This document shows, one piece after another, positions 1 through 64,000 of a stretch of DNA of 64,000 bases. The DNA comes from Solibacteraceae bacterium. GTDB lineage: Bacteria > Acidobacteriota > Terriglobia > Bryobacterales > Bryobacteraceae. Position numbers and translations under genes: made by a program. Position 1 is the first letter of the stretch. Each line of letters starts with the position of its first letter. The notes beneath the pieces were generated by a model. That model searched no databases, was not told the origin of the DNA, and saw nothing but the letters and a program-made list of their open reading frames with translations. Location: assembly GCA_026984795.1 (NCBI GenBank), contig JALSRK010000024.1, forward strand, positions 62,001-126,000, given 5' to 3'.

Positions 1-660
<660 letters not shown>

Positions 661-684
661 GTCGGTGGGTCTCCTAGCAGGCGT

Positions 685-950
685 TCATCCTGCAGGCGCG
701 CCGTCCTCATCACCGGGCCGCCACTCCGGCCCGTCCAGCTCGCCCATTTCCCGCAACGCCTCGAGCGTCTGGGCGGCGGCCTCTTCGTCCAGCTTGCTGA
801 TGGCGAAGCCGACGTGGACGATGGCGTAGTCGCCGGGCCCGGCCTCGGGCAGATACTCGAGGCAGACCTCCTTGACGACGCCGCCGAAGTCGAGCCGGCC
901 CATCCGCAGGCCGTCCTTCTCGTAGACCTCTTCGATGCGGCCGGGAACCG

Positions 951-960
<10 letters not shown>
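685..960 (-). CDS. hypC: HypC/HybG-family hydrogenase assembly chaperone
   Basis: Small chaperone that shuttles the Fe(CN)2CO moiety between HypD and the large-subunit precursor of a [NiFe] hydrogenase. The 91-residue product opens with the diagnostic (M)CLAVPG, so the essential Cys2 follows the initiator directly. That fixes the start at GTG 960 rather than at an upstream in-frame codon. Length and the YAIVHVGFAISKLDEEAA segment are typical of the family. The first ten bases overlap the end of hypB, indicating translational coupling. No hydrogenase structural subunit is inside the window, so the client enzyme is unknown. Confidence 0.96.
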
Positions 961-1643
<683 letters not shown>

Positions 1644-1670
1644 CGTCCAGCCCCTCGAGGATCTCGCCTC

Positions 1671-2018
1671 CTACCTCTCGATCTCCAGCGCCGCCAACTC
1701 GATCTCGCGGCCCTGGACAAGCGTCCCCCCGGCAGCGCCGCATACAGGACAGTACATCAATTGTAAGCCTTCCGGCTCGACGTCGCGACGGCACCGCGGG
1801 CAGTGGATCCGGACCGGCGCCGGCTCGATCACCAGGCGGGAGCCTTCGAGCAGCGTGTCCCGGCAGGCCGCCTCGTAGCCGAGGAGCAGCGCCTCTTCCA
1901 TCACGCCGCTGAGGGCGCCCAAGCGCAGCCGGACCTCGCGCACCTTCCGGGCGCCGTTGGCCCGGGCGGCCTCTTCGGCCATCCGGACCAGTTCACGGGC
2001 AATAGAGAGTTCGTGCAC
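1671..2018 (-). CDS. hypA: HypA, hydrogenase nickel incorporation/zinc protein
   Basis: HypA partners HypB in nickel delivery. The 115-residue product starts (M)HELSIA, giving the nickel-ligand His2; this fixes a GTG start at 2018 inside a longer open frame. The C-terminal zinc site is visible as CPRC and CPVC. It is first of the four hyp genes. The 190-base spacer to the divergent DUF3179 gene should hold the promoter, but I see no convincing -35/-10 pair there. Confidence 0.96.
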   Translation of the reverse strand: MHELSIARELVRMAEEAARANGARKVREVRLRLGALSGVMEEALLLGYEAACRDTLLEGSRLVIEPAPVRIHCPRCRRDVEPEGLQLMYCPVCGAAGGTLVQGREIELAALEIER

Positions 2019-2209
2019 GGAACGTCCTGTTGTTCTCAGTGTCGCAGGCGCGCTCAGGCGGGGCAATCGGCGGCCGCGGGGCCGGCGGACCGCCCGGCAG
2101 CCATCTTTACTTTCTCCAGCCGCCGGAAAGCGTCAGAATGAATGACGAACCCGGCGGCCGGACGCCGGAGTGACCATTCGGAGCCCAGGAGCGAAGTTCC
2201 ATACGAGTC

Positions 2210-3334
2210 ATGAACACGAACTGGGCGCAGGTTCTACTTGCTCTCGCCGTGGCCGCCCCCGGCTGGGGGCAGCTTCCCGCAGGGAACTGGCGGACGGACC
2301 TTTCGAAACGGTCGATCGAGCTTTCCGAGCTGCGCGGCGGCGGTCCGCCCAAGGACGGGATACCGGCGATCGATCACCCGAAATTCGTTTCGCCGGAACA
2401 GGCGGCCGAGTGGCTCGACGCGAAGGAGCCGGTACTGGTTGTCGAGTATCAGGGGGAGGCCCGCGCTTACCCCTTTCAGATCATGATCTGGCACGAACTC
2501 GTCAACGACACGATCGGGGATCTGCCCATCCTGGTGAGCTACTGCCCGCTTTGCAACAGCGCCATCGTCTTCGAGCGGCGGGTGGACGGCGAGACTTACT
2601 CTTTCGGGGTCTCCGGGCTGTTGCGGGAAAGCGACATGGTAATGTACGACCGCCCCACGGATTCCTTGTGGCAGCAGGTGACCGGCGAAGCGATCGTCGG
2701 CGTGATGACGGGGAAGCGGTTGCGGGTGGTCTCGAGCCAGACCGTCGCCTTCGGCGACTTCGCCCGGGCCTTCCCCGAAGGGAAGGTGCTCAGCCGGGAG
2801 ACAGGCCACCGGCGGCCCTACGGGACGAACCCTTACGTCGGCTACGAATTCGGAGAGTTCCTCTTCAAGCCGAAAGTGCCGAAGGGCCTCAAGGCTCCCA
2901 AGGAGCGCATCGTGGTGGTGGAGTCCGGCGGGGAGGCGACGGCCTATTCGTTCGGGCTGCTGCGGCGGGAAGGCGTGATCGAGGGCGTGACGGGAGGACT
3001 GCGCTACGTGGTGTTCCATCAGCGCGGGACGGTAACCGCGCTCGACCGCAGCCGGATCGCCGATTCGCGCGACGTGGGTTCGGTGGGCGTCTTCGTGCCG
3101 GAAGTAGAGGGCCGCCGGCTGACGTTCCAGCGCAAAGGCGGGCGGATCCGGGACCGCGAGACGGGCAGCGAGTGGAACGTCCTCGGCTTCGCGACCAAGG
3201 GGCCCCTGGAAGGGAAGCGTCTGAAGCCGGTGCGCCACGGGGTCTATTTCGCCTTTGCCTGGCTCATCTTCAACCCGGAGACTGAATTGATCACCAAGCC
3301 GGGCCAGGCGCGCGAACGCGCGCGCTCCCGCTGA
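2210..3334 (+). CDS. Secreted DUF3179-domain protein
   Basis: A 374-residue protein with an N-terminal signal peptide (hydrophobic VLLALAVAAPGWG, cleavage near residue 20), followed by a DUF3179 domain. The family hallmark is VSYCPLCNSAIVFER near residue 110, then FGVSGLLRESDMVMYDR and DSLWQQVTGEAIVG. DUF3179 proteins have no established biochemical role; the two close cysteines in CPLC suggest metal or redox chemistry, which is inference. It is divergent from hypA and 44 bases upstream of xdhC. No strong Shine-Dalgarno precedes ATG 2210. Confidence 0.88.
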   Translation: MNTNWAQVLLALAVAAPGWGQLPAGNWRTDLSKRSIELSELRGGGPPKDGIPAIDHPKFVSPEQAAEWLDAKEPVLVVEYQGEARAYPFQIMIWHELVNDTIGDLPILVSYCPLCNSAIVFERRVDGETYSFGVSGLLRESDMVMYDRPTDSLWQQVTGEAIVGVMTGKRLRVVSSQTVAFGDFARAFPEGKVLSRETGHRRPYGTNPYVGYEFGEFLFKPKVPKGLKAPKERIVVVESGGEATAYSFGLLRREGVIEGVTGGLRYVVFHQRGTVTALDRSRIADSRDVGSVGVFVPEVEGRRLTFQRKGGRIRDRETGSEWNVLGFATKGPLEGKRLKPVRHGVYFAFAWLIFNPETELITKPGQARERARSR

Positions 3335-3378
3335 GGCGCGCTCCCGGGAGCCCGCAGCGCTACAATACAACCAGACCT

Positions 3379-4215
3379 ATGGACGTCTACGAGGAGCTTG
3401 TGCGCCTGCGCCGGCGGGGCGAAAAGTGCGCGCTGGCGACCATCGTCTCGGTGAACGGGTCGATCCCCTCGTATCAGAACGCCAAGATCCTCGTGCGGCA
3501 AGACGGTTCGTTCGTGGGAACGGTCGGCGGCGGGTGCGTCGAGGCCGAGGTGTACAACGCCGCCCGCGAGGTGATGGAGACCGAGAAAGCCAAGATGCTC
3601 GAGTTCTCCCTGGGGCAGGACGCGGCGTATGAAAACGGGCTCATCTGCGGAGGGCAACTGAACGTGTACGTGGAGCCGGTGGTGCCGCAGCCGTGGGCCT
3701 ATCTGTTCGGGGCGGGCCATGTCTCCCGGGCCATCGCCCAGATCGCGCAGCTGGCGGGCTTCGCCACGGTGGTGGTGGACGACCGGGAGCGGTTCGCCAG
3801 CCGCGAGCGCTTCCCCGAAGCCGAAGAGGTCCACGCGGGCGAATACGAGGAGATCTTCCCGCGGCTGGAGATCAACTCTTCGAGCTACTTGATTATCGTG
3901 ACGCGCGGACACCGCGACGACATGCGGGTGCTGCGGCTGGCGGTTCAGTCGCCGGCGCGTTTCATCGCCATGATCGGCTCGAAGCGCAAGGTCATCAGCA
4001 TCGTAAGAGAGCTCGAAAAGGAGGGCATCCCGCGGGAGAAGTTCGAGCGCCTGACGGCTCCCATGGGGCTGGACATCGGGGCGGTGACGCCGGAGGAGAT
4101 CGCCGTCAGCGTGGTGGCCGAGATGATCGCCGTCCGCCGGCAGCCGGATTCCAAATGGCGGGAGCTCTCCAAGTCGATCTTCACCAACCCCTCCTTGCGC
4201 GGTCTGCTGAAATAG
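3379..4215 (+). CDS. xdhC: XdhC/CoxI-family molybdenum cofactor maturation protein
   Basis: XdhC/CoxI proteins bind Moco and promote its sulfuration and insertion into xanthine dehydrogenase/CO dehydrogenase-type enzymes. The 278-residue protein has the N-terminal XdhC/CoxI domain (LATIVSVNGSIPS, VGTVGGGCVEAEV) and the C-terminal Rossmann domain (YLFGAGHVSRAIAQIA; end motif GLDIGAVTPEEIAVSV). A MobA-like gene follows 4 bases later, the usual partner. No molybdenum hydroxylase subunit is in the window. A TACAAT hexamer at 3361-3366 could be a -10 box giving a leader of about six bases. Confidence 0.93.
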   Translation: MDVYEELVRLRRRGEKCALATIVSVNGSIPSYQNAKILVRQDGSFVGTVGGGCVEAEVYNAAREVMETEKAKMLEFSLGQDAAYENGLICGGQLNVYVEPVVPQPWAYLFGAGHVSRAIAQIAQLAGFATVVVDDRERFASRERFPEAEEVHAGEYEEIFPRLEINSSSYLIIVTRGHRDDMRVLRLAVQSPARFIAMIGSKRKVISIVRELEKEGIPREKFERLTAPMGLDIGAVTPEEIAVSVVAEMIAVRRQPDSKWRELSKSIFTNPSLRGLLK

Positions 4216-4219
4216 CTGC

Positions 4220-4819
4220 TTGGCCGTGACGATCGCCGGGATCATCCTCGCCGCCGGAGCCGGGCAGCGGGTGGGCTCTCCAAAAGCGCTGCTCGAGCTC
4301 GACGGAGAAACCTTCTTCGACCGGATGGCGGCGGCGATGCAAGACGCCTGCGACCCGATCCTGGCCGTACTGGGCCATCACGAAGAGGCGGTGCGCCGGG
4401 GCGTGCGGCTGGCCGGCGCAGTCCGTTTCGTGATCAATCCCCACCCGGAACGCGGGATGTTGAGCTCGCTGCAGTGCGGGCTGCGGGAGCTGCCGGCGGA
4501 TGCCGCGGCGGCGATCTTCTGCCCGGTGGACTATCCGCTGGTGAGGGCCGCCACAGTGGAGGCGCTGGCGGGAGCGTTCCGGGCGCAGCCGGAGACTCGG
4601 GCGGTCGTGCCGACGTGCGAAGGCCGCCACGGCCACCCGGTGCTGGTGTCCCGGCAGGTGATCGATGAACTGCTCGGGCTCCGGCCCACGGCCAGCCCGC
4701 GGGAGGCTATCCGCCGGTTCCGCAATTCCACTGTCTATGTGGAAACGGGCGATCCCGGGGTCTTGCGCGATGTGGACACGCCGGCGGACCTGCGCCGGTT
4801 GGAGGGACAGGACCGATGA
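4220..4819 (+). CDS. MobA/MocA-like molybdenum cofactor nucleotidyltransferase
   Basis: GT-A fold NTP transferase of the MocA/MobA type, which adds CMP or GMP to molybdopterin to form a dinucleotide cofactor. The nucleotide-binding signature IILAAGAGQRVGSPKALL is at the N-terminus, with PVDYPLV (metal-binding Asp) and GHPVLVSR further in. At 199 residues it has normal length. The start is TTG 4220 or GTG 4226, neither with a strong ribosome-binding site; coupling to xdhC is likely. Cytidylyl transfer is the better guess because of the XdhC neighbour, but the sequence alone does not separate MocA from MobA. Confidence 0.88.
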   Translation: MAVTIAGIILAAGAGQRVGSPKALLELDGETFFDRMAAAMQDACDPILAVLGHHEEAVRRGVRLAGAVRFVINPHPERGMLSSLQCGLRELPADAAAAIFCPVDYPLVRAATVEALAGAFRAQPETRAVVPTCEGRHGHPVLVSRQVIDELLGLRPTASPREAIRRFRNSTVYVETGDPGVLRDVDTPADLRRLEGQDR

Positions 4820-7164
4820 CGCGCCGGGCGTCGCGCTACGCGGTAGCGGGGGTGGCCCTGGCCACCGCCCTGGCGCTCGCGGCGCCGTTTTTCCCCATCG
4901 CCTCCCTGAACGCCCCGGTGCGCGCGGCGCTCGAGAGAGCGCTCGGCCGGCGGGTGGAAATCGGCGGCCCGCTGCGCTTCCGTCTGCTCCCGTCACCCGC
5001 AGTGATCGTCGAGAATGCAGTAATCTCCGACGAGGCCGCCTTCGGAATCGAGCCGTTCGCGTACGTCCCCGAGCTGGAAATCTCACTGGATCCCTTCGGC
5101 TTGCTCCGGGGGCGCATGACGTTCCGCGGCCTGACGCTCGTCGAGCCGAGCATGAACCTGGTAAAGAACGCGGAAGGCGAATGGAACTACCCGGGCCTGC
5201 TGCAACGCCTCTTTGCCGCCCCGGCGTCGGGACGGGCGCTGCTGCCCCGGATCGACTTGCGCGCCGGACGCCTGAACTTCAAGTTCGGGGACCGGAAATC
5301 CGTGTTTTATCTCTCGGACGCCGATATCGCCGTCGGCCCGGAACCGGGGAAAGAGCCGGCGCTGCGCTTCCGTTTCTCGGCCTCGCCGTCGAGGACGGAT
5401 CGCGCGGCCCAGGGCTTCGGCCGCTTTTCCGGAAACGGCCGATTCGTGTACTCGAAGGCTGGGGAACACCGCTTGCGGATGGTAGTACGGCTCGAACGCA
5501 GCGCCATCCCCGAGTTACTGACCTTGTTCGGAGGCTATGGGGCCGGCCTTGGCGGATTCCTCGCCTCCCGGGCCGAATTCGAGGGGCCTCTGTCCCGGGT
5601 GCGGATCCGCGGGGAGCTCCAGTTGGCCGAAGTGGACCAGCGGTTCATCCTGCCGCCACGGTCCGGAGAATGGGCCTTGAACTACGAGGGCACGCTGGAC
5701 CTGATCGGGCAGGAGGTAAGGCTCCGGACGCGGCCGCGGCGGGAACGGCTGCCCGTCTCGATCCGTTTCTTCGCCGGCGATTATCTCAGCCGCCCGCGGT
5801 GGGCCATCGTGGCTGCGACGGACCGGCTGCAACTGGAGACGATCCCGGCCCTGGCTTCGGAACTCGGCGTGCCGCTGTTTACGGGGCTGAAGCTACAGGG
5901 GTGGCTGTCCGGAGCGGTGGGCCGCTCGGCGGATGGGCGGATCCAGGGCCGCTTCCGTGTTACAGACGTCGATCTCAGCGCCCCCGGCGGGCAAAGGGTC
6001 CACGTGGCGGCAGCGACGATTACGGCATTGGATGACGTTCTCAGCGTGGCTCCGGCCCCGATTCTTGTGGAGGGGCGTGAAGCGGCCACTGTCAGCGGGT
6101 CCTATTCCCGGACAGCCCAGGAGTTGAACATCATCGTCGGCTCCCGGCAGTTCCCCATCGAGCGGTTCGTCTCCTTCTGGGAAGCAATGGCGCGCTCGGA
6201 AGCGCCCCGGGCGTTCCGGCTGGGCTCCGGAGGCCATTGGACCGGCATTTTGCGCTTTCGTGGCACTCCCGAAGGAGAGTTCTGGAGCGGCAACATCGTG
6301 CTCAGCGACCGCCGGCTCGCTGTGCCGGGAATCGATGGAGAGGTCCGGCTTGTCCGAGCCGAGACGGACGCTTTGGGACGCGAGGTCCGCCTCGACGCCC
6401 GGGTGGGCGGCATCACCGTGAAGGGCCGGTGGGCGGAGCCGGACCGGCTGGACCTAAACTGCAGCGAAGCGGCGATAGAGGATCTGGAAAAACTGCTCCA
6501 CCCGTCTCTGTCCTGGGGTCCGACGGGCCTGATCGCCCGCACCTTGCGGCTGCGCCGCGGGAAGCCGCCCAAGTGGCTTGCGCACCGGCATGTAAAGGGA
6601 ACGTTCACCGCTCAAACCGTTACTGCCGGCCCGGCCCGGCTCACTGGGGTGGCGGCCCGGTACTACTGGAACGGTCCCAGTTTGGAGATCCATCTTGACC
6701 ACGCCTCCACCTCGCCGGGCAGCTTCGCCGGCGCCCTTCACGTAGATCTGACGAAGGGCCAGCCACGCTGGACGGCGTCCGGAAGCCTCCGGGGATTCCT
6801 CTGGGACGGCGCGGAACTGCAGGCCGTGGGCAGCGTGGAAACACAAGGGGCAGGAGTGGAGGCAATCGCCTCGCTCAGGGGCGAGGGGGAGTTTGCCGCG
6901 AGGTTCGTGGAACCGGCGGCGGGGATCCGGGCGGCGAGCGGATGTTTCGAGGTCCACATGGCCGGGTTCCGACCTCAGTTCGTCCTGCCGTGCCTTCGCC
7001 TGGCGACCCGAGGGAGGGGCGTTCTCGACGGCTGGGGCCGCGTCGATACGCGGGGAAGAATTCGGCTCCGCCTCTTCGACGCCCGCCGCTGGTACGAAGC
7101 CTCGGGCCGGCTGGTTCCGCTCGAGTTGGCCGTCCGGCCCGGCAGTCCCCGTGGGATAGAATGA
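4816..7164 (+). CDS. AsmA-family inner-membrane-anchored envelope protein
   Basis: A 782-residue protein with an N-terminal membrane anchor (about residues 8-28) followed by the AsmA signature: LGRRVEIGGPLRFRLLPSP, then a beta-rich body containing ENAVISDE, LRGRMTFRGLTLVEPS and GEWNYPGL. AsmA-like proteins are periplasm-spanning and implicated in lipid transport or outer-membrane assembly. The ATG overlaps the stop of the preceding nucleotidyltransferase (ATGA), so it is co-translated with xdhC-mocA although functionally unrelated. A second, larger member of this superfamily (TamB-like) lies at 59588. Confidence 0.87.
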   Translation: MTRRASRYAVAGVALATALALAAPFFPIASLNAPVRAALERALGRRVEIGGPLRFRLLPSPAVIVENAVISDEAAFGIEPFAYVPELEISLDPFGLLRGRMTFRGLTLVEPSMNLVKNAEGEWNYPGLLQRLFAAPASGRALLPRIDLRAGRLNFKFGDRKSVFYLSDADIAVGPEPGKEPALRFRFSASPSRTDRAAQGFGRFSGNGRFVYSKAGEHRLRMVVRLERSAIPELLTLFGGYGAGLGGFLASRAEFEGPLSRVRIRGELQLAEVDQRFILPPRSGEWALNYEGTLDLIGQEVRLRTRPRRERLPVSIRFFAGDYLSRPRWAIVAATDRLQLETIPALASELGVPLFTGLKLQGWLSGAVGRSADGRIQGRFRVTDVDLSAPGGQRVHVAAATITALDDVLSVAPAPILVEGREAATVSGSYSRTAQELNIIVGSRQFPIERFVSFWEAMARSEAPRAFRLGSGGHWTGILRFRGTPEGEFWSGNIVLSDRRLAVPGIDGEVRLVRAETDALGREVRLDARVGGITVKGRWAEPDRLDLNCSEAAIEDLEKLLHPSLSWGPTGLIARTLRLRRGKPPKWLAHRHVKGTFTAQTVTAGPARLTGVAARYYWNGPSLEIHLDHASTSPGSFAGALHVDLTKGQPRWTASGSLRGFLWDGAELQAVGSVETQGAGVEAIASLRGEGEFAARFVEPAAGIRAASGCFEVHMAGFRPQFVLPCLRLATRGRGVLDGWGRVDTRGRIRLRLFDARRWYEASGRLVPLELAVRPGSPRGIE

Positions 7165-7234
7165 CGGATTGAGGCAACAGTGCGGGCGGCGCCGGAGAGC
7201 CGCGCGGGCGTCTGCGGCGGGGTCGGAATTCTGA

Positions 7235-8059
7235 ATGGAGAACAGCCTGAACTGGGAAGCCATGCTGGCGGCCGTGCGAAGGATGCGTGAGGCCGGCGGG
7301 CTGCCGGAGCTGGCCTCCGTTCTTGCGGAAACGGCGGGCCGGTTTGCCCCCCGCACGGCAGTGCTGCTGCTTTCTGGGAATTCGCTCCGGCTGGCTGCGA
7401 GTTGTGGTTTTGTGCCTCCCCCGGAGCCCGGCGAGGTCTCCCTCGGCGCCGCCCCGGCGCTGGCCGAAGCGGTGGAAAGCAGCGACAGCGTCGTGGCGAT
7501 GCACACGCCGACGGAACTGTCCGTAGTTCTGGCTCGGGCGCTGCCCGCCGAGAAGGGTGTCCGGGTCGTACTGGCTCCGATCGCGGGCCGGTTTACGACC
7601 CACGGGGTCCTCTACGCCGAGGGCGGCCGGGCAGCCGAATGCCCGGCGCCGGTCGAGACGCTGGCCGTGGTAGCGGGCCTGGCTGCGGATGCTCTGTTTC
7701 GCCCTGTTCCGGCCCCCGCGGACCTCGTGGAGCTCGAAGCTTCGCCGCCGGCGGAACCGGCGCTGCAGCCGGTGGGGAATGAGGCGCTGAGGCTGGACGA
7801 GAGTGCGCGCCGGTTCGCCCGGGTGAAAGTGGCGGCGATCCTGGAGCGGCACTCGCAGACGGTGAAGGAGGGCCGGGCGGCGGGCGATCTCTACCGCCGC
7901 CTTCGGGCCGAGATCGAGGCGGGGCGGGCGGCGTACCGGGCCGAATTCCTCGAGAAAGCGGGTTTACAGACCGATTACTTCCATGAAGAGCTGGTGCGAA
8001 CACTGGCAGGCGACGATGCGGCGTTGCTTGGTCCCGACTATCCTGGGCCTCTGGCTTAG
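7235..8059 (+). CDS. Uncharacterised protein with GAF-like N-terminal region
   Basis: A 274-residue cytoplasmic protein with no signal peptide. Residues about 10-165 look like a degenerate GAF-type sensor domain: alternating strands such as TAVLLLSGNSLRLAAS, then VVLAPIAGRFTTHGVLYAE and an LAVVAGLAADALF helix. An Ala/Pro/Glu-rich linker leads to a helical C-terminal region (about 190-265: FARVKVAAILERHSQTVKEG) ending in HEELVRTLAGDDAALLGPDYPG. I cannot name a function. Its end overlaps the start of the lytic transglycosylase gene by at least 44 bases. The GAF call rests on pattern only. Confidence 0.6.
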   Translation: MENSLNWEAMLAAVRRMREAGGLPELASVLAETAGRFAPRTAVLLLSGNSLRLAASCGFVPPPEPGEVSLGAAPALAEAVESSDSVVAMHTPTELSVVLARALPAEKGVRVVLAPIAGRFTTHGVLYAEGGRAAECPAPVETLAVVAGLAADALFRPVPAPADLVELEASPPAEPALQPVGNEALRLDESARRFARVKVAAILERHSQTVKEGRAAGDLYRRLRAEIEAGRAAYRAEFLEKAGLQTDYFHEELVRTLAGDDAALLGPDYPGPLA

Positions 8060-10223
8060 CTTGTGTGCGCCGCGGGCGTTCGGCCGGCCGGCCGGCGGCG
8101 CGGCCGAGCTGATCCAGTCCTACCGGAGCAAGCCGTCGCCGACGACGCGGGCGGCGCTGGTCCAGTTCGCCGAGTCGCACCCCAGCGGCGAAGAAGGGGC
8201 GCTGGCGCTGCTGGCGCTGGGTGCGGCCGAAGCCGATGGCGGAGATCCGGCGAAGGCGGAGGCGTGGCTGCGGGAGGCCAAGAAGCGGCTCCCGCTCGTC
8301 GCCGACTATGCCGCCTACCACCTTTCCCGCGCCCTGGCGGCCCAGGACCGCCATCGGGAGGCAATCGCCGAGCTCGAGTGGGTGCTCAATTTCGACCCCC
8401 GCTCTCCATACCAGTTACCGGCCATCCTCCGCGCCGGGGAAGTCTATCTCGACAGTGGAAACCCGGCGCTCGGAGTGCGGCTGATGCGCCGCTATGCCGG
8501 GTTGCTGCCGGCCCCTGAGGGACTGGCGATCCAGGCCCGGCTCGAGCAGGCCGCCGGAATGCTGAGCGCCGCGGCGGCAACCTGGCAAGAGGTTTACTAC
8601 GGGTACCCCACCTCGGCCGAAGCGCGGGAAGCGTCGAAGGCCTTAGCCCGGCTGAAGACGCGGCTCCGCAGCCGTTACCCGCCGGTGACGGCGGCAGCCA
8701 TGTTTCGCCGCGTGGACAAGCTTATCCAGGCGCGCCGGCACTTGACCGCCCGGCGCGAGCTGCAGCGGATGACGACGATGCTCGGCGGGGCGGACCGCGA
8801 CCGGGCCCGCGTCTGGCTGGGGAAGGCGCGGCATGTACGGCATCACGACACGGTGGCCTACCGGTGGCTGAAATCGCTGAAAGTCGGCGACGCCGAGGCC
8901 GACGCCGAACGGCTGTACTATCTGCTGGCCGCCGCCCGGCGCCTGGGCCGCAAGAGCGAAGTGGTGCGGATCGCTCGGGAACTCGGCCGGAAATACCCGC
9001 ACTCGGAGTGGCGCCTGGAAGCCCTTGTCTCGGCCGGCAACATGTATCTGCTCGAGAACGATCACGAGCGTTTCCTGCCTTTCTTTCGCGCCTGCGCCGA
9101 GGAGTTTCCGGAAAGCAGCCGGGCGTCTTACTGCCACTGGAAGATCGCCTGGAGCCACTACATCCGGCGGCGCCCGGAGGCGGCAAGGCTGCTGCGGCTT
9201 CACGTGGAGCGTTATCCGGCCTCGAAGAAGGCCCCGGCGGCCCTGTATTTCCTCGGCCGTCTCGCCGAGGATTCCGGTAATCGGGCCGCGGCGGCGGCCT
9301 GGTATCGCGAAGCGGCCCACCAGTATCCCAATTGGTATTACGGTTTCCTCGCCCAGGACCGTCTACAGGCGCTGGGCAAGACCGGCGGGGACGGCGAGGC
9401 GGCGGCTGAAGTCAGCCGGTTCCTCTCACGCATCGAGTTCCCTCTCCGCCGCCATCGCAAGAACTTCACCCCGACCGCGCTCACCCAGACCCGCCTCCGG
9501 CGCGCCCGCCTGCTGCTGGCCGCCGGTTTTCAGTCGTGGGGCGAGCGGGAGCTGCGGTGGGGCGCCCGCACCGGGGCCCAGGGACCGATTCTGGCTATGG
9601 AACTGGCCCGGGCGGCAGCGGCAGCCGGGCGCTATGGCGAGAGCATCCGGTTCATCAAAGCACTGGCTCCGGGTTACCTTTCGATGGCGCTCGAGGACGC
9701 CCCGGAGGAGTTCTGGCGGCTCGCTTTCCCGCTGCCGTATCGCTCGATTCTGGAGAAGTATGCCCGCCGCCGAAAGCTCGATCTCTATTTTCTCGCGGCC
9801 CTGATCCGACAAGAGTCGGAGTTCGACGCCCGCGCCGTTTCCCGAGCCCGGGCGCGCGGCCTGACCCAGATCCTTCCCTCTACCGGCCGCCTGCTGGCGC
9901 GGAAGCTACGCATCCGCCACTACCGCACCTCGCACCTCTACCGGCCTGAGATCAACGTCAACATGGGCACCTACTACTTGCGTAGTTTGATCGATGACCT
10001 CGACGGCCACACTGCGGCTGCGCTCGCCTCGTACAATGCCGGCCGGAACCGGGTAAAACGCTGGCTGGCCTGGGCGGAATTCCGCGAGCCGGCCGAGTTT
10101 GTCGAAACGATCCCGTTCACGGAGACGCGGAGCTACGTTCAGACGGTTCTCCGCAACACGGAGATCTACCGCCGGCTGTACGGCGCCAGGGAGCGGGCGG
10201 CGTTGAAGCGGCCCTCCAGCTGA
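8016..10223 (+). CDS. Soluble lytic murein transglycosylase with TPR-like helical array (Slt70-type)
   Basis: Periplasmic peptidoglycan-cleaving enzyme of the SLT/GH23 family. From ATG 8016 the 735-residue product begins with a signal peptide (MRRCLVPTILGLWLSLCAP); an ATG at 7983 is in frame but would place eleven polar residues in front of it. Residues about 35-540 are TPR/superhelical repeats. The catalytic domain follows: LIRQESEFDARAVS with catalytic Glu near 600, GLTQILPSTG, VNMGTYYLR and ALASYNAGRNRVKRWL. All GH23 motifs are intact. The gene overlaps its upstream neighbour in a different frame. Confidence 0.94.
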   Translation: MRRCLVPTILGLWLSLCAPRAFGRPAGGAAELIQSYRSKPSPTTRAALVQFAESHPSGEEGALALLALGAAEADGGDPAKAEAWLREAKKRLPLVADYAAYHLSRALAAQDRHREAIAELEWVLNFDPRSPYQLPAILRAGEVYLDSGNPALGVRLMRRYAGLLPAPEGLAIQARLEQAAGMLSAAAATWQEVYYGYPTSAEAREASKALARLKTRLRSRYPPVTAAAMFRRVDKLIQARRHLTARRELQRMTTMLGGADRDRARVWLGKARHVRHHDTVAYRWLKSLKVGDAEADAERLYYLLAAARRLGRKSEVVRIARELGRKYPHSEWRLEALVSAGNMYLLENDHERFLPFFRACAEEFPESSRASYCHWKIAWSHYIRRRPEAARLLRLHVERYPASKKAPAALYFLGRLAEDSGNRAAAAAWYREAAHQYPNWYYGFLAQDRLQALGKTGGDGEAAAEVSRFLSRIEFPLRRHRKNFTPTALTQTRLRRARLLLAAGFQSWGERELRWGARTGAQGPILAMELARAAAAAGRYGESIRFIKALAPGYLSMALEDAPEEFWRLAFPLPYRSILEKYARRRKLDLYFLAALIRQESEFDARAVSRARARGLTQILPSTGRLLARKLRIRHYRTSHLYRPEINVNMGTYYLRSLIDDLDGHTAAALASYNAGRNRVKRWLAWAEFREPAEFVETIPFTETRSYVQTVLRNTEIYRRLYGARERAALKRPSS

Positions 10224-10398
10224 AACGGGCCGGTCATTCGAGGGCGTCTGGCCGGTGGCCGGCCGCGGCCGGGCGTACAATCGTGTTTGAAGGTCGCGCC
10301 GAACCGTCAGGAGCAGCAGGTATGCCGGCGAGTGGCGCATGCCTGCGCGGACGGTTGGCGACGATTCCCCGTGCCGTCCTTCCCTTGGGTGCCGGCCG

Positions 10399-11625
10399 AT
10401 GCTCTGTTTCCGTGACGACCTGAGGCAGTCAACCGACGCTCTCCGCGCTCACAAGCTGCGGGCGTCGCTCACCGTGCTGGGCCTGACGATGGGAGTGGCC
10501 ACCCTCATCACCGTGATGACCCTGATCCAGGGCGCCAACCGCTATGTGGAAGAAAAGATCGCCAACCTGGGTACGAACGTATTTCAAATCTCGCGCTTGC
10601 CCTTCGCGGCCACGGACTTCGCTGTCTATCTGAAGGCGATGCGGCACCGCCGGCTGGAGTTGGACGACATGCGGGCCATTGCCGCAAGCTGCCGGTCCTG
10701 CCGACGGGTGGGGGCGTCGGTGGCCAGCCAGACGCGCGTTCGGGCAGGCAATCGGGAGCTGACCGATGCTTCGCTGATCGGGCAGACGGCATCCATGGCG
10801 GACATCGACACCCGCACGGTCGAACTCGGGCGCTATTTCACACCGGGAGAAGACCGGCGTGGGGCGCGGGTCTGCGTTATCGGCGACGGTATCGCGGAAG
10901 AACTGTTCCCGGGCCTCGATCCGGTCGGGCGCACCTTACGGGCCGGCAACACCGAACTGCTCGTCATCGGCAAGTACGAACCCATCGGCTCGATCCTCGG
11001 CATGGACCAGGACAACTTCCTGGTAATCCCCATGGGGACTTTTCAACGGCTGCGGGGCAGCCGCCGGAGCATCGTCATCGAAGTCCAGGCGGCCGGAAGC
11101 GACGCCGCTTTCCAGCGGGCCATCGACGAGGCCACCGTCATCCTGCGCGTCCGCCGCCGACTCCGGCCCACCCAGGAGAACGACTTCTTCGTGGGCACGG
11201 CTTCGAGCTACATCTCGCTGTGGGAGTCGATCAGCAGCGCATTCTTCGCCGTCTTCGTCACGGTGAGCTCCATCTCGGCGGTGGTCGGGGGCATCGTCAT
11301 CATGAACGTCATGCTGGTGAGCGTGGTGGAGCGGACCAAGGAGATCGGTATCCGGCGGGCTGCGGGCGCCACCCGAAATGACATCTTGCGGCAGTTCCTG
11401 ACCGAAAGCGTGCTGCAGTGCCTGGCCGGCGGCTGGCTGGGAACGCTGCTCGGTTTCGGGGCGGCCACAGCGATGAAGGCCTTTACGGACTTCCCGGCGG
11501 CCGTGCAGCCGTGGGTGGCGGCGCTGGGGATCGCCCTGAGTTCCTCCATCGGCCTGTTCTTCGGGATCTACCCGGCGACCCGGGCGGCCCGGCTCGACCC
11601 GGTCGAGGCTTTGCGGAGCGAGTAA
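10399..11625 (+). CDS. MacB/FtsX-type ABC transporter permease (first of a pair)
   Basis: A 408-residue permease. One membrane helix near residues 25-45 (LTVLGLTMGVATLITVMTL) is followed by a MacB-type periplasmic core domain (about 50-265), then the three-helix FtsX domain containing VGGIVIMNVMLVSVVERTKE and RAAGATRNDILRQFL. It ends DPVEALRSE, as in MacB permeases. I place the start at ATG 10399, just before the cytoplasmic coupling helix; a longer frame reaches 10339. A TACAAT hexamer at 10276 is a possible -10 box. No ATP-binding subunit is adjacent. Confidence 0.92.
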   Translation: MLCFRDDLRQSTDALRAHKLRASLTVLGLTMGVATLITVMTLIQGANRYVEEKIANLGTNVFQISRLPFAATDFAVYLKAMRHRRLELDDMRAIAASCRSCRRVGASVASQTRVRAGNRELTDASLIGQTASMADIDTRTVELGRYFTPGEDRRGARVCVIGDGIAEELFPGLDPVGRTLRAGNTELLVIGKYEPIGSILGMDQDNFLVIPMGTFQRLRGSRRSIVIEVQAAGSDAAFQRAIDEATVILRVRRRLRPTQENDFFVGTASSYISLWESISSAFFAVFVTVSSISAVVGGIVIMNVMLVSVVERTKEIGIRRAAGATRNDILRQFLTESVLQCLAGGWLGTLLGFGAATAMKAFTDFPAAVQPWVAALGIALSSSIGLFFGIYPATRAARLDPVEALRSE

Positions 11626-11631
11626 CCAACG

Positions 11632-12900
11632 ATGAGCGGCGGCGAACTCCGGGAGAACCTCAGCATAGCGCTGGAGACGCTCCGCACCCACAAGGTCCGG
11701 TCCGGACTTACGGTGCTGGGCATCGTGATCGGCGTTACCTCGGTGATCTCGGTGGCCGCGGTGATCGATGGTCTCAACGCTTACATCGCCCGGCGCGTGG
11801 AGGAGATGGGCTCCCGCACGTACTACATCTCGCGTTTCTCGATGAGCGCGGGCTTCGGGCGCGTACCGGAGAAAATCCGGAAACGGAAATACCTGCACCC
11901 TTCTGACGCTGCTTATCTGCGGGAGAGGTGTCCCTCCTTGGAGATCGCCACGGCCTTCAGCGGCCGCCCGCTGGGGCCCTCGCGACCGGCAATGAAGTTG
12001 AATGAGATCCGCTACCGCAACGAGCTCGTCGACAATGCCATCCTGCGCGGCGTGGAGCCGGAGATCGGCGCGGCGATCCCGCTCTTCGACGTCGGCCACG
12101 GCCGTTTCATTTCTCAATTCGACGAAGACCACGCCCGGAATGTCATCGTCATCGGCCAGGCGATCGCGGAAGCGCTGTTTCCGCATATCGACCCGCTCGG
12201 CCGCAAAGTGCGGCTCAACGGGCGCGAGTTCGAGGTGATCGGTGTCTTCCGGGAGGATCCAGGCCTGTTCGGGGGGCCGGGGATGGACCAGGTGGCGGCG
12301 ATTCCTCTTTCCACCTTCCGCAAACACTACCCGGAGATCCGCGAATTCATGATCGCCTTCGTCATCCGTCGCGGCGTCCCGACCGAAGCGGGCATGACCG
12401 AAGTGATCGACGCGATGCGCCGGCGGCGCCGGGTCGCGTACAACGAGGAGAACGACTTCGACATTTTCACTCCGGACTTCCTGTCCGACCTCTGGAACCA
12501 GCTCACCAGCGCCCTGGTGATTCTCACCTCCGTGATCAGCTCGATCGGCCTGCTGGTAGGTGGCATCGGGGTGATGAACATCATGCTGATTTCCGTCACC
12601 GAGCGCACCATGGAGATCGGCGTCCGCAAAGCGATCGGGGCCCGGCGCTCCGACATCCGGGCCCAGTTTCTGATGGAAGCCACGGTGCTGAGCCTCACCG
12701 GGGGGATCGTTGGGATTCTGCTCGGAGCCGTGGTCGCCTACCTGGTGCGCAGGTTCATTCCGTACATCCCGGCGGACGTGTCGCTCCTCTGGGTCGCCCT
12801 CGGCGTTACGATATCCATAGGCGTCGGATTGTTCTTCGGCTACTACCCGGCCAACCGGGCGGCGGGACTCGATCCGATCGTCTGCTTGCGCTATGAGTGA
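11632..12900 (+). CDS. MacB/FtsX-type ABC transporter permease (second of a pair)
   Basis: A 422-residue paralogue of the preceding gene, six bases downstream, with the same architecture: helix 1 (LTVLGIVIGVTSVISVAAVI), MacB periplasmic core, and an FtsX domain with VGGIGVMNIMLISVTERTMEIG and KAIGARRSDIRAQFLMEA, ending DPIVCLRYE. The two permeases probably form a heterodimer around a shared MacB-like ATPase, which is missing here. The substrate is unknown; family members export macrolides, peptides or lipoproteins. The last 8 bases overlap the GNAT gene. Confidence 0.93.
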   Translation: MSGGELRENLSIALETLRTHKVRSGLTVLGIVIGVTSVISVAAVIDGLNAYIARRVEEMGSRTYYISRFSMSAGFGRVPEKIRKRKYLHPSDAAYLRERCPSLEIATAFSGRPLGPSRPAMKLNEIRYRNELVDNAILRGVEPEIGAAIPLFDVGHGRFISQFDEDHARNVIVIGQAIAEALFPHIDPLGRKVRLNGREFEVIGVFREDPGLFGGPGMDQVAAIPLSTFRKHYPEIREFMIAFVIRRGVPTEAGMTEVIDAMRRRRRVAYNEENDFDIFTPDFLSDLWNQLTSALVILTSVISSIGLLVGGIGVMNIMLISVTERTMEIGVRKAIGARRSDIRAQFLMEATVLSLTGGIVGILLGAVVAYLVRRFIPYIPADVSLLWVALGVTISIGVGLFFGYYPANRAAGLDPIVCLRYE

Positions 12901-13714
12901 AATTCGGCGGTTGCGAATCTCCGACCTGCCCGCGCTGCTGTGTTTGTCAAACGCGGCCGGCTGGAACCAGACTCCGGCTGACTGGCGCCGCATCCTGCTG
13001 CTCGAGCCGTGGGGTTGCTTCGGCGTCGAGGTGGACCACTCGATCGTGGCGACGGCGACGGCCGTCTGCTACGGGCGGCGTCTGGCTTGGATCGGCATGG
13101 TGCTCACCCATCCGCATCACCGGCGCAAGGGTTACGCCCGCAAACTGATGGAGCACGTGCTGGCTCACCTGCACCGCTGCCGGATCGAGTGGTTCAAGCT
13201 GGACGCCACGGAGTTAGGCCGGCCGCTATACTCCCGGCTCGGTTTCCGGACCGAAGACACGATCGAGCGGTGGGTGGGCGTGGCGCCGGAATCCTTGCAG
13301 CCCTCCGGGCCCGAGGGCTTTACGCCCGTTCCCGATCTGGATCTGGAGGCGTTCGGCGCCGACCGGAGCAGGCTGTTGAAGGAACTCAGCCTGTTCGAGG
13401 CAGCATCGATCCCGGGAGAGGGGTTCGTCATGGGGCGTCCCGGCGCCCGGGCGTGGACGTGCGGCCCATGCATTGCCCGGAGCCCGGAGGCCGCACGGGC
13501 TCTGATCAGTTGGTTCCTGTCCCGCCACCCGGGTGAAGCCGTGTATTGGGACCTGTTGCCCGGGAATCTGGAAGCCGTGCGCCTGGCCGAGGAATTCGGT
13601 TTCGAACCCCGCCGGAAGCTGCTCCGGATGGTGCGGCGCGGCCAAGCTTTCGCCAAGCCGCTCGAAATCGACAACTCCCTTGTCTACGCGGCGGCGGGTT
13701 TCGAGTACGGCTGA
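12893..13714 (+). CDS. GNAT-family acetyltransferase with a second, YitH-like C-terminal domain
   Basis: A 273-residue protein. The N-terminal GNAT domain (1-140) shows IGMVLTHPHHRRKGYARKLM, i.e. the acetyl-CoA-binding R-x-x-G-x-A loop, followed by LYSRLGF. The C-terminal half (about 145-265) ends in EAVYWDLLPGNLEAVRLAEE, LGF-like FGFEPRRKLLRM, which resembles the second domain of YitH-type acetyltransferases. The substrate is unknown. It overlaps the upstream permease by 8 bases and folP by a TGATG junction, so it sits in a tightly coupled transcription unit with unrelated functions. Confidence 0.86.
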   Translation: MSEIRRLRISDLPALLCLSNAAGWNQTPADWRRILLLEPWGCFGVEVDHSIVATATAVCYGRRLAWIGMVLTHPHHRRKGYARKLMEHVLAHLHRCRIEWFKLDATELGRPLYSRLGFRTEDTIERWVGVAPESLQPSGPEGFTPVPDLDLEAFGADRSRLLKELSLFEAASIPGEGFVMGRPGARAWTCGPCIARSPEAARALISWFLSRHPGEAVYWDLLPGNLEAVRLAEEFGFEPRRKLLRMVRRGQAFAKPLEIDNSLVYAAAGFEYG

Positions 13715-14622
13715 TGATGCGCAAGCGCTTTTTATGGAAGCTCCGGCGCGGCGAACTGCCCCTTGGGGAGCGCACTCTGATCATGGGGGTTCTCAACGTC
13801 ACCCCCGATTCATTCTCCGATGGGGGACGATACCTGGATCCGGACCGTGCCTTCGCCCGAGCGCTTCAGATGGAAGACGAAGGCGCCGACATTATCGACA
13901 TCGGCGCCGAATCCACGCGTCCGGGGTCCCGGCGCATCTCCGAACAAGAAGAACTGCAGCGCCTGGTGCCGGTGCTGCGGCGGCTGGCGGGCAAGGTGGC
14001 GGTTCCGATTTCGGTGGACACGTATAAAGCTCGGGTGGCCGCCCGGGCCCTGGAACTGGGAGCCTCGATCATCAACGACCCTTCCGGGCTGACGTTCGAC
14101 CCGCAATTGGCGAAGACGGCGGTTCGGTTCGACGCCGCCCTGGTGTTGAACCACATGCGCGGTACGCCGGAGACGTGGATGCGCCTGGGCCCGTTGCCGG
14201 ACGCGATGGCGGCCGTGCGCCGGGAGCTGGAAGCGGCGGTGCGCAAAGCCCTGCTCGTGGGATTGGACAAAGAACGCATCGTCCTCGACCCGGGCCTCGG
14301 ATTCGGCAAGCGGGGAGAGCAGAACTACGACCTTCTGGTCCGGTTGCCGGAACTCGCGGAGCTGGGCTTCCCAATTCTCGTCGGCCCCTCACGCAAGTCG
14401 TTCCTGGCACAGGCAACCGAGGAAGGGAAGCTGATGGGAACCGCAGCGGCCGTCACGGCGGCTATCCTGGGCGGCGCCCATATCGTGAGGGTGCACGATG
14501 TCCGGCAGATGGTCCCGGTGGTGAAAGCGGCGGACGCGTTGCTGGAGGCCCGTGGCCGTTTGCGTGAGCCCGAGCAGCCGCGGCAGTGGGCTCCCCAGCG
14601 GAAGTTCCAGCGCCGCGCATGA
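13714..14622 (+). CDS. folP: Dihydropteroate synthase
   Basis: Condenses p-aminobenzoate with hydroxymethyl-dihydropterin diphosphate in folate synthesis; target of sulfonamides. The 302-residue TIM barrel has the full signature set: IMGVLNVTPDSFSDGG (diphosphate loop), DIGAESTRPGS, PISVDTYK, NDPSG, LNHMRGTP, DPGLGFGK and the late GPSRKSFL with its binding Lys and Arg. The start is ATG 13714 (or 13717), overlapping the GNAT stop; the open frame extends upstream to 13546 but those residues are an out-of-frame copy of GNAT coding sequence. Confidence 0.96.
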   Translation: MMRKRFLWKLRRGELPLGERTLIMGVLNVTPDSFSDGGRYLDPDRAFARALQMEDEGADIIDIGAESTRPGSRRISEQEELQRLVPVLRRLAGKVAVPISVDTYKARVAARALELGASIINDPSGLTFDPQLAKTAVRFDAALVLNHMRGTPETWMRLGPLPDAMAAVRRELEAAVRKALLVGLDKERIVLDPGLGFGKRGEQNYDLLVRLPELAELGFPILVGPSRKSFLAQATEEGKLMGTAAAVTAAILGGAHIVRVHDVRQMVPVVKAADALLEARGRLREPEQPRQWAPQRKFQRRA

Positions 14623-14636
14623 GGCCGGCCGGAAAG

Positions 14637-15320
14637 CTACAGCCAGTACTCCCACCGGCTCCCGGCGACCACGTAGGCGGCGAGCAGCCCATTGGTCACG
14701 GCGTGGGCAAGGATGCAGTCGCCGAGGCGGCGGGTACGAACGATCCACCAGTTGTAGGCGATGCCGGCCAGGAGTCCCACGGCCCAGAAGCTGCCGTGCT
14801 CGGAGGCGAAGAGCACCGCCGTAAGCCAGAAGGCCCGGGGCGAATATGCGCCCAGCGGGAGGCGTTCGAAATCGCTCCGAACGATCCACCGCATCAGCCA
14901 GCCCCGCCAGAACAGCTCCTCGATCACCGGCGCCAACAGCACCGCCCTTACGGCCCGGGAAGCGATGGCCATTGGGCTGGACGCGAACCCAGCGGGAAGC
15001 GTCCCGGCGCTCGGTCCCGTCAATACGTTCGAGAACAGCCAATGCGCCCGGTAGCCGGGCCAGAGCAGGTCGGGAGCAACCCAAAGGGCGAAGACGGCCG
15101 CGCCCAGCAGCGTGCTCATGGCGGGGCGGGAGACGCCCAGGTCAATGACCGGACGCGAAAAGATCCACAAGGACGCGGCCAGAATCAGCGCCTGCAGCGG
15201 CTGGTCCCAGAGGCCGAGGGGCATCCGCGGGACGATGGCGAGCAGCAGAAGAAACAGGACGAAGGGCGCTACCCAGGGGAACGCCGCGTGAGCCCGGAGG
15301 CGCCGCCACGCCGGTATCAT
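14637..15320 (-). CDS. CPBP-family (CAAX-like) intramembrane metalloprotease
   Basis: A 227-residue polytopic protein with about six hydrophobic helices. Motif 1 of CPBP/Abi glutamic proteases is present as EELFWRGWLMRW, motif 2 as FASEHG, and motif 3 as ILAHAVTNGLLA. The late EELFWRGW ... HAVTN ... RWEYW arrangement is what I recall of the CAAX-protease-related family that travels with exosortase/PEP-CTERM systems; I cannot confirm this without a profile search. Its start overlaps the stop of the TPR lipoprotein gene by four bases (ATGA), so the two are translationally coupled. Confidence 0.87.
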   Translation of the reverse strand: MIPAWRRLRAHAAFPWVAPFVLFLLLLAIVPRMPLGLWDQPLQALILAASLWIFSRPVIDLGVSRPAMSTLLGAAVFALWVAPDLLWPGYRAHWLFSNVLTGPSAGTLPAGFASSPMAIASRAVRAVLLAPVIEELFWRGWLMRWIVRSDFERLPLGAYSPRAFWLTAVLFASEHGSFWAVGLLAGIAYNWWIVRTRRLGDCILAHAVTNGLLAAYVVAGSRWEYWL

Positions 15321-17635
15321 GAACCGATCTTCCCCATCAGCTCGCGGATCTTGAACTTCTCTTCGCTGGTGGGGTTGTGCTGTAAAGCGGTCTCGAGATG
15401 CCGGCGGGCCTTCTCGTCGAGGCCCTTCCGGTGCAACGCCATGGCGAGGTGATACCGCCAGAGCACCACCTTGGGATACTTGGCCACGACCTGTTCGAGG
15501 AGCGCGACCGCCCGGTCCACCAGGTTCTGTTTCATGTAAATGTAAGCCAGGGTGTCGGTGATGTTCGGGTCGTCCGGCAGCACGTTCCGGGCACGCTGAG
15601 CCAGGGTGAGGGCCTCGTCGAGGTCCGTGGAAGTCTCGGCCAGAACATAGGCCAGGTTGTTGAGGGCGATGGGGTTGTTCGGGGCCAAGTCGATCGTTTT
15701 CCGATAATACTCGATCGCCCGCGAGATCGCTCCCAACCGTTCGGCCCCCATGCCGAGGAACAAGAGCGGAACCGGATCCCGCGGCCGCAACTCAACGGCG
15801 CGCTGGAACGCGGTTTCGGCGTTGGTCAGGTCCCCTTTCGTGTAATAGATCCCGCCCAGCAATCGGTAGGCTTCGCCGTTGTTCGGCCGTAGCTTCAACA
15901 CTTCCCGGGTCAGGCGGACGGCCGCCTCGTGTTGTCCGGCGAGACTGAGTATGAAAGCCAGCTGGAGTTTCAGGGAGGTGTTTTCCGGACGCCTGGCGGC
16001 CTCCCGGCGGAGCAACTCGACAGCAGCCTGCGGGCGGCGCTGCCGGAGGTAGACCTGCGCCAGGCCGTTGAGACCCGCCAAGGCCCCCGCCGGAGTTTCG
16101 TACAGCCGGCGGAACCTTCTTTCGGCGTCCTTCAGCTTGTTCTCGAGCAGATCGAGGTTGGCCAGCAGAGTCAAGACATTAGGATCGTCGGCGTGCCGCT
16201 CCAGCAGGGCTTCCAAAGACTTTCGGGCCTGCGCCCTCTCACCCATCCGCATCCAAGCATGCGCCCGGATCAGTTGCGCGTTCAGGTCGCCCGGAGCGTG
16301 TTCGAGAATCCGCTCGGCTTCGGCAACCGCTTTCGCATAGTCGCCGCGGGCGGCGTAGAGGCCCGCCAGCCGGTAGCGGGGCAGGAGGTAGTCCGGCCGC
16401 TGATCGATGGCCTCCCGATACTCCAGTTCGGCGCGGTCCAGGTCGCCCAGCGCGCGGTGAGCCTCCGCCAGGTTGTAGCGAAGGACGGCGTTGTTCGGCA
16501 TCTGTACCAACGCCGCCTCGAAGTCGCCGACCGCCGCCGCGAGTTCTTTCCGGCCCCCGGCACGAAGCCGCAGCGCGCCCCGCAACGCGCGGGCGGAGGA
16601 ATTCTCCGGATCCTTCTCGAGGACCCCCTCGATGGTCTTGTAGGCCTCGTCGTACTGGCCTTGAAGGGCGAGAACCTCCACCATGCGGATCTTGAAACGG
16701 ACCTCCTGCGCCGGATCGGCTTCGAGGCCCTGGCGGTAAGTCTCCAGCGCCCGATCGAACGCGCGCAGCCGGACATAGAAGTCTCCCACGGCCAGATGGG
16801 CTCCAGGAAACTTGCCGGGCTCGCTCAACAGCTCTTGCAGCACAGCCTCCATCTGCTCCGGCTGGCGCTGGACGGCATAGTGGCGGGCGAGTTCGAGGCG
16901 ATAGCGGATATTGTCCGGGAAATGGGCGATCTTCCGTTTCAGCACCTCGAGAGCGTTGTCGAACCGCCGGGCCCGCAGGTGCGCAACGTACAGGAAGTCG
17001 TAGAGCTGGACGAAATCCGGATGCTCTTCCAGATAGTCGGACGCCGTCCGCATCGCTTCGTCGGTGCGGCCCATTTTGGCCAGGCACTCGGCCAGAGCCA
17101 GCGCGGTCCGCCCGTCGCCGGGCCTCAGATCGCGGGCCCGGGTCAACAGCTCCAAGGCCGCCGGGTAGTCGGGATCCTGCTGCAACATGGCCAGCAGCCC
17201 CTTGGCGCGGATCACTGGGAAAGAGTCGGGGCGCTGCGCTTCGACACGCTCAGTCGCCTCCTGCAGGAGCGCGAGCACCGGCTTGAAGCGGGCTGGATCG
17301 CGCAGGTAGATGGCCAGGCACAGGTCGGCGAGGCGGGCGTAGGCGTCCTCGTTCGCCGGATCGAGCTCCACTGCCCGGCGGTAACCCGACAAAGCCTGCC
17401 GGATGCGGCCGAGTTTCTCGGCGGTCCGGCCGGCGCCGTAATAGGCGTCCGCATTCCGGGCGTCGTTCTGGATCGCCCGGCGGTACATGATGTTGGCTTC
17501 TTTGAACTTCTGGTTCTGAAAGTATTTGTTCCCCGTCTCCACGAACGCCCTGGCGCGCTCCAGGGGATCGCGGGAACAGGCTGCCGCCAGGAGGACGAGC
17601 AGAGCCAGGAACCAGTGCATCGCCGGCGTTCGCAT
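15317..17635 (-). CDS. Large TPR-repeat lipoprotein (PrsT-like)
   Basis: A 772-residue exported protein. The N-terminus is a lipoprotein signal (WFLALLVLLAAAC, with the lipidated Cys near residue 20), supporting the ATG at 17635; an in-frame extension upstream to 17722 lacks sense. The rest is a near-continuous array of about 20 tetratricopeptide repeats (for example AYYGAGRTAEKLGRIRQALS and NPIALNNLAYVLAETSTDLD). It resembles the PEP-CTERM-system TPR lipoprotein family (PrsT) in size and layout, and its downstream partner is a CPBP protease, but generic TPR lipoproteins look similar. Role: probable periplasmic scaffold. Confidence 0.88.
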   Translation of the reverse strand: MRTPAMHWFLALLVLLAAACSRDPLERARAFVETGNKYFQNQKFKEANIMYRRAIQNDARNADAYYGAGRTAEKLGRIRQALSGYRRAVELDPANEDAYARLADLCLAIYLRDPARFKPVLALLQEATERVEAQRPDSFPVIRAKGLLAMLQQDPDYPAALELLTRARDLRPGDGRTALALAECLAKMGRTDEAMRTASDYLEEHPDFVQLYDFLYVAHLRARRFDNALEVLKRKIAHFPDNIRYRLELARHYAVQRQPEQMEAVLQELLSEPGKFPGAHLAVGDFYVRLRAFDRALETYRQGLEADPAQEVRFKIRMVEVLALQGQYDEAYKTIEGVLEKDPENSSARALRGALRLRAGGRKELAAAVGDFEAALVQMPNNAVLRYNLAEAHRALGDLDRAELEYREAIDQRPDYLLPRYRLAGLYAARGDYAKAVAEAERILEHAPGDLNAQLIRAHAWMRMGERAQARKSLEALLERHADDPNVLTLLANLDLLENKLKDAERRFRRLYETPAGALAGLNGLAQVYLRQRRPQAAVELLRREAARRPENTSLKLQLAFILSLAGQHEAAVRLTREVLKLRPNNGEAYRLLGGIYYTKGDLTNAETAFQRAVELRPRDPVPLLFLGMGAERLGAISRAIEYYRKTIDLAPNNPIALNNLAYVLAETSTDLDEALTLAQRARNVLPDDPNITDTLAYIYMKQNLVDRAVALLEQVVAKYPKVVLWRYHLAMALHRKGLDEKARRHLETALQHNPTSEEKFKIRELMGKIGS

Positions 17636-17718
17636 AGCCGTTTTCCAGTATTCCAGCACCGGCGGCCTACGGCAACGCTGCGCCGGTCCGGAGCGCCGCT
17701 CCACCCGGATCCTTCCGC

Positions 17719-18051
17719 TCACCGGCGCAGCCGCTCGGCGGCGTTGCGCATTTGCAGCCCGTGCATCAGGCTGGCCGCGCTCCGCATCACCGCCGCCACG
17801 TGGACCGCCTCAGTCATCTGAGCCATGTTGAAGCCCTTTTCCAGGCAGTCCTCCGTGTAGGCGTCGATCGAATAGGGGCACTGCAGCGCATGAGCGACCG
17901 CCAGCGCGATCAAGCTCTTCTCCCGCCGCGACAGAGCGCCTTCGCTGAAGACATGCCCATACCAATTGCGGAACTGCTTCCACAGCAAAGGCGCATCGGC
18001 GCCGATTTCGTTGACGCGGCTGAGATCTTCGGGATTGTAGTAGTCCGGCAT
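17719..18051 (-). CDS. AhpD/carboxymuconolactone decarboxylase-family protein
   Basis: A 110-residue all-helical protein of the CMD/AhpD superfamily. The segment SRREKSLIALAVAHALQCPY, then SIDAYT and AVHVAAVMRSAASLMHG, is highly like the peroxidase-like CMD proteins seen in arsenosugar loci. The active-site pair that is CxxC in AhpD reads CPYS here, so the second cysteine is replaced; another Cys lies nine residues after the first, in EDCLEKG. No radical-SAM ArsS partner is nearby, so an arsenosugar role is not supported. A good AAGGAG Shine-Dalgarno precedes ATG 18051. Follows the SUMT fusion gene on the same strand. Confidence 0.86.
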   Translation of the reverse strand: MPDYYNPEDLSRVNEIGADAPLLWKQFRNWYGHVFSEGALSRREKSLIALAVAHALQCPYSIDAYTEDCLEKGFNMAQMTEAVHVAAVMRSAASLMHGLQMRNAAERLRR

Positions 18052-18149
18052 CGCGAATCTTCACTCTCCTTGGGATTGGTTTCCGTTCCTCCAGAGCCCG
18101 GGCGGCGGCGCCGGGGCGGGCTCCCGCGCTCTTGCGCCCCCCGGCGAAG

Positions 18150-19925
18150 TCAGCTTCGCCGCGCGGTCACCAGGACCGTGCCCGCATGAAGGTTTTGCCA
18201 TTTGATGGTATCGAACCCCAGCGGGGCCAAGGCGCTGCGCAGGCGGTCGATCGACCAGGTCCGGCACCCGCCGCGGCGCATGCGCCGCCCCAGAGCGCCG
18301 AGCACCACCTCGGGAGGGGGCAACACGCCGCCCGGTAAGAAGGAGTCATGCAGCGCCAGCAAGCCACCCGGCCGAAGCCACCGGGCCGACCATTCCAGGA
18401 ACTGCTGGACCTCGCCCCGGTTGGAGGAACCCAGCAAGCCGGAAAGGATCACCGCCCCAAAAGAGCCCGGGGCCGCAGCCAGTCCCGGCTGCAGGGACAG
18501 CGGGACGCCGGGGTTGCGAAACGGGTTCACAGCGGTCACCGAGAGTTTCGGCCACCGCCGGCCGATGGCTTCCCGGTAGCGCTCGCCCCCGTAGCCGACG
18601 ATCAGCGCTGGATCTTTCCCGCCCAGGTCCAGCTTGTCAGCCACCGCCGGGGCGGCGAACCGGGCCAAGGCCTCGCAAGACCTCTGGTGGAGCGCCTCCT
18701 CCGGAGCCGGAATCTGGATGAAGTCGCGGCAGCCGCCGCGCACGTACGCTTTCAGGTCAGACCATCCGGCGGCGAGCCGGCACTGGTACAGGACAGCCTC
18801 CCGCAGGCTCTCCGGGGCATCGCTGCGGAGGTACCGGGCGGCCAGCTCCAGGTTGCGGTAGCCGTCCGGGGTCTTCTCGAGCACGCCGAGGGCCGTCAGG
18901 GCCTCCATCACCTCCGCAGCGGCGGCGGCATCCCAGCCTCGCCCGGAAGCAAGTTCCCCGGCCGAACGGGGACGGGCGAGCTCGTCGAAAAGCCGGCACT
19001 CGAGGGCGAAGCCGAGTACCTGGGTGCCGAGGCCGGCGGTGGCCAGGCGGAACAACTGGTCCGGCGCAGGGGCGGGAGCGAAGCGGCTGCTGCCGTCGGG
19101 CCGCCGCCGGAGGTCGCGCTCGGCCCGGGCGAGCTTGCCGCGCATCCGCACGACCTCGCCGATTACCAGCGTGGCCGGGGGCCGGACGCCGGCTTCCTTC
19201 ACTTTGCGCCCAATATCGCTCAGGGTTCCGGTGACGGCCAGCTCGTCGTGCCAGAAGGCCATCTGAATCATCGCCGCCGGCGTTTCGGGATCCTTGCCGT
19301 GACGAATGAGCGTCTCGGCGATGGTTTCGACGTTGCTGACCCCCATCAGGAAAACGAGCGTGTCGATGCCGGCCAGGGCCTGCCAGTTCACACGATGATG
19401 ATCCTTCTTGGCTTCGTGTCCGGTGACGACGGCCACCGAGGAAGCCGCGCCGCGGTGGGTGACGGCGATGCCGGCGCTGAGCGGAGCGGCGAAAGCGGAG
19501 GTGACGCCGGGGATCACTTCGAAAGGGACGCCGCGGTCCGCCAGGTATTCGGCCTCCTCGCCCCCGCGGCCGAACACGAAAGGATCTCCTCCTTTCAGCC
19601 GCACCACGATCTTGCCCTCCCTGGCCTTGCGGACGAGCAGCTCCTGGACCTCTTGTTGCCGCGAGTCGTGGCGGCCCACCGGCTTGCCCATGTAGATCCG
19701 TTCCGCGGAGGGCTTGGCCAGGGCGAGGACCTCTTCCTGGATCAGGCGGTCGTAGACGACGACGTCGCAGGTGCGGAGCAGTTCCGCGGCTTTCAGGGTC
19801 AGCAGCTCGGGATGGCCCGGACCTGCTCCTACGAGATAGACTTTTCCGAGTTGAATCGGCGTCTCTCCTTCGCTGGCGTTCTCGTCCAGCCCGGCGGCCG
19901 GACTCCTTCGCCGCCGCCCCCACAA
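18150..19925 (-). CDS. Fusion: uroporphyrinogen-III C-methyltransferase (SUMT/CobA) + O-methyltransferase-like domain
   Basis: N-terminal half (about residues 25-270): a complete SUMT domain that would methylate uroporphyrinogen III to precorrin-2 with SAM, on the way to siroheme or cobalamin. Motifs: VYLVGAGPGHPELLTLKA, RLKGGDPFVFGRGGEEAEYL, VIPGVTSAFAAPLSAGI, THRG. C-terminal half (about 300-591): a winged-helix dimerisation region (ATAGLGTQVLGFALECRLFD ... ALTALGVLEKTPDGYRN) and a Rossmann methyltransferase-like region (PALIVGYGGERYREAIG, LRPGGLLALHDSF) as in acetylserotonin-type O-methyltransferases. The usual SUMT fusion partner is HemD, which is absent. The only conventional start is TTG 19925; ATT at 19856-19854, behind a GGAGAG, would give the family-typical N-terminus. 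Product of the second domain unknown. Confidence 0.88.
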   Translation of the reverse strand: MWGRRRRSPAAGLDENASEGETPIQLGKVYLVGAGPGHPELLTLKAAELLRTCDVVVYDRLIQEEVLALAKPSAERIYMGKPVGRHDSRQQEVQELLVRKAREGKIVVRLKGGDPFVFGRGGEEAEYLADRGVPFEVIPGVTSAFAAPLSAGIAVTHRGAASSVAVVTGHEAKKDHHRVNWQALAGIDTLVFLMGVSNVETIAETLIRHGKDPETPAAMIQMAFWHDELAVTGTLSDIGRKVKEAGVRPPATLVIGEVVRMRGKLARAERDLRRRPDGSSRFAPAPAPDQLFRLATAGLGTQVLGFALECRLFDELARPRSAGELASGRGWDAAAAAEVMEALTALGVLEKTPDGYRNLELAARYLRSDAPESLREAVLYQCRLAAGWSDLKAYVRGGCRDFIQIPAPEEALHQRSCEALARFAAPAVADKLDLGGKDPALIVGYGGERYREAIGRRWPKLSVTAVNPFRNPGVPLSLQPGLAAAPGSFGAVILSGLLGSSNRGEVQQFLEWSARWLRPGGLLALHDSFLPGGVLPPPEVVLGALGRRMRRGGCRTWSIDRLRSALAPLGFDTIKWQNLHAGTVLVTARRS

Positions 19926-20045
19926 GCCCCTCTGGGATTATTGCCGTCGCTGCAGGGCCGGGGCGGGGCCGTTCCAGGGGTGCGGTTTTTACCTTTGGTG
20001 TAACACGCCGGGCCCTGGGGGGCAACATCGGGCCTGAGGGGCCGC

Positions 20046-22352
20046 TCACGTTCGCATGTGGGTGAACAGATAGAGCCCGGCCAGGGCGAAGATGGCGTCT
20101 GGGGCCCAAGCCGCCAGCACCGGCGGCAACTGGTTCAGGTTGCCGACCTGCTCGAACAACTGGCTGACCACCCAGTAGGCGATCGCGATTCCGAAGCTCA
20201 CGGCGACTCCGGCCATCGCTCCCCGGGGACCGGCCAGGAACGCGAAGGGTACCGAGATGAGCGCCATGATCAGGGCGAACAGGGGCACCGAGAACTTCTT
20301 GTGGAACCGGACCTGCAGCCGGACGGTGTCGAACCCGCTCTGCCGCAACTCGCGGATGTAGGCGGCCAACTCGGAAAAGTTCATCTGCTGGTCTTGCTTG
20401 ACTTCCTTGAGGAAGTAGCCCGGCGGCTCGTTCAACTCGGAGAAGGTGCGGGCTTCGCCGGCGAAATCGTCATACCGAACCACGCGCACTCCGTTGAGTT
20501 CGCGGCTCCAGCCGTCCTGGAAGATCCAGGTGTTGAGCGACGGCGCCCACCGCGCCCGCTCGGCGTAGATGTGGCGGCGGAGGTGGAACGTGTTCGGCTC
20601 CAGTTCGAAGACCGTAATGCCGTACATCACTTGCTCGGTCGGATCGAAATAGCGGTAGTAGTAGATCCGTGAACCTTGGCCGAAAATCCATTGCCGTTCC
20701 GGGCTCAGGTACGTTTGCGGCGGCCGGCCTTTGATCTCGCTGCGGATGCCGTCCTGGATGCGGTTGGCCTCGGTGACGTAGTAGTGGTCGAAGGCGAACA
20801 GGGCGCCGCTCAGCACGAGGCCCGTCAGCAGGACGGGGACCGAAAGGCGGTACAAGCTGATGCCGCAGGCTTTCACGGCGGTGACCTCATTGTATTTGGA
20901 CATCACCCCGAAGGTCACCAGAACGGCCACGAGGACGCTCATGGGCGCCGAATCGTAGATCAGTTTCGGCGTCAGGAAGAAATGGTAGGTGAGCACCCGG
21001 GACATCGGTATCTGATTCTTGACGATGTCGCCGAGAAGCTCGAAAAACGTGAAGACATGGGTCAGCGCCACGAAGCTGGTGAGCAAGACGATGAAATAGA
21101 AAAGGAAACTGCGCAGGACGTAGGCGTCGATGATCTGGGGCCACAGCGGCGCGAAACTGCGGCCCCGGCCGGTCCCCGTCCGGTGGGCCGGCCACCAGCG
21201 CCGCAGCGTTTGGAGCGCCTCCACCGCTCGCGAGCGCAGCCACATTCCGAGATCGTGGGCGCCGGGGCGCTCCTGGCGCCGGATCAGCGCCAGCCCCAGC
21301 AGACTCAAGACGATGTTGGGGCTCCACACCGCCACTTCCACCGGCAGCCGCTCCTGCTTGGCCATGCCGATCAAACTGACCAGGGCCATGTAGTAGAGAA
21401 AGGCCACCATCACCGTGAGCACGAAAGCGGAAGACTTGCCACCAGCCCGCGTCGAAACGCCGAGGGGCACTCCGAGCAGCGCCAGCAGCAGGCAGGCCAG
21501 CGGCAGGGCCAACCGCTGGTGGAGCTCGATGCGCGCCTCCACAGACTTGCGCGCTTCGGCGATCAGCGGGCCCGTGTCCATCCAGGTGAACGGTTTGGCC
21601 TGCTCTTTGTGAGGAGCGCGAGCCTCCAGTACGCGCTCCCCCCGCGGGAAGGCGTAGCTGTTGTACTGGTTGTCCTCGCCCACCACGTACGAGCGTCCGT
21701 CGAACATCGAGAGTTGGATCCGGTTGTTGTGGGCGTCGGCTACGGCGACGGCCTCGGTGGCCACGGTGATCCGGGGGTGGGTCTCGGAGGCCTCTGTACT
21801 GCTGGAAGACGCCGTCTCGGCCAGGAAGACGTGCCGCCAGCGGACGATGGGGCCGGAGATCACGTCGCCGACGTAGAGGATCGTGTTCGGGAACGACTCT
21901 TCGAAGACCCGCGGCTGGATCTCCGCGGTGATCTGCTCGGCCAGCAGCCGGTTGAGCACCCGGTAAGTCTCCCGGATCGAGAGCGGCGTCAGCCAGAGGG
22001 TAGCGGCCGCGGCGGCGACAGTGGCGATCGAAGCGAGCGCCAGCATCGGCACGAGCAACCGCCGGCTGGGAACGCCGGCCGCCCGCAACGCGATCACCTC
22101 CCCGTCGCTGGACATCCGGTTCGTCGCCAGCAGCACCCCGACCAGGACGCCCACGGGCACCGAGAAGGTCAGCGCTGGAGGCAGCACGAGCAGAAACAAG
22201 TACGACACGGTGCCGAGATCGGCGGAGCTGCGCACCAGCAGTTCGAACAGCCGGCCCAGCTTCTGGAGGAACAGAACGAAGGTGAACAGGGTCGTGCCCA
22301 GCAGGGCGCTGGAAGCCACTTCGCGAAAGATCTTGCGGTCGAGAAGCCCCAT
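20046..22352 (-). CDS. Fused LptF-LptG lipopolysaccharide export permease
   Basis: LptF and LptG are inner-membrane permeases that, with ATPase LptB, extract LPS and feed the Lpt bridge. Here one 768-residue protein carries both. Residues 1-375 form an LptF-like half (MGLLDRKIFREVASSALLG at the start; three N-terminal helices, a periplasmic beta-jellyroll around 150-265, three C-terminal helices). After a basic linker near 385-405, a second half starts at IIDAYVLRSFLFYFIVLL and repeats the pattern to FALAGLYLFTHMRT. The start ATG has a GTGGAGA just upstream. It is 9 bases after the TldE-like gene. LptB, LptA and LptC are not in the window. Confidence 0.92.
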   Translation of the reverse strand: MGLLDRKIFREVASSALLGTTLFTFVLFLQKLGRLFELLVRSSADLGTVSYLFLLVLPPALTFSVPVGVLVGVLLATNRMSSDGEVIALRAAGVPSRRLLVPMLALASIATVAAAAATLWLTPLSIRETYRVLNRLLAEQITAEIQPRVFEESFPNTILYVGDVISGPIVRWRHVFLAETASSSSTEASETHPRITVATEAVAVADAHNNRIQLSMFDGRSYVVGEDNQYNSYAFPRGERVLEARAPHKEQAKPFTWMDTGPLIAEARKSVEARIELHQRLALPLACLLLALLGVPLGVSTRAGGKSSAFVLTVMVAFLYYMALVSLIGMAKQERLPVEVAVWSPNIVLSLLGLALIRRQERPGAHDLGMWLRSRAVEALQTLRRWWPAHRTGTGRGRSFAPLWPQIIDAYVLRSFLFYFIVLLTSFVALTHVFTFFELLGDIVKNQIPMSRVLTYHFFLTPKLIYDSAPMSVLVAVLVTFGVMSKYNEVTAVKACGISLYRLSVPVLLTGLVLSGALFAFDHYYVTEANRIQDGIRSEIKGRPPQTYLSPERQWIFGQGSRIYYYRYFDPTEQVMYGITVFELEPNTFHLRRHIYAERARWAPSLNTWIFQDGWSRELNGVRVVRYDDFAGEARTFSELNEPPGYFLKEVKQDQQMNFSELAAYIRELRQSGFDTVRLQVRFHKKFSVPLFALIMALISVPFAFLAGPRGAMAGVAVSFGIAIAYWVVSQLFEQVGNLNQLPPVLAAWAPDAIFALAGLYLFTHMRT

Positions 22353-22361
22353 TCTCCACGT

Positions 22362-24161
22362 TCAGTGTACGGTTTCGCGCGGGGGAGGGGGAACCACCGG
22401 CGGCTTCGGCCAGTCCCGCTCCACTGGGGCCAGTTCCATGTCTTCCACCAGGACCGACGGCGCCACCACCGACATCGGTACGATGTAGCCCCCGGCGCCG
22501 ATCAGCGACAGCGGCGCGTTGCTCCCCAGAAACTGGAACACGTGCTCTTCGCTGGAGGCGGCCACGATGTCGCGCAGCAGCCGTGAGGAAACGCGGCGGA
22601 ACTCCAGGCCCCGCACCAGCTCCTCGCGTCCGTCGGGGTAGAGCCGGTAAACGGCGATCGGAGGGCTGAACAGCCGGGCGCCGCCCTGCTGCCGGCGGCG
22701 CTGCGAACGGCGATGGATCTCCTCCGGCGAGGCCGACGACGGGAAGTCCAGCCGGCGGACTACGAGGCCGTACGGTTTCCCCCGCTGCTCGCACAGTTCC
22801 AGCAGCTTGCGCCGCAACTGTTGCGGCTCCACGGTTTCGCGGGCTTTGACAATCAAATTGCTGAACTTCGGCGTGTTCGCCCCGTAACGGCCCGGCAAGC
22901 GGGCTCGCCCATTGGACCGGGTGAAGTTCCGGACGGGCTGCCGGGTGAGCAGGAAGGCCTTCAACAGGCCCTTTTCGACCACCTGCACGGGCTCAGGTTC
23001 GACGCCTTCGAGATCAAGACGGTAGTGTCCGACGAGGGGCCGCCCGTCCCATTCGGTGAGAGTGGGATCATCAACCACATCCATCCACTCAGGCAGGACG
23101 CGGGCGCCCAAGCGAGCGGCCAGCTCACTTTCCCGGAAATCGGCGCTCCGGCCGGGCTGGGACACGGGACGCCGGGTCAAGCCGAGGTTCTCCCCGAGCA
23201 ACTGGGCGAACAACTGCGGCGCGGCCGCGTCTTCAAACAGCACAGGGCCGGCGTAAGGCTCGCCCAGCGAAGCGGCGGCCAGGTTCTGGATCCGCCGGGC
23301 CGTCTCGTCCACGCGCCGTTCCAATTCGTCCGGGGAAGGCAGATCACCGATCCGGAGCGCCTCAATCACGTCGGCGTCGCGAACGTGCATCCCGTCCGGC
23401 GCCCGCCCCTCGCCGCGGAACTCGAAGAAGTGCAGTATCTCCGGGTAGCGCGCTACCGTCCCTTCGGTGTTCATGAGGTAAGCGGTAGCCTGGATGGATT
23501 CGAAACGGACCTGCGAGCGCACCACCGCCGGATAGCGGGCGAAGACCGCCGACAGTCCTCGCACAAGGCGCGTCCACTCGTCTTCGGAAACGTCCTCACG
23601 GCGGGGCGGCTCGATCAAGACCACCGGTTCGGCCCGGCTGAAGTCGGGAAGGTCTTCGCGCTGCGTCACATTCTTGAGCGCCGCCCGCTTCCGCGCGATC
23701 GCCGCCATCGCGCCCTTGAACACGCGGTCGGTGGCCAGCCAGAAGTAGACCCTCAGGGCAAACCGATCGTCGTCGAGCGGAGCCTGTCCGATGAAGCCGC
23801 GCCGGGCGAAGAAGTCACTGTAGACGTAGTTGGTATTGTCGAATTCGTAGCTGCCCACCCGGACGTCGATCCGCGGCACGCGCATCCGGGTCCGCGCCCG
23901 GCTGACGATGGCGCCCAGGGAAGCGCGTACCGAAAAGTTCTCCGTATCGTCCAGCGCATACTGGATGAAGTAGACGTCGTCGGCCAGAGAGACCAGGCGC
24001 AGGGCCCGCGCCCGCTCCATCTCGGCGTTCATCGCGGTGAGCACGGCTTCGGCGGCGATCTGCTCAGCGACGGCTGGAGACCGCACCGTCTGCCCCGCCG
24101 CCGCCCAGGGTCCCAGCAGCGCCAGCGCCGATATCGATGTCACTCGCCGGGTCCAGTGCAT
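22362..24161 (-). CDS. Exported TldD/PmbA-superfamily protein, catalytically degenerate (TldE-like)
   Basis: A 599-residue paralogue of the next gene upstream, with a signal peptide (SALALLGPWAAAGQ, cleavage near 24). It keeps the TldD/PmbA fold hallmarks (FSNLIVKARETVEPQQLRRK; AVYRLYPDGREELVRGLEFR) but has lost the zinc ligands: the HExxxH position reads roughly APQLFAQLLGEN (about 314-325), and the C-terminal metal cysteine segment is FLGSNAPLSLIGAGG. In E. coli, inactive TldE pairs with active TldD; this pair has the same logic, but exported. Nine bases separate it from the tldD-like gene and nine from lptFG, so the three are surely co-transcribed. Substrate unknown. Confidence 0.85.
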   Translation of the reverse strand: MHWTRRVTSISALALLGPWAAAGQTVRSPAVAEQIAAEAVLTAMNAEMERARALRLVSLADDVYFIQYALDDTENFSVRASLGAIVSRARTRMRVPRIDVRVGSYEFDNTNYVYSDFFARRGFIGQAPLDDDRFALRVYFWLATDRVFKGAMAAIARKRAALKNVTQREDLPDFSRAEPVVLIEPPRREDVSEDEWTRLVRGLSAVFARYPAVVRSQVRFESIQATAYLMNTEGTVARYPEILHFFEFRGEGRAPDGMHVRDADVIEALRIGDLPSPDELERRVDETARRIQNLAAASLGEPYAGPVLFEDAAAPQLFAQLLGENLGLTRRPVSQPGRSADFRESELAARLGARVLPEWMDVVDDPTLTEWDGRPLVGHYRLDLEGVEPEPVQVVEKGLLKAFLLTRQPVRNFTRSNGRARLPGRYGANTPKFSNLIVKARETVEPQQLRRKLLELCEQRGKPYGLVVRRLDFPSSASPEEIHRRSQRRRQQGGARLFSPPIAVYRLYPDGREELVRGLEFRRVSSRLLRDIVAASSEEHVFQFLGSNAPLSLIGAGGYIVPMSVVAPSVLVEDMELAPVERDWPKPPVVPPPPRETVH

Positions 24162-24170
24162 GGCTCTTTC

Positions 24171-25859
24171 CTACGGGGCCTCCGCCGGCAGCAACGGGCG
24201 CGGCAGGATCGGCGGGCGGTCTTGTGCGCTCGCCTTCCGCTGGACCTCGATCTCGGAAACCAGCAGCGCCGGCGAGACGGCCGAGACCGGTACACTGCCG
24301 CTCTCGGCGCCGCAGTAACCGTTGAACACGCCTGGCTCGTTCGACGTCGCGAGGATCTTGGAGAAAGCCGCCAGGGGCGTTCCCACGATGTCGGCGCCAC
24401 GGACCAGCTCATCCGGCCGGCCGTCCGGGTAGACGCGATAGACGACGAGCGGAATCACCTTGAACGCCTGGATCCCGCGCCGGCCGGTCATCGTGTAGCC
24501 GCCGGTTACCTCTGCGAAATAGAAGCCGTATTCTTTGCCTTGCCTGCGGATCTCCTCGATCAGCATCTCCCGGAGGCGGTCCGCACTCACCTGCCGCCGG
24601 GACTGCACAATCAGATTCGACTGGCGCGAAAGCACTTCCCGGCCCGGCTGCCGGCGCCCGTGGCCGTTGGAATGGGCGATCCCGGGCACCGGGAGTCTGG
24701 ACATCAGAAACGTCTTCATGATCCCGTTCTCGACAACGGCGACCGGGCGCGCCGGGACACCCTCGTCATCGTAGTCGTACCAGCCCATCAGGTCGGTTCC
24801 GCCGAAGCTCCGCCGCGTGGGATCGAAGACGACGGAAAGGAAGCCCGGAAGCACTGGTTTGCCGAGACGATCACGGAACGTATGGCCTTCGGAAGGATCC
24901 CGGAGGCGGTGCCCTTCCACACGGTGGCCGAAGATCTCATGAAAGAAGACGCCGGCCGCCCGGCCGGAGAGAATGGCCGGGGCCACATACGGCTCGACGA
25001 GCGGGGCATCCACGAGTTTCGTCACCAAGCCCGCCACCCGCCGGGCCGCGGCGCGCAGGATCTCGGGTCCGGGCAGCCCGTCCGGCGCGTGGGCTTCGAA
25101 GGACTCGAGCGTGAACAGATCCATTCCGTCGGGGGCCTTGGCTCGGGCCGAGATCGAGACCCGGGCCGAGGTCCAGCCGTGGACCAGCCGCGTGCCCTCG
25201 GAGGTCACCAGGTATTTGACCTGCCGCTGGATGGCGACGCGGACGCCGCAGCCGAGCACCTGGGGGAAGCCACGGAACTCGCTGGAAACGCTCCGGACGA
25301 TACGGCGCCATTTCCCGGCGTCGAAAGTCACATTGGGCGGGAGCCGGTAGTCCTCAACGGGCTCTTCCCGGCTGAAGTCGCCTGGGCTGTCGCTCTGCTT
25401 GACGCGCATCTGCCGGTCGGTCTGGATCTTGATGAGCCGTTCCGAGCCGAGCCGGTAGACGCGGTCGGTCTCCAGCCACAACCGCCGGCGGATGGCCGCT
25501 TCCCGATCCTCGATGGGAAGGGCCCGCCCGGAAGTGAAGCGGGGGAAGTAGCCCTCGATCACGTGGTAATTGTCCAGTTCGGGAGAGCCGACCCGCACAG
25601 TGACGTCCAGGACACGGCTGCGCCGGGACGATTCCCCCTCGAGAGCCCCCCAGGCGGCGGCCACCGTGTTGGTGGTGGAGTCCGTGACGGCGTAACCCAG
25701 GAAATAGGGAGAGGGGGAGGCTTTCTGGTTCAAAATGTTGAAGTTGCGCTGGAGTTCCGCGGAAAGGATCCGAATCAGATCGGGGGGCTCTGCCTGAAGA
25801 AGCGCCGCCGCAAGCAGCGCCGCAAGGGCGAGGAAGACGCGCCCGGCCCGAATCCGCAC
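24171..25859 (-). CDS. Exported TldD-family metalloprotease (catalytic partner)
   Basis: TldD is a zinc protease that, with TldE, trims unfolded peptides in the cytoplasm. This 562-residue version starts with a signal peptide (VFLALAALLAAALLQA), so it should act in the periplasm. The metal site is intact: HEIFGH at residues 307-312 and the third ligand in NGYCGAESGSVPV (Cys516). Other family motifs are SNLIVQSRRQVSADRLREML and EYGFYFAEVTGG. The start is GTG 25859; the open frame continues to 26357 but that part is antisense-like arginine-rich sequence overlapping the response regulator. A TATTCT hexamer seven bases before the GTG is a candidate -10 box. Confidence 0.88.
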   Translation of the reverse strand: MRIRAGRVFLALAALLAAALLQAEPPDLIRILSAELQRNFNILNQKASPSPYFLGYAVTDSTTNTVAAAWGALEGESSRRSRVLDVTVRVGSPELDNYHVIEGYFPRFTSGRALPIEDREAAIRRRLWLETDRVYRLGSERLIKIQTDRQMRVKQSDSPGDFSREEPVEDYRLPPNVTFDAGKWRRIVRSVSSEFRGFPQVLGCGVRVAIQRQVKYLVTSEGTRLVHGWTSARVSISARAKAPDGMDLFTLESFEAHAPDGLPGPEILRAAARRVAGLVTKLVDAPLVEPYVAPAILSGRAAGVFFHEIFGHRVEGHRLRDPSEGHTFRDRLGKPVLPGFLSVVFDPTRRSFGGTDLMGWYDYDDEGVPARPVAVVENGIMKTFLMSRLPVPGIAHSNGHGRRQPGREVLSRQSNLIVQSRRQVSADRLREMLIEEIRRQGKEYGFYFAEVTGGYTMTGRRGIQAFKVIPLVVYRVYPDGRPDELVRGADIVGTPLAAFSKILATSNEPGVFNGYCGAESGSVPVSAVSPALLVSEIEVQRKASAQDRPPILPRPLLPAEAP

Positions 25860-25866
25860 CTTGACC

Positions 25867-25872
25867 AGAATA
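25867..25872 (-). promoter_or_regulatory. Candidate -10 box for the tldD-like gene, start-proximal
   Basis: TATTCT on the minus strand, seven bases upstream of the GTG start. This spacing would put the transcription start one base before the initiation codon, i.e. a leaderless mRNA; there is no Shine-Dalgarno. The same geometry recurs at mnmG, purD, hom and the tamA-like gene. No clear -35 is visible. Confidence 0.4.
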
Positions 25873-25894
25873 GCACGCCGCCGCCGGCGCCCCC

Positions 25895-26581
25895 TCAGCG
25901 CCCGCCGGCTTCGTCGCTCCGGCGGAGAGCGATTTCGGTCTGCTCGACTGGGTTCTGCGGGAGTGTGAGCAAGCCTTTTTCCTGCATGCCGGTGAGGGCA
26001 AGGCCATAACGCCCGCGGACACCGGTCTTCTCGAAAATGTGTTTCAAATGGATCTTCACCGTGCCGGGCCGGATGCCGAGTTCGCGGGCGATTTCCTTGT
26101 TTTTCAGGCCTTGCTCCACCAATTCGAGCACTTGTCTTTCGCGGGGCGTGAGGCCGGAGCGGGAATGCCTCGGCGAAGTAACGACATCCCGGAGCAGTTC
26201 GTCTTCCATCCAGCTCGTACCCCGCGCGACGGCCCGCAAGCAAGCGAGGACTTTCGGTATGGGGGCGCTCTTGCGCACGATGCCGCGCACGCCTCTTTGC
26301 AGCAGGCGGAGCGCCTCGGGCTCGGAGATGGAATGGCCCCAGACGACGACGGCGCAAGGCCGGCCGGCGTCCCGCCAGCGGGCCAGCCAGTTCAACACGG
26401 CGTGGGCTCCAAAGGACTTGTCGAAAACGAAGATGTCCGGAGAGCCGTCTGCAGCCAGTTGGATCGCCTCGGCCGGCGACGCCGTGATATGGGTGAGCTC
26501 CATGTCGCCGGCTTCCGCCAGAACGGATCTAAGCCCTTGTGCCGTAATGGGTTGGCTGTCGCAGATCCCAACCGTCGTCAT
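25895..26581 (-). CDS. NarL/FixJ-family response regulator
   Basis: A 228-residue two-domain regulator. Receiver domain 1-125: acidic Asp8, probable phospho-acceptor Asp54 in FVFDKS and Lys103 in VRKSAP. LuxR-type HTH about 143-192: LTPRERQVLELVEQGLKNKE followed by IARELGIRPGTVKIHLKHIF. The receiver is somewhat divergent (FVFDKSFG instead of the usual DxxMP). No histidine kinase is adjacent, so it is an orphan. AAGGAG precedes ATG 26581. It is 35 bases upstream of the tldD-like gene and may lead the same unit, though that gene also appears to have its own -10 box. Confidence 0.92.
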   Translation of the reverse strand: MTTVGICDSQPITAQGLRSVLAEAGDMELTHITASPAEAIQLAADGSPDIFVFDKSFGAHAVLNWLARWRDAGRPCAVVVWGHSISEPEALRLLQRGVRGIVRKSAPIPKVLACLRAVARGTSWMEDELLRDVVTSPRHSRSGLTPRERQVLELVEQGLKNKEIARELGIRPGTVKIHLKHIFEKTGVRGRYGLALTGMQEKGLLTLPQNPVEQTEIALRRSDEAGGR

Positions 26582-26909
26582 CTCGTTGGTCTCCTTTGCC
26601 GGGGAACCGCGGGCGGGGAGTTTCCCTTCGGGGCTCGTGACCCCGCGGGGCGGCGCGGTTCCGCCTGCTCTTATCGGATCGAACCCGCAATCCTGACAAC
26701 TATGTGGAGCCAGGCCGGCAATGCTCTCATGTTTTTCTCCTAATCAGCCGATGGAAACACGTGGATTTGATGCGAGGCCAGGAACGCCGCACGACAGCGT
26801 CACCGGTCCTGAGGGTTCCGCACGTGGACGCGCCGGTATGGCGGCGCACGTAGCGCCTGACCCCCAAGGGGCCCCGCCGGGCCTCCTCAGCAGCGTGCTG
26901 TAGACGACA
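26582..26909. other. 328-base divergent intergenic region between the response regulator and the CpaE-like gene
   Basis: Holds no convincing gene; a 60-codon frame at 26721-26903 has no family resemblance or codon character. For the minus-strand regulator, TTGTCA (near 26694-26699) followed after about 19 bases by ATAAGA is a possible promoter. For the plus-strand CpaE-like gene no clear promoter or Shine-Dalgarno is seen. The segment around 26730-26770 is locally AT-richer than its surroundings. Confidence 0.4.
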
Positions 26910-28151
26910 ATGGCGAAATCCGTGACCAGCCCGCCGAACGTAAACCTCGGAGCGTTACTCGTTTGCCCGAACGCCAAGATGATGGCCGAGCTGCTGCCCC
27001 TGCTGACGCACAACATCCCGGGGGTGCAGCTTCACTCTGTCAAGGAGTATCCGGAGAGCAGCTTTCTGGCCGACTTCGTCGTCAACCAGCACCCCCGGCT
27101 GTGTTTTCTCGATGTGGATACGGACCCAGAGCGAGCCCTGGGGCTGATCCGCGAGCTGCAACTGTTGGATCCGAGCCTGCCCATCATCGTTCTGTTGGGG
27201 CAGAACGAGCCGGATTTGATTCTTCGCTGCCTGCGCCAGGGCGCCACCGAATTTCTGATGCAGCCGTTCACGGCTGAAGAGCTGGCGCCGGTGCTGCAAC
27301 GGCTCTCTCAGCTCAGTCCCTCGATGAACTACGGCAGCGGCGGGCGGGTGATCTGCGTGGCCCCGGCCAAAGGGGCCTGCGGCGCCAGCACCATCGCCGC
27401 CAACCTGGCCACGCGCAAGAAGACGCTCGGCGCCAACCGGCTGCTGCTGGCCGACCTCGACCCGCTCACGGGCACGATCTCTTTCCTGCTGAAACTCAAG
27501 TCGAACTACAGCATCCTGGACGCCATGAACCTGGCCACCAGTCTGGACCGGGACCTCTGGGACGGCGTGGTGTCGAGCTGGAACGGGATCGACGTGGTTC
27601 TGGCTCCCGAGAACCCGATGGATTCGATCAGCGAACTCCAGGATCCGGCCCCGGTGCTGGAGTTCGCCCGCCAGCTCTACGACGTCATCATCGTGGATTG
27701 TGCGGGCCTGTTCGGCGATTGGGGTCTGGCCCTGGCGCGGGTAGCCACGGACCTGTTGCTGGTGACCACCAACGAACTCCCGGCCCTGCAGAGCACTCAA
27801 CGGGTACTTGGACACCTGGAGCGGAACCGGGTGGAACGATCCAAGGTGCGTCTGGTCGTGAATCGTTACAGCCGGGACGTGGGCCTCAGCACCGACGCAA
27901 TCTCCACCGCCTTGCACACCGACGTATTCGCGGTGATCCCGAGCGATTACGAGGCCGTGCAGAAAGCTCTCGTGGAGGGCAAGCCGGTGAATTCGAGCAG
28001 CGCTTTCGGCAAGCACCTTTCGAAGCTCGCCCGGCGGCTGGCCGGCGCCGACGAAACCGCCGACCACGAGACAGCCCACAAACGGGGAAAGGCCAAGGGA
28101 GCTTCCCTCGCCGGTCTGTTTTCCTCCCTGTTCTCGCGAGCCCCTTCCTGA
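26910..28151 (+). CDS. CpaE/TadZ-like receiver-ATPase (MinD/ParA superfamily)
   Basis: A 413-residue protein with a receiver-like N-terminal domain (1-135: LGALLVCPNAKMMAELLP, LCFLDVDTDPERA, IIVLLGQNEPD, ATEFLMQPFTAEEL) and a MinD/ParA-type ATPase (about 145-375). The Walker A is a deviant, APAKGACGASTIAANLA, and Walker B reads DVIIVDCAGLFG. This is the architecture of CpaE/TadZ, which places Tad/Flp pilus machinery at the pole. No other tad/cpa gene lies in the window, so this copy is an orphan and may localise something else. Its C-terminal tail (380-413) is basic and low complexity. Confidence 0.87.
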   Translation: MAKSVTSPPNVNLGALLVCPNAKMMAELLPLLTHNIPGVQLHSVKEYPESSFLADFVVNQHPRLCFLDVDTDPERALGLIRELQLLDPSLPIIVLLGQNEPDLILRCLRQGATEFLMQPFTAEELAPVLQRLSQLSPSMNYGSGGRVICVAPAKGACGASTIAANLATRKKTLGANRLLLADLDPLTGTISFLLKLKSNYSILDAMNLATSLDRDLWDGVVSSWNGIDVVLAPENPMDSISELQDPAPVLEFARQLYDVIIVDCAGLFGDWGLALARVATDLLLVTTNELPALQSTQRVLGHLERNRVERSKVRLVVNRYSRDVGLSTDAISTALHTDVFAVIPSDYEAVQKALVEGKPVNSSSAFGKHLSKLARRLAGADETADHETAHKRGKAKGASLAGLFSSLFSRAPS

Positions 28152-28262
28152 GCTCCGGCGGCGCCGGCGGCCCCGGCGTTCGCAGGAAAACCCGTGTTTG
28201 GGTTGGGGACCGAGGGTGAGCCGCGCGCAGGGAGAGGCTCGCTACAGACAACTGCGCGACCC

Positions 28263-28290
28263 CGGCTGAGCCGCAGGGCGGCTTCAGCCG
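28263..28290. terminator. Hairpin between convergent CpaE-like gene and pyrC (possible terminator)
   Basis: Arms 28263-28274 and 28278-28290 pair as a 12-bp GC-rich stem with one bulged T and a three-base loop; the right arm includes the pyrC stop codon. It lies between two convergent genes where a bidirectional terminator is expected, but no T-tract follows on either strand, so Rho-independent function is doubtful. Confidence 0.35.
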
Positions 28291-29570
28291 TCCTTGCGCT
28301 CCCAGACGAGTTGGCCGTCCACGAAAGTCGCCACGGCGGCGCCGCGGAACCGCCTTCCGTCGAATGGCGAGTTCTTGCTCTTCGAGAAGGTCCGGTTCAC
28401 GTCGTAGGTCCACTCGAGTTCGGGATCGAGGATCGTGACGTCCGCGGCTTCACCCGGCGCCAAACGGCCCGCCGGGAGCCCGAAGGCCTGGGCCGGGCCG
28501 GTGGTAAACAGCTCGACGAGCCGCATCAGCGAAATCCGGCCCGGATGGAAAAGGACGTCGAACACGACGGCCACAGCGGTCTCCAGCCCGATTACGCCAA
28601 AGGGGCACCGCTCGAACTCCTGCATCTTCTGATAACCGGTGTGGGGGGCGTGGTCGGTGGCCACTGCGTCCACCGTCCCGTCGGCGACCCCTTCGAGAAG
28701 AGCCTCGAGATGCTCGCGCCCGCGCAGCGGCGGCTTCATTTTGAAGTTGCTGTCGTATGGAATCGAGTCCTCGTCGGTGAGCGCCAGGTGATGCGGAGTC
28801 ACTTCACAGGTCACCGGCAGGCCGCGGGACTTGGCGAAGGCTACCATGGCCATTGAGTTCTTCGTGGAGAGGTGCGCGACGTGGTAGCGGGCGCCGGTGA
28901 TCTCGGCCAACAGCAGATCGCGGGCCACCATCACGTCCTCGGAGCAAGCCGGGATGCCCCGCAACCCTCGGCGGCAGGAAGCAACCCCCTCGTGCATGTC
29001 GCCGCCCGAGGACAGGTGCAGGTCCTCGCAGTGCTGAACGACGGTGAGGCCGAAAGACCGGGCCAGTTCCATGGCCCGGCGCATCACCCGGGCGTTCATC
29101 ACCGGCATGCCATCGTCGGAAATGGCTACGACGCCGGCCCTTTTCAGGGTGCCGATCGGGGCCAGTTCCTCGCCCTTGCTTCCCTGAGTGATCGCGCCGA
29201 TGGGATGGACCTTCACCACCGCCGACTGCCGGGCCTTCTCGAGGATATAGCCGGTGACCGTGGCGCTGTCGTTCACCGGCTGCGTATTCGGCATGCAGCA
29301 GATCCGCGTGAAGCCGCCCGCGGCGGCGGCACGGGCGCCGGTTTCGATAGTCTCGGCGTGGGGCAAGCCGGGCTCACGCAGGTGGACATGCAAATCGATG
29401 AAGCCCGGCGCCACGATCTTGCCGGCGGCGTCGTAGACCCTGGCGCCTTCGACCTCGATGTTCGGCTCCACGGCCTCGATATGAAACCCCTCGATCAGCA
29501 GGTCGGCAGTCTCATCGCGCCGCGTGGCAGGGTCGATCACCCGCCCGTTCTTGATGATCAGTTTTCCCAT
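28284..29570 (-). CDS. pyrC: Dihydroorotase (class I, PyrC-type)
   Basis: Zinc amidohydrolase that cyclises carbamoyl-aspartate to dihydroorotate in pyrimidine synthesis. The 428-residue product has the metal-binding DLHVHLREPG, GGFTRICCMPNTQP, the carbamylated-lysine region, the histidine segments QHCEDLHL and YHVAHLSTKNS, and the catalytic ATDHAPHT. The start ATG 29570 is two bases after the pyrB stop. Last gene of pyrR-pyrB-pyrC. An in-frame extension upstream to 29930 only reads antisense-like pyrB sequence and was discarded. Confidence 0.97.
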   Translation of the reverse strand: MGKLIIKNGRVIDPATRRDETADLLIEGFHIEAVEPNIEVEGARVYDAAGKIVAPGFIDLHVHLREPGLPHAETIETGARAAAAGGFTRICCMPNTQPVNDSATVTGYILEKARQSAVVKVHPIGAITQGSKGEELAPIGTLKRAGVVAISDDGMPVMNARVMRRAMELARSFGLTVVQHCEDLHLSSGGDMHEGVASCRRGLRGIPACSEDVMVARDLLLAEITGARYHVAHLSTKNSMAMVAFAKSRGLPVTCEVTPHHLALTDEDSIPYDSNFKMKPPLRGREHLEALLEGVADGTVDAVATDHAPHTGYQKMQEFERCPFGVIGLETAVAVVFDVLFHPGRISLMRLVELFTTGPAQAFGLPAGRLAPGEAADVTILDPELEWTYDVNRTFSKSKNSPFDGRRFRGAAVATFVDGQLVWERKDG

Positions 29571-29572
29571 GG

Positions 29573-30481
29573 CTATCCAAGAACTCTCTCCAGCACCGCC
29601 ATGCGGACGGCGACTCCGTTTTCCACCTGGTTGAGGATCACCGATCTCTGGGAGTCGGCCACCTCGGAGGAGATCTCCCGGCCTCGGTTGATGGGCCCGG
29701 GATGCATCACCAGAACGTCGGGCCGGGCCAGTTCGATGTGCTCGGGCGCCAACCCATAGAAGGAGAAGTACTCCCCGCGGGGAAAATCGGGCTCGTGCTG
29801 GCGCTCGAGCTGGACACGCAGCATCATGATGACGTCGCAGCCCCGGATCGCCTTCCTCATGTCGTACTCGATCGACACCCCGGGAGCGATACCGGCCAAC
29901 TCCGGCGGCACCAGCGGCGCCGGCCCGCACAAAACGATGTCGACGCCGAACTTCGACAGCAAGTAGACGTTGGAGCGCGCCACCCGGCTGTGCTCGATGT
30001 CGCCGATGATGGCTACCCGCAAGCCCTCCAGGCTCCGCTTGCGATCGAGAATCGTGCGGGCGTCAAGCAGCGCCTGGGTCGGATGCTCGTGGGTACCGTC
30101 ACCGGCGTTGATGATCGGCGTCCGGAGGTGCCGCGCCAGGAAATGAGGGGCCCCGGAGGCCTTATGGCGCATCACGATCGCGTCCGGGCGCATCGCGGCG
30201 AGGGTGTTCAGGGTGTCCACCAGAGATTCACCCTTGGAAAGGCTCGAACCGGCGCCGCTGATGAGGATTGCGTCGCCGCCGAGACGCCGCGTGGCGATCT
30301 CGAAGCTCGTGCGGGTGCGCGTGGAAGGTTCGAGAAACAACAGGACGACGGTCTTGCCCCGGAGCCTGTCGAACTGGGCGAAGGAGCCGTCCCCGACCGG
30401 CTGGAAGTCCTTGGCTCGATCAAGAATCGCTTCGATCTCTTCCCGTGGTAGATCCTCGATACCGAGCAGCCCTTGGATCAT
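29573..30481 (-). CDS. pyrB: Aspartate carbamoyltransferase catalytic subunit
   Basis: Makes carbamoyl-aspartate, the first committed step of pyrimidine synthesis. The 302-residue protein shows the carbamoyl-phosphate loop EPSTRTRTSFE, the SLSKGESLVDT loop, HPTQALLDA and the aspartate-binding MRVQLER and HPGPINRG segments. The length fits catalytic chains that work without PyrI, and no pyrI is adjacent. ATG 30481 lies 76 bases after pyrR; a TACACT about 19 bases upstream could act as an internal -10 box. Confidence 0.97.
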   Translation of the reverse strand: MIQGLLGIEDLPREEIEAILDRAKDFQPVGDGSFAQFDRLRGKTVVLLFLEPSTRTRTSFEIATRRLGGDAILISGAGSSLSKGESLVDTLNTLAAMRPDAIVMRHKASGAPHFLARHLRTPIINAGDGTHEHPTQALLDARTILDRKRSLEGLRVAIIGDIEHSRVARSNVYLLSKFGVDIVLCGPAPLVPPELAGIAPGVSIEYDMRKAIRGCDVIMMLRVQLERQHEPDFPRGEYFSFYGLAPEHIELARPDVLVMHPGPINRGREISSEVADSQRSVILNQVENGVAVRMAVLERVLG

Positions 30482-30557
30482 GATCGCCTCGACTTTCCAG
30501 TGTAGTGCCTCCCGCTTTCGCCGGCGCGCCCGCGGGAGAACACCGGCCCCGGGCGTT

Positions 30558-31118
30558 TCACGAGCCGGCGCCGCCGGGCAGCCGCAGGACCCGCTCTTCG
30601 CCGTCGATCTCCCGGAGCCGCACCTCGACAAGCTCGTCTCTGGATGTCGGAATCCGCCGCCCCACGTATTGCGCCTCGATGGGCAGCTCCCGATGCCCGC
30701 GATCGACCAGGACGAGCAACTCGACCCGCGCCGGGCGGCCGTGGTCGAACAGGGCATTCAAGGCCGCGCGAGCCGTCCTCCCGGTGAAGAGAACGTCGTC
30801 AACGAGGACCACGTCGAGATCGGTCACTGGGAAAGGAATCTCGGTGGCGTTCACCACGGGCTGCCGGGCGACCAGCGAAAGATCGTCGCGGTAGAGTTGG
30901 ATGTCGAGGATCCCGACCCGCGGCGCCTGGCCCTCGATCTCCTGAATCTTGCCGGCCAGCCGCGTCGCCAGCGGAACCCCGCGGCGCCGGATGCCTACAA
31001 ACGCCAGGCGATCGAGCTCGGGCCTCTTCTCGACGATTTCATGGGCGAGCCGCACCAGAGTCCGGTGGATCTCCGAGGCGCTCATGATCTGCACGCCGTC
31101 GCTGCCACGCCCGTTCAT
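30558..31118 (-). CDS. pyrR: PyrR, bifunctional pyrimidine regulator / uracil phosphoribosyltransferase
   Basis: PyrR binds pyr mRNA in the presence of UMP and promotes attenuation, and has weak UPRT activity. The 186-residue protein has the PRPP-binding motif DVVLVDDVLFTGRTARAALN, with LAFVGIRRRGVPLATRL and RGHRELPIEAQYVGR. The start ATG 31118 has GAGG upstream. It heads pyrR-pyrB-pyrC. I looked for an attenuator in the 159 bases before it and the 76 bases before pyrB and saw no clear anti-terminator/terminator pair, so the mode of control is open. Confidence 0.95.
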   Translation of the reverse strand: MNGRGSDGVQIMSASEIHRTLVRLAHEIVEKRPELDRLAFVGIRRRGVPLATRLAGKIQEIEGQAPRVGILDIQLYRDDLSLVARQPVVNATEIPFPVTDLDVVLVDDVLFTGRTARAALNALFDHGRPARVELLVLVDRGHRELPIEAQYVGRRIPTSRDELVEVRLREIDGEERVLRLPGGAGS

Positions 31119-31277
31119 TCCGGCCTCGCCAACCGCCCAGCGTACCACACGCCTTCGGGTGGCCCGGTGACGCGGCGCGCCGGGGGCGTGGCGGTGCGGG
31201 CGGCCAAAAAAAGTTGTTCCAACGATCATTTTTGTGGCACTAATTAAGACAGGGCTTTTCTCGAGGAGGGATGTTCC

Positions 31278-31595
31278 ATGACGGCTCCATTCGCACCGCT
31301 GCCGCCAGCCGGCGTGCGGTTCACCAAGAAAGAACGGGAACTCTTCCAGGCGCTGGCCGGCAACGCCAACTGCGTTCTCAGCCGGTCTTACCTGCTGCGT
31401 GAGGTCTGGGGTTACCACGAGGGGACGCGCACGCGAACCGTCGATGTCCATATCCGCCGGCTGCGGAAGAAACTGGAAAGGACCCCAGGCGTTCGCATCT
31501 GCACCGTCTTCCGCCAGGGTTATGTAATGGAAACGGCGGACGGCGCATCGGAAACGGTCCGTTGCCGCTCGAGGGGCGCTGTCTTGCGGGGCTGA
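31278..31595 (+). CDS. Stand-alone OmpR/PhoB-type winged-helix DNA-binding protein
   Basis: A 105-residue protein consisting only of an OmpR-type winged helix (about 12-90): VRFTKKERELFQALAGN, LSRSYLLREVWGY, the recognition helix RTVDVHIRRLRKKLE and the wing CTVFRQGYVM. There is no receiver domain and no frame upstream that could encode one, so it is either a phosphorylation-independent regulator or a truncated relative. An excellent GAGGAGG Shine-Dalgarno precedes ATG 31278, and the region 31205-31260 is AT-rich and likely holds its promoter. Divergent from pyrR. Confidence 0.87.
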   Translation: MTAPFAPLPPAGVRFTKKERELFQALAGNANCVLSRSYLLREVWGYHEGTRTRTVDVHIRRLRKKLERTPGVRICTVFRQGYVMETADGASETVRCRSRGAVLRG

Positions 31596-31606
31596 GGCTG
31601 ACGCTG

Positions 31607-31897
31607 TCAGAACCGTTTGAGACGGTTCTTGATCCGCCGGGCGAGTTTCTCGATCCGTTCGGCTTTCCGCAGGGCGTTGAGCGACAAGACGTGGTAGTCG
31701 TTTTCGTCCAGCTCTTTCTTCAGCGCTTCGGCAAGCTTGACGAGTTCGGCGGCATCCTGGCGGGACTTCCGGTACTCATGCTCGAGGATGTGTTCGGCCT
31801 GGGTGCGGCCATCCGGCATGCGTCTCTGGGTCGCGTCTTCGGGTTGCTGCGCCGCCAGCAACGCGCTCAGAATGGCCAGTAATATCAGGCGTTTCAT
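31607..31897 (-). CDS. Small secreted helical protein of unknown function
   Basis: A 96-residue protein with a signal peptide (MKRLILLAILSALLAAQ) and a charged, helix-forming body rich in Lys, Glu and Arg (about 35-94, for example DAAELVKLAEALKKELDEN), which may form a coiled coil. GAGGG precedes ATG 31897. It is divergent from hom and convergent with the winged-helix gene, its stop lying 12 bases from that gene's end. I do not recognise the family. Confidence 0.75.
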   Translation of the reverse strand: MKRLILLAILSALLAAQQPEDATQRRMPDGRTQAEHILEHEYRKSRQDAAELVKLAEALKKELDENDYHVLSLNALRKAERIEKLARRIKNRLKRF

Positions 31898-31910
31898 GAT
31901 CCCTCACTGG

Positions 31911-31916
31911 TATCAT
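31911..31916 (+). promoter_or_regulatory. Candidate -10 box for hom, start-proximal
   Basis: TATCAT eight bases before the hom ATG (31925). A transcription start about seven bases after the box would leave a two-base leader, and no Shine-Dalgarno exists. It overlaps a minus-strand TATGAT that could serve the small secreted protein gene. Confidence 0.45.
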
Positions 31917-31917
31917 A
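31912..31917 (-). promoter_or_regulatory. Candidate -10 box for the small secreted protein gene
   Basis: TATGAT on the minus strand, 14 bases before ATG 31897, leaving room for the GAGGG ribosome site. It shares five positions with the plus-strand TATCAT of hom, forming a nearly symmetric bidirectional promoter core. Confidence 0.35.
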
Positions 31918-31924
31918 GCCTCTT

Positions 31925-33229
31925 ATGCGGGAGGTGAAGGTCGGCATCATCGGGCTGGGGAACGTCGGGCTCGGAACGCTGCGCATCCTGGCGGAGAATG
32001 CTGCGCAGATCGAGCTGAAACTGGGCTTCCGCCTGAGCGTCCGGGTGGTGTGCAGCCGGAATCCGGCCGCCAAGCAACTGCCGGATGCCTTCCGCGACGT
32101 GCCGCGCACCTCCGACTGGAAGCAGGTGGTGACACACCCGGAGGTGGACATCGTGGCCGAGCTGGTAGGCGGAACAACGGTGGCTTCCGAGATCGTTCAA
32201 GCAGCGATCGCCAACGGGAAGTCCGTGGTCACCGCCAACAAGGAGCTGATGGCGCTGGCCGGGGCTGAGATCTGGGATCGGGCCATCGCCGCCGGCATCA
32301 ACCTGGCCATGGAAGCCAGCGTGGCCGGGGGCATCCCGATCCACGCCGTTCTGCGGGAGGGCATCTCCGGAGACCGGATCGTCGCCCTTTACGGCATCCT
32401 GAACGGCACCTGCAACTACATCATGACCGAGATCGAGCGCTGCGGCGCCGACTTCGCCGAGGTGCTCGCTGAGGCTCAGCGCCTCGGTTACGCCGAAGCC
32501 GATCCCAGCGCCGACATCGACGGAGCCGACGCCCGCTCGAAGCTCGCCATCCTCGCGGCTCTGGCTTTCGGAGAACGGATCACGCCGGACGACATTTACA
32601 CGGAGGGCATCCGCCGCATCTCGCCCGTCGATTTCCAATACGCCGAGCGGCTGGGACATACGATCCGTCTGATCTGCGCCGCGCGACAATCCAAACAGGG
32701 ACTGGTGCTCTCGGTGCGGCCGTCGCTGATTCCGCGCGGCACGATTCTCGCCAGCGTCCAGGGCGCGTACAACGCTGTGTGGGTCCGGGGCCGGTACGGG
32801 GAAGATACGTTCTATTACGGAAAAGGGGCCGGACCCGAGCCGACAGGGGTCGCCGTGGTCAGCGATCTGATGCGGGTGGCGCGGGAGATCCGGCGGGGAA
32901 GTCCGGAGCGCGTCTCGCCGTTCGCTCACGAGCGCCTCGGCGAATACAGACCCATACCGGTAGAAACCCAAAAGAGTGCCTTCTATCTTCGTTTCCGGGT
33001 CAAAGACCGCCCGGGCATCATCGCCACCCTCGGGCGTATCCTGGCCGACCGGGGTATTAGTATCGACGCGGTCCTTCAACTCCCGTCGGACTCCAAAGAC
33101 GACCTGCCTTTTGTCATCACCCTCGAGCGGAGCCGCGAGGCGGCCGTGCGCGAAGCTCTGGAGCAGATGCGGACACTGGATTTCATGGTGGAAGACCCGC
33201 TGGCCATGCCGATGGAAACGGCCTTATGA
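31925..33229 (+). CDS. hom: Homoserine dehydrogenase with C-terminal ACT domain
   Basis: NAD(P)-dependent reduction of aspartate semialdehyde to homoserine, toward threonine and methionine. The 434-residue protein has the Rossmann motif GIIGLGNVGLGTL, the catalytic region VTANKELMA, NGTCNYIMTEI, and GYAEADPSADIDGADA. A regulatory ACT domain occupies about 350-425 (YLRFRVKDRPGIIATLGRIL), the usual site of threonine feedback. It is monofunctional (no aspartokinase part). The last four bases overlap the next gene (ATGA). Confidence 0.96.
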   Translation: MREVKVGIIGLGNVGLGTLRILAENAAQIELKLGFRLSVRVVCSRNPAAKQLPDAFRDVPRTSDWKQVVTHPEVDIVAELVGGTTVASEIVQAAIANGKSVVTANKELMALAGAEIWDRAIAAGINLAMEASVAGGIPIHAVLREGISGDRIVALYGILNGTCNYIMTEIERCGADFAEVLAEAQRLGYAEADPSADIDGADARSKLAILAALAFGERITPDDIYTEGIRRISPVDFQYAERLGHTIRLICAARQSKQGLVLSVRPSLIPRGTILASVQGAYNAVWVRGRYGEDTFYYGKGAGPEPTGVAVVSDLMRVAREIRRGSPERVSPFAHERLGEYRPIPVETQKSAFYLRFRVKDRPGIIATLGRILADRGISIDAVLQLPSDSKDDLPFVITLERSREAAVREALEQMRTLDFMVEDPLAMPMETAL

Positions 33230-33888
33230 AAACCTCTCAGTTTGTACTGATTCTCGCCGCTTCGGCCGGGCTGCTGTTGCCCGGACAAGTGGCCACCGAA
33301 GCCAATCGCCGGCTGGAGTCGGCGGAAGGGCGCCAGCGGCTGATCCAGGTCCTTTCCAACCCGGAGCGGGCGGAGCGGCTGCGGGCCCGGAAGCTCGTCG
33401 AGGCTCTGGAACTCAAACCCGGCGACACGGTGGTGGACCTGGGCACCGGCGCGGGCATCTTGCTGCCGTTCTTGGCGTCCGCGGTGGGCCCTAGGGGTAC
33501 GGTGATCGCCCAGGACATCCACCAGGACTATCTGGACGCGGCCCGGAAAACGGCTGATGAGGCCGGCATCACGAACCTGCGGCTCGTGCTGGGAACTGAG
33601 CGCAGCCCGAACCTCGAGCCCGGCGCCGCCGACGTCATCGCCACCGTGGACGCTTACCACCACTTCAACTACCCCGAGGAGATGCTGGCCGGCATCAAAG
33701 CGGCGCTGAAGCCCGGCGGCCGGTTTGCCGTGCTCGACTATTACCCGGAGGGGTTCCGGGAACCGGGGCACATCCGCGCCGACAAACCGGAAGTGATCAA
33801 GGAAATCGAACAGGCTGGGTTCCGCCTCGCCGCCGACAGGGAGCACGTGCCCGGCAAGCAGTACCTGATCATTTTTACGACGGAGTGA
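33226..33888 (+). CDS. Exported class I SAM-dependent methyltransferase-like protein
   Basis: A 220-residue protein with a signal peptide (FVLILAASAGLLLPGQ, cleavage near 21) followed by a compact class I methyltransferase fold: DTVVDLGTGAGILLPFLA (motif I), VIAQDIHQDYLDAA, DVIATVDAYHHFNYPEEML and LKPGGRFAVLDYYPEG. SAM is not known to be available in the periplasm, so location and activity are puzzling. It is translationally coupled to hom but has no obvious link to amino acid synthesis. Confidence 0.83.
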   Translation: MKTSQFVLILAASAGLLLPGQVATEANRRLESAEGRQRLIQVLSNPERAERLRARKLVEALELKPGDTVVDLGTGAGILLPFLASAVGPRGTVIAQDIHQDYLDAARKTADEAGITNLRLVLGTERSPNLEPGAADVIATVDAYHHFNYPEEMLAGIKAALKPGGRFAVLDYYPEGFREPGHIRADKPEVIKEIEQAGFRLAADREHVPGKQYLIIFTTE

Positions 33889-33930
33889 CGGCTGGGAGCG
33901 AGATCCCGGCGGTACGGGGAAGGCGTCGGT

Positions 33931-36270
33931 TCACTCCGAAGCGGCCCGCTTGAGCGCCACCGTGCGCCGATAACAGGCCACGAGGCGCTCGGTCATCCGG
34001 CGGATGTCCCAGGCCTGCTCCACCTTGCGCCGGGCACGTTCCGCCATGGCCGCCCCCGCTTCGGGGTCTTCAAGCAGCGCCACGACCCTGGCGGCGAACG
34101 CCTCGGCATCGTCGGCCAACGCGCAGATCTCTCCGTCTGTTTCCGCCAGCCCTTCGGCCCCCAGCCGCGTGGAGACCACCGGAATGCCGGCGGCGAAGGC
34201 CTCGAGCAGCTTCACCCGGACTCCGGAGCCGGTGCGCACCGGGCAGACGAAGACGGCGTAGCGGCCCAGCGGCTCACGGACGTCCTCGACGAAGCCGCGG
34301 AACTCCACCGCTTCCCGCGGTGCGGGCAAGGTCTGAGGCGGAGGCGGGTCGCTGCCGACGACAACCAGCTTCGCCTTCGGCTCCCGCTCCAGGACGCGGG
34401 GCAGCACCTCTTCGACCATCCAGCGCAGAGCGCTGAGGTTCGGCAGGTGCCGGAAACTGCCGAGGAAGAGCATCGTCTTCGGCTCCCGGCCCCGGGGGCG
34501 GAACTCGTACCGGCAAGGCTCGATGCCGGCGCGGAAGTCCGCGTCCAGGCGGCCGGCGAGCTCCGGCAGGTGGCGCAGCAGATACTCCGCGTTGGCCCGG
34601 CTGCAGACCTGGACCCGGTCCAGCCGCGGGAGCAACCGCAGCTCGTAGCGCAAAGCGCGCATGTATTCCCACGCCGCCTCGAGCTTCGTCCTCCATCCAG
34701 GCGCGGCCCGCAGCGAACGGGCGATCGATTGGAAGTAGATATCGTGCTCGAACAGGATGGACGCCAGACAGTGGAAGCGCCCGGCATATTGGCCCAAAGG
34801 CAGGTACTCGAGCTGGAGCACGTCGATCTCATCGAGACAGATCTTGCGGTGAATCAGCCAGCGGAGGTCGTCGCTCGCAAACTCCCGGACGGCGCGCGGC
34901 ACGATGGAAGCGAACTGCCGGGGCCTCCCCGGGTCGCGCACCAGGAACTCGACCGACCGGGCCGAGCGGGCCAGCTCGCCATGGGCCTCCCTCTGGTCCG
35001 GCCGGTCGAGCATTACGATGACGTGCAGATCCGTGAGCCGGGCGAGCGTCCGGCAAGTCTGCAGCATGAAAACCGCCCCGCCATGCACCGGCGGGCAGAT
35101 CGGATACGGAGAGACGAACAGAACCTTGAGGCGTTCGGGACCGCCCGTTAGAGAAGCGAAACGGTCCCGGAAATAGCCGCCGAGCGGGCGGCGGAACGCC
35201 TCGGTGTCGCTTACGACGGCCAGCCGCCGCGCCGCCCAGCGCGACCGCAGCGCCCCGGGAAGCTGCCGCCAGGCGCGCCACAAGCCCCCAGCCGAAGCCC
35301 GGTCCGGCGTTTCCCCGAAGAGGGCGCTCACCGCGCAGCCGGCCTGCGCGTAGAAGAAGTGCTCCAACAGGCGGCGCCACTCGTGGATGTTCTTCCAGGC
35401 GAACAGAAGGAAGTTTTTGTGCAGGACGGCCCGGATCTCGGCATCGCTGAACCGCTTGCCGATGGTGCCGCGGTGCTCGTGCCAGACCCGGCTCGCCGGC
35501 TGGTAGAGCACCTTCCAGCCCCGTTTCCAGGCCCGGTAGCCGAGGTCGGTGTCTTCCAAGTAGAACGGAGCGAGCAGCTCGTCGAAGCCGCCCAGTTCCA
35601 GGAACTTTCGCCGGTCGAAGGCGCAGGAGCCCCCGCCGCCGTAAAAGCAGGGAAAGGGGCGGTCAACTTTGTTGTCAATCCGGTGGCGGACCCGGAGCAT
35701 GCCGAGCTCCCACCAACCCTCGGTCAGCCCGGTCTCCTCCCGGCGTTTGTCCGGATCGCTGAAGAAGATCTGGCAGGAGACGGCGAAGACCTCGTCGTCG
35801 GAGAAGGCCGCGAGCAGCGGCGGGAGGAAGTCCGGATCGGCCCGCATGTCGTTGTTCAGCAGGACGACGACGTCGTTGCGGGCGGCCTGCACGCCGGCGT
35901 TCGAGCCGCCGCCGAAACCCAGGTTCTCTTCGAGCGCCACCAGGCGGACCGACGGGAAGTTGGCTCTGACGAACTCCGCGCTGCCGTCGCTCGAGCCGTT
36001 GTCCACGACGATGACTTCGCTGCCCGGGATGCGTTCGGCAGCGGCCACCACCGAGGGGAGGTATTTCTCGAGCAGGTCCCGGCCGTTCCAGTTGGGGATG
36101 ACGATCGAGGCGGCGCGGTTGGACGGACGCACATCCTTCGGCGGCGTCTTCGGCCGTCGCAATGCGTAAACGAGGTCGCCGGCTGCCAATGCCGCCATTG
36201 CAGTGAGCGTGAACAGCGGCGAAAGAATCAGCAGGGGAAGCGCCCGGAGGAATCGCAGCACCATGCCCAT
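33931..36270 (-). CDS. Bifunctional glycosyltransferase: GT2 domain fused to GT4 domain
   Basis: A 779-residue protein. An N-terminal hydrophobic segment (about 6-33) anchors it to the inner membrane. Residues about 50-310 are a GT2 transferase (SIVIPNWNGRDLLEKYLPSV, VIVVDNGSSDGSAEFV, VVLLNNDMRADPDF, the ED/W region YLEDTDLGYRAWKRGW). Residues about 390-770 are a GT4/GT-B transferase (VLFVSPYPICPPVHGGAVFM, LFLGSFRHLPNLSALRWM, TGSGVRVKLLEAFAAGIPVV). It is the last gene of the wzt operon, so it probably adds two sugars to an exported O-antigen-like glycan. Start 36270 or 36264. Confidence 0.93.
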   Translation of the reverse strand: MGMVLRFLRALPLLILSPLFTLTAMAALAAGDLVYALRRPKTPPKDVRPSNRAASIVIPNWNGRDLLEKYLPSVVAAAERIPGSEVIVVDNGSSDGSAEFVRANFPSVRLVALEENLGFGGGSNAGVQAARNDVVVLLNNDMRADPDFLPPLLAAFSDDEVFAVSCQIFFSDPDKRREETGLTEGWWELGMLRVRHRIDNKVDRPFPCFYGGGGSCAFDRRKFLELGGFDELLAPFYLEDTDLGYRAWKRGWKVLYQPASRVWHEHRGTIGKRFSDAEIRAVLHKNFLLFAWKNIHEWRRLLEHFFYAQAGCAVSALFGETPDRASAGGLWRAWRQLPGALRSRWAARRLAVVSDTEAFRRPLGGYFRDRFASLTGGPERLKVLFVSPYPICPPVHGGAVFMLQTCRTLARLTDLHVIVMLDRPDQREAHGELARSARSVEFLVRDPGRPRQFASIVPRAVREFASDDLRWLIHRKICLDEIDVLQLEYLPLGQYAGRFHCLASILFEHDIYFQSIARSLRAAPGWRTKLEAAWEYMRALRYELRLLPRLDRVQVCSRANAEYLLRHLPELAGRLDADFRAGIEPCRYEFRPRGREPKTMLFLGSFRHLPNLSALRWMVEEVLPRVLEREPKAKLVVVGSDPPPPQTLPAPREAVEFRGFVEDVREPLGRYAVFVCPVRTGSGVRVKLLEAFAAGIPVVSTRLGAEGLAETDGEICALADDAEAFAARVVALLEDPEAGAAMAERARRKVEQAWDIRRMTERLVACYRRTVALKRAASE

Positions 36271-36274
36271 CGGC

Positions 36275-37504
36275 CTACTTCAGGCGCGCCCCCGGCCCGA
36301 CGCCGATCGCTTTGCCGAGCCTCACCCAGCGGGAGCTCTCGACCATCGCCAGCTTGGCCCGGAGCGCCTCGACCTCGCGGTCGAGCTTCAGGGCCCACTC
36401 GGTGCGCTCCTTGACGCGCTTCTCCGCGTCGTCCAGCGCAGCCACGCACCTGGCGAGCTCTTCAGCCTTGGCGTCCAACTCCTTCTGCGTCTTTGCGGCC
36501 CACGCGGCCTTTTCGGCGATCTCGGCCTCGAGGCCGGCGATCTTGGTCTCGTAGCCGGAGGAAATCTCGGCGATCTCGGCCTCTTTGGCGGCGTGGAACT
36601 CGTCGAGGCGGCGGCGGGCCTCGGCCAGCTCGGCGTCGAGTTGCTCGGCCCACTGGTTGCGCTCCTCGAGTTCCTGTTCCAGGGCCCGGAACTTCTCGAG
36701 CAGCTCCTGGTGCTCGAGCTTGGCCGCCTCCAACCACTGGTCCTTCGTCGCCAGCTCCTCTTCGAGCTTCTCGATGTGTTGGGCCCTTTCCCGCAACACG
36801 TTCGCCGCGCTGGGCAGGTAGACGAAGGCGGGCGAGCCGACCATAGGCGCCAGCGCGCAAACGGCGATGAAGAAGTTCGACTCCTCCGGCGCCACCGAGG
36901 CCGATTCGAGGCGCACCTCGGTTCCCCGGGGCTGCCCCACCGGGTGGAAGACGATCGCCGGCCCGTGGTTCTGCACGAACATCGCCACGTGGGGGAAGAC
37001 TTCGGAGAGGGCCGAGCGGAACTCTTCGAAGGTGAACTCGTGGGCGTGATAGGGATTGGGCCCGGAAAGCTTGCGGGACTCCTCGTAGAACAGCTTGTTG
37101 GGCGTCGAAACGACGAACTGTCCGCCCGGGGCCAGCACCCGCCGGGCCTCGGCGAGCAGCCGCGACCAGTCCGGCAGGTGCTCGATCATCTCGAAGGCGA
37201 CGACCAGGTCCACCGAGGCGTCCGGCAGCGGCAGCGCCGTGCCGCTGGCGCATAGATAGCGGGCGTTGGCGGCGGGATAGCGGGCGGTGGCATAGCGGAT
37301 TGCGTCAATAGAGTTGTCAATTCCGACGATCCAGTCCGCCCAGCGGGCAAGCTCCGCTGTTCCATAGCCCGCCCCGCAGCCGACGTCCACCACGCGCTTC
37401 CGGCGGCTGAGCCGGGAGGCGAACAGGTAGCGTGAGACGTGCTCGTTCCAGAGGTCGGGCTCCACCTGGCCCGGAATCACCCGCTCGCCGGTGAACTCAA
37501 TCAA
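36275..37504 (-). CDS. SAM methyltransferase with long C-terminal coiled coil (WbdD-like architecture)
   Basis: A 409-residue protein. Residues 1-230 are a class I methyltransferase (MIEFTGERVIPG start, RVVDVGCGAGYGTAELA, VAFEMIEHLPDW, LAPGGQFVVSTPNKLF). Residues about 250-395 are an almost uninterrupted coiled coil rich in Glu, Ala and Lys (EKLEEELATKDQWLEAAKLE and so on), ending SRWVRLGKAIGVGPG. In O-antigen systems of the Wzm/Wzt type, a methyltransferase with a coiled-coil rod (WbdD) caps the chain and sets its length; the neighbouring wzt supports such a role, without the kinase part. The start is TTG 37504, overlapping wzt by 8 bases. Confidence 0.88.
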   Translation of the reverse strand: MIEFTGERVIPGQVEPDLWNEHVSRYLFASRLSRRKRVVDVGCGAGYGTAELARWADWIVGIDNSIDAIRYATARYPAANARYLCASGTALPLPDASVDLVVAFEMIEHLPDWSRLLAEARRVLAPGGQFVVSTPNKLFYEESRKLSGPNPYHAHEFTFEEFRSALSEVFPHVAMFVQNHGPAIVFHPVGQPRGTEVRLESASVAPEESNFFIAVCALAPMVGSPAFVYLPSAANVLRERAQHIEKLEEELATKDQWLEAAKLEHQELLEKFRALEQELEERNQWAEQLDAELAEARRRLDEFHAAKEAEIAEISSGYETKIAGLEAEIAEKAAWAAKTQKELDAKAEELARCVAALDDAEKRVKERTEWALKLDREVEALRAKLAMVESSRWVRLGKAIGVGPGARLK

Positions 37505-38819
37505 GCCGCGCCTCCCGTGCCGGGACGGTTTCCCGCAGCCGCCGGTTCACTTCCACGCGCGCCGGCAGGTGGAGGAAGCCATAGACCGGCCCCGAAGCCG
37601 GGGCCATCTCGAGCGTCAAGGCGTTGTCGATCCAGTCGCACACAGTGTAGTCCTCCAAGTCGCCGTCGGCGATGGCCGGGGAGAAGGAAAAGTGGCCGGC
37701 GTAGAGCACGGGCAGCTCGAGGTGGAAATCGACCGTACAAATGTCGCCCGGCTTCATGGGCGGCAGGGGGCGTCCTTCGCGGGTGGTGTTGGTGCCGGCG
37801 AAATCGAGGCCGAGATGGTTCCGGAGCATGAAGCCGACGTTCGGACGGGCGATGGGCTGGTGAGCGCGGACGCTGATGCGGACGACGATCGAGCCGCCGG
37901 GCGGGAGCGCGCCGGCCTGCTTGCCGCTGGGGTCGAGAACGGCGATGCCCAGCACCTCGGCCCTGCGGTCGCCGTAGCGGTGATCGACGTTCGGGATCGT
38001 ATCGGCGATCTCCGGCGGCGCGCCGGGCGCCTCCTCGAGGGGCGGCGGCCCTTGCTGCTGCTGGCGCTGGTAGCGGGCGTCCTTCTCGGCCATGGCGGCC
38101 TGGTACTGGGCGATCACCCCGGCCGGATCGCCCAGGGCGCGAATCCGGCCGTGGTCCAGCCAGAGGGCGCGGTCGGCCAGGCTCTTGACGTCGGCCATCG
38201 AGTGGGTCACCAGCAGAATGGTGGTGCCGATGCGGCGCAGCTCATGCACCTTGCGCATGCACCGCTGGCGGAAGTAGATGTCGCCGACGGCGAGGGCCTC
38301 GTCCACCAGGAGCACCTCAGGGTCGACGTGGATGGCGACGGCGAAAGCCAGGCGCACGGTCATGCCGCTCGAATAGGTCTTCACCGGCTGGTCGATGAAG
38401 TCGCCGATTTCGGCGAACCGCTCGATGTGGGGGTATTTCGCATCCATCTCGGCGGTGCTGAAGCCCAGGATGGCTCCGCTGAGGTAGACGTTGTCGCGGC
38501 CGGTGAACTCAGGGTTGAAACCGGCCCCCAGCTCGAGGAGCGCCGAGATCCGGCCTTTGACCCGGACGGCGCCGGAGGTCGGCTCGAGGATGCCGGCGAC
38601 GAGCTGGAGCAGCGTGCTCTTGCCGGCGCCGTTTTCGCCGATCACGCAGAAGGTTTCGCCGCGGGCAACCTCGAAAGAAATGTCGCGCAAGGCCCAATAA
38701 TCGGTGTGGTACGACCGCAGGCCGAAGCTGAGCAGCTCCTTCAGGCGATCGCCCGGGCTCGGGTAGATCGCGTAGCTTTTCGAGACCTTGTCGAACTCGA
38801 CGATGGCTTCGGCGCTCAT
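37497..38819 (-). CDS. wzt: Wzt-type polysaccharide ABC transporter ATPase with C-terminal glycan-binding domain
   Basis: The ATPase of ABC-dependent export of O-antigen or teichoic-acid-like glycans. Residues 1-255 are the ABC domain: Walker A GENGAGKST, signature YSSGMTVRLAFA, Walker B VLLVDEALAVGD, switch LLVTHSM. After a Gln/Pro-rich linker, residues about 290-430 form a Wzt C-terminal domain (RAEVLGIAVLDPSGKQAG, VGFMLRNHLGLDFAGTNT) that recognises the terminal modification of the chain. The permease Wzm is not in the window; the gene directly upstream is tRNA-Met, so wzm must lie elsewhere. Confidence 0.93.
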   Translation of the reverse strand: MSAEAIVEFDKVSKSYAIYPSPGDRLKELLSFGLRSYHTDYWALRDISFEVARGETFCVIGENGAGKSTLLQLVAGILEPTSGAVRVKGRISALLELGAGFNPEFTGRDNVYLSGAILGFSTAEMDAKYPHIERFAEIGDFIDQPVKTYSSGMTVRLAFAVAIHVDPEVLLVDEALAVGDIYFRQRCMRKVHELRRIGTTILLVTHSMADVKSLADRALWLDHGRIRALGDPAGVIAQYQAAMAEKDARYQRQQQQGPPPLEEAPGAPPEIADTIPNVDHRYGDRRAEVLGIAVLDPSGKQAGALPPGGSIVVRISVRAHQPIARPNVGFMLRNHLGLDFAGTNTTREGRPLPPMKPGDICTVDFHLELPVLYAGHFSFSPAIADGDLEDYTVCDWIDNALTLEMAPASGPVYGFLHLPARVEVNRRLRETVPAREARLD

Positions 38820-38865
38820 GGCTGGCGTGCAGTTTCACCTCCGCCGGGTGTTATCGGAGGCGGAA

Positions 38866-38895
38866 TTGACAAAGGCGGCGGTCCGCCGATACGCT
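38866..38895 (+). promoter_or_regulatory. Promoter of tRNA-Met
   Basis: TTGACA at 38866-38871 and TACGCT at 38890-38895 with an 18-base spacer, predicting a start near 38902, about 11 bases before the mature tRNA end. The -35 is a perfect consensus match. Confidence 0.65.
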
Positions 38896-38912
38896 GGTAA
38901 TTGGCTGGCGTT

Positions 38913-38988
38913 GCCGGCGTAGCTCAGCGGTTAGAGCGACGGTCTCATAATCCGTAGGTCGAAGGTTCGAATCCTTCCGCCGGCACCA
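38913..38988 (+). tRNA. tRNA-Met (anticodon CAT)
   Basis: A 76-base cloverleaf with 7-bp acceptor stem GCCGGCG/CGCCGGC, D arm GCTC/GAGC, anticodon loop CTCATAA, T arm GAAGG/CCTTC around TTCGAAT, and an encoded 3' CCA. A T-T mismatch closes the anticodon stem. The CTCATAA loop is that of elongator tRNA-Met; a tRNA-Ile2 with modified CAT anticodon is less likely. It is convergent with parB, whose stop is only 8 bases away. Confidence 0.95.
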
Positions 38989-38996
38989 CGTCTTGT

Positions 38997-39893
38997 TCAT
39001 TCCCCGCCGTCTCCGACGATCTGATTGTAAATCCGGTCGAGCTCCTCCTGGGAATAGTACTCGATCTCGATGCGGCCCCGCTGGGGCGACTTCTCGACGA
39101 TCCGCACCCGGGTTCCCAGGGCCCGCTCCATCTCCTCGGCGGCGGCGCGGACGTTGGGATCCTGGCGTTTCTCTTTGCGGTCTTGCTCCTCGTCCGGCGG
39201 CTGGACGAGTTTCTGGACCAGGCGCTCCACCCGGCGGACTGAGAGTCCGTGTTTGGCGGCTTTCTCCGCCAGGTCGATCTGTTCTTCTGCGGTAGGCAGC
39301 GCGAGCAGGGCCCGCGCGTGGCCCATCGAGAGCCGTCGCTCGGCCAGCAGAACCTGCACGGGCTCGGGCAGCCGGAGGAGGCGCAAGGTGTTGGTGACCG
39401 TCGAGCGGTCCTTGCCGGTGCGGCGCCCGATCTCCTCATGGCTGAGCCCAAGCTCTTGCCCCATGCGGTGAAAGGCCTGAGCCAGCTCGATGGGGTTCAG
39501 ATCCTCGCGCTGGATGTTTTCGACGAGGGTGATCTCGAGGAGGCGCTCGTCGGCCAATTCTTGGACAAGAGCGGGCACGGTGTCCAGGCCGGCCATGCGG
39601 GCGGCGCGCCAGCGGCGTTCGCCGGCCACCAGTTCGTAACGGTCCGGTCCGGCGCGGCGCACGATCAGGGGTTGGATGATGCCGTTGGCGCGGATCGACT
39701 GGGCCAACTCGGCCAGCTTCTCCGGCTCGAAGACGTGCCGTGGCTGGAGCGGATTGGGCGCGATTGCGTCGATGGGGATCTCGGCGATCGCGTCGCCGGA
39801 CGGCTCTGGCGCCGGCGGCTGGGGCCGCTCGGGCAACAGCGCGGAGAGGCCCCTGCCGAGGGCTTTACGGCGCGGTTCGTGCGGTTTGCTCAT
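38997..39893 (-). CDS. parB: ParB chromosome-partitioning CTPase/DNA-binding protein
   Basis: Binds parS, slides on DNA as a CTP-dependent clamp and nucleates the segregation complex. The 298-residue protein starts with the conserved ALGRGLSALLPE, which recruits ParA. The CTP domain has the ELVAGERRWRAA motif and TLVENIQREDLNPIE; the HTH is LSHEEIGRRTGKDRSTVTN; the C-terminal dimerisation domain ends near YYSQEELDRIYNQIV. Its start overlaps the parA end by 29 bases in another frame. Two parS sites lie upstream of parA. Confidence 0.97.
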   Translation of the reverse strand: MSKPHEPRRKALGRGLSALLPERPQPPAPEPSGDAIAEIPIDAIAPNPLQPRHVFEPEKLAELAQSIRANGIIQPLIVRRAGPDRYELVAGERRWRAARMAGLDTVPALVQELADERLLEITLVENIQREDLNPIELAQAFHRMGQELGLSHEEIGRRTGKDRSTVTNTLRLLRLPEPVQVLLAERRLSMGHARALLALPTAEEQIDLAEKAAKHGLSVRRVERLVQKLVQPPDEEQDRKEKRQDPNVRAAAEEMERALGTRVRIVEKSPQRGRIEIEYYSQEELDRIYNQIVGDGGE

Positions 39894-40647
39894 GGGCCAG
39901 AATCTCCTTGGCGAGCTGAATGTAAGCGGTGGCGCCCCGGGAACGAACGTCGTAGACGAGGATCGGTTTGCCGTGGCTGGGCGCCTCGGCCAGGCGAATG
40001 CTGCGGGGGATTACGGTCCGAAAGACCTCGCCGGCGAAGAACTCCCGGAGGTCCTGGGCGACCTGGCGTGTCAAGTTGGTCCGCTCGTCGTACATGGTGA
40101 GGAGGATGCCCTCGATCCTGAGCGGATGATCGAAGGAGGAGCGGACTCGGTCGATCGTGTCGAGCAACTGGGAGATCCCTTCGAGGGCGAAGAACTCGCA
40201 CTGGATGGGGATGAGCACGCTGTCGGCGGCGACGAGGGCGTTGAGGGTGAGCAGGTCGAGGGCCGGGGGGCAGTCAATGATGACGAAGTCGTACCGGCTG
40301 CGGACGGGCTGGAGTTTGTCGCGGAGGCGGAATTCGCGGCGGTCGGCATCGACGAGCTCGACGTTGGCGGCGACGAGGTTGCGGTCCGCCGGGGCAAGGT
40401 CGAGTCCCAGGAAGCTGGTGGGGACGATGACGGAGGCGAGGTCTTCGGGGCCGACGACGGCGTCGTAGACTTTGAGCTCTTCGGGAACCTTTTCCTTGCC
40501 GAGGCCGGTAGTGGCGTTGCCCTGGGGGTCGCAGTCGATGAGCAGTACGTGGAGGTCGTTGGCAGCGAGGGAGGCCGAGAGGTTGATGGCGGTAGTAGTT
40601 TTGCCGACGCCGCCCTTCTGGTTGGCGATGGCGATGACCTTAGCCAT
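39865..40647 (-). CDS. parA: ParA/Soj chromosome-partitioning ATPase
   Basis: Walker-type ATPase that drives origin segregation with ParB. The 260-residue protein starts AKVIAIANQKGGVGKTTTAI, with the deviant Walker A signature lysine, then LLIDCDPQGNATTGLG, FVIIDCPPALDLL and RSIRLAEAPSHGKPILVYD. The absence of an N-terminal HTH marks it as the chromosomal Soj type. A TACGAT hexamer 13 bases before ATG 40647 is a possible -10 box. Order rsmG-parA-parB is conserved in many bacteria. Confidence 0.97.
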   Translation of the reverse strand: MAKVIAIANQKGGVGKTTTAINLSASLAANDLHVLLIDCDPQGNATTGLGKEKVPEELKVYDAVVGPEDLASVIVPTSFLGLDLAPADRNLVAANVELVDADRREFRLRDKLQPVRSRYDFVIIDCPPALDLLTLNALVAADSVLIPIQCEFFALEGISQLLDTIDRVRSSFDHPLRIEGILLTMYDERTNLTRQVAQDLREFFAGEVFRTVIPRSIRLAEAPSHGKPILVYDVRSRGATAYIQLAKEILAHEQTARTAP

Positions 40648-40747
40648 GGCGGGAAATCACATCGTAGCACGAGGGAGTGGGAAAGGTTGCGGCGGCCGGG
40701 AAAGAATTTCCGTCCTGTCTGGGGCTCAGGGTTGAGAGACCGCTTGG

Positions 40748-40763
40748 CGTTTCACGTGGAACC
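40748..40763. promoter_or_regulatory. parS site 1 (ParB-binding centromere)
   Basis: CGTTTCACGTGGAACC matches the near-universal parS consensus TGTTTCACGTGAAACA with central TTCACGTG intact; the right half has GGAAC and the outer bases are changed. It ends at the last base of the rsmG stop codon and lies upstream of parA. Centre to centre it is 37 bases from site 2. Confidence 0.85.
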
Positions 40764-41431
40764 TATTGGCCGCTTTGGGGTAACTGTTTCACGTGGAACA
40801 TCTCGCCCACGCTTCGGCAACTCGCGCCCGGCTCGAGCACATCGCCTAGCAGCGCAACCCGGCGCCGGCCCCACGGGATCCGCACCGGCGCACGCCAATC
40901 GAGCCCCGCCGCCCCACGGGCCTCTTCCGCCCCCTGCTCGCTGACCAGAAGGCCCACGTGGCGGGCCAGCCTTCGCGCCAGCTCGATCACACCGGTCCAG
41001 CGCACCGCCCGGGAGACCACCCAATCCACGGACTCTTCCATCTCCTCGGCGCGCCGCTCGAGGACCCGAACGTTCCCCAGCCCCATCGCCCGCGCCGCCT
41101 CCCGCAGGAAGACGCATTTCTTCGAATTCGCCTCCACCAGCCAGACCTCGCTCCCTGGCCGCATCACCGCCAACGGCAGTCCAGGAAATCCGGCGCCGCT
41201 GCCGATATCGGCGACCCGCATGGGCCCTTCCGGCAGCAAAGTCGAGAAAAACACTGACTCGCAGTAGTGCAGTGGCACCGCTTCTTTCACGTCGCGAACC
41301 GCCGTGAGGTTTACCCGCCGGTTCCAGCGCTGGAGCAGTTCCCAATGCCGGGCCAGCGCCTCACACTGCTCTGCCGGGAGCGGAACTCTGCCCCGTAGCG
41401 TGTCCGCCAGCAGTTTCTGGAACTCGCTCAC
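40763..41431 (-). CDS. rsmG: RsmG, 16S rRNA (guanine-N7) methyltransferase (GidB)
   Basis: Methylates N7 of G527 in 16S rRNA (E. coli numbering). The 222-residue product has a helical N-terminus with [13 protein letters not shown], motif [32 protein letters not shown] and SRAV. Its tail [13 protein letters not shown] is encoded by a parS site. The start is GTG 41431, overlapping the mnmG stop by four bases (GTGA); an in-frame upstream extension to 41779 is out-of-frame mnmG sequence. Loss of this enzyme is a known cause of low-level streptomycin resistance in other bacteria. Confidence 0.95.
40785..40800. promoter_or_regulatory. parS site 2 (ParB-binding centromere) inside the rsmG 3' end
   Basis: TGTTTCACGTGGAACA differs from the consensus at one position only. 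It lies within the coding sequence of rsmG, where its reverse complement encodes FHVKQ in the C-terminal tail MFHVKQ, so the centromere dictates the protein's last residues. Confidence 0.92.
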
Positions 41432-43296
41432 GCGCTTCTCTGCTGCAGGGTCAGGTAGCAATCGAGCACCGCGATGGCCGCGGGGGTCACGCCGGGGATC
41501 CGGCTGGCCTGCCCGAGCGTCCGCGGCCCGACGCGCTCGAGCTTCTCGGTCACTTCCCTCGACAGCCCGGGGATGCCGTCGAATCGGAATCCGGGCGGGA
41601 TGCGCCGTTGCTCGGCCTCGCGAAGCCGCCGGATCTGGCGCTCCTGCTGGGCCAGATAGCCGGCGTACTTGATTTCGGTGGCCACCGTCATCAGCAGCCC
41701 CCGCACGGGTTCCTCGCCGAGCTTCGCCGTGATCCAGTCCCGCAGCTTGCCGATGTCGGCCTCGGGCCGCTTCAACCACATCTCAAGGGTGGGGCGATCG
41801 TCCGGGGCGAGCCCGAGCTGGGGAAACTCCTCGGCGTTCGCGCGGGCACCACGCAGCAGATCCAGAACCCTCCGCTTCTGCTCCCGCTTCCTGGTAAACA
41901 GCGCCCAGCGCTTCTCGCAGACCAGCCCGGCGCGGCGGCCGATCTCGGTGAGCCGTTCGTCGGCGTTGTCGATGCGCAGGTGCAGGCGGAACTCGGCCCG
42001 CGAAGTGAACATGCGGTAGGGTTCGTCGGTACCCTTGGTGATCAGGTCGTCGATCAGGATGCCGGTGTAGGCCTGAGTCCGCCCGAGGATCACCGGGTCC
42101 CGGCCGCCGAGCTTGGAAGCCGCGTTGATACCGGCGATCAGACCCTGGCAGGCGGCCTCTTCATAGCCCGACGTGCCGTTGATCTGGCCGGCGAGATAAA
42201 GGCCTTCGAGAGCCTTCAGCTCCAGGGTGGGCTTCAGCTCCCGGGCATCCACGGCGTCGTACTCGATGGCGTAGCCGGGCCGGATCATCTCCGCCTTCTC
42301 GAGACCGGGGATGGAGGCGATCATGGCCTCCTGGACGTCGATGGGCATGCTCGTCGGCATGCCGTTGACGTAGACCTCGTAGGTGTCGAGGCCTTCCGGC
42401 TCCAGGAACAGTTGATGCCGCGGCTTGTCGGGGAACTTGACGATCTTGTCTTCGATGGACGGGCAGTAGCGGGGGCCGATCCCCTTGATCTGGCCGCTGA
42501 ACAGCGGCGCCCGGTGCAGGTTCTCCTGGATGATCCGCTTGGTTGTCTCGGTGGTGTAGCCGATGTAGCAGTCGATCTGGGGCCGGTCGATCTTCTCGGT
42601 CAAGAAAGAGAAGGGGGTGGGGACCGGATCGCCGGGCTGGCGCTCGAACTGCGACCAATCGATGGTGCGGCCGTCGAGCCGCGGCGGCGTACCGGTCTTC
42701 AGGCGGGTCCAGCGCAGGCCGAGGCCCCGGATCTGGTTCCCCAAAGCGACCGAAGGCGGCTCGCCGCTGCGCCCGCAGGTGTATTTGGTCTCGCCCACGT
42801 GGGCCAGCCCATTCAGGAACGTCCCCGTGGTGATGACCACCGCGCCGGCCTCGATAGTCCGGCCATCCACGAGGCGCACGCCGCGCACGCGCCGCCGGGA
42901 GTCCCCTTCGACGATGAGCAACTCGGCGACCTCGGCCTGCATGATGCGCAGGTTCGGCTCCTGCTCGAGCACCTCGCGCATCTTCAGGCGGTAGCGCTTC
43001 TTGTCGCACTGGGCGCGCGGCGCCCAGACAGCGGGTCCGCGGCTCGTGTTGAGCAAACGGAACTGGATGCCGACGGCGTCGGTGACGAGGCCCATCACGC
43101 CGCCCAGAGCGTCGATCTCGCGCACCAGATGGCCTTTCGCAATGCCTCCGACCGCGGGGTTGCAGGACATCTGCGCCACGAGGTCGAGATTCATGGTGAT
43201 GATCGCCGTGGCGAGCCCCATGCGGGCGCAGGCGCGGCCAGCCTCGCAGCCGGCGTGCCCAGCGCCGACCACGACCACGTCGTAGTTCCGCCGCAT
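41428..43296 (-). CDS. mnmG: MnmG (GidA), tRNA uridine 5-carboxymethylaminomethyl modification enzyme
   Basis: FAD-dependent partner of MnmE that modifies U34 of certain tRNAs. The 622-residue protein begins with the FAD-binding [18 protein letters not shown] and carries [68 protein letters not shown] and [16 protein letters not shown] 43296 (or 43305, adding three residues) is only 18 bases from the divergent purD start, with no Shine-Dalgarno. The long open frame upstream to 43929 is antisense to purD. MnmE is not in the window. Confidence 0.97.
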
Positions 43297-43299
43297 TGT

Positions 43300-43305
43300 T
43301 ATCAT
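43300..43305 (+). promoter_or_regulatory. Candidate -10 box for purD, start-proximal
   Basis: TATCAT nine bases before the purD ATG (43315), predicting a leader of about three bases. It overlaps by two positions the opposing TACAAT of mnmG (43304-43309). Confidence 0.45.
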
Positions 43306-43309
43306 TGTA
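43304..43309 (-). promoter_or_regulatory. Candidate -10 box for mnmG, start-proximal
   Basis: TACAAT on the minus strand, seven bases before ATG 43296, predicting an essentially leaderless mRNA. With the start codons 18 bases apart, both promoters' -35 regions must lie inside the opposite gene. Confidence 0.45.
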
Positions 43310-43314
43310 TCGCT

Positions 43315-44532
43315 ATGAAGGTACTGGTCATCGGCGGCGGCGGGCGGGAGCACGCCCTCGCGTGGAAGCTGGCACAAAGTCCTCTTTGCGACAAAGTATA
43401 CGCAGCGCCGGGAAATCCGGGCATGGCCGAGATCGGTGAATGTCTCACGCCGGCCGCGCCGGGGCCCGAAGGGTTCCTGGAGATCGCCGAAGACAAAGAG
43501 ATCGACCTGACCGTCGTGGGTCCCGAGGCCCCGCTGGTGGCGGGCATCGCCGACGCCTTCCGAGCCAAAGGGCGGCGGATCATCGGTCCCTCGGCGGCCG
43601 CGGCGCAACTCGAAGGCAGCAAGGCCTTTGCCAAGCAGTTCATGAAGGAGGCCGGGATCCCCACGGCGGAGTTCACCGTAGTGGACTCGGTGGAGGAGAT
43701 TCCCCGGGCGGTGGCGAAGTTCGGCTTCCCGGTGGTGCTGAAGGCGGACGGGCTCGCGGCGGGCAAAGGCGTGATCATCGTCCGGGAAGACAGGGAGCTG
43801 CGGCCGGCGATGGAGCGGCTGCCCCGGGGCCGGGTAGTCGTCGAGGAGTGCCTCACCGGCGAGGAGGTGAGCTTCATCGTCTTGAGCGACGGGGTGCGGG
43901 TGATCCCGTTCGAGACGACGCAAGACCACAAGCCGGTCTACGACAACGACGAGGGTCCGAACACCGGCGGCATGGGGGCCTACTGCGACACGCGTATTCT
44001 CGACGACTCACAGCGCCGGCAGATCACCGAGACGATCATCCTGCCCGTGATCGAGCGCATGCGCCACCATGGCCAGCCGTTCACCGGGTTCCTCTACGCC
44101 GGCCTCATGATGACCGAGGAGGGCCCCAGGGTGCTCGAATTCAACGTGCGCATGGGGGATCCGGAATGCCAGCCCCTGATGCACCGGATGGCGAGCGACC
44201 TGCTGGCGACGCTGGCCGAAGGAGCGCCGATCGAGTGGAAGCCGGAGCCCTCGGTCTGCGTGGTGATGGCCGCCCAGGGCTATCCGGGGACGCCGCGGAA
44301 AGGCGACGTGATCACTGGGATCGAGGACTGCGGCGCGGTGGTCTTCCAGGCGGGCACGAAGCGGCTCGACAACAAACTTGTCACTAACGGCGGCCGGGTG
44401 CTCGGCGTCACCTCCTCGGGCCCGGACCTGCGCTCGGCCATCGAGAACACGTACGCGGCGGTGCGCAAGATCCACTTCGAAGGGGCCCACTACCGGACCG
44501 ACATCGGCCGGAAGGGGCTCAAGCGCTGGTAG
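43315..44532 (+). CDS. purD: Phosphoribosylamine-glycine ligase (GARS)
   Basis: ATP-grasp enzyme of the second purine-synthesis step. The 405-residue protein starts [19 protein letters not shown] and shows [73 protein letters not shown] and [13 protein letters not shown]. It is at the short end for PurD but has all motifs. The start is ATG 43315; a huge open frame upstream is antisense to mnmG. Its TAG stop is part of a TAGAAT that may be the -10 box of the following tRNA. Confidence 0.97.
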
Positions 44533-44535
44533 AAT
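44530..44535 (+). promoter_or_regulatory. Candidate -10 box of tRNA-Arg overlapping the purD stop codon
   Basis: TAGAAT whose first three bases are the purD stop; 12 bases then precede the tRNA. No clear -35 is seen at the expected place, so read-through from purD may also supply the tRNA. Confidence 0.35.
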
Positions 44536-44547
44536 GGTAACGGCTGT

Positions 44548-44624
44548 GGGGACGTAGCTCAGTAGGATAGAGCGGCCGCCTCCTAAGCGGCAGGTCGCAG
44601 GTTCGAATCCTGCCGTCCCTACCA
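44548..44624 (+). tRNA. tRNA-Arg (anticodon CCT)
   Basis: A 77-base cloverleaf: acceptor GGGGACG/CGTCCCT (first pair G-T), D arm GCTC/GAGC, anticodon stem GCCGC/GCGGC with loop CTCCTAA (anticodon CCT, reading AGG), T arm GCAGG/CCTGC around TTCGAAT, and an encoded CCA. Confidence 0.95.
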
Positions 44625-44991
44625 GGAAGTCAACGTCCGCCCCACAAACACGCCGCCCGAGTCCCGGTCCGGCCGGCTGAAGCCGGAAGGAGTCCAGCGC
44701 CGCGCTCAACATTGACACCAAATCCGAGGCGATAGTATCTTTTAAGCGGTTGGCTGTGTCGGCCCGACGTGTAGCGGGTCCCGGCAAACTTCCAACGGCC
44801 GCAAAGCGGCCTCTCGCGATTGCAGACGCCGCGAAGCACGGAAACACCCGGGGTCACAGGAGTCCGCGGGCGCCGGCGGCGAAGCCACGTCAGCCGCGCA
44901 CGCTGAAGGAAGCGACGGACAACAACCGGCCCAAACCGAAACAGACACCGAAAGCGGGGGCGGAGCGCGAGCACGTCCCCGGGAGGAATCA
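44625..44991 (+). other. 367-base leader region upstream of icd
   Basis: No gene is supported here. It contains a good promoter at 44712-44741, followed by a long leader of about 240 bases rich in short GC inverted repeats (for example GGCCGCAAAGCGGCC near 44798-44812). The GGGAGGAATCA ribosome site directly precedes icd. The length of the leader is unusual for this compact window, and I cannot match it to a known riboswitch. Confidence 0.45.
44712..44741 (+). promoter_or_regulatory. Promoter of icd-mdh
   Basis: TTGACA at 44712-44717 (perfect -35) and TATCTT at 44736-44741 with an 18-base spacer. Predicted start near 44748, leaving a leader of about 240 bases before the icd ATG. Confidence 0.6.
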
Positions 44992-47262
<2,271 letters not shown>

Positions 47263-47291
47263 GTTTTTCGACAGAGATCGGCAGGTGGTCA

Positions 47292-47327
47292 CCGGGGCAG
47301 GATACGCTCCTGCTCCGGCTTCTTTTT
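47292..47327 (+). terminator. Rho-independent terminator after mdh
   Basis: An 11-bp stem (47292-47302 with 47308-47318, one G-T pair), loop TACGC, then CTTCTTTTT. This is the only textbook intrinsic terminator I find in the window. Confidence 0.85.
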
Positions 47328-47339
47328 GTGGGGTGAGCG

Positions 47340-49166
47340 ATGCCGCCGGCACAGGGGGACGCCTCGGCCAGGAAGCTTCTTTACGAACGGACGGAGCCGA
47401 ACCCGGACGAGGCGAGGCATCTACGAGCGACCCGCCAGCCGCGTGCGGGATGGCTTGCGGCGGCGGCGTGTGCGATCCTGCTCACGGCTTGCGGCGCCGG
47501 AAGCGGCACCGTGCCTTCACAGGACCGTCCATTGTTCCGGGATGTGGCGGCGGAAACGGGCCTCGACTTCGAGTATTTCCTGGGCGCTGACGGGGAATAC
47601 TACTTGGCCGAAATCAACGGCGGAGGAGTGGCTCTCTTCGACTACGACGGCGACGGGGACTTGGATGTCTACTTCCCGCAGGGGCAGATGCTCACGCCGG
47701 GAGCCAAGCCGGGGGACTCGATCTTCCCGCCCCCGAAGAGCCATTGGCCCGGCAACCGGCTGTTCCGCAACGAACTCCGGCCCGAGGGAAGACTGCGGTT
47801 CACCGACGTCACGGATCAGGCGGGCGTGGGCCACCAGGGTTACTGTGTGGGGGCAACGGTGGGCGATTACGATGGCGACGGCGCTCCGGACCTGTATGTG
47901 ACTTGTTTCGGCCCAAACGTACTGTACCACAACAACGGCGACGGCACCTTCACCGACGTCACGGCCTGGGCCGGGGTGAACGACTCGCGTTACAGCACCG
48001 GCGCAACTTTCTTCGACTACGACAAGGACGGCGACCTGGATCTATACCTGCTCAATTACGTCGATTTCACGGTGCAAGGCAACAAGCCTTGCTATGACGC
48101 CACCGGGGCGCGGGACTATTGCTCGCCCATCGTCTACAATCCCCTTCCGGACCGGCTTTTCCGAAACGACGGGCCCGCGGGCTTCACGGACGTCTCCCGG
48201 CAGGCGGGTCTGGGAGCGGCGGTGGGCAACGGGCTCGGGGTGGCCGCCGCCGATCTCAACGGGGACGCGTGGATCGACGTCGTCGTGGCCAACGACCAGA
48301 CGCCCAATCTCTTCTGGGTAAACCAGGGGGACGGGACGTTCGATGAAGAAGGCCTGGTGTCCGGTCTCGCCTACAACGCCAACGGCCAGCCCGAATCCTC
48401 GATGAGCATCCCGGTAGGCGATTTCGACGGCGACGGTGACGAGGACGTCTTCGCCACCAACATCGCCGAGGAAACGAGCACGCTGTATGCGAACGACGGC
48501 GCCGGGGTCTTCCAAGACGTCACCGAAGTGGCCGGGCTGGCGGCGTCGACTTACGCCATGTCGACCTACGGCTCGGGGTGGTTCGACTACGATCACGACG
48601 GGCGGTTAGACCTGTTCAATGCAAACGGCGCGATGACGATCGTGGAGTCCCAGCGGGGAACGCCATTTCCGTTCCTGCAGCCGAACCAGCTCTTCTGGAA
48701 CACCGGCCAGATGCGCTTCGAAGACGTCTCTGAGAAAGCAGGTCCGGCCTTCTTACTCGAAGAAGCGTCCCGGGGAGCGGCTTTCGGCGACATCGACAAT
48801 GACGGGGACTTGGACATCGTGGTCTCCACCGCGAACGGCCCGGCCCGGCTCTACCTGAACGAAGCGCCTAAGAAGGGATCCTGGCTGCTGGTGACGCTTC
48901 GCGAGCCAGGCAAGAACCTCGAAGCCGTGGGCGCCCGGGTGGTCCTGTTCAGACAGGGCCAGCCACCGCTATGGAGGCGGGCCCGGCGCGACGGGAGCTA
49001 TGCCAGCTCCCATGACATCCGGGTTCATTTCGGGCTGGGCGTCGCCACGGGCCCGCTGCGGATTGGCGTAATCTGGCCCGACGGCGCAGGGGAGATGTGG
49101 GAAGACGTGCAGCCCGACCGCCAGGTCGTCCTGCGCCGCGGCACCGGCAGCCGCTGGAAGCCATAG
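47340..49166 (+). CDS. CRTAC1/ASPIC-UnbV family FG-GAP repeat lipoprotein
   Basis: A 608-residue exported protein. A basic N-terminal stretch of about 36 residues precedes a lipoprotein signal (LAAAACAILLTAC, lipid Cys near 51); no later start codon fits. Seven FG-GAP/VCBS calcium motifs follow, e.g. DYDGDGDLDV, DYDGDGAPDL, DYDKDGDLDL, DFDGDGDEDV and DIDNDGDLDI, making a beta-propeller. The C-terminal ASPIC/UnbV domain (about 525-600) includes GARVVLFRQGQ and YASSHDIRVHFGLG. The function of bacterial CRTAC1 homologues is unknown. The gene starts 13 bases after the mdh terminator. Confidence 0.9.
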   Translation: MPPAQGDASARKLLYERTEPNPDEARHLRATRQPRAGWLAAAACAILLTACGAGSGTVPSQDRPLFRDVAAETGLDFEYFLGADGEYYLAEINGGGVALFDYDGDGDLDVYFPQGQMLTPGAKPGDSIFPPPKSHWPGNRLFRNELRPEGRLRFTDVTDQAGVGHQGYCVGATVGDYDGDGAPDLYVTCFGPNVLYHNNGDGTFTDVTAWAGVNDSRYSTGATFFDYDKDGDLDLYLLNYVDFTVQGNKPCYDATGARDYCSPIVYNPLPDRLFRNDGPAGFTDVSRQAGLGAAVGNGLGVAAADLNGDAWIDVVVANDQTPNLFWVNQGDGTFDEEGLVSGLAYNANGQPESSMSIPVGDFDGDGDEDVFATNIAEETSTLYANDGAGVFQDVTEVAGLAASTYAMSTYGSGWFDYDHDGRLDLFNANGAMTIVESQRGTPFPFLQPNQLFWNTGQMRFEDVSEKAGPAFLLEEASRGAAFGDIDNDGDLDIVVSTANGPARLYLNEAPKKGSWLLVTLREPGKNLEAVGARVVLFRQGQPPLWRRARRDGSYASSHDIRVHFGLGVATGPLRIGVIWPDGAGEMWEDVQPDRQVVLRRGTGSRWKP

Positions 49167-49434
49167 CGGGCCGCCCGGGAGCCGATCCCGGCGCAAAACC
49201 CACAATTTGGCGCCCGCTGCGTAACACCGGGAGAAGAACGGTCGTCGTTGCTATGTTGAGCACTGCTCGAGGGCGCCCACTCGGGCAGCCGGCTACCCGC
49301 AGCGGTCCCCGCGAGGCGGTGGCACCAAGAAAGCGCAACGCGGCAGGGACGGGAAGGTGTTCCCAGGGCGGCTGCCGGGCAGGGGCGCGGTGGCAGCGGC
49401 AGCCATGCGGCGAGCAGCCGTTTCAGGAGATGAC

Positions 49435-50154
49435 GTGCGGTTACAGAGATTCGTGGTCCTCATTCTAACTTTCTTCCTCGCGTTTCCATCCGCCGGTCAG
49501 CAGTTTCCGAGGTTCTCTCCGTCCGGTTCGCCGATCGCCCAGAGGTACGTGGCCCAGGGGAAGGCCCCGCAAGCCCCTGAACCCGGGCAGGTGGCGCCGG
49601 CGATGCCGCCTCCGGCGGGCCAAGCAGCACCCGAGGCTTCGCCACCGGAGCCGAAGGGCGTTCTGAACATCGAAGTGCTGGAGGGAGAAGGGGCGCAGAA
49701 TGACATCCAGGCCGGGGTGGCGATTGCCCCGCGGGTCCGGGTCACCGATGAATCGGGCAATCCCGTCGCCAATGCGGAGGTGGTCTTTGCGCTGCCCAGG
49801 GGCGGCCCCAGCGGGGTGTTCAGCGGCTGGGTCCGCACGCAGACGGTGCGCACGGATGAGGACGGCATCGCGGCGGCGACGGCTTACGCGCCGAACCAGA
49901 TCGAGGGGCCCTTCGATATCAAAGTGACGGCTACCGCAGACGGCCGGAAAGGATCGGCGGTCATCTCGCAAACCAACGTTCGCGGCCGGCAGGCGAAGGC
50001 GCGCAAGAAGTGGGTCTGGTGGGCGGTGGCGGCCGGGGCGGCAGCGGGAATCATCGCCGGAGTGGCGGCCGGGGGCGGCGGGGAAGCGCCGCCCGGACAG
50101 CAAAACCCAGTGACGATCACCCCGGGACCGATATCGGTGGGAGGCCCGCGGTGA
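49435..50154 (+). CDS. Exported Ig-like domain protein with C-terminal membrane segment
   Basis: A 239-residue protein with a signal peptide (FVVLILTFFLAFPSAGQ). Next comes a Pro/Ala-rich linker (about 25-70), then a bacterial Ig-like (Big_1/invasin-type) domain about 75-185: PRVRVTDESGNPVANAEVVF, TDEDGIAAATAYAPN and GPFDIKVTATADG. A basic stretch and a hydrophobic segment KKWVWWAVAAGAAAGIIAG come near the C-terminus, then a Gly/Pro-rich tail. The start is GTG 49435, six bases after AGGAG. It heads a three-gene set with the next two genes; the 268 bases upstream show no other gene. Confidence 0.78.
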   Translation: MRLQRFVVLILTFFLAFPSAGQQFPRFSPSGSPIAQRYVAQGKAPQAPEPGQVAPAMPPPAGQAAPEASPPEPKGVLNIEVLEGEGAQNDIQAGVAIAPRVRVTDESGNPVANAEVVFALPRGGPSGVFSGWVRTQTVRTDEDGIAAATAYAPNQIEGPFDIKVTATADGRKGSAVISQTNVRGRQAKARKKWVWWAVAAGAAAGIIAGVAAGGGGEAPPGQQNPVTITPGPISVGGPR

Positions 50155-50191
50155 CGCGCTGGAGCCCCCCGGACAAGGAGGAAAACCGACG

Positions 50192-51238
50192 ATGACTCGT
50201 CGCCGATTTCCAGCTTTGGTTCCCTTGGCGCTCTGCCTGTTACCGGCGGCCGCGGGACAGACCGGCGCGATCCGGGGTCCGGTTTCCGGCGTGGTCTACG
50301 ACGGTGCAGCCCGGGCTATCCGGCCGGTGATCGGCATTCCCGGGGCGGCCTACCTGGGGCCCGCAGCGGCCTCCGGCATCGATTTCGCCCGCATAGCGCC
50401 TGACGGCCGGCGGGCGGTGGTTCTCGCCGGAGGCACGCTCTACTTCGTCCGCGGACTCAGGAACGGGGAACTGCGATGGCGCATCCTGGAACAGCGGGCT
50501 TCGGCCGACCGCGCCGCGTGGTCGCCGGATTCCCGGACGGTCGCCGTCTGGTCTGCAGATCAGGGCAGGCTGCGGGTCTGGACAGGACTGACCGACGAGG
50601 TGGCTGCGGCGGACCATCGAGAAACACGCGGAAGCCGCTTCCGGGCCGCGCGCCGAGCGGGCCCAGCCCCCCGGCTCGAGGATCTGGGCGCCGTGGACGG
50701 CTCCATTACCGCCCTGGCGGTGGACGGCGGCGGCCAGGTGGTCTACGCCGTACCCGGCGGACTTTATCTCGCCCGGGGGGATTCGCCCGCCTCGCTGATC
50801 GCTCCGGCAGACGAACCGGTGGCTCTCGTGGTCGTCGAGTCGGCGCTCTTCGTAGCTGATCGCGCCCGGGACGAGATCCTGGAGATCCGCAGCTACGACA
50901 CAAGCCCTGACATTACCCTGTTCGCCGGTCCGGGGCTCGGCGTCGACGATCCGGTAGCGCTGGCGGTGATCGACGGCGGCCGCACGCTGTTGGCAGCCGA
51001 GGCTCAGCCGCGGCGGCTGGAATTCTTTGACGTGGCCACGCGGGCCCGGAAAGCGGAACTCGAAGTCTCCATTCAACCGACCCGGCTCGCGCCGTTGGGG
51101 GAGCGGTTCTGGTTGCTGAACGACCGGGTTTCCGGGAGTGACACACTCTACGTGCTGGACAGCGCCGGCAGGCCCGCGGTCTACTTCATCCCCGCGGGCG
51201 ACTCGGCCGGCGCGGCCGCGACCCCGGTGGAGGACTAA
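50192..51238 (+). CDS. Secreted protein, probable beta-propeller, unknown function
   Basis: A 348-residue protein with a signal peptide (PALVPLALCLLPAAAGQ). The body shows repeated four-strand patterns typical of WD40/YncE-like propellers (IAPDGRRAVVLAGGTLYFVR, AAWSPDSRTVAVWSADQGRL, ITALAVDGGGQVVYAVPGGL, GGRTLLAAEAQPRRLEFFDV). The first 45 mature residues (GPVSGVVYDGAARAIRPVIG) are a distinct segment. An AAGGAGGAAAA ribosome site precedes ATG 50192. Three bases separate it from the next gene, so they are co-translated. Propeller fold is inference from pattern. Confidence 0.72.
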   Translation: MTRRRFPALVPLALCLLPAAAGQTGAIRGPVSGVVYDGAARAIRPVIGIPGAAYLGPAAASGIDFARIAPDGRRAVVLAGGTLYFVRGLRNGELRWRILEQRASADRAAWSPDSRTVAVWSADQGRLRVWTGLTDEVAAADHRETRGSRFRAARRAGPAPRLEDLGAVDGSITALAVDGGGQVVYAVPGGLYLARGDSPASLIAPADEPVALVVVESALFVADRARDEILEIRSYDTSPDITLFAGPGLGVDDPVALAVIDGGRTLLAAEAQPRRLEFFDVATRARKAELEVSIQPTRLAPLGERFWLLNDRVSGSDTLYVLDSAGRPAVYFIPAGDSAGAAATPVED

Positions 51239-51241
51239 AGC

Positions 51242-53425
51242 GTGATCGAGAAGCGACTGAGTCTTTCTTCCTTGCCCGTACCGGTTCTCGCGATCTCCCT
51301 CTTCGTATCCGCCCCAGCGGCCAGGGCGCAGGCTCCGTTCCCGTTCACGATCCAGGTCCGCCAGGCTGATACGGTCGCCAATATAGGCGACGGCGGCACT
51401 GTCCTCATGGAAGCGCCGGCGTTGGGCATGGAGGCGACGGCCGGGTTCACGGTGATCTACAACGACCCCACGGCGACCACGATCAAGGCGATCGAGCTGA
51501 CCGGGTCCACCGACTTCTCACTCAGTGCGCCCACGCCCCCGTTTCCTTTGGACCGGGGGCAAAGCTTCGGGCTCACCGCCCGCTACCTAGCGAGCGAGAG
51601 CGTCTTGAAGGAGGCCGTGATCACCGTGACCTACGCGGCTGAGAGCGGCGATGCCACGTTCACGATCAACCTGAACGGGACGGCGCCGGAGTTCGCATAC
51701 ACGTTTACGCCGGCCGGCGCCAACGAAGCCCAGGTGAGGCCCGGCGAGACGCTGGCGTTCCCCGACACCACTCTGGAGGCGAGTTCGAGCGGCGCTTTCG
51801 GCATTACGAACCGCGGCACGGCTGCGGGGCAGGTGAACAGCGTTCAGGCGACCGGGGCCTTCGAGGCGGTGGGCTTGCCGTTGCTGCCGCTGGAGCTGGC
51901 GCCCGGGTCCAGCCTGAGTTTCACCGTGCGGTTCACCCCGGACGAGCTGGGGCTCCGCACGGGGACGTTGAGCCTGGAGCTGGCCGGCGGCCCGGTCAGC
52001 TTCGCGCTCGAGGGGACAGGGACAGGGGCGCAGTTCGCTTATGAAATACTCGAGGGGGGGCAGGCGAAGCCGATCGCGCCTCCGGCTACGATCAGCCTCC
52101 CGGACACGCCGATACGGGAAACGAGTTCCGTCGTGATCCGCGTTCGCAACGACGGCAACGCCGACGGGACCGTTCCGATGATCCAGACGGCTGGAGCCGC
52201 CTTTTCTTTGAGTGACCTGCCCTTCTTGCCGGCGACACTCTCGCCCGGCCAGAGCGTGACGTTCACGCTGAGCTTCACACCGGCCGAGACCGGGCCGCAC
52301 ACGGGGCGGCTGAAGATCGGCGAGGCGGAATTCGACCTCTCAGGCAACGGAGTGGGCTCGTTCCTGGAATACTCCGCCACTGTGGACGGGGCCACCGAAA
52401 CGGTCGAAGAGGGCGGTACCGTGCTGCTTCCGCCGACCATGGTGGGAGCTTCGGCGAGCGCAGTGTTCACTATCCGCAACTCCGGCAGCGAGGATGCGGA
52501 GATCAGAAGCATCGCGTTGGCAAGCGGAGGCGGGCCGTTCGAGCTGACGAATCTCCCGGCCCTGCCACTGCTTCTTCCGGCGGGAGGGGCGCAGAGCTTC
52601 CAGATCACCTTCCGCCCGCAGGTGGAAGGCGCCGCCAAGGCGACGCTGCTGGTGAACACGGCCGCCTTCCAGTTGTCCGGGACCGGCACTGCGCCGGCGC
52701 CTCTGGCCGGATACCGCTTCGAGGGGGCCTCCGGGACCCAACCGCCGCGGTCACAACCGGCCGTGGGCCTCAGCCTCACCGAGCCATACCCGCTGACCGT
52801 CGTGGGATCGATGACGTTGACCTTCGCCTCGGAGGCCTTTGCCGACGATCCCTCGGTGCAGTTCTCCACCGGCGGCCGCAAGGTGGATTTCGAGATACCG
52901 GCCGGGGAGACCGAAGCGGTCTTCCCCAATGGCACGACCCGCGTGAAAGTGCAGACGGGCACGGTGGCAGGGACGATCATCCTGAGTCCCACGTTCGCCA
53001 CCGAAGGTGGGGCCAACCTCACGCCGGAGTCTCCCGGCGCCCAGACGCTCACCGTTGTCGCGGAGGCTCCGGCGATCACCAGCCTGGTGATCGCCGAGAA
53101 GCGCCTGTCCTCGATGGTGCTCGAGATTACCGGGTACTCCACGCCGCGCGAAGTGACCCGGATCGAGCTTTCGTTCCAGGGCCGGACAGGGGAGAACCTG
53201 GCGACGACGAGCCTGGCGATTCCGGCGGAGTCCCAGTTCGCCGCCTGGTATCAGAACTCGCAGTCGGTTCAGTTCGGCAGCCAGTTCACGGTGAGCGTGC
53301 CGCTTTCGTTCTCAGGGGCAACCAACTCGGTCTCGGGACAGACGGGCGCAGTGGCCTCCATTACGGCGGCTCTGGAGAACTCGCTGGGCAAGTCTGCGGC
53401 GGTAACGATCGAGAATCCGGAATAG
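51242..53425 (+). CDS. Secreted protein with tandem choice-of-anchor-D (ASH-like) Ig domains
   Basis: A 727-residue protein with a signal peptide (VPVLAISLFVSAPAARAQ). Four tandem Ig-like repeats of about 105 residues follow, each carrying the choice-of-anchor-D/ASH signature, e.g. LPLELAPGSSLSFTVRFTPD, LPATLSPGQSVTFTLSFTPA and LPLLLPAGGAQSFQITFRPQ. The C-terminal 220 residues (from about 505) are a different all-beta region. There is no PEP-CTERM or LPXTG-like sorting tail and no membrane segment at the C-terminus. The start is GTG 51242. Likely an extracellular or periplasmic adhesive/scaffold protein; exact role unknown. Confidence 0.8.
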   Translation: MIEKRLSLSSLPVPVLAISLFVSAPAARAQAPFPFTIQVRQADTVANIGDGGTVLMEAPALGMEATAGFTVIYNDPTATTIKAIELTGSTDFSLSAPTPPFPLDRGQSFGLTARYLASESVLKEAVITVTYAAESGDATFTINLNGTAPEFAYTFTPAGANEAQVRPGETLAFPDTTLEASSSGAFGITNRGTAAGQVNSVQATGAFEAVGLPLLPLELAPGSSLSFTVRFTPDELGLRTGTLSLELAGGPVSFALEGTGTGAQFAYEILEGGQAKPIAPPATISLPDTPIRETSSVVIRVRNDGNADGTVPMIQTAGAAFSLSDLPFLPATLSPGQSVTFTLSFTPAETGPHTGRLKIGEAEFDLSGNGVGSFLEYSATVDGATETVEEGGTVLLPPTMVGASASAVFTIRNSGSEDAEIRSIALASGGGPFELTNLPALPLLLPAGGAQSFQITFRPQVEGAAKATLLVNTAAFQLSGTGTAPAPLAGYRFEGASGTQPPRSQPAVGLSLTEPYPLTVVGSMTLTFASEAFADDPSVQFSTGGRKVDFEIPAGETEAVFPNGTTRVKVQTGTVAGTIILSPTFATEGGANLTPESPGAQTLTVVAEAPAITSLVIAEKRLSSMVLEITGYSTPREVTRIELSFQGRTGENLATTSLAIPAESQFAAWYQNSQSVQFGSQFTVSVPLSFSGATNSVSGQTGAVASITAALENSLGKSAAVTIENPE

Positions 53426-53427
53426 GC

Positions 53428-53443
53428 CCGCACCGGGGTGCGG
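53428..53443. terminator. Short GC hairpin between convergent genes
   Basis: CCGCACC and GGTGCGG form a perfect inverted repeat in the 39-base gap between the anchor-D protein and the convergent HTH/FG-GAP gene. There is no T-tract, so it is only a weak terminator candidate. Confidence 0.3.
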
Positions 53444-53464
53444 CCGCGTGCGCCGGGGCGGCGG

Positions 53465-54721
53465 TCAACTGGAAGGCTCGGCGAGGACGGCCCGAGGCGC
53501 GATGACCCCAAGATGGTGGAGGCTCTTCAGGTCTCTGTCGCTCCAACGGTGATCGACGAGGCCCAATTTGTAAAGTTCATTGTGGACTCTGGGAATCGCC
53601 GACCCTACCTCGACTCCACTCAGCTTCAGACCGGGACGGCGCAGCCGATACACAAGGTTGTAACGGTGAGGGGTCTCTTCGACCTGCACCGCCACCGTCT
53701 CCGGGCCGAGGGTGATCCGGCTGACTCTGTTTCGCCCGTTGCCCAACCGGCGGGCCAGACACGTCTTGGGAAAGATCAGCCGCAGTCTCTCGACGGGCGG
53801 GCCGAGATCGAGGAGCTGGCATTCCTGCGGCTCGCGCGAACAGCCGTTCATTTCCTCGGGGTCGAGCACCACGAGTTCGGCAGCCCTTTCCGCCTGATTC
53901 ACGCCTCCCGCGAGCAATTCGGGCCGGGCATCGCCGTCCACGTCTCCTACGGCGAGGTCAGTGAGGTAGCCGGAATGCCAGTACTCGCTCAGCACGGCGC
54001 CGTCCGGCGACAGCAAAGCCACTTCGGAGGGAAAGGCGACGGCATGTACCGAGGCGACAGCCACCGAGGGCGGATGCGCTGGGATCACCGCCACCGCACG
54101 GACATCGAAGGAGGAGGAAAACTCTTTGTGCGGAGTCCGGACCTGCTTGCCCGGCTGGAACGTCCACCGGAGCTCCCCGTCGGCAGAATAGCAGTCCACC
54201 CGGCTTTCCGGCGGCTGGTCAGTGACATAGCCCACGACGACCTCGCTCCGGCCGTCGCTGTCGAGGTCGGCGATCTGAACCTGGGTGTGGCTGCCCGCGT
54301 CCGGGTGCAACCGGTTGGCCGGTTGGGGCGGCAAACTCTTACGCCAGAGCGGAACACCGTGTGCGTCGAAGATGACGAGGGTGTTGGCGGCGAAACTCCA
54401 CGAATGCGGGTCGGCTCCGTGCTCGCGATACAGCGCATGGAGCAGGACCGCTCCGAGAAAGACCAGGACGGCGGCCCCGGCCCACTTCCAGCGGCCGCCC
54501 CAAGCCGGGGGTTCGCCAACGCCGGCGGCGGCCCAGGCATCGAGTTCCCGGGCGCTGGCGAAGACAGTGGCCCGCTTGCCCGGGGTGCGGTGCACGGGGA
54601 GCCCGCGCTCCCGCTCCCACTTCTGAGCCGTTCGCACACTGACGCCCAGATATCCGGCGATTGCCTTCCAAGAGACAAGCCGCCGGCCGCTCTCCCCCTG
54701 GGGTGGCTGCCTCTCGCCCAC
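53465..54721 (-). CDS. Membrane-anchored HTH protein with extracytoplasmic FG-GAP domain
   Basis: A 418-residue protein with an unusual layout. Residues about 14-66 are an excisionase/MerR-like helix-turn-helix (LVSWKAIAGYLGVSVRTAQK, then WERERGLPVHR and VFASARELDAWAA). Residues about 79-97 form a single membrane helix (WAGAAVLVFLGAVLLHALY), so the rest faces the periplasm. It contains FG-GAP-like calcium motifs IADLDSDGRSEVVVGY and VGDVDGDARPELLAGG. The topology resembles ToxR/CadC-type one-component regulators. The start is GTG 54721 with a TACTTT 14 bases upstream. Regulatory role is inference. Confidence 0.82.
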   Translation of the reverse strand: MGERQPPQGESGRRLVSWKAIAGYLGVSVRTAQKWERERGLPVHRTPGKRATVFASARELDAWAAAGVGEPPAWGGRWKWAGAAVLVFLGAVLLHALYREHGADPHSWSFAANTLVIFDAHGVPLWRKSLPPQPANRLHPDAGSHTQVQIADLDSDGRSEVVVGYVTDQPPESRVDCYSADGELRWTFQPGKQVRTPHKEFSSSFDVRAVAVIPAHPPSVAVASVHAVAFPSEVALLSPDGAVLSEYWHSGYLTDLAVGDVDGDARPELLAGGVNQAERAAELVVLDPEEMNGCSREPQECQLLDLGPPVERLRLIFPKTCLARRLGNGRNRVSRITLGPETVAVQVEETPHRYNLVYRLRRPGLKLSGVEVGSAIPRVHNELYKLGLVDHRWSDRDLKSLHHLGVIAPRAVLAEPSS

Positions 54722-54893
54722 GAGAATTCCATCTTAAAGTAAGCTCTGGCTCGCTGTCGCGCACTGGGAAGAAAAAAGCGGCACCGGCCCTCCTGCAGAA
54801 GTTCCGGCGAGCGTCCCCGCGCCCGCGCGGCGGCCGGGAATCCGGTGTCCGGGACTGGGGAATCCCGGGAAGCGAGGCGGCGGCGGGAGGGGG

Positions 54894-55940
54894 TCACGCG
54901 CCGACGTATCGGGCGTAGAGGCTGCGGGCAAGCCCCACGTCCTGGGTACCCTTGATGATCGCCCGTCCGTCGGGGAAGATCGTCATTTCGTAAGGCTCGA
55001 TGAAGAATCGCAGGGCGAATTCGTTGGCCCTGACGGCGCCGAGCGGCTCCAGCCGGCGGCGGAGGTCTTCCAGATCGAGCGGCCGGGCTCGTTCATGGAT
55101 CTGGACGGCATTCCGGCCGCAAAGGCTGATCGGAGCTCGCCGCCCGCCCTCGAGGTGGGGGAACTGCCGGCGGACGCACGCCGGGCAATCCGGCAAGGGG
55201 CGGGGCGCGGGCGTCTGGCGGATACGCCCGCTCCAGAGGTCCACGGTGGTGAGCCGCGGCTCCCACCCGTCTTCCCGCCCTGCCAGGAGGCGTAATGCCA
55301 TGCTGGTCTGGATGGCAGCGACGGCCGCAGTGACGGTGTTCAGCACGCCGGCGGTCTCGCAAGTGGGCTGGGCGCCGGCCGGGGGCTCGGGATAGAGACA
55401 TTTGAGGCAGGCGGTCCTTCCGGGCAGCACCGGCATAGCGATGCCGTAGGAAGCCAGGGCGCCCCCATAGATCCACGGCACGCTCTCCCGGACAGCGAAG
55501 TCGTTGAGCAAGTAGCGCGTTTCGAAGTTGTCCGTGCCGTCCAGGATCAAGTCGACGCCGCTGAGCAGGTCTACGGCGTTTTCCGGCGTCAGATCGGCCA
55601 CGACGGAGTCGATCCGCACATCCGAATTGATGGCGGCGAGGCGCCGGGCCGCGGCCGGGGCCTTCGGCATGCCCTCGGCGGCATCGGCCTCGTCGAAGAG
55701 CCACTGCCGCTGCAGGTTGCTCGGCTCGACGTAGTCGCGGTCCACGAGCCGCAGATAGCCCACCCCGGCCCGGGTGAGCGCTTCGGCCTGAAAGCTCCCG
55801 AGGGCGCCGCAACCGACGATTACGGCGCGGGCGGCGAGCAGCCGCTCCTGGCCCTCCTCGCCCAGAGGCGAAAAGAGGAGCTGCCGGGAATACCGTTGCC
55901 GCTGTTCGGGATTCATCCGTCGCCGCAGAGATGCGGGCAT
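54894..55940 (-). CDS. ThiF/MoeB-family E1-like adenylyltransferase
   Basis: Adenylates the C-terminus of a ubiquitin-like sulfur carrier (ThiS or MoaD). The 348-residue protein has RYSRQLLFSPLGEEGQ, the nucleotide loop VIVGCGALGSFQAEALTRAG, DRDYVEPSNLQRQWLFDE, DGTDNFETRYLLND, the catalytic-cysteine region PTCETAGVLNT, and zinc-type pairs CLKC and CPAC. The C-terminal 80 residues form an additional domain (APISLCGRNAVQIHE) instead of a rhodanese. The start is 55940, or 55916 (MNPEQRQRYSRQ), which matches family starts better. No ThiS or MoaD gene is adjacent, so thiamin versus molybdopterin cannot be decided. Confidence 0.9.
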   Translation of the reverse strand: MPASLRRRMNPEQRQRYSRQLLFSPLGEEGQERLLAARAVIVGCGALGSFQAEALTRAGVGYLRLVDRDYVEPSNLQRQWLFDEADAAEGMPKAPAAARRLAAINSDVRIDSVVADLTPENAVDLLSGVDLILDGTDNFETRYLLNDFAVRESVPWIYGGALASYGIAMPVLPGRTACLKCLYPEPPAGAQPTCETAGVLNTVTAAVAAIQTSMALRLLAGREDGWEPRLTTVDLWSGRIRQTPAPRPLPDCPACVRRQFPHLEGGRRAPISLCGRNAVQIHERARPLDLEDLRRRLEPLGAVRANEFALRFFIEPYEMTIFPDGRAIIKGTQDVGLARSLYARYVGA

Positions 55941-55996
55941 CGCGGACCGGAGAGGGCCGCATGCCCTTCATTTCCAATGGTATCAGCCACGCTTGC

Positions 55997-56002
55997 TATC
56001 AT
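55997..56002 (+). promoter_or_regulatory. Candidate -10 box for the tamA-like gene, start-proximal
   Basis: TATCAT eight bases before GTG 56011; predicted leader of about two bases. If real, it excludes the in-frame TTG at 55993 as the start. Confidence 0.4.
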
Positions 56003-56010
56003 TGCTTGTG

Positions 56011-58941
56011 GTGGCCAGTGTGGGCGCTAAGCTTTTGTGTTCCGTGGCGGTTCTGGCCATCTTGGCCCCCCGGATCTCGAGGGGCGCCCCGGAGGACTAC
56101 GAGGGGAAAAAGATCGTCAAGATCCTCTTCGACCCGGCTTTGCAGCCTCTCCCAGACGATGAACTGGCCGAGATGCTGCCCATCAAGGCGGGCGAGCCGC
56201 TGCGCCTCTCCGCTCTGCGAGAGGCACTCGTGCGGCTGTATGACACCGGCCGCTACCGGGACATCGCGGCCGACGCGGAGCTTTCGGGCGGCGGAGTGAT
56301 CATCCGTTTCCTGACGCGAAACACCTGGTTCGTCGGCCGGGTGTCGGTAGAAGGCGTCCCTCCTCCGCCCAATGAGGGCCAATTAGTGAACGCTACGCGC
56401 CTGGAGCTGGGCAGGCGTTTCTCGGAGGAGGCGGCCCGCCAGGCGATCGGCCACCTGGAGGAGGTTCTGCGGGCCAACGGGTTCTTCGAACCGAGGGTGG
56501 AGCGGTTCGTGGACTACGAACCGTCTTTCTCCCAAGTCAACGTAGTTTTCATGGTCGAACCGGGCCCGCGGGCACGGCTGGCCCGGCCGATTCTGAAGGG
56601 GGCGGACCCGGCCGAAGCGAAGAGGCTCGTCAAGGCGACCCGCTGGGAGCGTTTCTGGGTGCTGCCGGGCTGGAAGGAAGCCACGGAACGGCGGGTGCAA
56701 AAGGGGCTGGAACGGATTCGGAAATACTACCAGCGGCAGAGCCGCCTACTCAGTTCCGTTTCCCTGGAGGACATGCTCTATGACGGCGAGTCCCACACCG
56801 TGACGCCGGTATTGCGAATCCGTCCGGGCCCGAGGATCCACGTCCACACAGTCGGCTGGGACGTGTCGCAGAGCAAACTCCGGGAGCTGGTGCCGATTTT
56901 CCAGGAACAAGCGGTGGACCGTGATCTGCTGGCGGAGGGAGCGCGCAACCTCACTCAATTCTTTCAGGCCAAGGGCTATTTCGACGCCAAGGTCACCTTC
57001 GAGAACCACGAGGAACCCGGCGGAGAGAGAGCCATCGTCTACCATATCGAGACCGGGCCCCGTTACAAGCTGACGCGGCTCGAGATCCGGGGCAACGAGT
57101 ACTTCGATGACGCCACCCTGCGCGAGCGGATGGCCATCACCCCGGCCACCCGCCTCCGGTACCGGCGGGGCCGTTTCAGCCAGGCGATGCTCGAGCGGGA
57201 CCTGGCGGCGATCACCGCACTGTACCGCGCCAACGGGTTCCGCGACGTCCAGGTCTCGGCGAAAACGGAGACCACCCCGGACAATGAACTGGCAGTGGTC
57301 GTGGAGATCGATGAAGGGCCACAATGGCGCGTCTCGAAGCTTCGGCTCGACGGCGTCAGTGAAGCCAACCGGGAGCAGGTGGAACTGCTCATGACGACGA
57401 TCCCTGGGCAGCCGTTCAGCGAAGCGGCGATCGCCGCCGACCGGGACAACGTCCTTTCGTACTATTACGACAACGGCTATCTGAACGCGCGTTTCGACTG
57501 GGATGCGAAGCCCGATCCGGACAGCCACACGGTGGAAGTGGACGTGACGGTGCGCGAAGGCGCGCAGCGTTTCGTGCGCGCCTCGCTGATCGGCGGGCTG
57601 AAAGACACGCGGCCGAGTCTCGTCTACAGCCGCATCCTGCTCCAGCCCGGCGAGCCGCTTTCGCAGAGCCTGATGATCGAAACGCAGAGGCGGCTGTACG
57701 ACTTGGGGATCTTCGCCCGGGTCGACCAGGCGATCCAGAACCCGGATGGCAACGAAACGCGCAAGTACCTGATCCACCAATTCGAAGAGGCGCGGCGGTA
57801 TTCACTGAACCTCGGCCTCGGAGCCCAGATCGCCCGCATCGGCGGCGGCGGGTTCACGGACTTCGACAATCCGGCCGGAACGCCTGGATTCAGCCCTCGA
57901 ATCTCAGTGGGAGTGACGCGGGCCAACATGTTCGGGGCGGGCCACACGGCCGGGCTGCAGGCCCGGGTATCGAGCACGCGCCGCCGCGCGCTGCTCAACT
58001 ACTTCGCCCCGCAATTCAAAGGCAACGACCGCTACAACGTGACCGTGAGCGGCCTTTATGACTTCTCCCGCGACATCAACACCTTCGAAAGCCGCCGCTG
58101 GGAGGGCTCGGTCCAGTTCGGCCACCGAACCTCGCGCGCCAACTCCTTCCGCTACCGGTTCACCTATCGCCGGGTTGGTCTCGGCAGCGTCAAGATCTCG
58201 CCGGAGCTGATCCCGATCTTCGCCCAGCCGGTCCGGGTCGGGCTCGTGGCGATGGACTTCATCCAGGACAAACGCGATGACCCGCTCAGCTCCACCCGAG
58301 GCTACTACAACGCGGTGGAGACTTCGGTGGCCAGCAAGATCTTCGGTTCGGAAACCGACTATTTCCGGATCACCGGCCGGAACTCCAGCTATCATCGCCT
58401 CGGCCGCGACATCATCCTGGCCCGGTCTGTCACCATCGGCTGGCTGGCAAACCCGGCCTCCAATCCGGCCACGAACCCGATCCCGTTGCCCGAGCGCATC
58501 TTCTCCGGAGGCGCCAGCTCGCACCGCGGCTTCCCTGACAACCAGGCGGGCCCCCGCGACCTGGAAACGGGCTTTCCGCTGGGCGGCCGCGCGGTGCTGA
58601 TGCACAACCTGGAGCTGCGCTTTCCGCTCATCGGCGATACCGTCGGCGGGGTCCTGTTCCACGACGCCGGCAACGTCTATTCTTCGTTCGGAAACATCTC
58701 GTTCCGGATCCATCAGCGCGACAAGACCGATTTCGATTACATGGTCCATGCCTTCGGCTTCGGCATCCGGTACCAGACGCCGATCGGGCCGATCCGCCTG
58801 GATCTGGCGTACGTGCCGAATTCCCCCCGATTCTTCGGATTCCGCGGCAGCCTCGACGATCTGATCGCGGGCAGAGGAGAGAAGGTGGACCAGCGGATCA
58901 GCCGGTTCCAGTTCTTCTTCTCGATCGGGCAGACCTTCTGA
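56011..58941 (+). CDS. Omp85-superfamily outer-membrane assembly protein (TamA/BamA-like)
   Basis: A 976-residue outer-membrane protein. A signal peptide (about 1-25, CSVAVLAILAPRISRG) is followed by at least five POTRA-like domains (about 30-570; for instance YKLTRLEIRGNEYFDDATLR, QWRVSKLRLDGVSEANREQV). A C-terminal beta-barrel follows, with the superfamily motif HRGF in SGGASSHRGFPDNQAGPRD, GPIRLDLAYVP, and a terminal Phe (FFSIGQTF). Its operon partners, a SurA-like gene (TGATG overlap) and tamB, point to a TAM-type translocation role rather than the main BAM. More POTRA domains than classic TamA (three). I chose GTG 56011 from the -10 box; the frame opens at TTG 55993. Confidence 0.88.
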   Translation: MASVGAKLLCSVAVLAILAPRISRGAPEDYEGKKIVKILFDPALQPLPDDELAEMLPIKAGEPLRLSALREALVRLYDTGRYRDIAADAELSGGGVIIRFLTRNTWFVGRVSVEGVPPPPNEGQLVNATRLELGRRFSEEAARQAIGHLEEVLRANGFFEPRVERFVDYEPSFSQVNVVFMVEPGPRARLARPILKGADPAEAKRLVKATRWERFWVLPGWKEATERRVQKGLERIRKYYQRQSRLLSSVSLEDMLYDGESHTVTPVLRIRPGPRIHVHTVGWDVSQSKLRELVPIFQEQAVDRDLLAEGARNLTQFFQAKGYFDAKVTFENHEEPGGERAIVYHIETGPRYKLTRLEIRGNEYFDDATLRERMAITPATRLRYRRGRFSQAMLERDLAAITALYRANGFRDVQVSAKTETTPDNELAVVVEIDEGPQWRVSKLRLDGVSEANREQVELLMTTIPGQPFSEAAIAADRDNVLSYYYDNGYLNARFDWDAKPDPDSHTVEVDVTVREGAQRFVRASLIGGLKDTRPSLVYSRILLQPGEPLSQSLMIETQRRLYDLGIFARVDQAIQNPDGNETRKYLIHQFEEARRYSLNLGLGAQIARIGGGGFTDFDNPAGTPGFSPRISVGVTRANMFGAGHTAGLQARVSSTRRRALLNYFAPQFKGNDRYNVTVSGLYDFSRDINTFESRRWEGSVQFGHRTSRANSFRYRFTYRRVGLGSVKISPELIPIFAQPVRVGLVAMDFIQDKRDDPLSSTRGYYNAVETSVASKIFGSETDYFRITGRNSSYHRLGRDIILARSVTIGWLANPASNPATNPIPLPERIFSGGASSHRGFPDNQAGPRDLETGFPLGGRAVLMHNLELRFPLIGDTVGGVLFHDAGNVYSSFGNISFRIHQRDKTDFDYMVHAFGFGIRYQTPIGPIRLDLAYVPNSPRFFGFRGSLDDLIAGRGEKVDQRISRFQFFFSIGQTF

Positions 58942-59591
58942 TGAAGAACGTCGTTTCCATCGGCGTGCTGCTCCTGGCCGCCGCTGCGGCCCGGGGGGAG
59001 ATCATCGACCGGGTGGCGGTGACAGTGGACCGGGTGGTCATCACCGAGAGCGATCTGGTCACCCACCTGCGCGTGGCGGCGTTTCTGAACGGCGAGCCTC
59101 TTCGAATCACTCCCGAGGCGATGCGTAAGGCCGCGGACCAGATGGTGGAGCAGGTGCTGGTACGGCGGGAAATGGAAATCAGCCGCTACCCGGCGCCGTC
59201 GCCCAAGGATGTGGAACCGCTGCTCGACAGCGTTCTGAAGCAGCGCGGCCTCGAGCGGACGAAGCTGAAGGACGCCCTCGCCGCCTACCGGCTCAGCGAA
59301 CAGGATCTGCGCGAAAGCCTGCTGCTTCAGCTCACGCTGCTACGCTTCGTCGAGTACCGCTTCCGGCCGGGCGTCGCAGTATCGGACGACGAAATCGAGG
59401 CTTATTATCGAAACGAGTTCCTGCCCGATTGGGAACGGAGTAACGACACCCCGGCGCCAGCGCTGGAGGACGTGCGGGATAAGATCGAGGAGATCCTTGT
59501 TGAACAGCATGTAGAGGCGGCCCTGAACCGCTGGCTGGAGCAAGCCAAGAAGCAGGCGCATATCGAGTACCGTAACGAGGCATTCCAATGA
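58941..59591 (+). CDS. SurA N-terminal-domain-like periplasmic chaperone without PPIase domain
   Basis: A 216-residue exported protein (signal VVSIGVLLLAAAAARG). The mature start EIIDRVAVTVDRVVITESDL is the SurA-N signature, and a helical body follows (AADQMVEQVLVRREMEISRY, LKDALAAYRLSEQDLRESLL). The C-terminal helix (VRDKIEEILVEQHVEAALNR) completes the chaperone module. The parvulin domains of SurA are absent, so it should hold outer-membrane clients without prolyl isomerisation. Located between tamA-like and tamB-like genes and overlapping both, it is probably dedicated to that machine. Confidence 0.85.
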   Translation: MKNVVSIGVLLLAAAAARGEIIDRVAVTVDRVVITESDLVTHLRVAAFLNGEPLRITPEAMRKAADQMVEQVLVRREMEISRYPAPSPKDVEPLLDSVLKQRGLERTKLKDALAAYRLSEQDLRESLLLQLTLLRFVEYRFRPGVAVSDDEIEAYYRNEFLPDWERSNDTPAPALEDVRDKIEEILVEQHVEAALNRWLEQAKKQAHIEYRNEAFQ

Positions 59592-62500
59592 ACCGCGTGA
59601 CGAAGTACCTGCGCTGGACGGCCGCCGCGACCGCATTCCTGACCGGGGTGCTCCTCGTCGCCGCGGCGGTGGTTCTGCCGTCGGACTGGTTCCGCGAACA
59701 AGTTCGGCTGCGGATCCTCCGGGAGGCCGAGAAGGCCACCGGCGGGCGGGCGGAACTGGGCAGCTTCCACTTCGACTGGCGCCATCTGCGGGCCGAGGCG
59801 CGGGACTTCGTTCTCCACGGCACCGAACCCCCGAACGAAGCCCCGCTGTTCCGCGTGGACCGGATCGTGGTGGGACTCAAGGTCGTTTCGGTCTTCCGGC
59901 GTGACGTCGATCTGGCGCTCCTGGAGCTGGACCGGCCGGTGCTCTGGATCCGCAAGGACGCCGAAGGGCGCTCCAATCTGCCGCGTCCGGCGGCCGCCCG
60001 CCCCGGCAAGGAAGAACGGAACCTGCTCCGGCCTATCGTCAGGCTGGCCGTCCGGGAGTTCCGGCTGAACAACGGCGAGTGGCGCTACGGGGGCCGGAAG
60101 GGTACAGCCGACTTCCGGGGCGAGGATCTGGTCACGCGCGCCGTCTATGATCCGCAGCTGGCCGGTTACCGCGTGGAATCCCGGTGGCGGCAGTTGCTCC
60201 TGCGGGCGCCGCAGGCCGTACCTGTGGCCTTCGATGCAGCCGTCTCCCTGGCCGTTACGGAGAAGCGGATCGAACTGGAACGGGCCGATTTCCAGGCCGG
60301 GGAATCCAGGATTGAAGCCTCGGGCCGGGTCCTGGCGGGACGGGAATCGAGCGGACGGATCCAGGTCCGCTCCATTCTGGCGCTGGCGGATCTGGCGGCG
60401 CCCCTGAAGCTGCCGGTCGATCCAGCGGGGCGGGTGGAACTCGAAGGCGTGGCGGCGTGGTCCCGGCGGGAACCGTTTTCCCTGGAAGGCGAGTTCACGG
60501 CCGCCGGGTTGAGGGTGCGCAACCGGCGCGTGGATCTCCCCGGCATCGGGGGCCATGGCCACTTTGCAGCCACCGCCGGAGAAATCCGTGTGGATCCCCT
60601 GGTGGTCACTCTCCTGAACGGAGAATTCCGGGGAAGAACGCTGGTGCGAGGATTCCGGGAATTCGAGACCGCCGGTTCCCTCTCCGGCTTGTCGCTCAAA
60701 GAGATCCTTCCCCATGTCCGGGTACGTGCGGGTGAGTGGAACGCGGTCCTGTCCGGAGACGTACAGGCCCGGGGACGCTTCACGGGGCCCGTCGAGGGAC
60801 GGGCGCGATTGGCGCTCGAACCGGGAATTCAGACCGGGATACCGATCCAGGGATTCGTGGAGGCGGTATTCGACTCCGCGGCCGGCGATGTGAAATTCGC
60901 GACTTCAGAAGTGAATGCGGGCGCCAGCCGTATCGCCTTCGCGGGATCGCTCCGTAACGGGCTGGAAGTAAGCGTGTTCAGCGAGAACCTCGCCGAACTA
61001 CTGCCAGGATTGGCGTATTTCGGGGCTGAGCCGCCCCATCCATTCCCGGTGCGGCTCGACGGCGGGGTGATGCAGTTCGCCGGATTGGTCTCCGGCGCGC
61101 TGGGTGAACCCAGAATCGCCGGGCATCTGGCGCTGGGACCGTTCCGGTTCCAAGGTAGGCTCATCGAGCACGGCGCGGCCGATTTCGACCTCACCGCCCG
61201 GCGCCTCCGGCTGCGGCGCCTCACCGTACGCCACCGGAAGACGGCGCTGCGGGGCGACTTCGAAATGGAGCTGGAGAACTGGAGACCGGTCCGCGCGGGG
61301 CGCATCAAAGGCGAGTTCGGCGTCGATGCCGGATCGATAGCCGAAGCGCTCGAAGCGGCGGCGATCGGCGAGCCGCTCGAAGGGGAGTTCGACCTTGCCG
61401 CGGCGCTGAACGGCACGCTAGGGGATCCAGTGCTCATCGCCCGCGTCACGGCCCGTGACCTCACCGCGTACGGCGAGCGATTCGACGCCGCGGCAGTGAA
61501 CATGCGCTATACCCGCCGCAGCATCCTGATCGAGAACGCCGCCGCCCGGGCCGGCGCCGGCAGACTCTCGTTCCACGGCACCTACCAGGCGGAAAGCGAC
61601 GACTGGCGCGACGGGCGGCTCCAGTGGGAACTGGAAGCGCAAGGCTTCCGGATCCACCAGTTCCAGCGGGTGCGGGAATTCCGGGAGGGATTGGATGCGG
61701 GCCTACAAGCCACGGTGAGCGGCACATTGGAGCTCCGGCGGAGCCGCCCCCGGCTGGCGGCCTTGAACGGCGAGGTGCGGCTGGCGAAGCTTCTCCTGGA
61801 GGGCCGGCGCCTGGGCGATGCGGCGATCACCGCCCGGACGCGCCGAAACATCCTCGTCGTCGGCGCCTCGGCGTCGCTCAAGGACGCCCGCATCCGGGCC
61901 GACGCGCAGTGGAACCTTGCCCGGGAATCCTTCGGGCTGGGACAGGTCGATTTCCGGAACCTGACTCTGGCGGCTCTTCAGGATCTTGGTCTGTTCGGCG
62001 GTCCGGGCACAGACCTTCACCTCAAGGGTTCGATGGACGGCGAGATCGGCTTCGTCGGACCCATATTGCAGCCATCGAAGTGGCGCGGGATCGCAAAGGT
62101 CACGCGGATGGAGCTGACGCCGGTGGCGCCAAACCGCACCAGCGACCGTGACCTGACTCTGCGCAACGAGGGTCCCCTGATCTTCGCCATCGAGCCGGCG
62201 CGCATCGCCATTCAAACGGCGCGCTTGACTTCCCCGGACACCGATCTGCAGCTTTCCGGGACACTCTCGTACTTACGGCGGAATCCGTGGAACTTGCGGC
62301 TCCAAGGCTCACTCGATCTCTCCATGCTCACCGCATTCCGGGAAGATCTGATGGCCGAAGGGCGTTCCACGGTGGACGCGTGGGTCCGCGGCTCACTCCT
62401 GCAACCTCAGATCAACGGCCGCCTGGAATTCGAGAACGCCGCTTTTCGGCTGCGCGACCTGCCGAACGGCCTGGAACAGGTAAACGGCGCGATCCTTTTC

Positions 62501-63577
62501 AACCGGACGCGCGCGACTTTTGAAAAGTTCACCTCGAAGACGGGCGGCGGGGAACTGCGGCTGTCGGGATTCATCGGCTTCGGCGGCGAGGAGTGGGTCT
62601 ACCGGCTTCACGGGCAGGCCCAACGGGTGCGCATCCGGTACCCCGAAGGCGTGAGCATGATCATCGATGCGGAACTCGACCTTACCGGTTCGGCCACCCG
62701 CAGCCTGCTTTCGGGCGACGTGGAAGTGCGCCGGGCGGCGTTCAATCCAGGCTCGGACATCGGGGGCCTCCTGTCGCGTACCGCCGCCCGGGGGGCGCCA
62801 GCGGTGATTACGAATCCGTTCCTGCGGGGAATGCAGTTCGATTTGCGGATTCTCACGGCCGCCGACGCCGAGTTCGTCACCTCGTTGACGCGGGACATCG
62901 AAGTGGAAGCGGACTTGCGGCTGCGCGGCACGATCGTCCGTCCAGTGCTGCTCGGCCGCATCGGCATCAATCGGGGCGAGATCCAGTTCTTCGGCAACCG
63001 GTACACGATCGTCCGGGGCGAGGTCCAGTTCTTCAATCCCGTGAAGATCGAGCCGGTCATCGCCATGGACCTGGAGACCCGGATCCGGGGGTACACGGTG
63101 ATGATGAACTTCTCCGGCCCGCTGGACAAGCTCAACTTCTCCTACCGCTCCGATCCCCCGTTGCAATCCCAGGAAATCATCGCCTTGCTCACTGTCGGAC
63201 GTACGCCAATGTACACCGGATCCCCCACTGCGTCGGCGCCTTCCGGGACCGGTTACTTCCAGGCCGGCGGCAGCAGCTTTCTGGGTCACGCTCTCACCGC
63301 CCCTGTTTCCAACCGCTTGCAGCGTTTCTTCGGCGTGAGCCGGATCAAGATCGACCCACAACTGACGGGCGTCGAAAACACCCCCGAAACCCACGTGACG
63401 ATCGAGCAGCAGATCTCACGCGAGATCACGCTGACCTATGTGACGAACCTGACCCGAACCCAGCAGCAGATCGTCCGGATCGAATGGAACTTCCATCCGA
63501 ACTGGTCGTTTTTCGCGATACGGGATTCGAACGGCGTCTTCGGCGTAGATTTCGTCTACCGCCGGCGGTTCCGCTGA
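59588..63577 (+). CDS. tamB: TamB/YtfN-family translocation and assembly module protein
   Basis: A 1329-residue periplasm-spanning protein. The N-terminal membrane anchor (about 13-33, ATAFLTGVLLVAAAVVLP) is followed by an AsmA-like start (GGRAELGSFHFDWRHLRAEA). A very long beta-taco body comes next, then the diagnostic C-terminal DUF490/TamB domain (about 1010-1329: GEIQFFGNRYTIVRGEVQFF, YRSDPPLQSQEIIALLTVGR, and a terminal FGVDFVYRRRFR). Such proteins form lipid-conducting bridges or assist TamA. ATGA overlap with the SurA-like gene. Length is close to E. coli TamB. Confidence 0.93.
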   Translation: MNRVTKYLRWTAAATAFLTGVLLVAAAVVLPSDWFREQVRLRILREAEKATGGRAELGSFHFDWRHLRAEARDFVLHGTEPPNEAPLFRVDRIVVGLKVVSVFRRDVDLALLELDRPVLWIRKDAEGRSNLPRPAAARPGKEERNLLRPIVRLAVREFRLNNGEWRYGGRKGTADFRGEDLVTRAVYDPQLAGYRVESRWRQLLLRAPQAVPVAFDAAVSLAVTEKRIELERADFQAGESRIEASGRVLAGRESSGRIQVRSILALADLAAPLKLPVDPAGRVELEGVAAWSRREPFSLEGEFTAAGLRVRNRRVDLPGIGGHGHFAATAGEIRVDPLVVTLLNGEFRGRTLVRGFREFETAGSLSGLSLKEILPHVRVRAGEWNAVLSGDVQARGRFTGPVEGRARLALEPGIQTGIPIQGFVEAVFDSAAGDVKFATSEVNAGASRIAFAGSLRNGLEVSVFSENLAELLPGLAYFGAEPPHPFPVRLDGGVMQFAGLVSGALGEPRIAGHLALGPFRFQGRLIEHGAADFDLTARRLRLRRLTVRHRKTALRGDFEMELENWRPVRAGRIKGEFGVDAGSIAEALEAAAIGEPLEGEFDLAAALNGTLGDPVLIARVTARDLTAYGERFDAAAVNMRYTRRSILIENAAARAGAGRLSFHGTYQAESDDWRDGRLQWELEAQGFRIHQFQRVREFREGLDAGLQATVSGTLELRRSRPRLAALNGEVRLAKLLLEGRRLGDAAITARTRRNILVVGASASLKDARIRADAQWNLARESFGLGQVDFRNLTLAALQDLGLFGGPGTDLHLKGSMDGEIGFVGPILQPSKWRGIAKVTRMELTPVAPNRTSDRDLTLRNEGPLIFAIEPARIAIQTARLTSPDTDLQLSGTLSYLRRNPWNLRLQGSLDLSMLTAFREDLMAEGRSTVDAWVRGSLLQPQINGRLEFENAAFRLRDLPNGLEQVNGAILFNRTRATFEKFTSKTGGGELRLSGFIGFGGEEWVYRLHGQAQRVRIRYPEGVSMIIDAELDLTGSATRSLLSGDVEVRRAAFNPGSDIGGLLSRTAARGAPAVITNPFLRGMQFDLRILTAADAEFVTSLTRDIEVEADLRLRGTIVRPVLLGRIGINRGEIQFFGNRYTIVRGEVQFFNPVKIEPVIAMDLETRIRGYTVMMNFSGPLDKLNFSYRSDPPLQSQEIIALLTVGRTPMYTGSPTASAPSGTGYFQAGGSSFLGHALTAPVSNRLQRFFGVSRIKIDPQLTGVENTPETHVTIEQQISREITLTYVTNLTRTQQQIVRIEWNFHPNWSFFAIRDSNGVFGVDFVYRRRFR

Positions 63578-63631
63578 GCCCGGAGAGCTTTTGACGCCGG
63601 AACCCGATTCGGCGCAACAATAGGTTCTGAA

Positions 63632-64000
63632 GTGACACGAGCGGCTACGGACTGGGAAGCGCAGCGCCTGCAGATGGTGGAGCAGCAGCTCCGGCGGCGC
63701 GGCATCCGTGACGAGCGCGTCCTCGAGGCGATGTCGAAGATCCCGCGCGAGCAATTCCTGCCCGACAAGGTCCGCCCCTGGGCCTACGCCGACGAGCCGC
63801 TCTCCATTGGATACGGGCAGACGATCTCCCAGCCCTACATGACCGCCCTGATGGCCCAGGCGCTCGAGCTGAAGGGCGCCGAGAAGGTGCTCGAGGTCGG
63901 CACCGGCTGCGGCTACGCGGCGGCCGTGCTGGCCTATTTGGCGGCCAGGGTCATCACCATCGAAATCGTTCGGGAGCTCGCCGATACGGCCAGGCGGAAT
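63632..64000 (+). CDS. pcm: Protein-L-isoaspartate O-methyltransferase (5' part; gene runs off the window)
   Basis: Repairs isoaspartyl residues in damaged proteins using SAM. The first 123 codons are present, with MVEQQLRRRGIRDERVLEAM, IPREQFLP, the conserved active-site stretch GYGQTISQPYMTALM and SAM motif I VLEVGTGCGYAAAVLA. The likely start is GTG 63632; ATG 63674 (MVEQQL) is an alternative that some family members would support. There is no strong Shine-Dalgarno. It begins 54 bases after tamB, and the C-terminal half lies beyond base 64000. Confidence 0.95.
   Translation, partial: MTRAATDWEAQRLQMVEQQLRRRGIRDERVLEAMSKIPREQFLPDKVRPWAYADEPLSIGYGQTISQPYMTALMAQALELKGAEKVLEVGTGCGYAAAVLAYLAARVITIEIVRELADTARRN

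Follow-up and report, generated by a model that had tools for sequence, protein, structure and literature searches.

What are two adjacent genes with TldD-like products and secretory N-termini doing beside a lipopolysaccharide (LPS) permease gene? The genes, herein called A and B, lie in the window, by which we mean the whole stretch of 64,000 nucleotides analysed. The original prediction saw in them an exported pair of the TldD/TldE type, one member active and the other inactive, with a role in envelope biogenesis. Both open reading frames were confirmed from their coordinates, in place and strand (Table 1). The nine-base packing attributed to the cluster holds for the A-B and B-lptFG gaps (9 bases each), but 35 bases separate the regulator gene from A (ORF coordinates). 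Likewise, the predicted lptFG matches both the LptF and the LptG profiles, but is a single fused frame. The upstream regulator is recognized by a GerE domain that passes its Pfam cut-off; its receiver domain scores 22.7 bits against a cut-off of 30.2.

Table 1. Features of the A/B locus and its two neighbours (positions in the window)
Feature	Position	Strand	Basis
A: exported TldD-like metallopeptidase subunit (predicted), 562 aa, GTG start, catalytic residues kept	24171..25859	-	PF19289, HExxGH + Cys, AF2 model
Predicted signal peptide of A, residues 1-23	25791..25859	-	Sequence; home-made rule in relatives
HEIFGH of A, residues 307-312: two predicted metal ligands and catalytic Glu	24924..24941	-	74/74 A-type rows
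Cys516 of A: predicted third metal ligand, counterpart of TldD Cys454	24312..24314	-	73/74 A-type rows; PMC5810440
B: exported partner (predicted), 599 aa, ligands lost	22362..24161	-	PF19289, alignment, AF2 model
Predicted signal peptide of B, residues 1-22, cleavage after AAA	24096..24161	-	Sequence and home-made rule
Neighbour outside the system: fused LptF-LptG, 768 aa	20046..22352	-	TIGR04407 318.9 bits, TIGR04408 310.0 bits, both above cut-off
Neighbour outside the system: LuxR/NarL-type regulator, weak receiver domain	25895..26581	-	Pfam GerE domain above cut-off

A and B are TldD/PmbA superfamily proteins by their C-terminal domain (PF19289; 94.5 bits for A and 56.5 for B, with a cut-off of 22) and by their predicted overall fold. 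The AF2 single-chain models had a pLDDT of 90.7 (A) and 86.1 (B). When compared with E. coli TldD, the model of A gave a Z of 38.6 (rmsd 3.3, 449 residues) and that of B a Z of 32.5 (rmsd 3.7, 440 residues), and the first unrelated structures appeared at Z 5.3 and 4.9. The model of B also matched PmbA-type chains, the best at Z 27.5 (1vl4) and the next at 26.6 (3qtd). Neither protein matched the N-terminal domain PF01523 at E values up to 1, and the only two matches to it in the source genome are both on contig C49. This gap may reflect divergence, since the models align from residue 23 (A) and residue 35 (B). In addition, scores lie far below the NCBIfam cut-offs for TldD and PmbA: A reached 74.1 of 635 and 42.8 of 513, and B 24.3 of 438.

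The division into one live and one dead member is pronounced. A carries the HEIFGH motif together with Cys516; the TldD counterparts of residues 307, 308, 312 and 516 are His262, Glu263, His267 and Cys454, according to PMC5810440. In an alignment of 74 A-type rows (including L073, a TldD-like protein that stands alone) and 73 B rows, His307, Glu308 and His312 were invariant in all 74 A-type rows and Cys516 was present in 73; the one row lacking it (L072) is apparently frame-shifted. B of the window lacks HExxxH, and its position matching Cys516 is not a Cys. None of the 73 B rows contains HExxxH, a His at 307 or a Cys at 516 (10 have a gap at 516); Glu308 is retained in six and His312 in one, and no B row has more than one of the catalytic four. 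Thus, both residue-level predictions, that one member keeps HExxxH and Cys516 and that the other has lost all ligands, were borne out well beyond the window.

Both N-termini show a positive charge, then a hydrophobic core and then small residues. In relatives the letters vary and this pattern is kept. By a home-made, permissive rule used in place of SignalP, which accepted any start codon up to 45 residues upstream of the conserved part and was the same for all four groups, a signal-like N-terminus was found in 111 of 118 A, 119 of 127 B, 3 of 24 TldD and 0 of 22 PmbA proteins. The three TldD proteins that pass carry twin-arginine motifs, and a Tat-like pattern occurs in 4 of 24 TldD proteins overall. 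The seven A exceptions are the signal-less L073, five proteins that still have a hydrophobic stretch (L043, L096, L113, L114 and L149) and L051, which has none; the eight B exceptions are a fusion (L150) and L093, L094, L106, L117, L122, L123 and L128. Cleavage of A after LLQA is a reading by eye, the scripted rule having halted at an earlier possible site, residue 17. Mis-called starts were considered: A begins with GTG, but mis-calling is unlikely because the hydrophobic N-terminus recurs in relatives. Thus, A and B look exported, as predicted, rather than cytoplasmic through a wrong start. The N-terminus had also been described as much longer than that of classical TldD. There is an extension, consisting of the signal peptide and a net ~26 residues before HExxxH (by arithmetic from the aligned ranges of the A model and TldD His262), but no large new domain.

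A and B also travel together. For comparison we set apart the window's group, 55 loci (L033, L034, L079, L080-L129, L132 and L144) drawn by identity of A to that of the window (~53% or more) and corresponding to no formal taxon. Titles in this group are mostly Bryobacterales, Bryobacteraceae, Solibacter or unclassified Acidobacteria. A is normally upstream of B, and where a locus left room for it, B was found within 2 kb downstream, in the same orientation, in 52 of 53 cases from the group and in 64 of 67 others (counts that contain near-copies: L127 appears to be the same contig as L033, both being 303,264 bases, and L226 and L228 repeat L150). The four loci without an adjacent B comprise two from genomes with B elsewhere (G051 and G307, at L075 and L216), the solo L073, and L105. 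When the candidate B start nearest the A stop is taken, the two overlap by 1-4 bases in 77 of 119 pairs. Both partners were present in 59 of 60 genomes (G306 and 59 relatives), a few as fragments, so that the pair co-occurs far beyond its source genome. On this evidence, neither of the observations named as refuting the original prediction (mis-called N-termini of cytoplasmic proteins, or a pair that does not recur in other genomes) was made. In about 14 of the 60, by our reading of the search output, the partners are on separate contigs or at a distance from each other, in some cases perhaps owing to breaks in the assembly. Moreover, A and B are fused in one chain in 3 of the 60 genomes (G306, G313 and G314) and, separately, in the planctomycete G372, in two phyla altogether. 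Two fusions are at L262:1685-4972 and L271:2608-5988. Each fusion has one N-terminal signal peptide, with a short linker in place of B's signal, which fits two subunits of one assembly in one compartment.

Are A and B then simply TldD and PmbA orthologues that acquired signal peptides? The shared ligands and the same active/dead division would suggest so, but the trees point elsewhere. Two trees, built from 90 and 34 proteins, united A with B and set them apart from TldD+PmbA with support of 100/100, and the alternative topology (TldD with A, PmbA with B), which was expected beforehand from function but named after the first tree had been seen, was 160.9 log units worse (p-AU 1.3e-96) and is rejected under the substitution model applied. 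Furthermore, a different contig of the source genome already carries TldD and PmbA of the ordinary kind as a pair. Cytoplasmic location was taken as one mark of a TldD/PmbA orthologue, and A and B have signal-like N-termini by the rule above. We therefore find such orthology barely credible. The 34-row tree leaves out L179 and L073; in the 90-row tree, support for the A label, which takes in L073, is only 64/26, and L179_TldD is oddly placed on a long branch. The solo proteins, which lack a signal and keep HExxGH, make up a third branch next to these two, and no order of splitting among Solo, A and B is well supported (Solo+A, 74/23). However the trees are rooted, PmbA and B never become sisters, and the simple reading is thus that the ligands were lost at least twice. 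To avoid a double loss would need gene conversion or regain. Hence the active/dead logic of the original prediction stands, but not as an inheritance from TldD/TldE: A and B are related to one another, and a dead partner apparently evolved on at least two occasions, as judged from these trees.

The neighbourhood bears on function less than the window suggests. Within the window's group, LptFG is the gene after B in 49 of 51 loci, against 0 of 59 elsewhere. For the regulator in front of A, the counts are 28 of 50 in the group, with the other 22 lacking it, and 0 of 64 elsewhere. Both searches compared sequences with the LptFG and regulator of the window itself, by which a very divergent copy could escape. 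Neighbour clustering at 34 loci found no family besides A and B in more than six, and no neighbour is conserved outside the group. The possibility that LptFG, the regulator, A and B act jointly in assembling LPS or the outer membrane draws on the tight gene packing and on those 49 loci, but elsewhere neither gene accompanies the pair, which has no common neighbour there, and we regard this as most unlikely. The envelope link is a local arrangement, and neither the predicted tie to envelope biogenesis through lptFG nor a link to LPS export is supported, because the LptFG neighbour is confined to the window's group. With no conserved neighbour outside the group and 22 of 50 group loci without the regulator, the context is uninformative on the substrate.

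The same counts weigh on a second possibility: the exported pair could hydrolyse amides in the manner of an N-deacetylase, its target being a sugar, a lipid or a small molecule of the envelope rather than a peptide. Some TldD-family members are N-deacetylases, according to a review title in the reference list of PMC10885120, and peptide cleavage is for that reason not the sole possible chemistry for A and B. The pair does precede the LPS permease gene throughout most of the window's group; outside it, this neighbour is lacking, and the metal ligands of A match those of the peptidase TldD. An amide hydrolase is therefore rather improbable. A third possibility is that the pair is dedicated to maturing a single exported peptide or small protein, in the way that TldD/E processes microcin B17. 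This would fit the release of several modified peptides from their leaders by TldD/E (PMC5810440, PMC10885120). It suffers from the absence of a conserved neighbour outside the window's group, even if characterised maturation proteases also often sit outside their gene clusters, according to PMC10885120, and we consider it unlikely.

The pair is widespread. A scan of GTDB genome contigs gave at least 551 confirmed relatives of A. By record title, the best 80 of these belong to Bryobacterales and other Acidobacteriota and then to Verrucomicrobiota, Planctomycetota, Kapabacteria, Aminicenantes, Cloacimonadota and Zixibacteria. The closest relatives bearing a name are from Bryobacterales, and the window, which comes from a soil acidobacterium, therefore probably belongs there. 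In a sample of its own phylum, 46 of 297 genomes match A at E <1e-50, one of them through a solo protein (G033); at 1e-40, matches were found in 6 of 79 planctomycete genomes, two of them solos, and in 10 of 118 genomes from the phylum of G300. In 8 of 18 genomes of unstated completeness, the exported pair gave the only two PF19289 matches. A search of plasmids with A gave four matches, all weak and partial, of which three carry a TldD-family annotation. A spread into Pseudomonadota was considered but is not claimed: L158 is titled Alphaproteobacteria, yet its genome points to the phylum to which the planctomycete L131 also points. L146 carries a Rhodoferax title, and we claim no Pseudomonadota membership from it. 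To our knowledge, the phyla with an exported A/B pair are all diderm.

We favor the reading that A and B form an exported (periplasmic) heterodimeric metallopeptidase of the TldD/E fold that threads peptides, with a probability of roughly 70%. Backing it are the N-termini, the ligands kept in one member and lost in the other, the single-chain folds, the co-occurrence, the gene coupling and the fusions; beyond these, we infer the assembly, the metal, the chamber mechanism, the activity and the substrate. Each protein would exit the cytoplasm through its own signal peptide, and the two would associate in the periplasm into a closed shell. A would hold Zn or Fe by H307, H312 and C516, with E308 as the general acid-base, and B would complete the chamber without catalysis. 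As in TldD/E, only unfolded peptides would thread in, N-terminus first, and short peptides would be cut off. E. coli TldD/E has a narrow channel, accepts unfolded peptides only and trims them from the N-terminus, as described in PMC5810440, and by analogy with it the likely function of A/B is periplasmic threading and trimming of unfolded peptides. The task would probably be disposal or trimming of unfolded peptides and fragments in the periplasm, rather than a step in LPS export. A Myxococcus xanthus protein annotated "Peptidase U62" (MXAN_2519) is enriched in outer membrane vesicles, according to PMC4158809; by annotation alone, it is a localisation lead for the family.

A broader proposal is that the TldD fold gave rise at least twice to an enclosed active/dead heterodimer, in cytoplasmic TldD/PmbA and in the long-form branch, with exported A/B as a periplasmic N-terminal peptide sharpener in several phyla; we give it even odds. 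If true, peptide threading of the TldD/E type would extend beyond the cytoplasm, and envelope biology would gain a widespread family of exported proteases for which no function has been described. A pseudoenzyme partner arising twice in one fold would be a natural experiment on the need for a dead half, and the natural one-chain fusions would open the complex directly to structural and assay work.

Judged by the titles and abstract openings listed, no description of an exported TldD pair was found in the literature. Among known systems, LmbQ/LmbIH and further members of the TldD family encoded in actinobacterial antibiotic clusters belong to the same superfamily and usually form homologous pairs, but their context is antibiotic biosynthesis, and the likeness is drawn from their description in PMC4351081. 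Four loci (L175, L219, L221 and L222) combine a TldD having a Tat-type N-terminus with a signal-less PmbA, a family pair that may also be exported; unlike A and B, they are ordinary TldD/PmbA by sequence, with a signal on the TldD member only and of the Tat type. Closest to A and B in the tree are the solo long-form TldD-like proteins (L073, L263-L265 and L267-L270), which keep HExxGH but have no visible signal peptide. No B-type partner was found for solos in G033, G369, G371, G386, G413, G453 and G471, partly at 1e-40; G390 has both a solo and A-B pairs. Known relatives also include E. coli TldD/TldE (PmbA; MEROPS M103; PDB 5nj5 and others), from which A and B differ in their signal-like N-termini, their own clade, scores far under the NCBIfam cut-offs and the missing match to the Pfam N-terminal domain, and with which they share the fold, HExxxH plus Cys, and the pairing of an active with a dead member (PMC5810440, PMC10885120).

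In the window's group (55 loci delimited by the identity of A, the exported TldD-like subunit with active-site residues, to that of the window), the two halves of LptF-LptG fell under one match in 45 of the 48 loci showing LptFG, and in the remaining three it was either truncated where the contig stops or broken into parts. On the other side, in the window and in many loci of the group, the CpaE-like gene is divergent from the LuxR/NarL-type regulator gene that lies upstream of A.

A and B, the exported partner lacking the ligands, also occur naturally as one-chain fusions (L228, L229, L230, L262 and L271), each with a single signal peptide; the hosts are the group of genome G306 and one planctomycete. 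Solo long-form TldD-like proteins (L073, L263, L264, L265, L267, L268, L269 and L270) retain the active site, carry no signal and are unpaired, and in the tree they form a third branch of the A/B clade. Their hosts belong to Acidobacteriota and Planctomycetota. Among the taxonomic labels of relatives, that of L158 (Alphaproteobacteria) may not fit, as its genome groups with the planctomycetes' phylum, and that of L146 (Rhodoferax) may not fit either.

Pattern matching on N-termini found Tat-like motifs, e.g. SRRxF, in 14/127 B proteins (including those of L087, L094, L101, L110, L117 and L119), every one from the window's group, whereas only 3/118 A proteins matched the same pattern.

Features and their coordinates (TldD positions in L221, L222, L219 and L175 are script coordinates)
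Feature	Location	Strand	Remark
LptF-LptG fusion	window 20046-22352	-	single frame
Tetrapyrrole methylase domain, then O-methyltransferase dimerisation domain	window 18150-19925	-	single frame
CpaE-like protein	window 26910-28151	+	receiver domain; weak MinD/ParA-type ATPase matches
Solo long-form TldD-like protein	L073 8268-9920		
Ordinary TldD, twin-arginine-type N-terminus	L221 848-2363	-	adjoins signal-less PmbA gene
Same	L222 1221-2778	+	same
Same	L219 727-2251	-	same
Same	L175 282-1821	-	same

Judging from these N-termini, the classical TldD/PmbA pair at the last four loci is possibly exported through Tat, with PmbA co-transported with TldD.
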